Source: Selaginella tamariscina (lineage: Eukaryota > Streptophyta > Lycopodiopsida > Selaginellales > Selaginellaceae). Taken from it: a stretch of DNA of 64,000 nt. The position numbers and the translations under genes are program-made. The stretch covers positions 868,805 to 932,804 of the forward strand of contig PUQB01000098.1 in the NCBI GenBank assembly GCA_003024785.1. Direction: 5' to 3'. Positions 1 through 64,000 of this stretch are shown here, in pieces (the stretch's first letter is position 1; every line of letters begins with the position of its first letter). A model generated the notes under the pieces. That model did not search any database and was not told the DNA's origin. It saw only the letters and a list, made by a program, of their open reading frames with translations.

Positions 1-2033
1 ACATATGTGTGTGTACACATCAATATACCTCTAGAAATTCCATGAGGTCGATGTAGGCCAATATTGCCAGGTTGCAGGACGATCTCTAGAAATAAGCAGC
101 ACCTTAGAGCCCGAGTAGTCGAAAGACGGACAATACAAGTCATCACTTCCAATAACAGAACACTCTCTACTGTTATGGTTATCAAACACGAAAAGTCCAT
201 TCCCGTTGACGGCCATGACAAAGTCCGTGTTTCCCCAAACCTGTAAAATAATGCATTACTACATGCATCTCACATATACACACAAGTATACATATGTTAT
301 ATGATATGCTACTGTTAGAACCAGCTAGTAAATCGTGTTTAGTAAAAGAAAACATTGATAAGCATCATCAACGAACAGCAATGGTTCAGTTCATTTATAT
401 TTGTAAATACGAACATATACGTACCTGCGAGATTTCTGTCTGCAGGTGATGAAAAGCCGCAGCATCAGGCAAGCTATACACTCGCATGGCTGTCCCTTTC
501 GTACACACCACTGTTGTACGGAGCACTGCATGGACTTCTCCGGACTTGTCACTCCAGCGTAGACAGAGTCCCCGTTAGTATACAGCGAGTGAACAGTCTG
601 TCCGTACGTTGGAATCTTGAGACCAATTCCTGAGGGAACTCGTACGTCAAGAATATTCACGGCATCTTGTGTTGCAAAGACCCCATCAATTCCACCAGTG
701 TCGTTGCTGCTGATCCTGTATTTATTTTAACTTAACAGTATGTAACTCATACACTCGCGTACATATATGTATACAGGTAGCGCATTATACAAATGTAACT
801 TTATAATATGGGCGTCAGTTGGTATACAAACATAAAATCTTTTATAATATTTGATTATTTGACGACACCTGAACAGACCGTACATACATATATATTACAT
901 TCTTGAGAGAATTACTAAATTATGTACTACTAACACTTAAAACTATATAATAAACGAGATATCAGCGTACCTCTGCCTTACACCACCATTGCACTCGCCA
1001 TCTGAATTATACACATGTAGAGCATAGATGGCGTTCCCTGGTAAGTTGACTCTATTAGCACAATGAGCTTCTGGACTCGACACGTCCCAGAAACTAATCC
1101 CCTCGTCTTCTGTAAAAACATATATTCTTCAAAATGTATCTTGCACTTTAGTGTAAAATCACGTTTGTACCGACTACATATATCTTAATGTTTAGCACAA
1201 TACATATTCTAAACACAAAGTTAGTACCTGCAACGACGAGAGTGCCCTTGTTCCTCCACTGTAAGGGAGAACTATATCCCATGGTTGCAATCAGACGGCC
1301 CAGATCCCATTTCATAACGAAGTCACCATCTCGAATATCATAGAGGGTAGCATTCTTCAAACCACTCCCGCCGGATGCCATTAGGGGTCCACAAGGTCTG
1401 TACCACCATAGCGGGAAGTCCGCAACCGGAGATATTCTCGGTGAGATTCTGGAATCTTTAGAATCTGATGAGCTACATGTACTTGGAGTTGTTGGCCAGG
1501 ATGGGCTCTCCACGTGGTAAGCGGCTACAGTTTTCTCGTAAAAGTTCCAAGAACAGAAAGCAGGATCAACGGCGGTCCCAGCAGATGCGGCTACTACGTA
1601 CTTGTTGGATCGACCATCTGATCCTGCGGCTCTGATCAGCCAACAGTCTCGCCATGTTCCAGGTGGCAGGCCTTCAGGAGCCTTGTACTGACTTTTCTCC
1701 TAGCATATTCCAAATGTGAGTGCAAAAACACATATATGCATGTAATGTGTGTGTGTGTGTGTGTGTTCCATCGCACACACATACAAATAAAAGCATACAT
1801 AGAGAGAAATATGGACAACATGTGGGTACTTCAGCATACATGGACATAAACACACACACACACACACACACACACACGTATACAATACAGCATAGGGTGT
1901 GTCTAACAAAATAAATCTAGATAATGCTCAGGCATTATGTTATATTATAGTAGGCTATCTATTGTAGTCGCGTCACACAGCACAGAGAAACAAGAATGAG
2001 TATATACATTTAATTCATGTACATATGCAGCAA

Positions 2034-2094
<61 letters not shown>

Positions 2095-2543
2095 GTGTAT
2101 AATTACAAACATACGTGAAACCTTATATAGAAACTACCTCCATATTAGCAACGTCGTAAAACGAGCAGCTCCCATCATCATGTGCCAAGAGTATACCTTC
2201 TGCTTCATACACAAACCAGCCCGCCATAGCTGCTTTACTTCCCAGCTCAATAAGCCCGGGCTCCGTGTCCTCAATCGCACATCCAAAGCCGAACTGGAAT
2301 GTGAACAGGTACAGCATTCTCCTGGTTATTATCCACCTCTTCATCTAAACTCTCGTCACACTCAAGATTCCCCAATGCTGAAGCAGATGTATCCGCAGTG
2401 CTATAGCTACATGAAGAACGTAGAACTCCGCTCTCAGCTTCAGGCTCTACATGCCTCCGTTTCCTCTCTGATGAATTCTTCACCCCGTTCGATAACAAGG
2501 TTTGAGTGTCACCAAACTCCGTACCTGAGATCACCAAGAGTTT

Positions 2544-2578
<35 letters not shown>

Positions 2579-4259
2579 AATAAAGATGATAACAATGAAC
2601 GTCGTACCTGTGATGAACGATTTCACAAGCTCCATATCGGATTCTCTCACTTGGGACTGCTTCAATGAAGCCAGAAACTCTTCAGCAATTACCTCTCCTT
2701 CGCGACTGTTAGTCTCAATAGGACCCTCCAGTGCAGCAATCTTGTTCCGCAGTAGAATCCTATTTTCGGCAAGCTTCTGCTGTAATGCTGCTCTGCTCTC
2801 CACTAACTTCTGATGCAAAGCTGGTTTATCCTTAAACACCGTCAAATGGCTCTGGGGTTTCGAGGTTCCATTTGGGTCACTGTTCTGTAAAGAGGTTTTG
2901 ATCGACCGGACCTCTTGTCTAGACCCAAATTCTTTTTGAGTAAGGATTGCTTTCTCGATGTTCGAAATCTTCATCTGTATGTCTGTCAGTACCTGATTGA
3001 TAACTACGAGTAAGCATTTACACACTTCTCTTCGAGCTTATGCACGAATGTATATGCAAAACCCTCACTCTCATGTATTTAGAAATGCACCTGATTGTTT
3101 ATTGGATTGCTTGCGTGCAGAAGATCCTTGGTATCCCTAAGATCAGTAGCTAGCTGAGTGACTTTTTCCTCCAGTAATGACAGCCTCTCGTGCAAAGCAC
3201 TTGAAAACTCGCTCACCCCCATTTCCTTTGGGGCAATGTCCTCTTCGGAGTTTGAACTTGCGGTTTCCAAGCCTATTTCCTGGACAACAAATCATATATA
3301 AGCATTTTATAAATAAGATTTCAGTTATACCTGCAAGTTTGATCTTTGCAATATGCCCCACATCGGCATACACATTATGCACAAACTTATACTTTACGAA
3401 CTCCTATGCTGAGATACACATGTACTATAACTATGCTCCCCGATGGAGGTTAAGCATCATTTACGAATATGAAGATTAAATACAAACCTTGATGGGTTTC
3501 GACGGTGCTTTCGTGGCACTCGCCTCCTGCGTCCTTACAGGCGACGGTTCAATCGTGGTTCTTGCAGATTTCAGGAAGGCCTTGGCGACACCTCTATGCG
3601 CTTCTCGGGTACCCCAGTTGGGTACAACCTTGGACGAGCAGTCGAATGGTTCTCGGTTCCGGCATTCCCGAATAGGCTGAGCACTCACGGATCTTCGCTG
3701 GTTGCGCTTCTTGGTCGAAAAAAAATTAAAAAGTAAAGTATGAGAGAATGCAAATGAAGTTTCTTCTAGCAGGCTTGTGATTTATTATACAGACGTACAT
3801 ACATACACACACACCGTGGTTTCAACATGCTAGTGAACACACATACTACCTCGACAGAATCGCGAGATTTCTTCTCCTCTTTAGCGCACGAATCCTTACC
3901 CCGTGAGATACTCCTCTGCTGTTTCTTCTGTGGCACACCAGGTAGAAACTTTTCCTGCACGACAACCTTCGGAGTACCCTCGTCACCACTATCTTCTTTC
4001 GCTGCTCGAGGATTGAACACATTTCGACGCTCCTCCTTCTCTCTCTGCAAGCTCCGGAGTACTGCAGCAGCTAGATTCGAGGTGCCGTATGCTGGACCAT
4101 CTGCCGGAGAAGATTTCGCTTCCGCCGCCTTCCGTGTTCGGAGGCCGGCAACGGTTTGCTACACTCGGGCGAAGGCGAGACTCCAATTAACTCGTCCGGA
4201 TGAGGCGCCACCGCTTTGCCACTTCCTCCGCCTCTTCCTTTCTTCCTAACCGGATGCAT
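1..4259 (-). CDS. Coiled-coil / beta-propeller protein, partial at its C-terminus
   Basis: A multi-exon minus-strand gene runs off the left edge. I take ATG at 4259 (MHPVRKKGRGGG). The N-terminal part is basic and low in complexity. Around 3270-3090 and 2995-2605 there are heptad-like coiled-coil stretches (LHERLSLLEEKVTQLATDL; LHQKLVESRAALQQKLAENR). From 2344 leftwards come exons that read like a WD40-type propeller: AHDDGSCSFYDVANMEV, NATLYDIRDGDFVMKWDLGR, DEGISFWDVSSPEAHC and YCPSFDYSGSKVLLISRDRP. The order coiled coil then propeller resembles a conserved plant family that I cannot name. Introns contain (GT)n and (GA)n tracts in the sense strand. Frame changes near 4150 between the first block and the block ending LAAAVLRSLQREKEERR with no convincing intron, so a one-base indel is likely there. 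Function is unknown; a scaffold role is only inferred from domain type. Confidence 0.6.
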
Positions 4260-4548
4260 TTAGGAAGAATCGTGTCCTATCTTCTTCAATTGAGATCCTG
4301 GAACTGAAGAAAATAGAGCTATTTGCTTCAGGACAATCAAATCTTAGCTATTTTCTTCTTGAAAAATCGCTGAAAATGAAGAAAATGGAGGCTTTTTAGC
4401 AGAAATCAGTTTTCAAAATGGGTATTGTGTATAGATCCGGTAATAAGCCTCACGAAGTTCATTACCAGAAATGTCGAAACTTCAAATGAGCAGCCGCCGC
4501 CTAGCACCCTCACTGAAGAACCCTAAGACAGTGAACAGAGGAAGCCCT

Positions 4549-4557
4549 AAACCCTAG
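4549..4557 (+). promoter_or_regulatory. Telo-box (AAACCCTAG) upstream of the coiled-coil/propeller gene
   Basis: AAACCCTAG lies about 290 bases upstream of the ATG at 4259 and 90 bases past the CSL4 stop. Telo-boxes in plant promoters are known to mark genes of translation and growth. A second AACCCTAA-like word lies close by at 4519. Confidence 0.35.
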
Positions 4558-4648
4558 CCATGAGACAGCGCGGGAAACTTCAAAATAATGGGCGGCAAAA
4601 TAATTACTGGATTTCTGACACGTGGGCATCCGGATATTCCGGTAAATA

Positions 4649-5662
4649 CTACACGACTTTAGCAACTTTACGAGGCTCTCTCTGGTTTGTTAATGGGCAT
4701 TGCATCTCCTGCCAACTCACGGGCGTCATTGTTGCACCTAATAAAAAAATATGCAAACGTTCAAATAACGAAAAAATATCGTACAATAAAAAACACTAAA
4801 AGATGATATCTGTGTATGCGTACACACACATACACACGCATGTCTCGAATATGAAATATTCCTTCGTACATATATTACATATATATGATATAGACACGTA
4901 CACATGCGTGTGGTGTTGTGTCTACACATATAAAAACTCACCAGCAACGCTTGTAGCAGAAACAACACCAAGCTCGTTCCTTGCAGTAGACAAGTAATAT
5001 GCACGAGCATCTCCAAGCGATAACTGAAAGTTTGACAATGATAGGAATATTAATGAAGTTAATTAAGATTTGATTAAGTTCATCTATACGCACACACACA
5101 AACAAATACGTATACATATAGTGTGTGTGCCTGTGCGTAAGCAAAGATACCACTTCTGCTCGGATAATATCTCCAGGTCGAAATGAAGAGTGCATGTCGA
5201 TTTTGTCAATCTCCGTTAGTCTTACGTCTTGTTGCCTAAGTAATACACCAATTAAAATGCAATAACAGTTTATACACACGCACGCCATATACATATGCTC
5301 AGTGTGTGTGTGTGTGTGTGCGTACCTTAGAATACCAGTGAACTTCTCCTTGACTGCTCTTGTTCCTACACATACTATATCGGCTGAGGCCATCTTCCCC
5401 TGAACTTTTGTAACCTACAATAAATTACCAATTATACAAGCAAACACACACACGTGTGTGTGTGTGTGTGTAGTTGCTTAAACAATAGAATTTGTTTCAT
5501 AGCAAAGCCTCATATGTTTTTTAGTAACAGTTTAAATGTATATGCAGTTATTTTATATATAATATTTACACAATATAAAATACCCTTGTACGAAAACATA
5601 ATCCACGTAAGTGTATGTGTTAAATCCCGAATACGCATAAACAAAACCCATCAATACATATA

Positions 5663-5733
<71 letters not shown>

Positions 5734-6072
5734 CACACACACACACACACAAACGCACACACCTTCGCAGTGACAGTTGTTCCGGCCTCAGGGACAGCAT
5801 CCCGCTCTTTATCCCTGCGAACTTCAATCGTGGGCCTCTGCGAAAATACAGCATGTTATCTTCCTTGCATGAATGCATAATACAATGTATATTTTACACT
5901 GTATGTATGTTATATGTGGGTTACCAGATCGTTGGCACCCTGTTCAGCTTCAATTATGTGTTGCATTCCAACAACAGACGCATATATCACACATCGCGAC
6001 AATAAGTGCCCCTTCCAGCTTTGTAATCCGCAGCCGTGCCACATACTCACCCGGCGTCTTCAGTACTTCCAT
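4649..6072 (-). CDS. CSL4: RNA exosome cap subunit CSL4 (EXOSC1)
   Basis: CSL4 is an S1-domain cap protein of the RNA exosome and helps thread RNA in 3'-5' decay. ATG at 6072 begins MEVLKTPGEYV, matching the family's N-terminal PGE motif. Later exons read YASVVGMQHIIEAEQGAND, PEAGTTVTAKVTKVQGKMAS, ADIVCVGTRAVKEKFTGILR, QQDVRLTEIDKIDMHSSFRP and GDIIRAEVVSLGDARAYYLS. The end is TPVSWQEMQCPLTNQREPRK and VAKVV, with stop 4649-4651. This covers the N-terminal, S1 and zinc-ribbon-like parts at normal length. In exon 1 the frame must change twice by one base, after GEYV (near 6040) and after GTYCRDV (near 5978), although the amino-acid match is otherwise continuous. For an essential gene this suggests assembly indels rather than a pseudogene. 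Introns carry (GA)n and (GT)n runs. Confidence 0.93.
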
Positions 6073-6102
6073 TTTGAAGAACCCTAAAAACAGAGCGTAC
6101 GA

Positions 6103-6114
6103 TTAGGGTTTAGG
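6103..6114 (-). promoter_or_regulatory. Telo-box between CSL4 and NAPE-PLD
   Basis: TTAGGGTTTAGG (AAACCCTAA on the minus strand) is 31-42 bases upstream of the CSL4 ATG. It lies in the 282-bp gap shared with the divergent NAPE-PLD gene, so it may act on both. It is close enough to the ATG to be in the 5'UTR. Confidence 0.45.
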
Positions 6115-6354
6115 TATGAGAATATTCTGGCCAAAATAATAAATCGTTAGTTCGGCTGTCCACAAACGATGACCAATTAAATGCTTCTCATCAATACACG
6201 CCGCTCTGTTTTGTAAAGGATGGCCAGCTATTCCGTTACGGAATCATATTCCGGCTCATAAATAGAATATGCCGTTAACATTTCTGTGGCGGAACTTTCA
6301 TTCACGACGTGTTGAATGCAGCAGGGCAAGAGATAGTTAAGAGAGAGAAAGAGC

Positions 6355-8884
6355 ATGTCTGAAAGGAAGCATCATGTTGCGAATGAGAAAGGATTCTGGA
6401 ATCCTTGGCCTTCATTCGGATTCGAAGGCAATATGAGAGCTGCAATCGTTATGCTTCTCCGGGTAATTGTTGAAAACTAAATAAAAATTAACAAAAAAAA
6501 GAAAATTCTAATAAAATAAAGCATTTTTATGAATATTATTCATTTTCTGATTTTTATTCCAGGACTTCGATCGAAAGCGTTGTCAAGTGACGGATGAAGT
6601 CCGATCCAGGCTCGGCCTGCGGCCTCTTAATACGGACCTCCAGCGTATTTACAATCCTCCCCAAGATGAGTCACAGGTAAATTTCCTTATTATAATTTAA
6701 ATTTATTAGATTATGTATAGATATGACTTATATTTGGATATATGTATGTGTTATACATGTCATAATAATGCCACCTGAATATGGAGTAGGTAGGGTCATT
6801 TTCGTGTGTGTGTGTGTAATAACGTAATTTTCTTTCTTAATAGATCACATGGATTGGGCATGCTACGTTTCTAGTCCAGTTTAACAAGTTTAACATCCTG
6901 ACAGATCCAGGTTTGTTTATTTACTAAAAATTATATTTATTATTTGCTTATGTATTTATTTCTGGACAGTGTGGTCTGAGAGATGCTCTCCTTCTACGAT
7001 TGTCGGTCCAAAACGGTAAAATCCCTCTCTCTCCCACACACACACACACACACACACACGTACTACACACACGTGATGGAGCTGATATATATATTACACA
7101 GTATAATGCCAGTTCCATTTTCATTGAAGGAGTTGCCACCAATCGATGTGGTTATCATATCTCACAACCATTACGGTTAGTTTTTATTAATTTAATATAT
7201 ATACATTATATAAATTATATATTTCGTTTTAAGTTTTGGAGAGCTCGCTACACACACATGTGTGTGTGTGTGTGTGTGGCGATGTTTATATATTATTTTG
7301 CAGATCATCTTGACGAGGCGACAGTAAGAAGTCTCGGAAAAAAACCTCTTTATTTAGTCCCACTAGGGATTAAGAAATGGTTAAGTACTTAATGATTTTT
7401 TTTTAAACCCCTAATCTCAAGTAACTTTTCTTTCAGGTTCTCTAGCCTAGGCATCACCAACGTTGTAAGTATAAGTATAAATCTAAAATATATGTATACT
7501 ATGTATACACACATATGTATGTGTGTTATAGTAAAACATTATACTGAAGTACGTCTTTACCAAGGTGGAACTGGACTGGTGGCAAGAGCATAAAATATCA
7601 ATTAATGAGTCAAAAACCATGACAGCAATATGCACACCTTGTCAGCACTTCTCAGGTCGAGCCATATGGGATCGAAACAAGGTTATATATATATATGATT
7701 TATATATATGGCTTAATTTTAATTTCTAAAGTTAAGTATTGATTTTAGACTCTTTGGTGCTCATGGGTACTTGAAGGAGAAACCAAGAAGTTCTACTTTG
7801 CTGGTGACACAGGGTTTTGTACAGTCCCAAGACACAGTCAGCATAACGGGGGAATACCAGAATTATTAAACGATTCCAAAGGTATATACTTCATCATACA
7901 TTTATTCTTTACATTATATTATATTCATCAATTAAATTTGCTTATTTATATACAGAGAAGCTTTCGGTTTGTCCTGCATTTGAAGAAATAGGGAAACGTT
8001 ATGGACCATTTGATTTTGCATTTATCCCAATAGGCGCGTATAGTCCACGGTATTTTATGAGCCCTATCCATTGTTCTCCAGGTAAATTAATTATATTTTA
8101 ATACTGTTTTAACATTTAGAATTAGTCTAAGGTCGAGTGAATAAATCTAGATTACATAATTATTTAAATCGAGACACCCGATATTATCTTTTTCATTTAT
8201 TATCATTTGTTTTAAGTTGTAACAAAACATTTATATCAAACATATTAATTACTACACATATTTTGTCATTATTTGTTTTTCTTAGATTAAAATTTTACTT
8301 TATCTAATGTCTTGAAAACCTACAAAATTATTAAATTTAAAAAAAGTAAAGTAAAATTATAAAATGTGATAAATAAAGGTATATATATTATAAATTCGCT
8401 TACTAGCTGCTTGAAGACACTGTGTGTGTGTGTTTACACATGTATGATGTTAGCATTATTATTATTCCAAGTATATAAACTTAAACATTTACTTAAGATT
8501 TAACTTGTTTTAACAGAGGATGCAGTGGCTATCCACAGGCTTGTACGCTCAAAGATGTCAATTGCAATGCATTGGGGTATGTGTTTTGGGTATATGTACA
8601 TATATATCTATACATGTGCGTGTGCGTGTGGAACTTAGTTTTGGTGTACAGGGACATTTGTTCTAACAGATGAACCACTACTAGAGCCGCCTGAGAGACT
8701 GCTGAAGGTAAATTATTATATTAATAATTTAAAAATATTATTATTTGTTGATAGTTTATTTATTATATAGATAACTGAATTTTCTTAATAATATTTATGT
8801 TTTATTTTGTAGGAACTGAAGAGATTGAATATTGATCCATCGACCTTTATAACCATGAAGCATGGGGAGACTAAGTGCTTGTAA
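6355..8884 (+). CDS. NAPE-PLD: N-acyl-phosphatidylethanolamine phospholipase D
   Basis: This is a metallo-beta-lactamase-fold enzyme that hydrolyses N-acyl phosphatidylethanolamines to N-acylethanolamines at membranes. ATG at 6355 starts [20 protein letters not shown]. Twelve or so exons follow, the first being 6355-6462, 6563-6676 and 6843-6910. Family landmarks are in order: [20 protein letters not shown], then the split metal-binding motif [13 protein letters not shown] (HxHxDH), [55 protein letters not shown] (bridging Asp), [18 protein letters not shown], and [20 protein letters not shown] with the last metal His. It ends MKHGETKCL and stop 8882-8884. All exons keep frame and all expected metal ligands are present, so the gene looks functional. 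Most introns are AT-rich and short; two hold (CA)n or (GT)n tracts. Confidence 0.96.
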
Positions 8885-9301
8885 ACTAGTTTTCTATCCA
8901 TAGACATTATTCATGACTGTGTGTGTGTGGGTGTTTTGGTAAAGTTTAAATAAAAATTTATATATGTTTTAAACCTATGTAGGGAAAATTATAAAAATAA
9001 AAATTTAATATTGTTAATAAAAATCAGTTTTTTTTTTTTTTTTAAATTCTGAGCTAAATAATTAATGGCAAAAGTTAACATTATTAATAACAATGTACTA
9101 GGTTGAAAAGTTCAATCATTTTGCACGTTCCTCCCGTTTTAGCTCTCTGTTGGCTTTCTTTACGAATTTTGAAAACTACATCTCTCATAACCACGTGCCC
9201 ACACATATCATTTCATAAATATAATCTTCGTACAACACACCATGCTGTACTACACCTCCTTTCCATATATACACGCCTTCCATGTCCCGTTACACACCAC
9301 A

Positions 9302-10164
9302 ATGAGCTCAAGAGATTGTTCATTTCTAGTAGCTTACCCAATTCAATGTCTGCTTCCTCGTAAGACCGAGCAGAGGTTCCCAGTTGCTATCCCTCTCGCA
9401 ACAGCACACAATTCCGACTGCGAAGAAACTTGCACTTCTCTCACCCTCGCTCCACCAACAAACAATGCTGCACAAGACAAGGAGCAAACTAAAACACTTA
9501 GTGAAGCAGAGGTCACACTGAGCATCGGTCTACCTGATACAGACGGGGATTTGAAGGTATGTGAGAAGCCTCCCCGGAAGCTCTCGGAGGGGGAGTACTG
9601 GATTCCGACTCCCTCTCAAATCCTAGTTGGTCCTGCACAGTTCTCCTGCCCGGTATGCAGCAAGACGTTCAACCGTTACAACAATATGCAGGTCGGTAGC
9701 TTCCTGTATGCAGCAAAAGGTTTCATGATTCATATATTTCACTGCAGATGCATATGTGGGGGCATGGTTCGCAGTACCGGAGGGGACCGGACTCTCTCCG
9801 GGGCGTACAACCGAGTACTCTGCTAAGGCTACCGTGCTACTGCTGTGCAGTGAACTGCCGAAACAACATAAACCACCCCCGGGCAAGGCCACTCAAGGAC
9901 TTCAGGACTCTGCAGACACACTACAAGAGGAAGCACGGGATCAAACCGTTCCCCTGCAGGAAATGCGGGAAGATGTTTGCAGTGCGCGGGGACTGGAGGA
10001 CTCACGAGAAGAACTGTGGTAAGCTTTGGTACTGTAGCTGCGGTTCGGATTTCAAGCATAAGCGGTCTCTCAAGGATCATGTCCGGGCTTTTGGGAGCGG
10101 CCATGTTGCGTTCGGGCTGGAAGACGATAGATGCTCAGATGAAGCTCATTCTGGGTCTCAGTGA
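9302..10164 (+). CDS. WIP-domain C2H2 zinc-finger transcription factor
   Basis: Plant WIP proteins (TT1, NTT and DOT5 are examples) are nuclear regulators of cell fate. Exon 1 (9302-9691) has an acidic leader with [12 protein letters not shown] and then [20 protein letters not shown], the WIP entry, and [16 protein letters not shown] 56-bp intron (9692-9747) splits finger 1. Exon 2 starts [19 protein letters not shown] and goes on with [51 protein letters not shown] and [20 protein letters not shown]. These are the four canonical fingers, with [18 protein letters not shown] at the C-terminal end. ATG 9302 gives MSSRDCSF; an in-frame ATG at 9242 would add 20 residues and cannot be excluded. 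The protein is about 265 residues, short but complete for the family. Confidence 0.95.
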
Positions 10165-11527
10165 TATGTTCCATGAGGAATGAAGCTAGGCACGAAACAA
10201 TCTCATCTCCTTTTCTACATCCTTTGTTGCTTTGTTAATCCGCATATAATTAATTCATAAGCAGCAATAATATGTATTTGAGTATAAATACTTTGTTTTT
10301 TCTGAGTTATTTGTATTTAAAATAGAAGAACAGGGCAGGAAATGTGGGTTACCGTTTTTGTCGGTGCCCGCCGTGATGTTCAAGCAACGTGGCACGGTTA
10401 GATGGGCCCGGATGTGAGGTCATAGATTTCAGGCACCCTGTACGGCCGACAAATTGACGAGGGAAATGCGGGCTGCTTGACACGTGGATGTTTGACTGTG
10501 CTTGTGTCAGCGTGGACCTTGTTTCGTGCTTGTGTTTTCATTGTCTTATGCTTATCATGAGTTTCTATATCTTACATATTTAGCTTCGTGCTCCATCTAG
10601 TGTTTTATATTAATTAGTGTATACAAAATTTGTACACAGCTGATACATACACACGTACATGCACACCCCAAACGATCGTATACATATATATATTTGCAAG
10701 TGGGGTGCGTGGTCGGTGAAATACTCTCAAAGATCCTTTATAAGACAGCTGAAGAGATTCACTCTATATTTGTCTTTTAGCAAATTTATGATAATTTTAT
10801 GGATAATTTCAATTAATTAATTAAATATTAATTAAGTAGATTAATAAGAATAAATAGAGTTTGACCCATTGCCAACCATTCTGAAAAGATCAGATTTCCT
10901 GCACCTGATAAAGCCATGTAGTAAGAAGTCAAGTATTAAATATTAGAACCTGTTTGGGACGACAGCTTGTCCTTGAACTGAAGGATCTGCATGCGTGCGT
11001 GCGTGTATACACACGTATATATACACCACACATATTATAACTGGCTTCATTGCAAAAGCACTGCAGTCTTTGTTCCTTGTGTCATTTGAAGACTGACCTT
11101 CTCATTCAATGTATATTCTGCCAGCATCTAGGACACTGTACATATTAATAAAACTTTTACTAAGTAATTCATGTAATGTACTACATTCTTCAGTGAATTC
11201 TTGTTAACATACATGCATATATAGAGACCTTGCATTCAATGTATTCCCTGTCAAAGCATCCAGGACAATGTAGACCCAAACACATTATATATGTTTATCG
11301 TATAAATTATTAAATTTTAATAGAATATATATAGGATATCCTATCCACGAGGGCGAGTTTTGGGGTGTTGCTTTCGGGCGGGGCCAGATGAATCCGTAAA
11401 CATTGTCCCTTCCAAACCTGCTTATGTTGACACGCAACTTGCGTTTATGGTAGTATAAATAGAAAGTGCTTACATTTTTGCCCCCACCATCTCTTTCTGC
11501 ACACGCCTCTGTAGCGTGCGAAATATG

Positions 11528-11612
<85 letters not shown>

Positions 11613-12285
11613 TTCTGCATTTTCTGATAGATATCTCTATCTGTGTATATATGTAGTTGTCTTATGTATATATATATGGATATATATTTGTAGATATGGG
11701 GGTATATATGCTGGCGGACATCTCTTTCATCACATGGTTGCCAGCAAGCATTTCTCCACCTCCATCGTACACTGAAGCATACATATCGTCTGCTTACTCT
11801 GGCTTTCATATATACGTATATAGACAAGCATGCATGACACACGTATATATTTATGTCAGTGTGTGATATACACACTTTGATAATGTATAACGTACACTGT
11901 AGCAGAAGAGAAGCTTTCAGCACATTCGTTGTAATTTACTGCTGGTTGGTGCATGAAAACGTCTCAATTCAATTCAATTCAATTCAATCGTAGTAAATGA
12001 CCTAGTACGGATGAGAGAGAGAGAGCTCCGTATAGTTTTCATTAACGAAATTAAACCTCGGAACGATTAGAATAAGCAAAGCGAAAGAAATTGTATACTA
12101 AATAAACTATATGATGCAAATACATAGTGAATAGTCAATGAAAAAAGATTTCTTTTTGTTTATTTTAGTACATTATTAAATTTAAAAATGGATGAAAAAT
12201 ACTTTTTTTAAGTAATTTTATCTTTATGATTTCTTTTTGTATATTTTAAAATTAAATAAATGCATATATTATTAAATAAAAAGAC
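10165..12285. other. Intergenic, no gene seen
   Basis: Mostly AT-rich. A GC-richer patch lies at 10335-10520. Two imperfect copies of a roughly 40-bp word (CATTCAATGTAT...GGACA.TGTA) lie near 11105-11142 and 11231-11272. Further right are a long compound microsatellite at 11531-11608 and a (CAATT)n tract near 11966-11990. Confidence 0.6.
11531..11608. repeat. Compound microsatellite (CT)n(CA)n
   Basis: An uninterrupted run of CT dinucleotides is followed directly by CA dinucleotides. Similar but shorter compound tracts recur through the left half of the window. Confidence 0.95.
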
Positions 12286-12358
12286 TGGCCCCAGCGAGGT
12301 TCGAACTCGCGACCTTCTGCGTGTAAAGCAGACGTGATAACCACTACACCATGGGACC
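12286..12358 (-). tRNA. tRNA-Val (UAC)
   Basis: On the minus strand a 73-base cloverleaf starts GGTCCCA and ends TGGGGCCA, which pair as the acceptor stem with discriminator A. The anticodon stem TCTGC/GCAGA encloses the loop TTTACAC, giving anticodon UAC. The T arm contains GTTCGAACC (B box) and the D arm TGGTGTAGTGGTTATCA (A box). There is no intron and no encoded CCA, as expected of a nuclear plant tRNA gene. Confidence 0.97.
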
Positions 12359-12413
12359 TTGCCGTTTACTTATTTGAATTTTTCTATCTAACTTGGTTGA
12401 TCCTCTGTTCTTA

Positions 12414-12448
12414 TAGGGTTAGGTCCAGCAGCCATTTTTAGGGTTGTT
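12414..12448 (+). promoter_or_regulatory. Two telo-box-like motifs upstream of RPS29
   Basis: TAGGGTTAGG (12414) and TTAGGGTTG (12438) lie 30-70 bases upstream of the RPS29 ATG. This fits the known link of telo-boxes with plant ribosomal-protein promoters. Confidence 0.55.
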
Positions 12449-12480
12449 ATTTGCAGAAGCGGCGGCGCAAGTAGCAGAAG

Positions 12481-12961
12481 ATGGGCCATTCCGCCGTGTG
12501 GAATTCGCATCCCAAGAAATACGGCCCTGGATCCAGGCAGTGGTATGTGTGCGTGCGTGTGTGTGTAGAGAACGGAGAGAGACAGTAAATTGACATTTTG
12601 ATGTTGTATAGCCGTGTGTGTGGAAATGGGCACGGACTCATTCGCAAGTACGGGTTGAACTGCTGCAGGCAGTGCTTTAAGAGCTATGCCAAGGATATCG
12701 GATTCATCAAAGTAAGTTAATTACACTATTTATAATTGCATATTTGTTGCACAATTCGAAATACTTTTATATTAACCTATATACACATACATTATATAAT
12801 ATACATGACATTGTATTACATATTTATTGACACCCATCTACATGTATGTACGTACGCAAACGCATACATCTGTACACATATAGACACATTATATGCACAT
12901 AGGATTAGTTTATATGTGTTTATCGTTTTCTTAAGTTGTTTTTATCTTTCAGTATCGCTGA
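12481..12961 (+). CDS. RPS29: Cytosolic ribosomal protein uS14 (RPS29)
   Basis: A small zinc-binding protein of the 40S subunit head. Exons 12481-12542, 12612-12711 and 12953-12961 join to [20 protein letters not shown], then [19 protein letters not shown], then [17 protein letters not shown] and TGA. This is 56 residues, the usual eukaryotic length, and the CxxC...CxxC zinc ligands are present. The first intron is GT-rich and only 69 bp. The last exon holds just Tyr-Arg-stop. All frames are intact. Confidence 0.97.
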
Positions 12962-13057
12962 ACTTGGCAATTTTCAAGTTTTTGTTACAAGACGAATGTG
13001 ATTGAAGTCTCAATGAACTCTTAAGTTTTTTCTTGATGTGTTTCTCAAAAAATCAAT

Positions 13058-13092
<35 letters not shown>

Positions 13093-13956
13093 TATATATA
13101 TATATATATATACAAAAGAGCTAAGATATGCATATACTTTATACATAATCAATGAGATGGATTTTAAACTTCATATTTGTAATTTCACTTCGTAAATAGT
13201 AATATATATTTGTATATTCATTCCTTTTATATGTCAGGTTTATTAAAAATGTTTAGCATACTTTGTAATAATGCACATCTAGATAACACCATGTATAGAA
13301 ATTCATATTTATAACTATTAATAAATAATGCATTATTACATTTGTAAATTGTAAGAAAAAATATTAATAAGTAATTCATTGTTTACACAATTTGTCCTAG
13401 GGTATATTCTGGAAATTAACCCAGAATCCTCTTGGTATTTTAGAGGACTATGCACAATAATATTTTTTATTTATACATTATTAAATTTGCAAGTCATTAT
13501 TAAATTTATTACGTAATGATAAACATCTTTTTATTAAACAATATTAGTTAAAACTAATATTTAATATATGTGTTTATTTTATTATACTCAGCTACATGAA
13601 ATAATTTTAGAATATTTAAATATTCACTGTAATTTACTTGGATAATGTATGTCTTATTATATACAAATATAAGCCGCACGCACACACACAACGTAGGTTC
13701 ACGATAGTTGTGCACACACATATACAAGAATATTGTACTTTACATCAGAAACGAATGACACAAAACCACGCTGCATGCAAGAAAAGCATTTCTCACCTGC
13801 ATTCGTTCAGTACAAACAAGTAGATCGAAGATTTAAACTCAAGTGTAACATCATATTTAAAGTAATATATTAGTGCTTAACTATATAATATAAGCGTATT
13901 GAAATCACTAAGTTAAGTGGCATATATAGTGGGAACAGAAGGGACTTAGTGTAAGA
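12962..13956. other. Intergenic, AT-rich, no gene seen
   Basis: Contains a (CA)n tract running into (TA)n at about 13062-13112. No conserved coding signal was found on either strand. Confidence 0.6.
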
Positions 13957-14194
13957 ATGAGAGGCAAACTAGTGTTAGTTTTAGTTGTTCTGTTGCTGTT
14001 CATTGGCTATGGAGGATCGCAATCCAACGGCTCCTGTAGTTCGAGGGACTACAATGCATTGGTGCGGTTCAAGTCTTCTTTGGTTGATGATCACAATATG
14101 CTGCTTTGGAACTCTACAGCAGATTGCTGCTTTTGGAACGGCATTACTTGTAACGAGTAAGTGTGCGTGTTATGTAAGGTGTATATACATGGTT

Positions 14195-14243
<49 letters not shown>

Positions 14244-14833
14244 TTGTAAACACATACACGCACGCACGCACACACACGTATACGCTATTAAATATGGCCA
14301 ACTTATGTGTGTAGAAGGGGACAGGTGATATCACTGGACTTGAGCTTTTCGGACTACAACCTGGCAAGAGACGAGAGAAACCACGAGAACATAATGGGAA
14401 CACGCCTCTCTCAGCTGACGTCGCTCGAGTTTCTTAACCTCTCCACCGTCCAGATCGCTGGCAGGATCCCTTCGCAGGTCTCGTCCCTCACAAGTCTCAA
14501 AGTCCTCTCCATGAGGTATATATGATGCGTGGATATATGTGCATATGCACACACACACACATGTAAAACATGGTGTTTTATATGCAGGAACTGCCTACTT
14601 ATAGGACAGATACCAAGTGACTTCTGGAGGCTATCCAACTTAACACACCTCGATTTATCAAACAATGCATTCAGGCACGGAATACCCTCCATCTTCTGTC
14701 TACTTACACGTCCTTGAGCAGCTCAATTTACAAAACTCTGGGCTACGTGGAGACGTCCCCAGTTGTATGAGCTTATTAACCAGCTTAACTTCCCTTGATC
14801 TCTCCAGAAACAGGTAATTATCATGCCCTTATG

Positions 14834-14864
<31 letters not shown>

Positions 14865-17302
14865 GTATATACACCCATAAGGTACATAAATATACAGGTT
14901 GAGGAGTATACCTTCCTTTGGGAACATGAAGGGGCTTGATTATGTTGATCTTTCGGAAAATGCCTTAAACCATGGAGTGCTTACAAGCCTTTGTGAAGCC
15001 ACTAGCATTCGTCACCTTGATCTCCATGGCTCAATTGCCTCTTCAAGACAGGTGCATGCGTGCGTGCGAGTGTTGTGTGTGTGTGTGATATTTTTATAAG
15101 TATGAGAGTGCATATTAAACACAATTTATACACGCATTTTCAGCACTATATGCTATTATACAGTGATATATATAATCAAAGTATATTAGTATATAAACTT
15201 GTACATATTTAATATATAATATATTACTAATTATAATTAAACAGATACCTGACTGCTTAACAACCTTACGGCACTTACCTACCTTGACATCGGTCATGAC
15301 GGGTTAACCGGTCTTATCCCAGACTCCATAAGTCATCTCGCAAACTTAACCTTTCTGAAGTAAGACTGTGTGTGTGTGTGTGTGTGTGTTTAATGTGCTT
15401 ATATTTACAGCCTCGAAGGTAATGAGTTTGTTGGGGGAGTTCCATACGGTTTAGGCCAGCTTAGCGGCTTAACATACTTAAACATTCAAGACACATTTGA
15501 GAACAACACACGTACAATACTACCACTTTTCTGGGGGTTTAACAAGTCTTAGAACACTATTATTATCTGGCTCTGCATGGAGGGGAATATACCCAGCAGT
15601 ATTGGGAATCTGACAAGTCTTGAGAGCCTTCAGATCGAATATGCGCCGAATCTGGAGGGTGTTTTGCCTAATGAGCTCGCTAAACTCACTAATTTGACGC
15701 AGTTACTGGTGTTTAATACGGGTTTATACGGTCCTCTGCCTTCCAGTCTCGGAAGCTTATCGCAGCTTCAGGTTGGCATATGTATACACTTATGTACATG
15801 CATACATGAGTATATGCACATCAGACGTGTACTCACGTGCATGTATATAACACGCACGCGTGCACACACTTAGACACACCACTTTACACTACAGGAGCTT
15901 ATTCTCGAAGGGAATAGGTTGAGCGGTTCGATACCCAGAAGCATCGGAAACCTCCGGGAGCTCACAGTACTTCAGCTGGGGTCAAACAATTTGACCGGTC
16001 AACTCCCCTGGGAAATTGGAACCTTCACAAAGTCAACTATATGGCCCTTTCCAATAACTCCCTGTCAGGAAACATTCCCGGGTCACTTGGGAACATAGAC
16101 CCGAACGGAACTCTCGACCTGTCTGCGAATTCATTTTCCGGGAATTTCCCGGTGGAACTTTGCCGTCTCCGAACCGTGATACTAAGAAACAACCTGATCG
16201 GAAACCTCACCGACGGCTGGCCTCCGGTAACCAACCAGATACAACTCCTAGACATTTCCCGTAATAACCTGACCGGGAAAATTCCTGACTGGCTTGGAAG
16301 ACAGCGGAACATCCGGACACTTGACTTGTCGGAGAACAACTTGACAGGGAATATTCCTGCGTGGGTCACAGGCAACACCTCGTTGAGAGAGTTAGACTTG
16401 TCCCGTAACAGTCTTACCGGCGGCCTTAAGTACCTCCCCATGATCAACACCGTCAATTTGCAGGGCAACCAGCTTAACGGCTCCATTAACTTCAACTTCT
16501 CTGTCCAAATTGTCAATGGTATGTATAATACACACGCACATACATACACACATATTGATTGTATATGTGTATTGTATGTTTGTAAGGGTCTAGGTGGACA
16601 GTTCCTGAGACGGGCGTAAAGCGTAAGCAGGCAACAAGTGTATACGGACGTGGACGGAGAGTTTTTGATGAAGATGAACCAGCTGCTTTCGGAGTATACC
16701 ATCTGGACCTCTCGGAGAACCGTTTCACGGGGGAGCTTTCAGGAGCAGATGCATTATCCACCGTTGAATACCTCTCTCTCGCTGGAAACAACTTAACCGG
16801 TGAGATTCCCGCCTACTTCTGGACACCTTTGAGGGACATCTCGATCTTGGATCTCTCCAACAATGCATTTTCCGGTGGGATCTCCATTGGGATCGGCAAC
16901 TTGACAGGACTGTATAGACTCAACATGTCCCATAACAGTCTCTCAGGTGAGACACTAGAGAGAGAGGGAGAGAGAGAGTAACAATCTTTCAGGTGAGATT
17001 CCGACCACCATCTCTGGTTGCACCGCACTTTACATAATGGACCTGAGCAATAACCAGTTAACCGGAGGATACCTTCAGAGTTAAGTCAGGTAACCATGCT
17101 TGATTTTCTAGACCTGTCCCAGAACGAGCTTAGCGGGAATATACCGAGTTCACTGGATAATCTTCTCTTTCTTAATTACTTCAATGTTTCGGCTAATAAC
17201 CTCACGGGTTCAATCCCCCAGGGTGGTATTCTCTCCAAGTTACAGCCTTCTAGCTTTGGGCTTAACCCAGGACTGTGTGGTAGTCCCCTCCCGCCATGTT
17301 AA
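13957..17302 (+). CDS. Secreted LRR receptor-like protein, copy 1 (frame-broken)
   Basis: An extracellular plant-type leucine-rich-repeat protein of the RLP/LRR-only kind. MRGKLVLVLVVLLLFIGYGG is a signal peptide. It is followed by an LRRNT cap (CSSRDYNALVRFKSSLVDDH; ADCCFWNGITCN) and repeats of LxxLxLSxNxLxGxIPxxLGN type, for example LDLSRNSLTGGL and NNLTGNIPAWVTGN. Exons lie near 13957-14156, 14315-14515, 14588-14813, 14898-15051, 15245-15359, 15411-15771, 15895-16518 and 16587-17302. The end FGLNPGLCGSPLPPC is the usual LRRCT cap. No transmembrane helix or kinase follows. Frame breaks occur near 14702, 15290, 15550, 16030 and 17080, so it is either a decaying gene or has assembly indels. 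Most introns fall between repeats and carry microsatellites. Confidence 0.8.
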
Positions 17303-17490
17303 CTTCGTATTTGAATCAATACAATCATATCATTATCGTATGTATCGTGCGTACTGTGTGTGTATGTGTGTGTGTGAGAGAGAGAGACGGTTACACATTC
17401 ACACTCTGTATGTACGAGTGGGGAAATTAGAGCCCAGTGGACTCCTGTCCTACCGCGTTGAAACTCTTTCGTTATGTATGAATTCTTACA

Positions 17491-17521
<31 letters not shown>

Positions 17522-17788
17522 TGCATATACATATGTGTGTGTTGTCATATTATAGAGTTTAATAATTTGAAAAGAGATTAGTTACCTTTGCATGGAGAGA
17601 ATAAAGCGATGTGTCATAAGAGGAGCGTTCTTTACCTGCACACGAGTTAGGAAACAACAAAAATCAAATATAATGGTATGTGTAGCTTTCACGTTCCTTT
17701 TGTGTGTATGTGTGTGTATGTGCGGGTGTTCATTCTCATGAATATATACAAACTCGTGCCGGACTATTTCAAACAAAAGAGAGAAAGA

Positions 17789-18624
17789 ATGTATTTGTCT
17801 ATCTTCTTTGTTCTTGCTTTCCTCGTTGGATCTCTCTTACTCTTGTGCTCCTGGCGATGCTCGTGCACTGTTGGGCTTCAAGTCGGGGTTCTCGGACACT
17901 AATTCAGTACTTGGATCCTGGACAAACAACACATTGCTGCAAATGGAGCTGCATCACTTGTAACAGGTGCTCTCTCTCTCTCGGCTTCCCGTTCACCATC
18001 TTGCTAACATTTTAATGTAGTAATCTTCTTAAACTTGTAGCTTGTTGCTCATTATCTTGCTAATGCGTGTGTTCTTGTTGATTAATTCTCCAACCAACCT
18101 GTCCACGCTCCTCAAAACAGGTAACGCACGCACGCGCACACGCACACTCACTGCATTTAATATGTGTATTTGAAACAGTGCTGGAAGGGTGAACACATTG
18201 AACCTGAGTACTGTAGCAATGTTCCTGGACAACCAACAGGGGCAATCCTTTATCGCCGACTACATACCGCAGCTTACACAGCTCGAGATACTTGATCTGT
18301 CCAACCTGAACATATCCGATAATATACCCTCCTCACTAAACACACTTAAAAGCTTAAGATCACTGTCCTTAAGCAACTGCAGTCTCTTAGGGCGTTTAGG
18401 AGCCTCTCTCTCCAACATGTCCAGTCTTAAGGAGCTTGATTTATCTTATAATCTGTTTGGTGATGATAATTATCAGGGAGATGCTTCCAATATATGTACA
18501 CTACACGGCCTTGAGAGGCTTTCCATGGCTGGGTTATCGTCTCTGCTACCATCTATACCTTCGTGTGTTGGACAGCTTACGAACTTAACGTACCTTGATT
18601 TCTCCTCCAATGCTCTTTCACAGG

Positions 18625-18671
<47 letters not shown>

Positions 18672-19937
18672 AAGGATTTGATATATATACACACATACAC
18701 ACACGTACACACACGGTTGTGTATCTATCAGGTATTTCCTCCGGAGATTGCACAACTAACGAAGCTCAGGTACCTCGACCTGAGCAACAACTACTTCACA
18801 GGCAATCTCCATCCGCTATGTTCCTTGCTTAACATGGACTACCTCAACTTGGAGCTCTCATTTGAGGCTATAAACAGTACGGACACCGGAGCCCAGATTC
18901 CCTACTGCATAGCTAACCTCACAAAGCTGTCTGAACTCCGCTTGTCAAACTGTTACTTGGTTGGCGAGATCCCGGACTCCATCGGACAGCTCACACAACT
19001 AAGGTGTGTGCATCTTGCACACACACATGCAGCATCTACTTATTTGTACATACACATGTACACATATACATACAGGTATCTTGCTCTGGACGGGAACTTA
19101 TTCAGAACTCGTATACCGGAATCACTTGGTAACCTGGTCAACCTCGAAGTACTCATTTTGAATCGGGATTCTATGGGAGGCGGTTCATTCTACGGACAAA
19201 TCCCGTCCTCACTCGGGAATCTCCGGAAATTACAGGACTTAGAACTCTCCAGTGCAACGGAGTATCCGGGAATATCCCAGAAAGCTTCAAGAACCTTGAA
19301 CAGTTGGACACACTCGTTCTAAGCAACCTCGGAATCGAAGGTGTTGTGGCCGGGGAATTATTCCAGCATCTCGGGAATGTTAAATACCTGGACCTTTCAC
19401 AGAATTTCCTGTCTGGGAACATTCCCATCACGATAAGCTCCATGGGTCTGCTTGAGGAGCTCTATTTTTAACAACAGCTTCGCAGGTCCGATTCCGGGGG
19501 AACTCTCGAGTTTGACTTCGCTGACCATGTTGGACCTGTCTAGCAACGAGCTTTCTGGTCAGCTACCGTCAACGCTCGGAAAGTTGACCCAGTTACAGGT
19601 ACGTGTGTGTGTGTGTGTGTGTGCGTATGAGATGAATAATACAAATAATATGACATACATGCAGGTGCTTGATCTGTCATCAAACGATCTGACGGGGGAG
19701 ATTCCAAAAGAGATTGGTGGGCTGAAACAACTTGGTACGTTGGATTTGTCGTGGAATCAGCTGACAGGGAATATTCCGGCAGAGCTTCATAGCCTGAGCT
19801 CACTTGAGTACTTCAGTGTGGCTGATAATAAGTTATCCGGCCAGATTCCGGCAGAACTCACCGGGTTTGATGCTTCTTCTTTTGAGGATAATCCTGGGCT
19901 CTGCGGCATTCCACTTAATGCATGCATTTATAATTAA
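17789..19937 (+). CDS. Secreted LRR receptor-like protein, copy 2 (frame-broken)
   Basis: A tandem paralogue about 490 bp downstream of copy 1. The signal peptide is MYLSIFFVLAFLVGSLLLLC. A cap with CCKWSCITCN ends exon 1 at 17966. Exons 18179-18623, 18732-19003, 19076-19598 and 19664-19937 hold LRRs such as LEILDLSNLNISDNIPSSLN, YLDLSNNYFTGNL and LDLSSNDLTGEIPKEIGG. The end is FEDNPGLCGIPLNACIYN then stop, so there is again no membrane anchor or kinase. Three or more frame changes are needed: two within exon 1 and others near 19258 and 19470. The extracellular location and the pattern-recognition or PGIP-like binding role are inferred from the family only. Confidence 0.8.
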
Positions 19938-21208
19938 TCAAACCATTATTATTCATATTCTTACAATATATTATATATTATCTATGTTTAAAGATATTTT
20001 GTTATATATATCAACAAGAAACAAATTATTAGATATTCTTGGACATGTAAGTGTTGCAATATATATATATGGTGGTTTGTGTGTGTGTGTGTATGTGTGT
20101 TTCTAAGAAAATATACATTCCATAAATATACACCCTCTATCTTCTCATATTCATACACACTGTATTTCATATATAAAATATATTTTTAGAATAAGAACAT
20201 ATATAAACACTGAGGAATGTCTGATAAAAAAAAGTGATATGTTACACAAAATTAATCTTACAATTTAATTTTAAATTTTAGAAGACTTGTGAGGAATGCA
20301 TATGTATATACATATTTTTTCTTTTAGATATACATACACATGTAAAGAATTTGTGGTTTTTTTAAAAGCCCTCCAAGTAACCATTTCATTTCTATGCAAA
20401 TCAATCTGATTCTCTTACTTACATCTTTCATTTTTCATAAATAATACTTTAATATTTTAGTGTATAACTCATTAATATATATAACAACATATAAATATAT
20501 TCTAAAATATATGATATATATGTGTGTGCTAAATATAGGTTTATTTATCTGTGTTTGTTAAATATTTTGCTATGCGTCACATTTGAATTTTTGATTACCA
20601 TGTTTAGAAATTAAAATATTTTCAAAATGTATTTTCTAAATTGACATTTTCTGTATTTCTTAAAAGAGGATTCCCACATAAACGGGGAAGTATATTAAAT
20701 TATATGTAATGCACATATATGTATAAAAAATTAATTTATTTATGATGGTAACTTGTGTAAATTATATATAAATTAATTTGGACTATAGGATTAAACAATA
20801 GGCCCATCAGATTAAACAGCTGGGTTATAATGTGACATGCATGGTTTGTTAAGTAAACATATAAAATAATGTTTAATTAACACCGGTGGAGATGCTCTTA
20901 TGCATGCTAAACTTACATTCGCGAATATGCTTTTTAAAACGTACACATTTAAAATTTTAATAACAATAATAATGAATTAATAACTTAAAAAAAAACTGAA
21001 ATCATAATTAAAACGTGTAAATCTGTAAGTCTTAAATTTCAAAAGATGAATATTTAATACGACAATGCAATATAGGCTTTAGTTTCTTCCTCTCTACATC
21101 ATGTTAACTTCTCACGTTTATATGTACATAAATACACATACATCAACACATGAACAAAAGTGGCTTTTATATATAAGAATGAAATACAACACACACTCAT
21201 CAAAACCC
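19938..21208. other. Intergenic, strongly AT-rich
   Basis: No coding signal is visible. Short (TG)n and (TA)n tracts only. Confidence 0.6.
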
Positions 21209-22409
21209 TCACATGAATATAACCAATACACAAACCATAAGTGCAACAACTGAGTCCCTGCCACGGTTCTCAGCGCTCCATTCTGCGTTAAACACACAAC
21301 AAATTCTGTAAACCTCCTTATATATGATATGTATATACACATTAAATGTGTGTGTATACGCATGCGTAGATCCCTTGTGTGTGTGTGTATATAGGAGCGT
21401 ATATACATATTTGTACAAATGAAATTGTAACAACACACACGAGAGCTTACCGGTGGTGCTGTATCTGGTGAAAACACGGGCCCTTGACTAACCGTTGAAG
21501 GAGAAGTGGGGGCAGACACAGGAGGTGCAGGTGGGCCAGGGATCGGTACCGGTGCCGGAGCTGGTGCTCTCTTGTGGTGCTTCTTTGGCGAAGGTGCAGG
21601 TGCCACAACTGAAGGTGCCTCAACTGGCGGAGAATACAGGTGCCACAACTGGAGCCACTACAGGAGCTACCACTGGTGCCACCACGGGAGCTACAACAGG
21701 AGCCACAACTGGCGCTACCACTGGTGCCACCACAGGAGCTACAACAGGAGCGACAACTGGAGTCTGTACTGGAGAACTTACTGGTGCCACGACAGGAGCC
21801 ATAACTGGACCTGCATTGGGAGAAGACACGGGACTTGTAACTGGAGCTACCACAGGTGCAACCACTGGAGCCGTAACTGGAGCAGTAACTGGAGCGGTAA
21901 CTGGAGCAGTAACTGGAGCTACCACTGGAGCAGTAACTGGGGCAGTAACAGGAGAACTTACAGGAGTAGTGGCCACAACAGGGGAGGAAGCGGGTCCTGA
22001 TGGTACAGATGACGGAGGAGACGCAAATGCGGGTGTAGAAGGTGCAGTTGCTTTCGAACTCGAACTAGGACGTTCCGCGAGTAATCTGTGCAACATTTTC
22101 TTCTTGCAGCGCCCACCATCGCATTTGTAATAGTCATACAGAGCATTCTTCTCAACATTCCACTAAAGGAAACACAAAGTTATTAACTATATATATATAT
22201 AGTATTTACACTCACCTCTACCGTTCCAGACGATTCATCCACTAATTTACCTGAAATTTCAAACATATATACACATCAATATGCATTGGATCCATATACT
22301 ACATATATACATACATACCTATGATGATTGCTTTCTTGTTGTAAGCATCCACATTATACACTGCGAAACAAAGGAATGACAATCCAAGTAGCAGTGTTAA
22401 TCTTGCCAT
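21209..22409 (-). CDS. Classical arabinogalactan protein with PVVAP/PVTAP repeats
   Basis: A hydroxyproline-rich cell-surface proteoglycan. Exon 1 (22409-22319) encodes the signal peptide MARLTLLLGLSFLCFAVYNV. Two short exons follow with GKLVDESSGTVE and WNVEKNALYDYYKCDGGRCK, a small Cys/Lys-rich part unusual for AGPs. Then come about 30 units of APVxxP type (PVVAPVVAP, PVTAPVTAP), which are AG-glycomodules rich in Ala-Pro, Ser-Pro and Thr-Pro. A Lys/His-rich patch (PSPKKHHKRAPAPAP) resembles the basic insert of Lys-rich AGPs. The last exon, read as WSAENRGRDSVVALMVCVLV and IFM-stop at 21209, gives a GPI-addition signal. The splice phase that continues PDTAPP instead predicts another frame, so the tail is not certain. 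One frame break near 21630 is suspected. Confidence 0.82.
21640..21985. repeat. Coding minisatellite of 9-15 bp units in the AGP gene
   Basis: Units such as GGAGCTACCACTGGTGCC and GGAGCAGTAACT are repeated head to tail. In the minus frame they encode APVVAP and APVTAP, the glycomodules of the arabinogalactan protein. Confidence 0.85.
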
Positions 22410-22466
22410 TTCAGATGTGCCCTGCTCAAATGGAACTTCAAAAGCTCAGTTTCTCCCTCTCTCTCT

Positions 22467-22500
<34 letters not shown>

Positions 22501-23229
22501 CTATACCTGCAATGTGTACCGCTACAACCGAGAAACTATACAAAATGAATAAAACTATGGAAAAATATACAAACTATGCAGGAAAAAAGAACTAATGTAA
22601 GCTATGTGTTCCTCAGTGTGTATCTGGTTTATTAAGAAACGGCCAGTGATATAGACTCACTAGCGAAAGTAGGACATTGCCGGTCTGTACATAGCTGGTA
22701 ATTGCCACCGGCTAGATTCTCGTAGCACATTCCGTTAAAATAGCATATTTGAGAGCATATAAACATATTCCGTCTATAAGTATATTCTGTTGTTGTTAGA
22801 TTAATAGCCGTTGAGGAATATGAAAGCATGGGTGGCGAAAGATCGTGTTTTCTTGCTATAGAGCAAATAACGTGTACATATTTTCTTATCATATTTATTA
22901 TTGGTAGTAACCATAGTATTAATTTATGTGCATATTGGGTCTGGTGTCTTTTCTAGTTACAGTGCCACACTAAACAAGAATTAACTGTTTAACAGTTTTG
23001 AATTAGTTAGAGACTACATCGTAGGGAAGGTGTATCTATTATACTTTAATGTATAAAGAAATCTATATAGGTACACACAAACACACACACACATGTGTGT
23101 ATGTATTGAGTGAAGTTTACGACGTCAGTGTTAACCAGGTTTCGAGTTACAGCACGCACGCACATATAATTGAGCTGCCACGACTGCATGATGTGTATAC
23201 GTATGAGTATGTGTTCACGTGTGAATGCA

Positions 23230-23275
<46 letters not shown>

Positions 23276-23774
23276 CTTGCCCGTGAACAGAGTCCAGTAA
23301 TATGGGAAAGCAATAGGACTACTGCTTGCTACGCTGTAAAACAGTAACACCATATATAAAGTTGGTGGATCTTGCATAAATAATCGTTAGATATGGACCC
23401 GTTCCGCTGCTGCTTTGCTTTCTTCTCTGTATATCTATATCTATCTATCTATCTACACACACACACACACACACAGATGTGTTATAATACGTATTATATA
23501 TATATACGTGCACATAGATAAGTGTGTACATATAATTTGAGGTATATATATATTATATATATATACATAACTTCTATAGATTATTTACCCGGATGCAAGC
23601 GCGGTGGTGCAATCAAACGGTTGGGATCTGTTGGGTCTCGATCATACTGTCCATGTCAAGTTGGTCTGAACATATACACAGTACATACAAACAGACATAA
23701 ATGCGTGTATAGATATAATATATGCATACACTGTGTGCGTGGTATGAGTTTTACCTGTTAGAATACAAACAAAG

Positions 23775-23813
<39 letters not shown>

Positions 23814-24951
23814 TAAAAAAAAAGGAAAAAATATATATATATTTATATATTATATAAATATATATAACGTGACAGCTAGGATAAATCAAACCGACGCACC
23901 TAAACTGACACACACACTCACACACGTATATAAGTTGTATGACAGAAACAATTCATCAGTTCAATCAAGAAATAAGTACCTTCTTTGCAGATCAAATGTC
24001 AACATATACATACAACTATATGTATGTATATATAACTACAGACACTCGTATAATTGTATACTTGTATATAAGCCATAAATTAATACATTGATTATATATA
24101 ATATTCTTACTGCCATACCAAGGAAATACCCGATCCATCGAACTCTAGTGTACAGTATATAGAGTAATATATTCAGAAGAATATACACTCAAGTATATAC
24201 ATACTAGAAAGATCAAGAAAACCACATATACACATGTACTGAGTACGTTGTACCCTCTTGTTTGAAATCAATTAATGAAGAAAAACACGTCTGTGTATGC
24301 CTGTGCATGTATATAAAATATAAAAGGAAACGTACACATATGAATGTGTGTCATGTATTTCAATGTGCATAACATATTTGCTTGAAAATATATTAAAATA
24401 CAAAAACCTGGTGTTGTCTTGGATGGTCCTCATGTGTCAATTAAGAGCACGGGATCGACCTGTCTGTGAGCCTTTAATAGTTGTATAAGTACCAACAGAC
24501 GTATAAATACCATAGCAGTTTTTTAATGTAACAACACACACACACACACACACAATCAACAAGTTGTTCAGCGTGTGTTGATAACAATATATGAAGCGTA
24601 TATATAAAAGTAGATATACGGATTAGCTGTTTAAAACATGCAAGTCCAACATGCATAAATACCAGAAAAGTTCCACACCTTCCGACTAATATGTACATAT
24701 ACATATGTATACATAAGTACACACCGTGACAACAACATATATTGAAGTGTTTGATATATATATATATATATATATATACATATGCATATGTCATACATGT
24801 ATATCAATGAGCCCTGTGCATCTTAGCTTTAGTTCCTTAGACGCAGAGAGAGAGAGGAGAGATTAAATACCAAAATACATTTGTGTGAAATGAACAGTGT
24901 TTAATATACAAACACTTATTTAGCATTTAATAGTTAATAATCATATACTGA
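22410..24951. other. Intergenic, AT-rich with (TA)n arrays
   Basis: Long TA runs lie near 23231-23273, 23776-23808 and 24755-24777, with (CA)n or (CT)n tracts near 22453-22496, 23456-23475 and 24536-24554. Nothing is convincingly coding. Confidence 0.55.
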
Positions 24952-25321
24952 TTATTTAGTTGGAGAGCGAAAGTAATCAACTGCCTCTCTATACTTATCC
25001 ACCTGAACATTAAGCAGGGGATCGACGGCCTCCAGCAGGTTGTCATACGGTCCAAATACGTGGCTTGATGGAGGCGGATCATCTGGGTCCGTCGAGAGGC
25101 TGTGCTGAGCCGTGGTGAGGCCACTAAGGCAGTAGCAAGTGTGGTAGTAGTCTTTAGACTTGCCTGGTTTGTCTATGAGGCCTCCGTTTAAAACCTGAAT
25201 AATAAAATAAAAAAGCTTTAAGAGTTTATGTATGCACTCTGTGTTTGTTTGTGTGTGTGTGTTCAATAACAAACACAATAACATATTCACAAGCTATTCA
25301 CCATGCATACATATACATACA

Positions 25322-25367
<46 letters not shown>

Positions 25368-27671
25368 GTTAATTTATATAAATATGCCCTTGTTGCAGTG
25401 TGCTTTAACTGGAGGTTAGGCCACTCTCACATATGCATATACCTGGCAGCATAAAAGTATGTAGCCTTGGAGAGCAGTGGGATTAAACAGAGGCCTACAT
25501 TTCTGGTTCACAGCCCTTCTCACCGGGAAAAGCTTCTCAGCAGTGAACTCTTCGATGCCATCCGAAGGCATCATGCCACCCACAGGCGTCCCATTATTAT
25601 CCTCGGAATATTCTCCCATGGTGCAGGACTCTTGAGTTTGTTGCGAGATTAAAACCTTCATTACCCTCTGAAGTAATGGGAATAATCCACCTGCGTTTGA
25701 TATATTTACATAATATTCAATTACGCTTACGATCTTATAAAATTAGATATAGTTAAACTCTATGCTGGCATATATGCTATATGTCATACATGTTATATAT
25801 GTTCGTCTATGCTTTTATCCATCTACTCTCTCTCTCTCTCACACAGACACACACGCACGCACGCACGAGATACATATACTACAATACCAGCTAACATTGC
25901 GTAACAATATATGCATAACTTATTAAGCATGTAAAGATTATATTAGGGATAGCTATTATATGTATACCTGCCAGAAGGAATAGCATCCATCTACTAACTT
26001 GTTTGTCCGACCTTGAAAACCGCCCTCAACTCTTCCTTGGCGAAAAACAGCCCAGTTCTGCAATATATGGAGATGATAAGATTGCAATGTACACATGCAA
26101 AGATAATAGTTTAGACATGTAATATATCAATATTAATGTAATAGTTGTGATATATTAAACATTACTTACAAGTAAGCGAGGTAAGTCAAGAGCATCAACT
26201 TGATTGGCGATTACAACAGCAGCTAGTCCACAATACGTATATCTAAATAAAAAAGAGCATCAAGTAAATTGTGTGCTCGCGTGTGTAAAACGTAATACCC
26301 TACCCTCCATGAGCCTCGGCCCCAGGCTCCCCTCCAATTCCACCTTCGTATGTTTGACAACTGCATGGTATCCAATGAAGAAACAACACGGAGAGAGAGG
26401 GAGGGAGGGAGCGAGGGAGCGAGGGAGGGAGGAGAGAGAGAGGGAGAGAGAGAGAGGGAGAGAGTGCCTTGCTACAAAATCTCCGAGTTTTTCCAGCAGC
26501 GGCGATTCCAGAATATTGAGAAGAGATGCAACCTGCGAAGTAAAACATAACTAACAAATGTACTTTGCATATGTATGTGCATCTGCATTTGGGTGTGCGT
26601 GTGTGTATATATGTGTGTGTGTGTACAAAATACATATAAACTCGTGCTCACCGAAACAGCAAGATAACAACCACGGACGTCCATTTCTCCCCCTTCATGC
26701 AGCCTACACAAATGCCGTTCCATATGACTTGAAGTTGAACACACACACACAAGTTTGTGTATACATGTATGCAATCAAATGTGTACTGGTCTCTTTGTAT
26801 ACGATACCTGAATCCTCCACAAGGATCCTTCATGCGGAGTAAAAACTGAAGAATCCTCTCCCTGCAGATCTGCCATGCTATGTAAGTTCTCTTAATATTT
26901 GCACAGCAGTACTAGCATACTGAGTTTACACACGCACGCACGCACGCTAATGCTAATGAATCATGAAGATGTGTCTTTGCAAGCATCCCACGTTACCTAT
27001 TGATTGAAGCAAGTGCGGCTACACCACCCACAGTAACCAGAGTACAAACAGCAGCATAAGTTGTAGCTAAATGTGCAATCTGTTTAAACTTGTGTTAAAA
27101 AAGAATAAAGTAAAGTAAGGCTTACTTGTCCAGGTCCGCCACCATAACCTCCTGATGGGTCCTGCACATTTAGTTAGTAAATAAAGAATATAACATGTTT
27201 AAGTTGGTTTACCTCGCACCTCTTAAGAAAATCCACTATATCCGCTTGCATATGTGCATCAATTGGCTGACCAAGAAGAGCTATCGAGTGAACAATCCAG
27301 AAACATATCCATGGCCGACTGAAAGAAGCAAAATCCATACATACATATATATATACACACATGTGTGTGTGCGTTCTGTGTGCGCAAACCTTGAGTCGAG
27401 AACTATAAATGAAGGAGGCAGGCGAGCAAGGCCCTTGAAGAGATAAGCCAGGTGTTCTTCCCTCCATAGCTCTGACCTGAAGAACACACACACACACACA
27501 CAACATAAACATTCACACACACGCACGCATACGCAATTGCACCAAATATGAGAAATTGTGTAGAGATACTCACAGGAATGCGCGATTGCGGTAGCCTGCA
27601 TTCGCAAATCCCTTGAAGATTTCGGAAACCTTGCATTCCAGAGACTTCTGATCCCGCTCTGTGTCCGTCAT
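24952..27671 (-). CDS. ERA1: Protein farnesyltransferase subunit beta (ERA1 type)
   Basis: The catalytic subunit that attaches farnesyl to CaaX proteins in the cytosol; in Arabidopsis ERA1 acts in abscisic-acid signalling. ATG at 27671 starts MTDTERDQKSLECKVSEIFK. About a dozen exons follow: HLAYLFKGLARLPPSFIVLD, RPWICFWIVHSIALLGQPID, ADIVDFLKRCE, DPSGGYGGGPGQ, HLATTYAAVCTLVTVGGVAA, RERILQFLLRMKDPCGGF, GEMDVRGCYLAVSV, TYEGGIGGEPGAEAHGGYTY, VEGGFQGRTNKLVDGCYSFW. The last ones are PLFNPTALQGYILLCCQ and DKPGKSKDYYHTCYCLSGLT. The zinc ligands are present: Asp and Cys in LVDGCYSFW and His in YYHTCYC. An insert between the last two conserved blocks (VMKVLISQQTQES to AEKLFPVRR) is typical of plant FTB. 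The C-terminus is plant-like (VDKYREAVDYFRSPTK). Introns carry GT-rich tracts in the sense strand and one long (CT)n-type tract around 26380-26465. Confidence 0.95.
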
Positions 27672-27685
27672 GGCCTCCCCTTAAG

Positions 27686-27696
27686 AACCCTAAACC
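27686..27696 (-). promoter_or_regulatory. Telo-box upstream of the farnesyltransferase beta gene
   Basis: AACCCTAAACC on the plus strand lies 15-25 bases upstream of the ATG, probably within the 5'UTR or core promoter. Confidence 0.4.
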
Positions 27697-29649
27697 ACTG
27701 ATAAACAAGTTAAACTAATTTAATTTAAATTACATATTGTAATTTGGTTATTTAGAATAAAGGAATATTAATCTGCTTACATGACTAATCCTCCCCCGTA
27801 TATACATGTATACATGCCTATAAAAAGATTTAATATACTACATTATAGGAGATTAATAATATAAATGAGCATATCGGTAACAAATGTCAACAGTATTAAG
27901 AATTCAATACTGTTGCAAAATTTACAGAATTACATGACATACATTTGTATGTAAGAAATTCATAGTAAAAATTAACTTCATATATTTACAATAATAACAA
28001 TATTAAATATGGTTTTTATATTAATCATTTTTATGTAAACCATAAAGAGATTTAGAAACTAGTTTGTGGTTGGTTCGAGTTATCAATCTTAATATAGTTT
28101 TTTAACACTGATCAAACCATGGCTTGTATAATCATTAAATAATGTGCTTTCTTTTTCTAATATGAAACCTGTGGTAAGAGTATAATACTCACATCACATC
28201 ATTATGTATATGTTATATGTTGATTATAACAAGTATTGTTCTGCATTCCTCTCTCTCTCACATACACACGCACGAATAAACATATGGATGTGCATACGCT
28301 ACGCATTCCCATGGTCAAGCACACATGCATTATGTATATCTCCAGAGGAGAGAGATAGTTTTGACAACAAAAATAAATTTGATTTGCTTAAATTTCTTTA
28401 ATACATAAAACTTAGATTCATCAAATAATATACTTGATCTCTATGTGCCTCTCACTCAACAACACTATTTAATAGAATTTATTCAGTCAGGAATGTCATT
28501 GAAAGAATATCATCTTTAATTAACATGAATCATATTTAAATTATACTTTTTGAGAATTGATGATAAATGATAAATATGTAATTAAAATATCATTTAAAAT
28601 AGCATACAAAGAATTTATCTATATTTTAAAAGAAACATTAGCAAAATAAATTTAAGGTTGTATCAGATAAATATAAAAAAACTGCACATGCTGAAACACT
28701 CCTTTTTAAGTTAGATAAAAATAAAACATTTAAATACTGTTGTAAATGCTTTTACAATTCAGCCCTTTTTGTATTAGTGATAATTAATTAAAACTTAATT
28801 AACTGACAAATACTAAAAATTAAGAAAGAACGTATTTTAAAAAAAGAACAGTAATCCCATACTGTATTCATTACTCTATTGTATTTATAAAAATAAAAAA
28901 TTATAGCAAAACACAAAATAATATATTATACTATTTATAAAACATGCATAAATACAATTTTTATTTAAGTTAAACTGTATTAAGTTCCTAACATGTTTAT
29001 AAACATTAGCTGTAAAATCCTTCATAAAAATCAGTATTAGTTCTTAATTCTATCTTAAGCAATTTGGGAAATATTAATTTTACAATGTTAAAGTAAATCA
29101 TAAATTAATTTTAGGGACTACTGCTCAGATTATTTTGTTTTTAATTTTTCTTTTCTAATAAAACTATTATGAAATATAAAATGTCACCGTTTATATTTCA
29201 TATGGTTGTATATAAAATTAGGTTAGCAAATTTTATTTAACTATGATTGCTGTACGTCTTAAATTTTTATTTGGATTGTGTATGATATTTTCAAATTATT
29301 TAAAAAATTATATAAGATTGTATACTATGTATACTAAAATTATATAAGATTGTATACATAGAATATACAAATATGTACATACAAATATATCATTTATAAT
29401 ATATGTATATACAATAAAATTTATATATAGTCTACACAATACATGACAAGTATCAGTGTAACCGTATAGGTTACTCTCCCTCTCTCTCTCACATATGCAT
29501 AACATATTAGATAGCTTGTTTGGTCGACCTTGAAAGATTGGTAGTGAGTATCAGTGTAGCCGTATCAATATTCTTGTCATATTGTATATTCTATATAAAC
29601 TTTAGTAATTAATAGCAATTAATTACATTATTAAACATTAATTATTGTT
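27697..29649. other. Intergenic, very AT-rich
   Basis: No gene was seen. A 13-bp direct repeat (TTATATAAGATTG) lies at 29308 and 29339. Confidence 0.6.
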
Positions 29650-30258
29650 TTAAGCTTTAGGTTCATCTGGTTTAGCAGCAGATGCATGTTTCATCACAAT
29701 GGGAGGCCTCAAAGCCTTGTCCATAATCTCCTTTGTATTCTTTCCATGTACATCTCCAGTGTCTCCACTTGCACAAGCCTCTTCACCTATATACACACTC
29801 ACTTCATTATTAGTACCCTTGTGTGAGCGTGTGCGTGTGTTATACAAAAATTAAAACTTGTCTTAAATGTGTGCAGTGTGTTGATACATAATATTGAACA
29901 TTGTGTATATGTACAATGTGCTTATATATATCATCTATGTGTGTATGTGTGCCGACCAAACAATCTATCAGTGTATCAATATCACAGTACTACATATGTT
30001 TAAAAAATGCGTTCACAATCGTTGTATGTTGTATGTATTATGTGTGTGTGCGCGTGCGTCTCATGTATGTACACACATACACACCTGCTCAACAACACCG
30101 AGAACAGTGGGTGTATTTGGGACGACAGCAGAATGCCCTCTCTTGGGTATGCCCAGATTGCGTACGGCAATCCGGTGCTTGCGCTGAGTACCTGGCAACC
30201 CACGCACGAGCTTCACCACCAAATGCGTGCTCCATGCCGGCGTCGCCCTCGTCCTCAT
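29650..30258 (-). CDS. Mitochondrial ribosomal protein uL30m
   Basis: A nuclear-encoded large-subunit protein of the bacterial L30 family. Exon 1 (30258-30085) reads MRTRATPAWSTHLVVKLVRG, then LPGTQRKHRIAVRNLGIPKR and GHSAVVPNTPTVLGVVEQ, the L30 fold with its LVRGLPGT signature. Exon 2 (29786-29650) continues VKRLVQVETLEMYMER. Straight translation then stops soon after, but one extra base after GAAAGA restores NTKEIMDKALRPPIVMKHAS, which matches the plant-specific tail (KALRPP) of mitochondrial L30. A missing A in that run is therefore likely. The stop is at 29650-29652. No long presequence is seen, as in plant homologues. Confidence 0.9.
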
Positions 30259-30308
30259 GATTCCCCTGTTCAATACCCTAATGCTAATTAAACCTAACTG
30301 ATTTAGAG

Positions 30309-30320
30309 GTTTAGGGTTAG
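30309..30320 (-). promoter_or_regulatory. Telo-box upstream of uL30m
   Basis: GTTTAGGGTTAG lies 51-62 bases upstream of the ATG at 30258. Confidence 0.5.
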
Positions 30321-31178
30321 AATATTGAAAATGTTATAATTACCCTTAACTTTGAAGTATATTATACTCTTTAACAAGTTTCTAAATTACATACATACAC
30401 AAACTATGTATTTATTTATATGAAAAAATTATATAGCTATCTAAACAGAATAAATACAAAAGGAATATATAAAACAAAATGGTTTTCTTGAAGTTTAGTT
30501 ATAAGCGCTTTAGTTTATTTAAAAATGTGGTCTTATTAGGCAATGAAAGTTTAGTGTTCATATATTTAATTAAATTTGTTAAATATAATAATCAATAATA
30601 AATTCATATGAGCACATATTGTGTTAAAAATAGAAAATGTTACTTCATTTACAAATACGTAGGATATGTAAATGTATAGTAATATGCACTACATAACTAT
30701 TTAAATAATTTCCCATGTTAAAATAGTTATTGATTCTTTTAGAAAATTAATAATAACATTGGATATAAGGTCTTTCATAATTTGTTTACCATGACTCTTT
30801 TTTTTTTTCTTATTTTATAAATTTTTACTATGACTTAGTACAATTATGTAAAACTTAATAGCAAATATTCGAATTACTCATTTCACGAGACTTTATAAGT
30901 TTATATTTAAAAAGACTTACTAGTAGCATTGAAATAAATGAAAGTACTGTTCAATTAATAAATAAATAAAATCATTAAAATAGTGAATTGAAAATTAAAT
31001 ATAACAATATTTAAAGCTAAGTATCTGAATTTAGAAAATCTTATACCTTTTCGCCCTTTATGATGTGAGCAGTAAAGTGAATTAATTTGTTAAAGTAAAT
31101 AATTATTATTATTTTACTATTTTCTTTTATAAAAGTACGCACACACACGCACGCATACATCTACAAACATGCGCTTAA
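30321..31178. other. Intergenic, AT-rich
   Basis: No coding or repeat structure beyond short A/T tracts. Confidence 0.6.
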
Positions 31179-33071
31179 ATGGTAAATACAGCACAGCCGG
31201 ACTCTATACAGAACCATAGCGAGACGTCTGAAATCATGCAGGAACTCCGAGGTACAGCATATACACACGGAGATCCAACGCAGCGAGCACGCAGGAGCAT
31301 ATACCTAGAGAATCTAGTGCTTGCGACGTACGGGAAGCACGGAAAACTAGAGGAATCCAAACGGGTCTTTGACAGACTCAACAGGCCCAACAATGCATCA
31401 TGGAACCTCATGGTTCAAGCATATGCCCAGAATGGGCATCTGCAGCAAGCCAACGAGTTGCTGGATATCATCCCAGGAAGCAAGGTTGTAGCTGAGAATT
31501 CACTTATATCTGCATACTATCAGCTGGGGATTTACAATCTGCAAGAGAAATCTTTGATAATATGTATGAAAGATCTGCTGTTTCATGGAACACAATGTTT
31601 ACAGCATATGCCCAGAAAGGGCATCTACAAGAAGCAAAGAAAGTCTTGTATAGCATGCCGGAACCGAACTTATACATACTCACTTCCACGCTTGTGGCAT
31701 ATGCACACAATGGAGAGTTAAGAAACGCAGAGGAGATCTTTGATAGCATGCCTTGTAGGGATCACGTTTCGTGTACTGCAATGGTTAAGGCATACTCACA
31801 TAACTTGCAGGCGGGTAACGCAGAGAGGGTGTTTAATGATATGCTTGAATGGAACGTGGTCACATGCACGACCATGTTAGTGGCATATGCCCAAACGGGG
31901 CATATGGAATCTGCAAAGAGAATATTCAATGCCATGGAAGAGAGAAACGTGGTAACTTACACCTCAATGGTACAGGGATATGCCCAACATGGGCATATAC
32001 ACGAAGCAGAGGATATCTTTCAGAGGATGCCCGAGCGGGATATGGTAACGTATACTGCCCTTCTCTCTGGGTATACCCAGAAAGGGCATGTAGAGAAGAC
32101 GAAGGAGACATTCAACGATATGCCCTTTTGGGACTGCATTTCCTGTAGCATCATGCTGCAGTGTTATATAAAAACTGGAGAAATTCACAAGGCAAGGAGT
32201 ATGTTTGAGGATATGCCGGAGAGGCACATTACTGTATGGAACATAATGATACAAGGCTACGTTGAAAACGGGTGTCTAGAAGAGGGGAAGGCTTTGTACG
32301 ATCATATGCCTGTACACAGCGTTGTAAGCGGGAACATAATGCTTCGTGGTGCACGTAGCGTGGAGGAGGCCAAGTGTGTGTTTGATGGAATGCCGAGTCG
32401 GGATATGGTGAGCTGGAGTTCAATGATCGAGGATATGCCCAAGAAGGACATATCAACGATGCCAAACTCTTGTTTGAGAGTATGCCTTATGTAGATACTG
32501 TTGCGTGGACTTGTATGTTTGGTGCATATGCCCAAGAAGGGCATCTGGAGCAAGCCAGATGTATGTTCTATGGTATACCTGAGAAACAAGTAATAGCTTC
32601 AAATGCGATGGTTACTATATATGCCCAAATGGGGAATACACACGATCTGAGAAGACATTCAACAGGGCTCCGGAGAGAGATATTATATCTTGGAGTACAC
32701 GTATAGCGATGTATGCTCAGAATGGAAAACCCAAGGTGGCTATTGAGCTGTTTTGGTGTTTATCTCTTGAAGGTTTGAGTCCGGATGTGAGTATATTCAA
32801 GAGTATATTATCGGCTTGCAGTCATATTGGGGATGTAAAGGATGGTTATAAGTACTTTGTATCTATGAATAACGACCATGGTTTAGTTCCTGAGCATGAT
32901 CACTATTCGTGCATGGTGGATGTTCTTGCGAGGTGTGGGGAACTGCAGGATTGTGAAGAGCTGGTTAAGTATGCCTTTCTTACCGGACTCTGTGTCTTGG
33001 TAACTCTGTTTGCCGGGAGTAAGTTGCATCGAGATGGGGATCGCATATCCAGACTGTTGAAGATGGCATAG
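31179..33071 (+). CDS. Pentatricopeptide repeat (PPR) protein, intronless, frame-broken
   Basis: PPR proteins bind organelle RNA one base per repeat. The region has no intron and encodes about 14 repeats, many 31 residues long (S-type): NNASWNLMVQAYAQNGHLQQ, RDHVSCTAMVKAYS, RNVVTYTSMVQGYAQHGHIH, RDMVTYTALLSGYTQKGHVE and ERHITVWNIMIQGYVENGCL. The C-terminal part has SPDVSIFKSILSACSHIGDV and HYSCMVDVLARCGELQDCEE, like the L/S repeats that precede E domains. It stops soon afterwards (ISRLLKMA), with no full E or DYW domain. Frame changes near 31545, 32430 and 32650 interrupt an otherwise continuous repeat array. Start ATG 31179 (MVNTAQPDS) gives no clear targeting peptide. It is either a recent pseudogene or a gene with assembly indels. 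Confidence 0.85.
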
Positions 33072-34690
33072 ATAATTATATAACATATTAATGTGTACAT
33101 ACTGTATGGTTTATTTTTTTATTTAAAAGCCAAAGTATTAATATAATAAGCTAGTAGATAAGTTTCTATTAAGTTCTCTGTATTTTTTCTTAATAGATTG
33201 TACAATTGTTTATAAAAAAGACTATACTCAATGCAAAGAATATAGTAAAAATTAGTGCTATTATTATATATTCTACATAACTCATTTAGTGCCAATAATG
33301 AAGCAACTATAAAGTTTTAATCATAACTTTTCACGTAACTACTAAAATAGTACACTGATAATTTATATAGGTTGTTTATATATACATACACATATATAGG
33401 AATATTTTTCGAGAATAGAAATGATAGCATCCAAATATTTGCTATTAATTTGCAAAACAGATTATGCTTCGTACATGATACGGTTAAATCAAAGAAATAA
33501 TAAATAGCATTAAGAATTTATCACTAATTACAGATATTGACTATATAAACATTTTCATATATACTTTATGCTAATCTATAAGTGAATATGGATAATATGT
33601 GAATACATTCATAAACACATGAATAAATTATACATAAAACCCTTGCAAAGTTCCAGCCTACAAATAATTGCAGACACACTCTCTCTCCCTCTCTCACACT
33701 GCATCTATGTGTATATTTTGAGACAATACCTTTTTAATTTTACAGATATAATAACACTTGTAATGTAATGTAATTATGATAATATAGGTATACATTAGTA
33801 TTAAGGTATATACGGAAGCTAATCCTATAATTAGGATAATCTTATAATTATATATATATATTATATATATAATATATATATTATATTATATATATAAGTA
33901 AAAGGTATAGTCCTAATCATATTTAAACTATTTTTATAAATTAATAATATATTATCTTAATTATTATTCATACGTACTTTAATTACAAGGTAACTTACAT
34001 TTTATGGTAGTTACATTGTGGATGTTGTTAAAGAAAATATGTAGATGTGGTAAGAAAAAAAAAAATTCACAAACAGGAGTATATATAAAGGTGAAATTAA
34101 TCATATTTAAACTATTCTAATATCAATAATATTTATCTTAATTATAAAATTAACCTTTATATATACCTTATTTATTAAGGTAACTTATGTATTTACCATA
34201 GTTACCTTACACTTTTAAATATTTAAAACTTAAAAATTATGTAACTTATTTATTCCAAGTAAAAATATAAATACTTATTTATTTATTTATTAATAAACAT
34301 TTATCTACAAGAAATATAAACAAAAGTTATAATAACGTTTTAAATGATGAGTTGGAATCTTTACTTTAAGGTTAAGAGGCAGTTGCGATAACTACTAGTA
34401 TGAGATCTAGAGTACATGTATAAATAGACTAGTTTAGGACTAGAAGGGTATCCCGAGTATACTGTTATTTTATACCATGTGTCATGCACAGACATAATAT
34501 AAGTTTTTTCTCTCTCAATACGTGTATTTCTTACTCGTATTTCTATTATGTTGTATACTATTCCTTCTCCAGTACTGTGACGGGATCCATAGTATTATTG
34601 CTTGCTACACACCTTGCCATCCTTACCCTTTTCCAACCTGATTTCTTGTCTATCTTATTCCAATAAACCCTTAATAGGGTTTGTCGAAGG
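33072..34690. repeat. AT-rich intergenic DNA with a duplicated segment
   Basis: Two similar blocks (CTAATCATATTTAAACTATT ... AAGGTAACTTA ... TAGTTAC), near 33912-34018 and 34095-34210, form an imperfect direct repeat. Around 33840-33896 there is a long TA-type palindromic tract. No gene was seen. Confidence 0.5.
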
Positions 34691-34955
34691 CAATCATACC
34701 TATGTGCAAACGGTAGTATTTTGAGGTTCAACACTATACTACCGTCAGAACAACAATGAAGAGGTACCACGGGGAGGACAACCTTTATTGCTAGCACATG
34801 TACAAGTAGGGCCACCCTTTTTATTACCACCACAGTGCAATGTAATGGGAATCCTAATGTGACATGTTTCAAATGTGGAGAAAAGGGACATTATTCCATT
34901 AAATATAATAGACTAAATAACGTTCGATGCTATACATGTGGAGAATAAGAACATT
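34690..34955 (+). mobile_element. Ty3-type gag fragment with CCHC knuckle (left arm of inverted repeat)
   Basis: Reading plus, CNGNPNVTCFKCGEKGHYSI gives CX2CX4H of a gag zinc knuckle, followed by a second knuckle start CYTCGE-stop. Stops and frame breaks show decay. The segment is the reverse complement, at clearly high identity, of 35455-35700. Confidence 0.65.
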
Positions 34956-35454
34956 ATCACTCGAATGTCCAAACTGTGAATATAACTCAGGAGTACCACC
35001 ACTATAACTGGTTTAGGGTTTAGGATAGCTTGTCTTATACAAGATGCAAAAGTGTCTTATAGTACAAGCTATCCTTAGTCAGCTCCTATAAGATTTTGTT
35101 AGGTTAATCTTAGTTACAAGATGTAAAAGTACGACATGATTGGGAACATAATAAAATGACATTATACAATAACTGACATGGAGCTGTCGTTAAAACTCAA
35201 TAAAAAATACAAATTGAATGACCAACTTGACCCTTAGGAATGGAGGATTATGATTGGCATTATGCGAAAGTATTATTTGATAGTAATTTGGAATTGTTTT
35301 AAATTGCATAAGACGACTTATATCAAATGACACCGAAAGAAAAGACACATTGTGATATGAAAATTCAAAGAGAGGAGAATACGTAACAATGGATGCACAA
35401 CAGCAACATATGAAAGTACTTGGATTAACCGACTACTTCAAATAACCAACATGA

Positions 35455-36900
35455 ATAGTGTCCCCATTCTCCACATGTATAGCATCAAACATTATTTAGT
35501 CTATTACATTCAGTGGAATAATGTCCTTTTTCTCACATTTGAAACATGTCACAATAGGATTCCCACTATGTTGCATTGGTGGTGGCAGTAACAAGGGTGG
35601 CCCTACTTGTACAGGTGCTAGCAATAAAGGTTGTTCTCCTCATGGTACTCTTCATTGCAGTTCTGATAATAGTATGGTCATGGTTCGTAAGGGTATCTTT
35701 ACTATTTTTGTTCCTTTGATTCTCGTTATATTGTCTTTGTAGATAATTAAATGGATTAGTTCTCTATGTTGCATCCCATCTGGGTGGGGTAGCCTTCAAT
35801 GCCCCCAATCATCAGTTGTGGTTTGTATCTCGTACTTTAGCACTATCTCGTTTTGTGTCCTACTCCTCCACACAATTAACACTTTGGTATTTTGCATTTC
35901 AAAGCACTATTCCTTCATTCTTACATATTGTGCACAATACCATTCTAGGTTGTACTCATACCTCGGTTTCTCTCTTATGCAATCTCCGTGGTTTGCATTC
36001 CTCATCATCCATGTATCATGGTGGTATCAACATTTTAATTTGTTCTACCTTCTTTATAACATCTCTCAAATCATGTGGCCTTTTACCGTACTTGGAGTTG
36101 CAAACTCTCAGTTAACCCATTGACATACTATTTTCTTGCCAATTTGTCACTGACATCACCCATCTCACAATGATTGTATATTCTTTAAAATCTACATGTG
36201 TAATTCTTTACTATTTCTGTAGGTCCTTGTTATGACATAATTCATGCAACTGAATTGCGATATTTTTGAACATAGTAATGTTTGAATAATGTAAGTAGTG
36301 TTTCGTACTTATCAATTGTTACACCATTCTTGTAATACCAATCATTAGCATCTCCCTTAAGTATGAACAAAAATATTTGAAGCTTCTCATGCTCATTTGT
36401 AATTTCATTTGCCTTGCATGTCTTCTCAAATTGTTGAATATGTTAATTTGTATCCTCATGCTCCAAACCACAAAGGGTGAAGGTACCACTTTCCCCATAA
36501 TTCACCTCTAGTGCCTTAATCATTAGTACATCCTATAAATGTCGTGTCAATGTATGTAATTCTTTGCTTTCTTATTTCTCGCTTTTGTCTTCCTCTTTGT
36601 CCGACTCTCCAAACCCTATTGCGTTCTCTTATGCTTTTAATTGCTCATTATGCCTTTGTGCCTCTTGTTCCTCTAATCTCTTTTGGGTCTTTATTATAGC
36701 GTGTCATTGTAAGTATCGCTCCTCACATTTTGTTTTGACATTGTCTTATCTCCTTGTGTTGTTAACGTTCAGTGAGAATTTGGCAATAACCATCCATTCA
36801 TCTACCATTCAGAGCTGCAGATCCATTCTCATGAAGCCTTTTTGAGCATTATGTCATCTCTGTGTGCTTCAGGGTCAGTTGAAAGCCTTGAATTTCTTCT
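35455..36900 (-). mobile_element. Decayed Ty3-type retrotransposon gag region
   Basis: On the minus strand, from high to low coordinates, a broken reading gives EHEKLQIFLFILKGDANDWY and then YKNGVTIDKYETLLTLFKHY (Retrotrans_gag domain). This is followed by Q/E-rich text and the zinc knuckles CFKCEKK-like and CYTCGEWGHYS at 35460-35560. Many in-frame stops and frame changes are present. I see no reverse transcriptase, integrase or clear LTRs nearby. Confidence 0.65.
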
Positions 36901-38160
36901 TTTATTGTAATTTCTCTTTAAACTCCAGCACTTCCTTGAGTATCAGTCTACCCATTCCAATACATTCTTACACACAATCTGTTAGTTACCTACTAATATG
37001 ACCATCCCTCCATGGTCACCATAATATTAAGTTAGAATTTTCCTATGCCTATAAACGTAATTATGGTTGCCACTGTCAACCATGTTAAGGGATAAATGGA
37101 ATAAAGTGAATACATGGTAAGATAAAAATCAGAAATCAAACTTTAAAAGGTTGGAATAGAATAAGAATGATAAGGTATATAGTAGGTAGTAGTACTGCAA
37201 ATTTTGTTCTAGTAGCAAAGAGAGAAAAGTATATTAAAAAACAAAGAAACAAATAAAAAAATGCAATGAGAGTAAGATGAGAGCTTTTATTATGTTCACA
37301 CAATGATACATAATACAATATTAATATACTCATGATGTTTTTGTAGTCTTATTTTAGTTTATTTATACTTGTACTCTCAATTCGATACTAACTGTTATCG
37401 TAATTTTTTCTAAACCTTATTCAATTAGTTATGTAACCTTGTCATTGCCATTAAGATAACTTCTGTATTTCGTTAACTTTGTAGATACATATTCCATCTT
37501 AAACTCTATATTACGATGGTAGTATGTAATTCTATGTTCTTTTGTTTAACTTTATATTTTTGCCATATATACTGTTTTTGTATTTTTCTTATTATATGCT
37601 TAAGAAAAGAAACATAATTAAAAACTCCTAACTAACTAAATATGATCTTAACAGCAAGTACCTTGGCATTGCTAATAAGTATGCTTTTCATATTGAAATT
37701 GAAACTTTATAAAAGTGAAATCAGTAATTTTGTTATTAAACAGTAGGAAATTTGATGAAATGCAAAACTTATTAGTGTAAATTTTACAATGGCATCTTTA
37801 AATAAAAATTAAGTCATTATTTAAATGTAATGTCATGTTCCTTATGCATGCATGGTATGATATATAGGTACACATGCATCATGTTATGTAAAATATTGAT
37901 TCATACATGCATTTACATACTTTGTATATATCACTTTTTTAATTATTCATTTCATGATACAGTTGATTTACTAAGTGAAAAGCCATATTTGTTTACAAAG
38001 TGAAATGCTATACCTCTTTATAATTACACCGAATGATAAAGTGAATTTCATTCTTACTCTATGAACCAATTCATTAAAGAATGGAGTAACTATTTCACTT
38101 ATGTATCAAAAATCTATTGAAAAAGATATTTTTTAAAACTACAGTCTGAATCTACATTTT
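36901..38160. other. Intergenic, AT-rich
   Basis: Nothing recognisable. It may include the rest of the decayed element on its 5' side. Confidence 0.5.
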
Positions 38161-38214
38161 CATTTTTTTGTTATGTTGTATTGGCTTTACATGTGCAAGA
38201 ATCAAAAAGAAAAG

Positions 38215-38585
38215 ATGTTGCTCAGCAAGCCAGACGGTGGCGATGATAACTCTTTGAAATTAGCGCATGTTGCTTTACATCGTATTTTGCACATCACTAA
38301 TAGCACGATTATTCAAACGCTTCTCCAAACGTCATCTGGGAAAGGAACGTGAGTACATTATACGGACTTAAAACCAATTGTCATCCTTTGACACTCCACT
38401 TAAACTATTTTTTTATATATTTCATAATCAGTTTTGATTGTCTTCAAAAGGAGGTGTTACAATTACCTCAATCGGTTCCTCGGCACGGAGCAAATTCCAG
38501 GAGGTTCCACACCATGTATAATTTAGCATTTCTATTATTCTGTGCCTATCCTCAATGTGGAAAATGTTTAATAAGAATTTCCTAA
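38215..38585 (+). pseudogene. Possible two-exon gene fragment
   Basis: From 38215 one frame reads MLLSKPDGGDDNSLKLAHVA then LHRILHITNSTIIQTLLQTS SGKGT and a good donor (GTGAGT) near 38350. After an intron ending TTCAAAAG, EVLQLPQSVPRHGANSRRFH follows. Its composition is less AT-rich than its surroundings. I do not recognise the family, and no other exons are evident within 2 kb. Confidence 0.25.
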
Positions 38586-38589
38586 TGCA

Positions 38590-39024
38590 ACTTAATACAT
38601 TTGATTAGAAGTTTAAAAATTAATTTTCTACTGTAAGTTTTTACAAAAATTAATATAATAAGATTAGAAATTAAAATATTACACTTAATATTATATAAAC
38701 AATTCTAACAAGAATCTTAAACAATATATTTATGTAAAACATTATTGAATTGAATAAATAATGATGTCAAGAATTTAATGAAAGTCAACAGAGATTTACT
38801 TATCTTAAAAATGTTAATAATATTATTTTTATTATATTTATAATATCAAAACTATTCAAAATGTATTATATCACCATAATGATATCAATATCGAATTACT
38901 ATGCCTGAAATATACATTCATATTTTAAAAAATAAATTATATAAAATATGTAATTTTAAATATAACTCTGCATAAAACAAAGATTTAGCTGGTAAGATAA
39001 GAGGTGTATGTATATATGTATGTC

Positions 39025-39079
<55 letters not shown>

Positions 39080-40409
39080 CATATTTTTAAACTTTATCAT
39101 ATCCTTCTTACTATCCAGAAACCAATGCATTAATTTATATTTATAAATATATTTAAGTAACACTTTGTTTATATTGATTTTCATACTTCTTTTCCTTTCC
39201 GAACTGGCTTCTTCCTGGTGGAGTTCGTTAATATATATAATATTATATATTTACTAATATATACACATATTTCTACACAACGATCTCTAGGTTTTTGAAC
39301 CGGCAACAACTCCACATGTAATAATTATTGACTTGTTATATATAATTTTATAGCTATTTATTTTTAAATCATTTAATTAAACGTGCGAATCTTTGCCATT
39401 TTAAATTTCTATAACACATTAATATTAAAGTTATAAAATTAAGAAATTGTATATAGCTCTGGAAGAAAAAAACTGATGTATACAATTTTGTTATTATTTA
39501 TTTATTTCCTTTCATATGTTCACGTTTAATTCGATGCATGCAAACAAACAATCAAACTCTAGAAAGGCAGTTAAGTCATCTTGATTCGACTTGTATTTAT
39601 CTTGACTAATAGTATGTGTGTGTACACATACCTATACACGCGCGCATGCACAGGTATGTGTATAGTCAAGAAAAACACAAGCAATACACCTAGTCACACA
39701 CACACACACATCAAATACACTTACCTCTACCAGCAACCATGTTGTACATAAGAAGAAACAAGTGCAATAAAATGTGAACATACTTCCAAGTAATATATTA
39801 TAAGTTTAATATAAAGAATTAAAAAACAAAGGATATGGTTTATATAATATAACCATGGAATTACCTCCTGTGACGAAATGTGATAGTATTGGGTTTTTTA
39901 CGTTTTTCTTAAAAATGAAATTTTTTTTAATGAAATACATATATTATAAGTGTGACATCCTTTCTAGCAGAGCTGAGTTATTTTACTTTCTTGAAGTATG
40001 GAATCATTAATTTTAATAAGTTTTAAGATGTATTGTCAATATTAGATTATTATGGATTTATGACAAGAAAATAGAAGAATAAGATATTAAATAAATATGT
40101 ACCTTTATATTGACAAGCTAACAAACAACGTTATTTACTATTTATATTGTTTTTTTCTATTCCCATTCACGTGGTCTTGCTTGTATGGTGGGCTGTTTGT
40201 GTCTGTAGCTGGAAAAGAAAGAGTCTGGTTGATGTGCGTGCGTGCGTGTGCGAATTGTGTACAACAACTCAACAAAACAGTTGAATAATTACATAAGGGT
40301 GCTCTTTATTGTCTAAACTTGGAACATTGTAATATGCTCTTGTTAGTCTAAATCAAACAAATGTCGTCATCATCCATTGTTGAAACAACTTCTGTCATAT
40401 TTATATTCT
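38590..40409. other. Intergenic, AT-rich, (TG)n(TA)n tract
   Basis: A compound (TG)n then (TA)n microsatellite lies near 39023-39080. No gene was seen. Confidence 0.6.
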
Positions 40410-41628
40410 CTATGCAGTTAGGAACTCAATCCGCCCTTTCACACCTGAAATTTTTTTTCAATATTCACATGTTAATCCATCGTGCCTGCGTGTGTGTAAT
40501 ATAAAGATATATATGCTCAAACATTGATATACACAGCACACATACATGTTCTTCCATACAACAACCCAATCATATATATATAAAACACATATACATATTC
40601 TATGGTGTATATGTATACAACACATACGTACGTACTTTACCTAGTGTGTTCATCGTCGACTTTACCCCCGTAACCAAGCAAGGAGAACCCCTACTCATCT
40701 TCTTCCTAGAATGGTTAGCTTGTAAGATTGGAGATACCCGAATATTCTCAGGCTCGACATGTACGGCCGACTCCATGCTGATCTGCGAGATCCGTACAGC
40801 CCCCATGATCCTCTCTGGCAGCTCGTCCTCACTCTGCGCCTCCACCAAGAATGCCATGTCAACAGACACCGAGCTGACGTATCCAAGTGCCAGGTGGAGA
40901 ATGTAGCTTGCGACGGTGGAAGATCCAATGTCCACGTCGATCTCCAGGTAGTTTGGACCACGCATATAGCGACACGTTAACGCTCTCCCCAACAAACATG
41001 CCGCGTGGTTACCCACCGCCGTGCGGACTATCCAGGGTCCCTTAACCACCCGGTTTATTAGCTTAAACCTGTTGTTCCTGTACACGTACACATCAGTCGC
41101 ATATACACACTTCAACAACACCCAAATTCAATACCTGAAGGTATCGTCTTCACCGTGGATGAACTTATGAAGCAAGGTACCGGGAAGAATCGGCTCATCA
41201 ACAGCATAGTAGAAAATTGCACTGTGGTGCTCCTTCCCAGGAACTTGAAGATTCACTGCAACAATGAACGATTCCTTGGCTTCCTCAACTGCAGTCAAGA
41301 TCCGATGGTTGGATCTCGCCAGTACGTGGTCGAGCCTGGTAGAAGACCTGAGCCAATCCACGCCAACGGGCTCGAACAGCCATTTTTCTGCAGGAACCTT
41401 TGTCTTCTTCGAGAAATAGCTCGGTCCTCGAACATGAAACAGCTTCCCAGGAGGTGAAGACCACCCACCGATCCCTTTGTTCAGATCTACCTGCGCCAAT
41501 GATCCTCCTCGCCGACATTTCGATTTCCAGTCGGTAAATTCCTCCTCGGACGACTCGGAACTCGATCTTGCTGATGAGGAAGAGGAGGAAGACAGCGAGT
41601 AGCATGAATCTCTTCGCACTCTTGCCAT
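40410..41628 (-). CDS. DUF1336 / EDR2 C-terminal domain protein
   Basis: Exons 41628-41135, 41077-40641 and 40444-40410 splice in frame. After a Ser-rich acidic leader (MARVRRDSCYSLSSSSSSSA) the whole rest is the EDR2_C domain: WSSPPGKLFHVRGPSYFSKK, VPAEKWLFEPVGVDWLRSST, VNLQVPGKEHHSAIFYYAVD, DDTFRNNRFKLINRVVKGPW, IVRTAVGNHAACLLGRALTC, YLEIDVDIGSSTVASYILHL. It ends LGVKGRIEFLTA. In Arabidopsis EDR2 this domain follows PH and START domains; here both are absent, as in shorter DUF1336-only plant proteins. It is about 320 residues. A lipid- or membrane-related role is inferred from EDR2 only. The gene appears intact. Confidence 0.9.
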
Positions 41629-41759
41629 TCTTCTTCTTCCTGGTATCTAGTCATGCTTCAAATCGACCGGCCGAGCTACAAATTCATTTAATTGCTTGCA
41701 TAAAATTCTACACAAAGCCCAATATTTTCAATACATACCTGTTGAAATGACCGTCCAGT

Positions 41760-42851
41760 CCCTCCAAAAGTCCCCAATGACGCCTTCACACGGACCTGTA
41801 GGGTTATTTTTATTTTATTTTTTAAATAATTAAATATTTCTTTTATAGAATTAAACTAATTAAAAAATAACGCTGTGTTGCTGTAATATGTGAATCTCTG
41901 TGGAGTAGTAAAGTGATTTCTTTTAATAACAGGATTCTCACGTAAAACTACAATTAATTAAACTAATTCATCATTTGACGTTAAGTTTTTAACTGGTAAA
42001 ATTAAAATATATTATAAGTTAAAGGAACCATCCACTTTTATTATAAATTAAGGTTATGGTTTATAAATTATAATATCTGGAGACAGTGCAATACAAAATA
42101 ATTCACATACACATGATGATTTTATTTTGATGAATATGACAGCTTTGGAATATTTGCATTGCTCATAGTAATATTTTACAATCGTTCAAATATAATGACG
42201 GTGTGTGTGTTTGACTCTCTATATATGTGTATGTGTTTGCGTGTGTGTTTGACACATGTGTATGTACGTATACTGCCTTTCCATAAGATTCTTCTTTCAC
42301 TTTCCGTCCAAAACCCAAGTGGGATTCAAACAGTTGTTCAAAGTTCACACGCTCAACAGAGAACTTATATTATATTGTTATGCTAAGTATATTGTCTTAA
42401 TAATAGAGTATAGTTACTATTGTAGATGATTCATTTCCCACAACCTTCCTTGCTTATCCATGATAGCATTAGCAAATCTATATATGACAACAATATATAT
42501 ATTTGTCAATATTAATTCAAAAGTCAAGGACGACTTATTTACTTTTATGGGGACAACGCACGCGAACACCACATGTATACACGCACCCTCTGTGCCATTG
42601 AAAAAGATATACTTTAGAAGATTTTATGGTGTATATAATATTTTATCGTGTTCAGTAACTGCTATCTAGAACAAACTTAAATTATTATATTATTAATAAT
42701 ATATATATATAAATTATCTCAAGAGCATCGGATCACATAATGCATAAAATAACAAAGCAGCAGAGTTATAAGATGGACATACTTTAATAGTTAAATATAG
42801 CTACTGCATACGCATACGCATACACACACGTATGCATATGTGTATATTTAA
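41760..42851. other. Intergenic
   Basis: AT-rich sequence with short (GT)n tracts. No gene was seen. Confidence 0.55.
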
Positions 42852-43330
42852 TTATGTACTTATGTCTAGAAAAGCGTCCAATGCATCGGCCAGTTTTGGA
42901 GGCCATCTTCTAGTACTCCGGACCCAGTTTCGATCCTTATATCTTCCGTCCTGTAAAGTGTGTGTGTGTGTGTGAGAGAGAGAGATTTATAGAATAACAC
43001 ACGCACACGTGTGTGTGTGTGTGTGTGTAACACGTACTTCAAGACGTGTCCAGTTGGTTTCCGCCTCTGCTCTTAAGCCTTGTGCATACAAAGAAACGGC
43101 AAAAGCTGCTCTTATATCTGGAAACTGTAGATATGTGGTGTATAATACATATATACAATACACGTTTTTTGATATCTACGAACCTACACACACCATGCAT
43201 ACGTATATCTATTATATATGACTCACCTCAGGATATCTTCTCAAAAGAGATCGAAACTGTTTAATTGCATCATTTTGTCGACCAACTTCGTATAAAGCCT
43301 ATGTAAATGCATAATCAGAGATGCCTTGAA

Positions 43331-43378
<48 letters not shown>

Positions 43379-43900
43379 GTGTATATAGTTTTGAAAACAT
43401 ACCAGTGCATAATTCCCAGCAGCAAACGCAAACTGAGGTGCAAGTTTAATAGCCTTGCCATAGCTATGTAAAGCGTCATTCCATCTACCAAGAGCTCCCT
43501 GTTTAAGTTACATACCATAAAATTCTTATATATATATATATATTATGATATATACAATTCTATAGCATATATGTATACAAATAATATGCTTTATAAGACC
43601 TGCACATTTCCAAGATTATTCCAGGCTGCGGGGTCATCTGGTTGGCTCTGGAGAACAGCTTGGTAATCTGCTATGGCGTTGTCAAACATTTTCAACCTTT
43701 CCAAAGCTACTCCTCGGTTTAACACTGGATCAACTGCATATCTACAATATATATATATATATATATATAATACAGGATCATACTTAATTATTTAAATTAT
43801 AACGTGTTTCTAATAGTACTCACGGTGCTAAAAGTATGGATCGATCATAGTCCTCTAATGCTTCCTGTAACTTCCCCTGCAACTTACACCTTTGTAAGAA

Positions 43901-43953
<53 letters not shown>

Positions 43954-44752
43954 CACACACACACGGACGGACTTGCCTGTCTACTACGTGAATTTCCTCG
44001 GTTGCCATAAGCTCTAGATAATATATCGGAAACCCACTCGGCATTCACACCTTCACACGCATTTACTACTTCGCTCCATAATCTCTCCTCTTGCTCAACC
44101 TTGTGAGGAGTATATACAACCAGTAAGGAGTATATATATATGCATATATTTATCTATGCATGTGTATGTGTGAGTACACAAACGGACATATAGCACATGT
44201 TAAGGCTATATATATATCCACACACACACATACAAAATTGGAAACAAAGAATTCGGAAGTGAACTATTACTGGTTTCTGAATATATTTATGTAAAGTCTC
44301 TATGGGTGCTTACTGCTTATTTGTTTGATAACACACACACACACACGCGCGAACTCACAGTATTTGAGAGCAATGCCTTCTCAAATGTAGTGGCAGCGTT
44401 CCGAAGGCGTTGATCAGCAGCATCAAACGGGTGTGTAGGAGCTTTAGAGGGATCAATTTTAGCTGGAAACCAGGCCAGTGCATTATAACTATTTGAACTT
44501 GAAACTGATATAAACGTTGAAGCAGCTAACAAGGCTCGTCTCTTTGTTGCAGTAAGTTTCAACTAATTGTCAATAAAAATCAATAGGAAAAAAGAAAAAC
44601 TCTAAAATATCACACACACACACACACACACACATATCACATACATATAATCATTTTATAATATAAGCTTACCATTTGAGTTTGAATTGAGGCTTTCTCA
44701 ATTGTTGCAGATATGGGAGTACCTCTTGTAAGACCATTGCCATGGCTTTTCC
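42852..44752 (-). CDS. Plastid-type TPR protein, 5' exon not found
   Basis: From high to low coordinates the exons read TPISATIEKASIQTQM, LKLTATKRRALLAASTFISV, WFPAKIDPSKAPTHPFDAAD, EERLWSEVVNACEGVNAEWV, AYGNRGNSRSRQGKLQEALE, VDPVLNRGVALERLKMFDNA, PDDPAAWNNLGNVQ, ALHSYGKAIKLAPQFAFAAG and ALYEVGRQNDAIKQFRSLLR. The last exon is RWPPKLADALDAFLDIST, with stop 42852-42854. This is the order of a small plant family of TPR proteins usually predicted to be in chloroplasts. At least three TPRs are visible. The first exon boundary seen is an acceptor at 44752; the start codon and transit peptide should lie further right, where I see only transposon debris. Introns contain (GT)n, (GA)n and (TA)n. Confidence 0.8.
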
Positions 44753-45029
44753 CTAAATTGATTATGAACGATATGCTAGATAACATGTGATTATTAATTT
44801 TGTCATTTGAGTTAATAAAATATTAATTTCGTTACTTGTTATACTTTAAGTGTTATTTTGTTTCGAAGGGTAGACTTTATAAATTAGAAATACGATCAGT
44901 GGATGTGAAACAACTTGAATTTTATTTGTATTAAGATATTTCTATTTATAAGAAAAATCTTAAAAGAGTGTTCAAGCATTTTATATATATTAAAGAATAT
45001 ATATAAACTAGTTAAAGCCAATTATTCAA

Positions 45030-46180
45030 AACGTTGGACATGAGAAATATTATACAGTTTGTAATTGATAATGCGTAACTACGTGATCAAAGACTTCCCC
45101 CTTATTGGTGCATGATGTTGTGTAGTCATCTCTTAGATTTTACATTAAAGATTTTAGCAAGTTGGACTGAGTCACTTTTTTAGTTAAAAGATGTTAAAGG
45201 CTTGTGTCAATCTTTATAAGAGTCCAAAGCTCCTAGTTGCTTTGTGGAAGATTGCTTTTAGAGACATCGTAAAACCTACTATTACTCGCTTCTTACAAAG
45301 AGTATGCTAAAAACATGCTGGTGATTAATGAGTGATACCAACACTAAAATAAAACAGAAGCAACTTTTTTGATAAAGAACTTTCGTTTTTGAATAAGATG
45401 TATGCTTATGATTTCTATATCAAAGGTCCTTAGAGTTGCTAACAAAATAGGAGCAACCCATGGGCATTATTTTTGAACTGATGGATCATATGTAAGAATG
45501 TTTGTTAAAGTTGGCTAATGATGGTATAGTTGATGAGCAAAAGGTCGTTACCATTAGAGAGTTTATTTAGTTGAGCCTAAGTTAAAAATAAGTTAATGAA
45601 ACATAAAACCATAATGTAAACAAAATTGCTAGGTTATACTACATAACAAATTACAAAGTGTTGGTAATGTTTGTATCCTTTATGGATGAATGATGCAAAA
45701 GATAATGAAACAAAAGGAACTTTTATTGATTACATTGAGCTTATTGCTTTAGTGACTTGGAAAAACAAAGAAATCTTACTTTGTGATATAAACAATTTTT
45801 GGGGACATGCAACAAGTGATATGTGTGATTACTTACTACAATCGAAGCATGCTTTTGAAAAGGTATAATGGTGGGAAGAATATGGTAAGTTATAGTAATT
45901 GACTTTATAAATTCTTAATCAGCATGTGTCTGTTTCTACTACAGAGAAACAAAATGTGTTTGACATAAATCAATCAAAGGGATAAAGCTTAAGAATATGG
46001 AAAAGCTTGTCTATTGTTACATTATAAAACCATAGAAGAAAGAGACATGTAAGCTTATGGAAGTCAATATTAATAATATCAATTTGAAAACAGTGTGAAG
46101 ATTGTTGAAGATATAATAAAATAGAACAGTTTGAAGAGTTATTAAACTCTATAGAAGATGAAAAATGAGTTTGTGTGGAT
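45030..46180 (+). mobile_element. Decayed hAT-family transposase
   Basis: A broken plus-strand reading keeps hAT landmarks in order. VIDNA is the second catalytic Asp region. YWCMMLCSHLLDFTLKDFSK stands at the place of the WxxCAAHxLDLxLKDI motif. Then come DIVKPTITRF (the LVRPxITRF motif) and WWEEYGKL followed by text at the place of the dimerisation domain. Frequent stops and frame changes show it is dead. Terminal repeats were not identified. It lies directly upstream of the TPR gene. Confidence 0.6.
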
Positions 46181-46750
46181 TTGAAATTAGTCTATGTGGT
46201 GGTTTTTATTTGACCCAAGTTTGAGTTTGAATATAAGTTATTTAAATATTTCTTTTCACTTTCTTTAAGGTTTTTCGCATTTAGTTACTCTAAAACCAAA
46301 TTCACATTTAGATGCTTTGGCACTCATAAACGTATTTGTAACGTTTGATTGTTCAATGGCAAGTATGATTATAATATTGTTATGATACTTTAGTTGTTAG
46401 AAACTTTAACAAAATAATGAATTGTTTTAATGGAAATTTCAAATGCTTATGTGATATGTCCTTTATTAAATTAAATTGAGAACTTAAATACAACTTAATT
46501 ACACACTTAGTTTACACGAGTTTGAATGCATGTTAAATACATTATTTCCACATCTCATGTTCACTTTCTGATTGGTCTTATTAAAATCTTTACAAAAATT
46601 TCTATTGCTAGATATATCATACCAATTGTACTAAATAACAACTTATTTATCTCACTTCTTGTTTTATAAAAAGAAAGATAAGAATATGCACATCGATAGT
46701 TAAGCTTGAATTTCATCTACCAAAAAATCTTTATGTCACTCTGCTTTTAT

Positions 46751-46856
46751 TACTTTCTATCAATACAAAAAAATTAAAATTAAATAATATAACATGCCTT
46801 ATTACTTCCTATAAGTACAAAAAAAATTAAAATTAAACAATATAACATGCCATTAT
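46751..46856. repeat. Direct tandem duplication of about 53 bp
   Basis: ATTACTTTCTATCAATACAA...ATATAACATGCC is followed at once by a near copy, ATTACTTCCTATAAGTACAA...ATATAACATGCC. Confidence 0.8.
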
Positions 46857-47479
46857 GACTTAAACACTAACCTCTTCACCCAAATATGCAATTCATGTTG
46901 TGTAATTCTTTTACGAGTTCAGTTATTTGTTTCTTTCTACTTGTGATTTACATAAATTTCTTTATTTATTCTAGTCTATTGCATCTCCATTAAAAATAAA
47001 AGTAAGGTATACTTCAACCTCATAATGTTAGATATGTATGAGTACCTTAAGTTATGTAATGAAGTATATATAGAAACCACATTTCAATTCAAGGGAGAGG
47101 GCATGTTGTGCACTAACATGGTAATCATAGAGTTCCATACAATTTTCCATGCCATTCATAGAAAATCCCATTCATGGTATCGAGGACATGTTCATGGCCT
47201 AAAATTATGTGCACAATTATATTATAGTGATGTACATAATTCATAAATGTCTTGAGTATCAAGGATGATTTTTTTTTAATTAAGACATATGAAGACCCAA
47301 AATGACATAAGAATGACCATGGATTTATGAATAACAGTTGAGCAACTAGACTATGCACTCTTCATAGTTAATGATTTATGGATAATAATTGAGCAACTAA
47401 AATATATGCACTTTTCATTATAACCATAGAGTTTTCTTTACATAAAAGAGGGAAATATGTATTTTCAACTTCTTCCCAA

Positions 47480-50400
47480 CAATAATTAAACTCGAGACAC
47501 CCCCATCTTGGATCAAACTTGTGACCTTGGATTGGATGCACCATCCTAAGTGTTGAGAACTAAGTATCCCCATCCAAGGCCCTAGCAAATATTGAACTTG
47601 AGGCTGGCCCTAGCAGGGATCAAACACAGAGCCTCGAACAAGATGCACCATCCTTAGTGCTAAGGATCCATCCAAGGATAAACTCTTGGCCTTGGATGGA
47701 GATGCACAATCCTTGGTGCCGAGGACAAAGCATCATCTGAGGCATTAAAGAGGATTAAACTCGAGGTTGCCCTTAACGAAGATTGAACTTAAAACTATCC
47801 CTAGTGAGGATTAAACTCAAAGTTGCCTCTAGCGAGGATTGAATTTGTGGCTTTAGATAGGATGGCATTGTCCTTTGTGTTGAGGTCAAAGCAGCCCATC
47901 TGAGGCCCCAACAAGAATTGAACTCAAGGTCACCCCAATTGAGGATCAAACTTGAGGCCGCCCCTGTTGAGGATCGAACTCAAGGCCACCCCTAGTAATT
48001 GTTGAGGATAAAACTTAAGGCCACCCCCAATGAGGTTGAACTCGAAGCCGCCCCAGTGAGGTTGAACTCGAAGCTTCCCCTAGTGAGGATTGAAGCCCCC
48101 CCTTGTGAGGATCAAGTTTGTGGCCTTGAACGGGATGGCAATCTGATGTTGTGAGTTTGATACTTGTTGGGGCCTCGGCCAAGGAAGGAGCATCCCTATC
48201 TAAAGCGCCAATGAGGATCAAACTCGAGGCTGCCATTGTTGAGGATTGAATTCATGGCCCCCCAATGAGGATTAAACTCAAAGGATACTCCATCCTCGGC
48301 ACCAACGAGGATCAAACTCAAGGCTGCCAATGTTGAGGATTAAACTCAAGGCTGCCAATGTTGAGGATTAAACTCAAAGCTGCCCCTAATGAGAACTAAG
48401 CTCACGGCCTTGGACATGATGTCAGTCCAAGGCACCAACAAAGATCGAACTCGAGGCCACCCTTGTTAAGGATCAAACTTGAGGCCACCATGGGTAAAAT
48501 CAAAATCTAGGCCGCTCATGGGAGGATCGAACTCAAGGCCACCCTTGGGGAGGATTAAACTCGAGGCCACCCTTATTAAGGATCAAACTTGAGGCTGCCC
48601 ATGGGAGGATTTAACTCTAGGCCACACCCATGGGGAAGATGGAAATCTAGGCTACCCTTAGGGAGGATCAATCTCTAGGCCACCCCTGGGGAGGATCAAC
48701 CTAGCGAGGATCATACTCAAGGCCATCTCAATAAGGTTGAACATGAAGCCACCCTTAACAAGGATCAAACTCGTAACCTCAGAAGGGATGCACTATCATC
48801 AGCACTGAGGATGGTGCATCCTCGTGTTTGAGGCCCCAACAATGGCATTGTTCTCAGAATCAAACTCAAGGCTACTCCTAGTGAGGATCAAATATGCAGC
48901 CTTGCACAAGACGCACCATCCTTAGCCCCAAGGATTATGCATCCTTGTGTTAAAAGCCTCAAACGAGATGCAGCATCCTTAGCACCAATGACTATGCATC
49001 TCCGTGTCAAAGGCCCCAACAAGATTGAACTTGTAGCCTTGGACGGGATGCTTTGTCCTTCCAAAGAGAATCAAACTTGAGGCTGCTCCCTTGAGAATTA
49101 TGCATACTTGTGTTAAAAGCCTCAGGCGAGATGCACCATCCTCAGCATCAATGACTATGCATCCTCGTGTTAGAGGCCCCAACAAGATTGAACTTGTAGC
49201 CTTGGACGGGATGCTTTGTCCTTCCAAAGAGAATTAAACTTGAGGTTGCTCCTCCGAGGATTATGCATCCTTGTGTTAAAAGCCTCAAATGAGATGCACC
49301 ATCCTCAGCATCGATAACCATGCATCCTCGTGTTAGAGGCCCCAATGAGATTGAACTTGTAGCCTTGGACGGGATGCTTTGTCTTCTAAAGAGAATCAAA
49401 CTTGAGGCTGCTCCCCCAAGAATTATGCATCCTTGTGTTAAAAGCCTCAGACAAGATGTACCATCCTCAGCATTGATGACTATGCATCCCCGTGTTAGAG
49501 GCCCCAACGAGATTGAACTTGTAGCCTTGGACGGGATGCTTTGTCCTTCCAAAGAGAATTAAACTTGAGGTTGCTCCTCCGAGGATTATGCATCCTTGTG
49601 TTAAAAGCCTCAGACGAGATGCACCATCCTCAGCATCGATAACTATGCATCCCTGTGTTAGAGGCCCCAACGAGATTGAACTTGTAGCCTTGGACGGGAT
49701 GCTTTGTCCTTCTAAAGAGAATCAAACTTGAGGTTGCTCCCCCGAGAATTATGCATCCTTGTGTTAAAAGCTTCAGACAAGATGCACCATCCTCAACATC
49801 AATGACTATGCATCCCTGTGTTAGAGGCCCCAACGAGATTGAACTTGTAGCCTTGGACGGGATGCTTTGTCCTTCCAAAGAGAATTGAACTTGAGGTTGC
49901 TCCTCCGAGGATTATGCATCCTTGTGTTAAAAGCCTCAGACGAGATGCACTATCCTCAGCACTGATGACTATGCATCCCCATGTTAGAGGCCCCAACGAT
50001 GGCACTATTCTTAGTGAGAATCAAACTCAAGGTTGCTCCTAGCAAGGATCCAACATGCAGCCTTGAACAAGATGCACCATCCTTAGCCCCGAGGATTATG
50101 CCTCCATGTGTTAGATGAGATGCACCATCCTCAGCACTGCATCCCCATGTTAGAAGCCCCAACGAGATTGAACTTGTAGCCTTGGACGGGATGCTTTATC
50201 CTTCCAAAGAGAATCTAACTTGAGACATGTTAAAAGCGTCAGACGAGATGCACCATCCTCAGCACCAATGACTATGCATCCCCATGTCAAAGGCCCCAAC
50301 GAAATTGATCTTGTAGCCTTGGATGGGATGCTTTGTCCTTCCAAAGAGAATTCAACTTGAGGTTGCTCCCAATGAGGATTGAACATGTGGCCTCGGGATG

Positions 50401-51655
50401 CACCGTCCAAGGTCTTGAACTCGCAACCTCGAATGGGATGCACCATTTTTGATGGTGAGGATGGAGCATCCCGTACGAGGCTCAATGAGGATTGAATTTG
50501 AGGTTACCCTAGTGAGGATCAATCTCAAAGCTACCCCTAGCGAGGATTGAACTCATGGCATTAGATGAGAACCATGACAACTTCAAGATCAAACTCATGG
50601 CATCAAATGGGAGTCAAGACATGGCTTCAAGATTGAGCTCATGGGATCAGATGGGAGCTAGGAGATGACTTCGAGATCAAACTCACGGTATTAGATGGGA
50701 GCCAGGACAAAGCATTTGTTCGAGGCCCTATCAAGGATTGAATTTGAGGCCACCCCATGTGAAGATCTAACTTGAGGCTGCCCTTTGCAATGAGGTCACC
50801 CCCCATGAGGATTGAACTCGTAACCTTTTATGCGCCCCTAATAAGATCAAACTTGAAGCCACCCCTAGTGAGGATCAAACTTGAGGCTGCCCTTAGCGAT
50901 GAGGTCACCCCATGAGGATCAAACTTGTAACCTCAAATGTGTCCCAACAAGGATCGAACCCAAGGCCACCCCAAGTGAGGATTGAACTTGAGGCTGCCGT
51001 TGGCAACAGAGGATCAATCTTGAAGCTGCTCATAGTGAGGATTGAACTCATGACATCAGATGGGAGCCAGGATGCCAATAAGGATCAAACCCGAGGCCAC
51101 CCCAAGTGAGGATAAAACTTGTGGCCTTGGATGGTGCATTAGTGAGGATCAAACTCGTGGCCTTGGATGAGGAACCTCGAATGTATCCCCAACAAGGATC
51201 AAACCCAAGGCCAACCCAAGTGAGGATTGAACTCATGGCCTTGGATGAGGATCAAACTCGTAACCTCAAATGTGTCCCAACAAGGATCAAACCCAAGGCC
51301 AACCCAAGTGAGGATCAAACTCGTGGCCTTGGATGGTGCATCAATGAGAATCGAACTTGTGGCCTTGGATGGGATGCACCATAGTGAGAGGACAATGCAT
51401 CCCCATGTTCGAGAGGCTCAAGTGAGGATCGAACTTGCAACTTTGGACATGACATCACAACTTTGATACTTGCCTCAAGGGGATGCTCCATCCTCGACAA
51501 GTATCGAACTCACGACCACCCCAACAAGGATCAAACTAATAGTCTCATACATGAGATGCACCATCCTCAGTGTGAGGATGGTGCATCACCTTTGAAACCC
51601 CTAGAGAGGATCAAACTCAAGACCATCCCTTACATAGGCTTATTGTGGTATTCCT
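47480..51655. repeat. Degenerate satellite built on the word GAGGATCAAACTCGAGGCC
   Basis: About 4.2 kb consists of diverged copies of a short unit (GAGGAT[C/T][A/G]AACT[C/T][A/G/T]AGGCC...CCCC) spaced roughly 25-60 bp apart. Long open frames occur in several phases only because the units lack stops; their translations are repetitive and have no domain. GC content is higher than in the flanks. The array stops abruptly at 51655, where Ty3-type coding remnants begin. Confidence 0.85.
48955..49990. repeat. Six tandem copies of a 162-163 bp higher-order unit
   Basis: The marker TTGGACGGGATGCTTTGTC recurs at about 49039, 49202, 49364, 49527, 49690 and 49852, steps of 162 or 163 bp. Each unit also has ATGCACCATCCTCAGCA, TGACTATGCATCC.CGTG and GGATTATGCATCCTTGTG. 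Copies differ at a few per cent. Further single, more diverged copies lie near 50181 and 50319. Confidence 0.9.
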
Positions 51656-53960
51656 CTTAGGCAGGTAGAGCAATGTGCCTCAATTCCTTCCACATAATGG
51701 GCCACCTCGAAACTTGTGCTTCTGGGGCTTCCTTCTCGACCTCCATCCTAGTCACGTGGTATGTTGCAGCAATCTCTTGTGTTTCCTGATGGAGGTTTAC
51801 ATCTCCTATGACGAACAAGTCTAGTAGGCAAGTGAGGATGGCCACCTCTTCATCATTGTTGAGCCTTTCACTCCAGTCTAGCACCTGATATTTCTGCAAT
51901 CGAGCCTCCAAAGGTGGTGCCCGGACTTGCTGCATTGTTATGGATATCAATCCTTTTTTGGTGAGGAATTTTACCTACTGGTGCTCCCAGTCATGCTGCA
52001 CCTTCGCACTCATGAGCCACGGATGGCCCATGAGTAAGTCGAGCCCCCCCTTTGAGTGCATGTCAAGGATGACGACATTTATCAAGAACTTGGCACTTTG
52101 GATCTTGATTTCTACCTTCCTCATGATTCCCTTGGTGTCACCTTAGCTTGGTTTGCCATATGTATGAAGAAGGGTGAAGGCTCCGGGAGTGGTATTCCCA
52201 ACTTTTAGTAAAGTTCAGCCAACATGATGTTCACGCCCAAACCTCCATCCTGGATGATGTTGTGGACCGTGCAACCTACAACTTGGATTGGTATGGCTGG
52301 CATATTGTTATAAAGTCCACTATTGTCGTCGCAACCCTTGGTGCACCTATGGTTGGTCTATGCAGCTCTTAGGTGAGGACTTCATATAACCCGGGAGATA
52401 GGCGGAGTAGATTGCCTATGGTCACTGATACCTGGGTCTCCCATAATTTGCATACGAGGCTTTCATGGATCCCTATCATTCCCCCTAATCCTTGGCCCTA
52501 GGTGAATCTTTTCAATTCTGCAGCAACCTCCACTTCGACACTCTTCCTCGCCCACTATCCTAACTTAGAACTCTTCCTCGTTGGACTCCCCATAGTCCTT
52601 GTTCTCTAGGTCGATTGGCTTGCTCGCCTCTTCTGCCCGTCGAGCTTGTGACCTCGTGATTGCCCACATTATAACTATAGTGGTACTACTGCTACATGGT
52701 TGGCTTGTGGTGCGGAGGCTGGTGTTAAGAAAAAGGTGGTTGGGCTGTCTGCTATCTTTGTAGTTCCTGGCACATGCACTTCTAGCATTGGGCTTGATCG
52801 TTGAGATCCATGAGCAACAGTAGAGTGGGTGGTGACGGTACACAAGGCGCAAACCAACTCTTAGAGTTTTGATCACCTATCCCTGTCGTCATACCTTGGC
52901 TGATATTAGAATCATGATCTCTGACTGCAACCTTCTACCGGGACTGGTCATTCATGTCAATCCTATGTCCCTGGCCCCTTTGGTTGTTCGTGTTTACCCC
53001 TAACTTATGTTCGAATGCAAATGCAGCTACCTAGGGTAGTGTCTTGCTCATGAGCTCAGTCAGCCTATAGTAGTTGTCTATGTTGTGGAATCCACAAATG
53101 TTACATACCTTATAGTACTTATTTCCTCGTGCTATGTATCCCAATTGGGCAAGTGTTGTGGTCACGTCCTCTTTTGGGATTGTAGCCCTATGGGCCTTCC
53201 TCGTGGTAGTTGTCCTTGTTCTTTGGTTCCCGAGTGTCGCTCTCTTTTCGTGGGCCTCATTTGTGGTAGTGTCGTTCACCCCTTCAACATCGGATTTATC
53301 TTGTGTCTTCCTCTCTTGGCACCTCTCGGTCAAGGATTGACAATTTTGACTTTCCACTTCTCAGCTTTCTTGGCGTACTGAAGTAACTTGTCAAATGTCC
53401 AATCATTGTCCAACCCTATCCATTTTTGAATCTCTGACCACAATCCCTTCTGGTACTGCATCTTCTTGGTAAGGTCGATCGGTGGATCCCTTGGCCAAGC
53501 AATATACTCCAACATGCAGACCATGTATTCGTCGACCAACTCTCCTGCTTTTTGCTTTAAGTTAGCTAGCTTATGGATTACTTCCTCCTTGCTCTTCTCC
53601 TCTCAGAAAATGTCCAAGAACGCTCTCTGAGCGGAATCCCACTGAGCTCCTTTGTTTGCCTCGTGAAATTGCATCCACCATGCATGCGCCTTCTTGTCTA
53701 GGGTACATGTGAATGTGCTCAGCTTCTTGTGGTTGTCAATTATGCTTCTCAGGCTTCTTGTGGTTGTTGATTATGCTTCTCAGCTCACACACCTGTTCAA
53801 ACTTATGCACATGTTAATCAGCATCTTCGCCCTTTGCTCCCTGGAAAGCAGGTAAGGGCACTATCATTGTGCTCTTTTGCATCCGATTGGCCCCCTTTCC
53901 AAAGCTGGCTAGAGCACGACACATAAAGAAGATGGACTAGAAAGACCCTAACCCACTGCT
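51656..53960 (-). mobile_element. Decayed Ty3-type retrotransposon, gag and protease part
   Basis: From high to low coordinates: MQFHEANKGAQWDSAQRAFL, ANLKQKAGELVDEYMVCMLE and MQYQKGLWSEIQKWIG (Retrotrans_gag), then YYKVCNICGFHNIDNYY at the place of a zinc knuckle. A retropepsin-like block follows: QVVGCTVHNIIQDGGLGVNI (the expected D-[ST]-G is DGG), PSPFFIHMANQAKVTPREIM and GLDLLMGHPWLMSAKVQHDW. After the block ending VSRWPIMWKELRHIALPA at 51657 the reading stops where the satellite begins. Reverse transcriptase, RNase H and integrase are missing. Frame breaks and stops are numerous. Confidence 0.75.
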
Positions 53961-55331
53961 CACCTACGTGCTTATATAATGGGTTGGGCGGTACTAGGAC
54001 GTAGCCCAAGTGGCACTTCCCTATATGACTAGGTCTTGGCCTACTAACTTAATGCACCTCCCTCACATGTGCTGTCCTTAGTATTGTGGTGGTTGATCCA
54101 AACAATTAGATCTAGCCTGATGTTAGTGTTGCTTGACAACTGTCACTGTCAATCCATACCTATTGTAAGTCACCAACTCCAGCATTTGGCTTCCCTTCTA
54201 AACTGCTGCTTGTTCCGTTTGCTGGTCATCTGACAGTGAACAAACCACCGTCAGCAAAATGTAGTTGTTATTCTTAATTAGGTAAGTCTACCCTAACCAA
54301 ATTATTATCCCTAACCTAGAATTTATCTTTAACCACCCAGGCCATATATGCCATACACAATCCATGTTTTATAAAACAGCCTATAATGTCATGTGGGTTT
54401 AGGATTTACAATGGCCATTTATGGGGCATTTATGATACACACGAATACACAACTAATAAACTTCAAAACAATTATAAGATTATTAGGTGAGTGTGAGTGA
54501 GCTTATGAACAATTGTAAAAATTTGATCTCCACCATAGACGGCTATAAAGAGTTTGATATCCACTGTGAACGGTTATAAAGAGTTGATCTCCATGTCAAT
54601 AAATTTAGGGCCGACGAAAGGAAAAAGTTTATATTGTAAAATATACAATATGTTTGACAATATATGTACAATACACATAAGAGTTTTGTGCCAATAAATT
54701 GTTAAAACAATTACGATTGGTATAATATGATGTGTAGTTATACAAGATCAACGGTAATAAACCGTATTAAAGAATAATTAAAGATTCCTATCTTAAATTG
54801 AAAGTGCATACATGTACACAATATAAACGAATATAGAATCTAGAAATCCAATGTATTGCAAATTGGTTTAAAGGTTATTACTCCGTAATAACATACAGCC
54901 CCCCTCCCATAGTCATACTTAATTAAGCTAATTATTGTTTTTATATACATTTAAAAATATAAATGAAAAAGACCTCTAAGGGTTAATGCATTTCATGTAT
55001 ATATATAATTTAGTATATATAAATTTTCTTAAACACATTTTTTCTTTTTGGTTTTTAATATTTGATAATTAATTAAGTTTTAATTAATTACCACTAATAC
55101 AAAAGGGGGCTATATAACATAATCGTCTCACAAAGAAATCAAAAGAAAAGAATAAAAGAAAAATAAAAATCTCTTTCAAAATTTATTTCAAATATTAAGG
55201 TAATAAAATGTTCATTAAAATTTTTTAGAGAAGGTTTGTATTTAGGTATATATAAATAAATAAATATATACTTCCCTCTATTGAAAATAATTCTAGTATT
55301 TTATAGAATATGGATCGCATAAGAAATGACA
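53961..55331. other. Intergenic, possible remains of an LTR
   Basis: The first 500 bp (53961-54480) are less AT-rich and adjoin the 5' side of the Ty3-type gag, so they could be leader or LTR, but no matching copy is present. A short repeat (GATCTCCA.CATAGACGGCTATAAAGAGTT) lies at 54519-54590. The rest is AT-rich. Confidence 0.45.
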
Positions 55332-55342
55332 CGTACAATGTG
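55332..55342. repeat. Target-site duplication, left copy
   Basis: CGTACAATGTG, identical to 63168-63178, directly flanks the element's left end. Confidence 0.85.
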
Positions 55343-55365
55343 AGGATTAGCAAAAACCGGGCTTC
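55343..55365 (+). repeat. Left terminal inverted repeat
   Basis: AGGATTAGCAAAAACCGGGC plus TTC. It pairs with the reverse complement of 63145-63167 at AG, CAAAAA and GGGCTTC; the bases between differ. Confidence 0.7.
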
Positions 55366-55383
55366 GTACAACGGGCTTTTCGC

Positions 55384-55441
55384 ATATTCCCGAATATCCA
55401 GGAATATTCTGTCAAATAAAAGGGAATATTCTAGAATATTC
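55384..55441. repeat. Left subterminal GAATATTC cluster
   Basis: GAATATTC occurs at 55402, 55424 and 55434, plus a diverged pair at 55384-55397 (ATATTCCCGAATAT). The right pair reads GAATATTCTAGAATATTC, which also fits a four-unit heat-shock element (GAAnnTTCnnGAAnnTTC). The cluster lies downstream of the transposase stop. Confidence 0.8.
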
Positions 55442-55465
55442 TGCCAAGTAGATTATCTTTAACTT

Positions 55466-58400
55466 TCAATATAAAATGCCGACCAACAAGTGAAAAACGC
55501 TAATTATTTGCCGACTAGACTTTACTATACCGACTAAACTTAAAAGTCGCAGGTTCGACATTGCGCTTGCAACAACCAATAACCGATGCACTTCTGCTGG
55601 AGTAAGGGTCCGCCTCTGTAAGAAGTAAGTAATCGTTGGGTCTAATCCAAGAACATGAGTGTACACAAAATACATGTGTTGGCAGGGGCTCCAGTTCTTG
55701 GCTTTCTGAAAAGTTGCACAAGTGCATGACGGAACAGCAGAAATTGTTACCTTAGCAGATTGCATGCCTGCAGAGACAATGAAGGCCTCAGTCTTCCCTC
55801 TTTGAACCACCTCCACGTTGTTGATCCGACCTTGAAGAATCTTTGCCTGGTTGTAATGTTTCTCATGTTCCTTGGACATTCTTGTTGGTGTTCGCACACT
55901 CCGTCCATGGTATGTTGGTACTCTATGTGCTCCCTCTCCTCTTGGTGGTGATGGTGTTCGATCCATTCGGCTACTACTGTCTACCATTTCTTCAAATCCC
56001 TCCAACTTGAATCCTGCTTTCAGAAGAGCTTCAACCTCATTTGCATTCAAGTTTGTTCCTTTTTGAACTGGCCAAACCTCTGGAACTTCTGGAATACTCT
56101 CAGGAGGAATCCCTGCATATGGTCGTCTGAAGCAACAAGAATCGCGTGGGCAGAACCATAGCATCTGATGAGTGAACTCAATGTTCCCAAATGCATTTGT
56201 ATATTGCCGTCTACCGTGAAATCCTGGTGCCGGTACACGATGTGGATATCCTATGGGTCTGCCACACTTGCTGTTACCGTCCTGAGTGAGACCTAGACAT
56301 TTCACCTGACTTGCCTCCCCAATGCGTCTGATGGCCCACTGAGTCATCAACGTCTCTCTTTCAGTGACATTGACATCTTGAAACTTGAGTTTTTTCCTGC
56401 GTGCATTTGGGATGACTTGTTCTGCATATTGTGTGTCATGTCTATGTGTACGAAGTGCATCAATCCCATGGTCCCCAGTTGACGGTTGACGAACGGTTCG
56501 AACACGAACATTTGTTGTAGAGGCAAACTCTGGACTTGCAAGATGCTCTTCATCACTAACAAGATTTGCAAAAGTTGTTGGAGACACTGATTTTCCCGCT
56601 GAAAGTTTCTGCTGTGCACGTTTCAGAAGAGTTTCCATGGAAGGACCTGTGCCTGAATATCTCCCTTCAAATGATGCCTTGACCTTTGCACTTTGGAAAA
56701 CAGCATCTGTTAAATCTAACATTGTTGCCTCCAACAAAGGAACACGCTTCGTCAGCCTTGCTCTTCGTGCTCTTGCATGAACAACTTCGGAGTTGTTAGT
56801 GGTAGGCACATTCGCAACACCATCTTCTGTCAAGTCAATTATCTCTGTCATGGAAATATGATCTTCATGTCTTGCCCACCATGACAGCCATGTTTGCAAA
56901 GCGCTAACGTTACTGGACCTGCCTTCCCAAAATGACTCCAACATTACTCGTCGTTCCAACTTATCTTGGTTGGTTAGTGCTGCAGGCCATGAGCGTGCAA
57001 GGTTCATGTGCTCCTCCCTGTGTTCCTCAAGTATCCACTTCTTTGTAACTTGACGCACTGACTGCATGTAATGGAACAAACAACTCCTTTCTCTTCCTCT
57101 CATCTTTGACCCATTGTTGAAAACTTGACGCAATGCTAACCAAATTGCACCTGACTCATCTGACATGAACCCCGCAAAGTTCACATTATGAAGTCCTTGC
57201 TTGCTGCACACTTGAAGCATAGTGTTCAAAAATTTGATCACCGCCACACTATCCTCCCTGATCATGTCACCATAAGCAAGTGTCACCATCGACCTTAAAC
57301 TACACAAACATAAGTGCATTATATTAGTAAGTATTTTAAAACATAGATATGTTAATACTTACAATGGATCATAGAGATGTATTCCCAGTGTACACCAATC
57401 ATCAATACGATATGTGTGGTCTAGCACCACCCACTGCTGTTCGAGATCACCTCCAGATTGACACCTTCTAATGTAGTCTATTCCGGATCCTGGGCCGGCA
57501 ACTGTCATTTTGAAGATTAAAGGCTGCTCTTCAGCTCCGTTGAGGTCCATTCCGGGTATGTGGATAACATGTATGAATGGGATTGATAGCTTCTTCTTTA
57601 ACTGCAGAAGTCCTTCGTAACCTTCTTTGAAACGAGTGTCTCTTGTTCTAGCCTGAGATATCCATTCTCTTGTTCTACATGGAAAGGTTAAGCATCTCCA
57701 AAAGGAAATAATAATTTTTTTGCTTACCGGCGGTGATTTGTGAGTGGTAGTAGATCTGACAGAACCTTGTCGTATGATACATCTCCAGAATCTGTTACCA
57801 GTTTTTCCAAAATTATATTGCGTGCTGCTTGAAACTCTATGACACGTTGATTAGTTCTTGGGGTTGCAGCGACTGCTTTGTTGATTGTCTCCTTAGCTCT
57901 GTCTTTAGAGACCATGGATTCGGGTGGTCTACGTGGGTGTTGATGTTCTCCAAGATGGATGAAAAGCCTCGTGCATGTGATATCATCTGGAATTATGTAA
58001 TATGCAACAACGGAGCATGTCTGCACTAGAAGGGGCTCATTGTTGCAATGCACACACTTCATTCCAAGCACTCTACCATCTGAAGATAACTGGACTTTAT
58101 CAATGGTGCCCTTAAATTGGCAGTCATTTGCTTTCTTACTGAAGCTGATGAACGGACATGTTTCCTTTACGCATTTCATGTGGCCAATACATGAACTGCG
58201 ACTAACACGAGCTGGAACATTCCAATGTGTTGTGCAGCGTTGAGTCCAGTAATCACACCCATCCTTCCTATTCATCCCTTTGTACTTGTCCTTCATTGTT
58301 TCGTGTGCTGGCAACTCGTAAATCACATTTCCGTTGCAATCTTCTGGGACCTCAGCAACTTGCTGAATCGATGACGAGACCACCAGTTGCTTCCCAATCC

Positions 58401-58707
58401 TACATCTCTGACTATTGCGAAGTATTGTTACCATAGAATTGTCCCGATCTGTTGTCTCCAACCGGAATAGCGGTCCTTTGGAAGGAAGAAGTGTGTAATA
58501 CACAAAACTGCTAGCTCTTGCCCCTTCTGGTTCTACCTCAACATTCGCAGCATCTCCACCAACAACAGACATCAAATGCAGCACTTTAAAAGATTGCCAA
58601 GGTGGAATGTCAAATGCAGACCTGAGATCTGTTTCAAAGACAAATGCAATACCATCTTCATCTGCAGGGAAGTCCTTGTCAACACCATTGTAGCTGATTC
58701 TTGCCAT
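55466..58707 (-). CDS. MULE-type transposase, three exons, 1039 residues
   Basis: Exons 58707-57728, 57674-57363 and 57293-55466 sum to 3120 nt with no stop or frame break. ATG 58707 starts MARISYNGVDKDFPADEDGI. Exon 1 has a Cys/His cluster (CDYWTQRCTTHW; SCIGHMKCVKETCPF; MKCVHCN ... HLGEHQHPRRPP) resembling the WRKY-GCM1-type DNA-binding finger of MULEs. The catalytic core follows: WVVLDHTYRIDDW (first Asp, near residue 415), FAGFMSDESGAIW (second Asp, near 476) and ERSCLFHYMQS (the CxxH of MULE cores, near 502). Near residues 954-970 lies a SWIM finger, CTCATFQKAKNWSPCQH. It cuts and joins the element's ends in the nucleus. The basic stretch ARRARLTKR may help nuclear import. Integrity suggests the element is, or was very recently, autonomous. 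Confidence 0.92.
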
Positions 58708-59671
58708 GTAGCAAAAATGGAACAAACAAAAGTTAAAATTCAAAGACAATGAACATATTACACACGATGGTTAATGTGTTTGTCAGTCGTGAGGCAATCA
58801 TTTCATTGACAAATATTAAAAATAATATTAATTGCGTGCGTCTGGGTAGAAGAGTGAAATTAATTTACTGCGTCTGGGTAGGTTTTTTGTAAATTAAAAA
58901 GTTTTACTATGTACAAGTGGCGATCATGCATGCAATATGTTTACAGAAATTAGGTTGGTTTTTAATTGATTTAGGGCGGCTAGGGTTTTGCAATTAGGGC
59001 GGCTAGGGCAGCTAGGGCGGCTAGGTTTTCGTGGAGCAGCGGCGCATTTGGGGGCATAGCGTGGAGCAAGTGTGGCTCCAGGGATTAATCACAATAGGCT
59101 TCCATTGAGGGGGTGAGTATTTTCTGATTTCTTCATGATCTGCTCATGATCTTTTCATGATCTGTTCATCTTTTTACATCTCTTCACAGTTGCAAGAAAT
59201 CCGAGTCGGCCTGCCGACTCGGACTGACTTCGTTGTCCGTCCCAGTCGGCAGGCCGACTGGGGTGGACTGTTCCAGATCCAGTCAACATTTTGACCGGGG
59301 TTGACTGTTCCAGCCCCAGTCAGCATTTTGACTAGGGTTGACTGTTCTAGTCCCACCTAGCATTTTGACTGGGCCTTGTTCGTTCCCAGTCCAGACTGGG
59401 CCTCCCTTTGTTGCCAGTCCCAGTCGGCATGCCGACTGGGACTCCCTTTGATGCCAGTCCCAGTCGGCATGCCGACTGGGCCTCCCTTTGTTGCCAGTCC
59501 ATCGATGGGACTCCCTTTGATGCCAGGCCCAGTCGGCATGCCGACTGGGACTTACAGCAACTGCTCTCTCAGTCGGCACGCCGACTGTGAGGGCTAGTAT
59601 GTTTTTTTAATTTTTATTAAACATCTTTGAACATTTATTACAGTTTTTTTTAAACCTTATTGCTTTTGTAG
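58708..59671. promoter_or_regulatory. Divergent intergenic region of the transposon
   Basis: This 1-kb gap separates the two divergent transposon genes and so should hold both promoters. It contains GGGCGGCTAGG repeats (58974-59030), a likely 5'UTR intron on the plus strand (donor GGTGAGT near 59113, acceptor CTTCACAG near 59188), the palindrome array and an acceptor TTTTGTAG at 59671. The array may thus be in a transcribed leader of the methyltransferase gene. Confidence 0.55.
59201..59587. repeat. Array of palindromes, half-site CCCAGTCGGC
   Basis: Six near-perfect palindromes with 9-11 bp arms start at about 59201, 59241, 59419, 59459, 59528 and 59570. The best are CCCAGTCGGC-AT-GCCGACTGGG (22 bp, three copies). 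Several are 40 bp apart within a unit that also has CTCCCTTTG.TGCCAGTC. Between 59275 and 59370 there are diverged versions (GTC.ACATTTTGAC). Related GCCGACT words lie near both ends of the element (55509, 63043). Confidence 0.9.
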
Positions 59672-62600
59672 ATGCGCTCTTCACAACGTTTACAAGAAAA
59701 GAAGATGAAGGAAGCCTACTGAGAGAGAAGCAGAAGCTAGAGCTGCAATTCAGAGAGGGCGTCGGGTCGTGGGAGAGGAAGTAGGAAGCTGGCTGTTTCA
59801 GGAACAAGGACCTTCAAGTGATGCTCCAGTTGAACAGGCAGCCAGCAGGACTGGTCAGGAGAGCAAGAGGATGTGTTCAACCCCAACAAGAACAATCAGA
59901 CTTTGTTGAAGAAGTTGAGGATGATGTCTTACCACAGGAGACACAGGAGCAGACAGAAGGCACACAAGCCTCATGCGCAGTGACTTTGTCGAGTGACGAA
60001 GAGGATGAACCCAAAACAGAAGAGACGACGCAAAGCTGCTGGAGATTCAGAGGCTGCTAAGAAGAAGAAGAAGGGTAAAGCAGAAGTGCCAGATAATGAG
60101 GAAGTTTACAACATTGCAGCCAGCATGCATTCGGAGAGTGCAGTGCGTCTTCTCGCGAAGATCACAATCCGAGAATATGGAGAGGCACCGGATGTCCCTA
60201 TTTGCCGAATTCTGGGAAATGAGCAGGTGCGGAGAGTCAATCCAGCGGATCTGGAATCTTTGACTAGGAGTTTCAAGAAGGCAGTTGGTTATTTGCGCAA
60301 CACCACTCAGTTCATCCTTCAAGTTGGGGACCCCATGACAGATGCAGATCTGGCAGCATTGAGAAGCGATGAAGCGATGTATGCTCAGCATTTGGCTTTT
60401 GAGGAGGAGCTTCAGTCTGACATGTTCCGGCAATGGGCACCAATGCTTTCGATGAAGAAGTTCATCTGTTGGGATGGTAATCACAGGCTAAAGGTGCTTC
60501 AGAAGCTGTACATAGAAGACACGGAAGATAAGAATCAGTGGGCATCGTGCTGGGGTCATGGATAATCTTCAGCTTGTGACAATGTTTCAGCAAATTAATA
60601 GGTAAACATAGTGACCTCTAGATCATAGGATTAACTAACTTCGAGATTTTCAAATATGCAGTTCCTCCGCAACGGCAGTGCAAACCACACTGCCACATCT
60701 TCTGCTATCTGTGAAGACATGTTGCACCAGTGAGGAGGGCACAGCGAAGATCTTGGCCAGGCTCAGTGACAAGGAACGAGATGACATAAGAAAGTGGAAG
60801 GAAAGCGCACTGGACAACAAGCTTGGCATCCACTTCCGAATTTGATCTGTGCAAAGATTTTTTTGAGGTACCATCTCACACTTATATACTTAGTTGATTA
60901 CGTCTGTGAATTACAGAGTGAGATTGAGGATGATCTTGAGAAGGCTGCAAGGGCATCCAAAGGCAACAAATACCAGGAGCAACAACAGGTCTACATTAAG
61001 CATGACAAGCGCATGATGAAGATCTTAGCCATCATCGATCCTGCATTGGGTGAAGAGTGGTTCGACAAGGTGACCCAAATCACATGGAAACAATGCAGAT
61101 GGATGGGGTTGGAAAAGCTGTACGCGCTTTCAAGGGCGAGAATTCCAAACGAGACGAGAATCATGTACTTCAATAAACTGGTACGTCTCGATCTGAAGAG
61201 AGAGCAAGAGACACTTGGATTGCCGGGTGTTCAGGATAAGGAGTGGATAAGGTGGTTTATATCGATTTGTATTGGCGGCATCAGAGAGGAGGCAGTACAG
61301 ATTCTCACGGGACTCATCGAGGATGGCGAGTGGACAGGCCGGTTACAGATTTCACGACTTGGTACGATGAAGTGCGGGTAAAATGCAAGAACGTGATGTT
61401 CCAGCCATTCCATGAGTGTGTGAAGTTCACTTACTCCATAGAGCCGAAAGAGTTCCTCGAACACGAAGAGACAGCAAGAAGGATGATTTGGAGGTAAGGA
61501 TGATCTTCTTGACATTGTTACATTCTGACACTACTATATGTTCATTACAGGTATGTCGCAGCGAGAAAGGTGCCTCACACACAGACTATGGTATTCTGGT
61601 CAGATTACATGGAAGCACCACACATGTGGTCGAAGACAAGATCTGGCCTGACAGAGTTCGAACGTGTAACGTACCGTTCTGGCTTGATTATCCACCTGGG
61701 CAACCACCAACATGGGAGAAGGATCTCTACAATGAACACTCAAAAGATCTCCCATGCATCTCATGGGATCCGGCAGAGGTCGACTTCATTAAGAAGACAA
61801 AGGCCAAGGCAAAGCGGCGTCAGCCTGTGCAGCAGTCAAAGAAGACTCAGATACAGTAGCTGGCACCTCCACTACTCGCGACCAGCTGCCTTATTCAATT
61901 TATCTGAAGTGCTACCATCGCAGGGAACCATGGACATCAAGGATGACTTGGTCACATTCGTCCCTTCACTTGCTACAACTCGAGGTGATAATTTCTTGGC
62001 GATTGATGACATCGAGGAGATGCAACAGGCCGTGCTCACGGATGAGAAGGAAGAGGAGGTTCCTGCGCTAGACTGGTTCCTTATAGAAAAGTTCAGACAC
62101 AGGTGGCCAGGTACCATACAGCTGACAGCCAGACTCGCTACCAGCATATTGCGGGAGAATATGGTTTCAACTTGGTGATCTTCGACCTTCCAAATGGGAC
62201 CTTGCCAGGAAATACAACGAGTGATACGCCATACCTCTACCTTGATCCAGTGAAGTTCGATGAAGCACTCCAGTTTGCAGGTATGCATATGGCTGCAAAT
62301 GGTTGGTTGGTTGTGTTTGCTGCAGCAAACACCTGGGATCAAGTTGTCCGAGCTGCAAGTGTGGTGGACCTTCAACTTGCTGCAACGTACTACATCTACA
62401 GAGGGCGTGGTTGGGGCTACCGCAACAAGATGAAGGTACTTTTTTCTTTATTCATGAAGTTCATTAATGATTTTTGATGTTTTAACAGGAGAGCATCCTG
62501 CTCCTTCTTGTCTTCCAAGATGCATCTAGAGGATTGCGCGATAATCCGCTGCGTTTGTCATCAACAATTCTTGTTGATAATCCTGAGCGGTTCCAAGAAC

Positions 62601-62950
62601 CATGGTAGGCATTTCATTTCAACAATTTAAGTATTTACCATTATCTTCACATGCAGGATGGACTACCAACCGAAGAGCACTCGATTGATGCAGCTCGTGA
62701 TAGAACGACTCACCCGGCCAGGTGATCTTATCTGGGATATAGGCAGTGGTACGGGGTCCTCAATGCTTGCAGCTATCGAGCTGGGAGAAACATTGTTGGG
62801 ACTGAGAAGAACCCTGAGCTCGGGAGAATTGCTATGAACAGGATTAAAGAGAACATCCAGCCAGAGGAAATCCCAACCCAAGCAATAGCGACGTCAAGTA
62901 GGACTGGTGGTTCACGAATTGCAGCATTGCTCAATCGTAAGAAGAAGTGA
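59672..62950 (+). CDS. ParB-like domain fused to beta-class DNA methyltransferase (frame-broken)
   Basis: Start ATG 59672 (MRSSQRLQEKK) follows a splice acceptor. The N-terminal part is acidic and Lys/Arg-rich with likely NLSs (KQKRRRK, KKKKKGK). The ParB-like domain reads EYGEAPDVPICRILGNEQVR, ADLESLTRSFKKAVGYLRNT and FICWDGNHRLKVLQKLY, with the GNHR motif. A helical linker follows. The C-terminal methyltransferase reads EYGFNLVIFDLPNGTLPGN at the motif IV place, AGMHMAANGWLVVFAAANTW, PKSTRLMQLVIERLTRPGD (motif X), LIWDIGSGTGSSMLAAIELG (motif I) and RNIVGTEKNPE. The order IV-X-I is that of beta-class N6A/N4C enzymes. Stop 62948-62950. Introns lie near 60600-60661, 60871-60916, 61496-61550, 62435-62489 and 62605-62656. 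About eight one-base frame breaks (near 59710, 59875, 60010, 60540, 60830, 61260, 61600, 61855, 62110, 62785) interrupt it. Confidence 0.85.
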
Positions 62951-63071
62951 CAAGTGTTGAATTGTACTCTTTGGTGTTGAAATAAAACTTTAATAATACA
63001 GTATAAACATGGCTATGATTTAAATATTTTTTGTTGTTAATTGCCGACTGAGCCAAAATCCTAAATTCTAA

Positions 63072-63122
63072 GAATATTTAGGAATATTCTAAGAATATTC
63101 TGGTAGATTCTTTAGAATATTC
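63072..63122. repeat. Right subterminal GAATATTC cluster
   Basis: GAATATTC at 63082, 63093 and 63115, with a variant GAATATTT at 63072. It mirrors the left cluster and lies downstream of the methyltransferase gene. Confidence 0.8.
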
Positions 63123-63144
63123 CGGGTCCAAGCCCGGAAGCCCA

Positions 63145-63167
63145 GAAGCCCTCTTTTTGTCGGGACT
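63145..63167 (-). repeat. Right terminal inverted repeat
   Basis: Read on the minus strand: AGTCCCGACAAAAAGAGGGC plus TTC. Three GGGCTT words follow within 40 bp, as on the left. Confidence 0.7.
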
Positions 63168-63178
63168 CGTACAATGTG
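63168..63178. repeat. Target-site duplication, right copy
   Basis: CGTACAATGTG, identical to 55332-55342. Confidence 0.85.
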
Positions 63179-63653
63179 TGGTTGTGCATGGTGGTCTTCT
63201 TAGTGTGTATATATATAATATATAACACGATATTATGGGTTGAGGGTTTGAAATTCCTTTCTACAGTCACTCACTGGAGAGCTCTTGGTCGATAAGTAAG
63301 CTCTTAATAATTCTATGTTTGTGAAATTCCTATGTTATTGCTGAATCATAAAAAACTTCTTAAATTAACCTAAATAACTAAATAAATCTTGTATGTAAAT
63401 ATCTCTCCCTTCAGCTATATGATTTTACATTGGACACATACATACGTACATACATATTTTTTTATCTGTAGAGCCCACATGTTTGAATAGATATTTTCCT
63501 ATTGAATTCTCTATGTAAAATCCTTATTTTCCTTCCCCTGTTTCTAGTTTTTACTTGTCTTAGTCCGTGTTGCTCATATATATATATACACTCTTAGTAC
63601 ACACCACTCACAATTGTAAACCTGAATAGTAAGCTCTTCTTTATTTAAGATAC

Positions 63654-64000
63654 ATGGTGAGCATTAGGAAGAAGAAGTATGTAGCAGCAATCAAAGCGTC
63701 AGGAGCTAGAAGCACACTAAACAAAAACCCGGTACAGTCACAATTGTTTTATGCGTACATATTGTTGTTGAGAACCATTTTATACTTGTTAGTCTATTTC
63801 TTTATAAGGTCGAGCGTTATTTAATAACAATTCTAGTGGTAAGTTTAGTTGTAGTACACAACAAATCTTGTTTTTTCTATAATATATTCTTACTACTCTA
63901 AATTACAAAGTTGACTGCTAGATCCTCAATCTAGCCAGCCGGCATGCAAGTTTGGAGCTGTACCTTCACATAAGACGAGGAAAGGCTGGGCCGTAAACCC
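63654..64000 (+). CDS. Possible 5' end of a gene, partial at window edge
   Basis: ATG 63654 opens MVSIRKKKYVAAIKASGARS then TLNKNP with a donor at 63732. A second candidate exon begins after CTAG at 63935 and, in one phase, reads QPACKFGAVPSHKTRKGWAV to the window end. The exons are denser in GC than the surrounding DNA. The family is not recognised and the phase cannot be settled. It begins about 490 bp right of the transposon, which may lie in its promoter. Confidence 0.35.

Follow-up and report, generated by a model that had tools for sequence, protein, structure and literature searches.

Transposon-borne ParB-methyltransferases have already been published for brown algae, in a study that also cites green- and red-algal transposon proteins of this kind from Iyer 2011 and Petroll 2025 (PMC12477816; here and below, statements on published systems refer to excerpts of the papers). 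The two-gene element analysed here, from Selaginella tamariscina, resembles Sola1-1_Ec32 of Ectocarpus in having an accessory protein of ~1,000–1,100 aa that combines a ParB-like with an N4/N6 DNA-methyltransferase domain, and in the location of the accessory gene on the strand opposite the transposase (PMC12477816). Compared by description, Sola1-1_Ec32 differs in being a 21.5-kb Sola1 element of a brown alga (PMC12477816), whereas our element has a putative MULE-type transposase, is 7.8–8.1 kb in length, belongs to an element family scored at 150 or more places in one genome, and contains a motif array and a noncanonical motif IV.

VANDAL21 with VANC is likewise a plant MULE with an accessory gene, and its 9-bp motif occurs in variable tandem repeats in non-coding parts, including those upstream of the transposase gene (PMC5735166). 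VANC, likened here by description, differs from our second gene in that the excerpted text describes no methyltransferase domain for it (PMC5735166). Bce_0392 of Bacillus cereus is likewise described as a fusion, in which a ParB-like part is joined to an N6/N4 methyltransferase domain (PMC5512222). By our reading of its sequence, the Chlorohelix plasmid protein L050 is another such fusion, but it is 481 aa long, has a canonical DPPY motif and lacks a middle region of comparable size. MuDR is a two-gene MULE with the helper gene mudrB beside the transposase gene; the likeness concerns this layout, and no relationship between the helper proteins is claimed. Bacterial-type N4C methyltransferases have similarly entered eukaryotes in Marchantia and bdelloid rotifers, although as host genes rather than as genes of an element (PMC8885841). 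Virus-borne Mariner elements carry a methyltransferase gene beside the transposase; they belong to another transposase superfamily and have other methyltransferase domains, and the excerpt mentions no ParB-like part (PMC3627910). In a literature search with most subscription journals outside its scope, no paper on a plant MULE with a ParB-methyltransferase cargo was found among the matches listed, in agreement with an earlier note on this locus. A MULE-type carrier of a ParB-methyltransferase in a land plant appears to be new.

The element, its copies and its transposase

The window is a 64,000-nucleotide stretch of DNA that contains one copy of the element (Table 1). Perfect 11-bp flanking repeats had been proposed for this copy, and CGTACAATGTG is indeed present at both 55332–55342 and 63168–63178. 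However, a comparison of collinear copies revealed that they begin with GAG and finish with CTC, which places the element within the boundaries given in Table 1 and reduces the target-site duplication to 9 bp (GTACAATGT). The 11-bp duplication was thus rejected; it had been read because the terminal G and C of the element coincide with the repeat. Exact 9-bp duplications are present in 14 of the 19 copies, including that in the window, and 8-bp duplications in two (L014 and L015), while none was found in three (L020, L024 and L028; L024 was judged by eye). The ends do correspond, as previously noted, in inverted orientation (GAGGATTAGCAAAAACCGGGCTTC on the left and, as reverse complement, GAGTCCCGACAAAAAGAGGGCTTC on the right), but the match is imperfect: the terminal inverted repeats are short and of the GAG..CAAAAA....GGGCTTC type.

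Table 1. Features of the family A copy, in positions of the window
Feature	Position	Strand	Remark
Whole element, family A copy	55342..63168		boundaries common to collinear copies
Left 9-bp target-site duplication GTACAATGT	55333..55341
Right 9-bp target-site duplication GTACAATGT	63169..63177
Left subterminal GAATATTC-type repeats	55392..55450		repeat family D3
Right subterminal GAATATTC-type repeats	63072..63122		repeat family D3
Transposase exon 1	57728..58707	-	L019 gene model placed on window, checked
Transposase exon 2, VLDHTYR (presumed first catalytic Asp)	57363..57674	-	L019 gene model
Transposase exon 3: FMSDESGA, TTNNSEV, SWIM-like zinc finger; tail altered here	55466..57299	-	L019 model
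Array of inverted CAGTCGGC/GCCGACTG half-sites between divergent genes	59200..59590		10 in window copy
Second gene exon 1: acidic and basic N-tail, ParB-like region with WDGNHRL; frameshifted here	59672..60601	+	L019 model, junctions checked
Second gene exon 2	60662..60867	+	L019 gene model
Second gene exon 3: conserved middle region, no match in libraries tried	60917..61493	+
Second gene exon 4: linker and N-terminal half of methyltransferase domain, motif IV position FDLPNG	61551..62435	+
Second gene exon 5	62489..62604	+
Second gene exon 6: motif I region WDIGSGTGSS	62657..62950	+	PF01555
Single GCCGACT, left subterminal region	55510..55516
Single GCCGACT (TGCCGACTGAG), right subterminal region	63043..63049		also near family B right end

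The left 1001 bases of the element were found at 40 scored places in the genome at 99–100% identity (40 scored of 638 candidates), more than expected by chance. We retrieved 20 further copies of this family, named family A, two of which are cut by a contig end and were left out of the count. All of the 18 other full-length copies contain both genes, arranged head to head, and are collinear across the element. The search for further copies with both genes between the same ends, which the earlier note had proposed and which we ran within the same genome, found such copies, and the possibility that the methyltransferase gene is a one-off neighbour was rejected, as the gene lies inside the element in every one of these 18 copies. 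Both genes are uninterrupted in L019 and L028; of the 19 copies as assembled, only 2 have an open second gene. Family A is a young, multi-copy family. A second family in the same genome, family B, carries the same two genes, which are divergent in the one copy read across; the left end and the duplication of that copy were not located. Judged by synonymous divergence (see below), family B is ancient and its separation from family A very old. Repeats similar to the GAATATTC type are also seen near the right end of family B.

The transposase gene lies on the minus strand and consists of three exons. The window copy, previously described as an uninterrupted MULE transposase, is open once spliced, but its C-terminus is altered (1041 versus 1018 aa), and its identification as a MULE derives from motifs, with no match to the Pfam MULE profile PF10551. 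VLDHTYR, FMSDESGA, TTNNSEV and the SWIM string are present in 19 of 19 family A copies, and a C-x2-H was recognised by eye. The SWIM profile gave E-values of 9.8e-4 in family A and 2.2e-3 in family B, both below the Pfam cut-off. The probable assignment to the MULEs rests on motif order, the SWIM motif and the duplication length, for which we used a range of 8–11 bp, usually 9 bp, into which these copies fall.

The second gene and its conservation

The second gene is located on the plus strand, divergent from the transposase gene, and contains WDGNHRL and WDIGSGTGSS. In the window copy, it has five introns, frameshifts as assembled and 29 stops in the joined exons. Its N-tail holds KKRRRK, which on reading resembles a nuclear localisation signal, and the accessory protein is probably nuclear.

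The gene had been described as joining a GNHR-type ParB domain to a DIGSGTGS-type methyltransferase. Both motifs are present and the C-terminal part matches PF01555, but searches of Pfam, PHROGs, NCBIfam and PDB sequences yielded nothing for the ParB-like region. A PF02195 (ParB) profile search of the genome yielded no candidates, and this profile is also absent from the four records behind L033–L036. Only chance-level matches were obtained by tblastn against phages and plasmids (2 records each, E 4–8), and a viral-contig scan detected no relative. ParB/sulfiredoxin-like domains have a conserved DGxHR-type motif preceded by an R...D..L..S segment; by eye, VRRVNPADLESLTRSFKKAVGYLR...CWDGNHRL resembles the N-terminal part of L050, which is not matched by Pfam ParB_N either. 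A single-sequence AlphaFold model of the region had a mean pLDDT of 43 and was not usable. The ParB identity of the N-terminal region is therefore a motif-level call, and we refer to this region as ParB-like.

The C-terminal match to PF01555, a profile of beta-class N6/N4 DNA methyltransferases, exceeds the cut-off of 26.7 bits in both family A (36.4 bits, E 7.1e-9) and family B (38.1 bits, E 2.1e-9), although it covers only about profile positions 164–220 of 221. The domain also matches phrog_67 (E 6.3e-12), and in an alignment with four prokaryotic or phage enzymes, motif IV precedes motif I, as in beta-class enzymes. Placement in a DNA-methyltransferase family is thus upheld by the Pfam search, but it is tempered by PDB and NCBIfam, in which non-DNA methyltransferases reach scores similar to those of DNA methyltransferases: ribosomal L11 methyltransferase (1.2e-3) beside the DNA enzyme MboIIA (6.6e-4), and a corrinoid-associated methyltransferase (1e-6) beside the DNA enzyme CcrM (3.6e-6), the latter two both far under their cut-offs.

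The second gene is saturated at synonymous sites between families A and B (pS 0.80–0.89), for which reason we do not quote its dN/dS; dN is 0.26–0.40 in the ParB-like, middle and methyltransferase regions. Computed over blocks with a minimum of 12 codons and 30% identity, a choice that favours conserved stretches, the identity between families is 60–63% in the methyltransferase domain (4 B loci), 53–65% in the ParB-like region (3 B loci), 56–61% in the middle region (4 B loci) and 55–64% in the transposase (4 B loci; pS 0.65–0.81), with less conservation in the linker (45–52%) and the N-tail (40%; 42 codons, one copy). Within family A, the two genes have the same pN/pS, 0.35. The methyltransferase domain is therefore approximately as conserved as the transposase despite the saturated synonymous sites, indicating a selected component rather than a passenger. 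The two genes are both part of the element, and selection has maintained their association in two families that separated long ago.

MULEs are known to capture gene fragments (Pack-MULEs), and the second gene might accordingly be a host or foreign gene that was caught fortuitously and multiplied along with a successful element. This is highly improbable and largely refuted by the presence of the same partner in the same order in two ancient families and by purifying selection. By eye, the reading frames break at corresponding places in A and B, which, together with the saturated divergence, indicates that the second gene is not a recent capture; this possibility was rejected. Of the idea that a bacterial-type methyltransferase was captured as an accessory factor of the transposon, the accessory part stands, with the gene inside the element and under selection in both families, but a recent origin does not.

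A motif array between the divergent genes

In both families, the same 8–9-bp half-site, CAGTCGGCA, is arrayed between the two genes, with 9 to 26 half-sites among the 19 copies of family A. A stretch of 977 bp of family A (L019) contains CAGTCGGC 17 times and one of 1115 bp of family B (L030) contains it 8 times, against a single occurrence in the window sequence to the left of the element (55,341 bp); the count shared by A and B was reached by none of 500 shuffles. The 8-mer was found at none of the 10 loci of an unrelated MULE family in the same genome, a weak control, because these are near-identical copies of 3,288 bp each and cover only the surroundings of the transposase. A short motif thus forms variable tandem arrays in non-coding parts of the element, as do the targets of VANC, an anti-silencing protein of Arabidopsis, and the array size varies among copies as it does there (PMC5735166). 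The comparison with VANC drawn in the earlier note gains weight from this array. VANC target repeats, however, differ considerably between related elements, whereas the half-site described here is common to two very old families (PMC5735166).

Our preferred interpretation, tentative as it is, is an autonomous two-gene MULE whose accessory protein reads the array and protects the promoters from host cytosine methylation in a VANC-like manner. A transposase of the DDE/SWIM type and the accessory gene would be transcribed away from each other. The accessory protein, predicted to combine the ParB-like N-terminal region and the conserved middle region with a DNA-methyltransferase domain of the beta class, would recognise the array and the single sites near the ends as an address and act on the DNA and chromatin of its own element. 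As a result, the two promoters would stay usable against host cytosine methylation, as VANC achieves for VANDAL elements. Against this interpretation, the transposase or a host factor might be what binds the array, and the array may be common to A and B simply by descent.

In a separate explanation, it is the transposase or a host protein that occupies the array and the subterminal sites, and the ParB-methyltransferase has its role elsewhere, such as in replication or repair of the excised element. MULE transposases bind near element ends, and single GCCGACT sites are indeed also present near both ends. The half-sites nevertheless cluster between the genes rather than at the ends, and the absence of the 8-mer from the unrelated MULE loci, weak control though it is, points in the same direction. 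Action elsewhere would be in line with the nicking activity of a Bacillus cereus ParB-methylase (PMC5512222). Overall, we regard this explanation as quite unlikely.

Protection from silencing, as we prefer to read the array, would be incomplete. Among private C-to-T changes in family A (10 CG, 20 CHG and 13 CHH events), the rate per site is approximately four times higher at CG and five times higher at CHG than at CHH. By this mutation footprint, the host probably methylates element copies at CG and CHG, a pressure that speaks for the preferred interpretation; inserted copies therefore do become methylated, and any anti-silencing is incomplete.

Motif IV and the possible roles of the accessory protein

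The least certain step of the preferred interpretation is that the protein would exert its effect by methylating its own DNA. The canonical motif IV, (D/N/S)PP(Y/F/W), is replaced by DLPN in both families: motif IV is FDLPN in 18 of the 19 family A copies (the string was not found in L018, a frameshifted copy) and LDLPNE in all four B loci. The four aligned prokaryotic or phage relatives have DPPY (two enzymes), DIPY or DPAY. The aromatic residue of motif IV holds the flipped base, and in DLPN an Asn stands in its place. Enzymatic activity is therefore doubtful; the methyltransferase of the earlier note is not supported as stated, and we do not file the protein as an active enzyme, ‘methyltransferase’ here naming a fold with putative activity. 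A role in binding or AdoMet sensing is about as likely as catalysis.

Two further readings turn on this motif. The protein may be an active enzyme that, guided by its ParB-like part, places N6-methyladenine or N4-methylcytosine on the element, the mark alone being the function, whether for protection, transposition timing or blocking host 5mC. The beta-class N6/N4 domain, with motif I conserved in A and B, and purifying selection on this domain are consistent with such self-marking, and for proteins of this kind, binding and self-modification have been proposed in the Ectocarpus study (PMC12477816). The substitution of Asn for the aromatic residue, where relatives retain DPPY, DIPY or DPAY, argues against it, and we consider self-marking possible but on the unlikely side. 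A similarly low probability is given to a catalytically dead fold whose role is regulatory, through DNA binding or dimerisation, for example in repressing or activating the divergent promoter. METTL14, which supports METTL3, offers a parallel. Retention of DLPN in two families at saturated synonymous divergence indicates that the change is old and maintained, as expected for such a regulator, and the array sits between the two divergent genes. However, motif I is well preserved, so that AdoMet binding has probably been kept, which argues for some use of AdoMet.

The algal ParB-methyltransferase transposon genes are so far sequence predictions, as far as the excerpted literature goes. The element described here provides a tractable case, with a young family containing uninterrupted copies, an ancient family B as an evolutionary control and a candidate DNA address. 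It makes testable whether non-VANDAL transposons carry their own sequence-specific anti-silencing factors and whether a plant transposon uses non-5mC DNA methylation, and the conserved departure from the canonical catalytic motif offers a cheap discriminator between enzyme and regulator. In a broader and unlikely reading, a ParB-like/methyltransferase protein derived from bacteria would for a very long time have served a land-plant MULE lineage as a chromatin editor with a sequence address, reading a parS-like palindromic array that lies between the promoters of both genes and writing a non-5mC mark or blocking 5mC at this site, by which the element would evade silencing by the host. If true, this would represent an anti-silencing system that shares no origin with VANC but has converged on its design.

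Structure and copy number of family A

The element ends, flanking repeat, minus-strand transposase and plus-strand gene described in the earlier note were all found at their places in the window. The flanking repeat had been read as 11 bp, but comparison of the copy junctions defined a 9-bp duplication around the ends GAG...CTC. This duplication is exact in 14 of the 19 copies compared (window included), is 8 bp long in L014 and L015, and is absent at L020, L024 and L028. The genome (300,702,823 bases in 1,391 contigs) was searched with the leftmost 1001 bases of the element, which yielded 40 scored places at 99–100% identity (best 40 of 638 candidates); the 20 copies ranked highest after the window formed our sample. 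Two of them (L009 and L023) end at a contig edge and were left out of the full-length count. In this search for further copies, as suggested earlier, the remaining 18 all proved collinear with the element along its whole length and to contain both genes inside it. Because these copies were chosen from the transposase side, the presence of the second gene is free of selection bias.

The substitution distance between copies has a median of 0.34% (range 0.10–0.84%; 171 pairs from 19 copies), and family A is therefore young. Single-base indels, which may be real or assembly errors, also separate many copies. When the genome was queried with the ParB-like region and the methyltransferase region of the second gene, 151 matches (150 of 1,409 candidates scored) and 231 matches (150 of 2,167 scored; more than one match per copy is possible) were obtained, respectively. 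From these counts, we put the number of copies at about 150 or more.

The second gene comprises six exons with GT-AG introns, and its joined frame is open in L019 (1,015 aa) and L028 (1,011 aa); the remaining 17 of the 19 copies, among them the window copy, have a broken frame. The transposase gene is made up of three exons. According to a simple splice-site script, its product is 1,018 aa long in seven of the 19 copies (L017, L018, L019, L020, L026, L027 and L028), 1,017 aa in L012 and shorter in 10 others. The window transposase, previously described as uninterrupted, is indeed open (1,041 aa) but has an altered tail. Since L019 and L028 combine open second-gene frames with 1,018-aa transposases, both genes are open in these two copies.

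An unrelated and highly uniform MULE family (L037–L046) is also present in this genome; it gives a strong Pfam MULE match, and in the five loci translated its open frame reaches about 640 aa at most. In the window, the frames resembling PPR or leucine-rich-repeat proteins are partly read through CA/TG microsatellites. These plant-like frames, recognized by eye, together with the CG/CHG footprint described below, suggest that the host is a plant.

Coordinates of features in the window and in other loci
Feature	Location	Strand	Remark
Element (family A copy)	window 55342-63168		transposase minus, second gene plus
tRNA gene	window 12286-12358	minus	Rfam
Open frame like plant PPR or leucine-rich-repeat protein	window 15918-19937		by eye
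Open frame like plant PPR or leucine-rich-repeat protein	window 31179-33071		by eye
Array, family A	window 59200-59590		half-site CAGTCGGCA common to A and B; repeat units differ
Array, family B	L030 about 920-1450		half-site CAGTCGGCA common to A and B; repeat units differ
GCGGCTAGGGTTTT-type stretch, A region	positions 140-158 of the L019 intergenic region
GCGGCTAGGGTTTT-type stretch, B region	positions 291-304 and 335-351 of the L030 intergenic region
Rearranged family B copy	L031 (C516:756300-761300)
Putative bacterial fusion protein	L050:295-1740		Chlorohelix plasmid

The second-gene protein

The proposed assignment of the C-terminal part to a DNA methyltransferase family was borne out by a domain search, in which PF01555 (N6_N4_Mtase) exceeded its curated cut-off both in family A (residues 923–978 of the 1,015-aa protein, E 7.1e-9) and in a second, diverged family of the same genome, family B (E 2.1e-9). 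A match to phrog_67 was detected in PHROGs (E 6.3e-12). Less specific matches were to MboIIA methyltransferase (6.6e-4) versus ribosomal L11 methyltransferase (1.2e-3) among PDB sequences, and to corrinoid-associated methyltransferase (1e-6) and CcrM (3.6e-6), both well below their cut-offs, in NCBIfam. In a tblastn search against plasmid methyltransferases, Curtobacterium enzymes showed 28–29% identity across 77–80% of the query (best E 1e-7), with matches extending into the N-terminal half as well.

When aligned with four enzymes of prokaryotes or phages, the protein shows its motif IV position ahead of motif I, the beta-class order. Motif IV is DLPN in the element versus DPPY (two), DIPY and DPAY in these enzymes, and because of this non-canonical motif, catalysis by the protein is only putative. 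FDLPN is present in 18 and WDIGSGTGSS in 17 of the 19 A copies, the exceptions being frameshifted, and LDLPNE and WDIGSGTGS are each present in all four B loci.

The ParB domain claimed for the N-terminal part was recognizable by its motif (VRRVNPADLESL...CWDGNHRL) but had no match in Pfam, PHROGs, NCBIfam or PDB sequences, and we thus use "ParB-like" as a motif-level designation. Nor did Pfam ParB_N at E 0.01 match the front part of L050, a bacterial plasmid protein that reads as a fusion of a ParB-like part and a methyltransferase. The middle 350 aa of the second-gene protein had no match in the same four libraries.

Divergence between families A and B

In a PF01555 genome search (150 of 739 candidates scored), some places scored apart from the main group. 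Four stretches taken from these places all belong to family B, with 97–98% mutual identity over the second gene. One B copy read across (C14) has a transposase match spanning residues 1 to 1009 of 1018, and its second gene is arranged divergently, as in A; the available transposase part of L029 and L030 also has this arrangement. In L031, both sequences run in one direction, and this locus is therefore a rearranged copy.

In the second gene, synonymous sites have reached saturation between A and B (pS 0.80–0.89), and dN is 0.26–0.40 over the ParB-like, middle and methyltransferase regions. Identity is 53–65% in the ParB-like region (three loci), 56–61% in the middle region and 60–63% in the methyltransferase domain (116 to 192 codons per locus). 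For the transposase, L031 shows 64% identity across 582 codons, and the shorter pieces of the other three loci show 55–60% (pS 0.65–0.81). By eye, the open frames of A and B are interrupted at matching positions, suggesting that the two families share introns. For changes segregating within A, pN/pS is 0.35 in the second gene (33 synonymous, 42 nonsynonymous changes) and likewise in the transposase (9 synonymous, 11 nonsynonymous). The second gene is a component of the element that is kept by selection.

The intergenic array, the host methylation footprint and a possible role of the second gene

A tandem array on CAGTCGGC lies between the two genes. In A, it often takes the form of an 18-bp palindrome, CAGTCGGCATGCCGACTG (2 to 11 per copy), with 9 to 26 half-sites per copy (19 copies). 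In B, which separated from A long ago, the corresponding place holds an array that differs from that of A but shares its half-site (L030; 8 CAGTCGGC in 1,115 bp). The strongest 8-mers shared by the A and B intergenic regions are CAGTCGGC and AGTCGGCA; their lower count is 8, and 500 rounds of dinucleotide shuffling of the two regions gave at most 4. Because arrays inflate 8-mer counts, an array-aware estimate was used, which roughly puts the chance of the overlap at 0.001 to 0.003. The two arrays may share the half-site through common descent; the remaining intergenic similarity consists of 9–18 bp matches and a single 45-bp stretch with 76% identity. The 55,341 bp of window sequence left of the element contain the 8-mer once, and none of 10 loci from an additional MULE family of this genome contains it. 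Family A has single GCCGACT sites close to both of its ends, and B has one close to its right end; the array is absent from the rearranged copy L031. The L019 and L030 intergenic regions also have in common a short GCGGCTAGGGTTTT-type stretch that may be another conserved site.

C-to-T changes account for 43 of the 58 private substitutions in A, with per-site values of 1.1e-3 at CG (10 events), 1.4e-3 at CHG (20) and 2.9e-4 at CHH (13). This pattern matches the footprint of plant CG/CHG methylation, and the host thus seems to target inserted copies. In B, based on three of the four loci, the value is highest at CG (events at CG, CHG and CHH: 14, 5 and 6, respectively).

An anti-silencing or self-regulating role would be consistent with where the second gene lies, with the array and with the host footprint, and we infer that the second-gene protein binds the array. 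This design resembles that of VANDAL21/VANC, in which 9-bp motifs in non-coding DNA are arrayed as variable tandem repeats (PMC5735166). No MULE with ParB appeared among the literature matches listed, in a search poor in subscription journals. Mariner elements that are carried by viruses and contain other methyltransferases are known (PMC3627910). A transposon of this kind is thus already known; what seems to be new here is that the carrier is of MULE type and the host probably a land plant, together with the conservation of the array and the DLPN motif.
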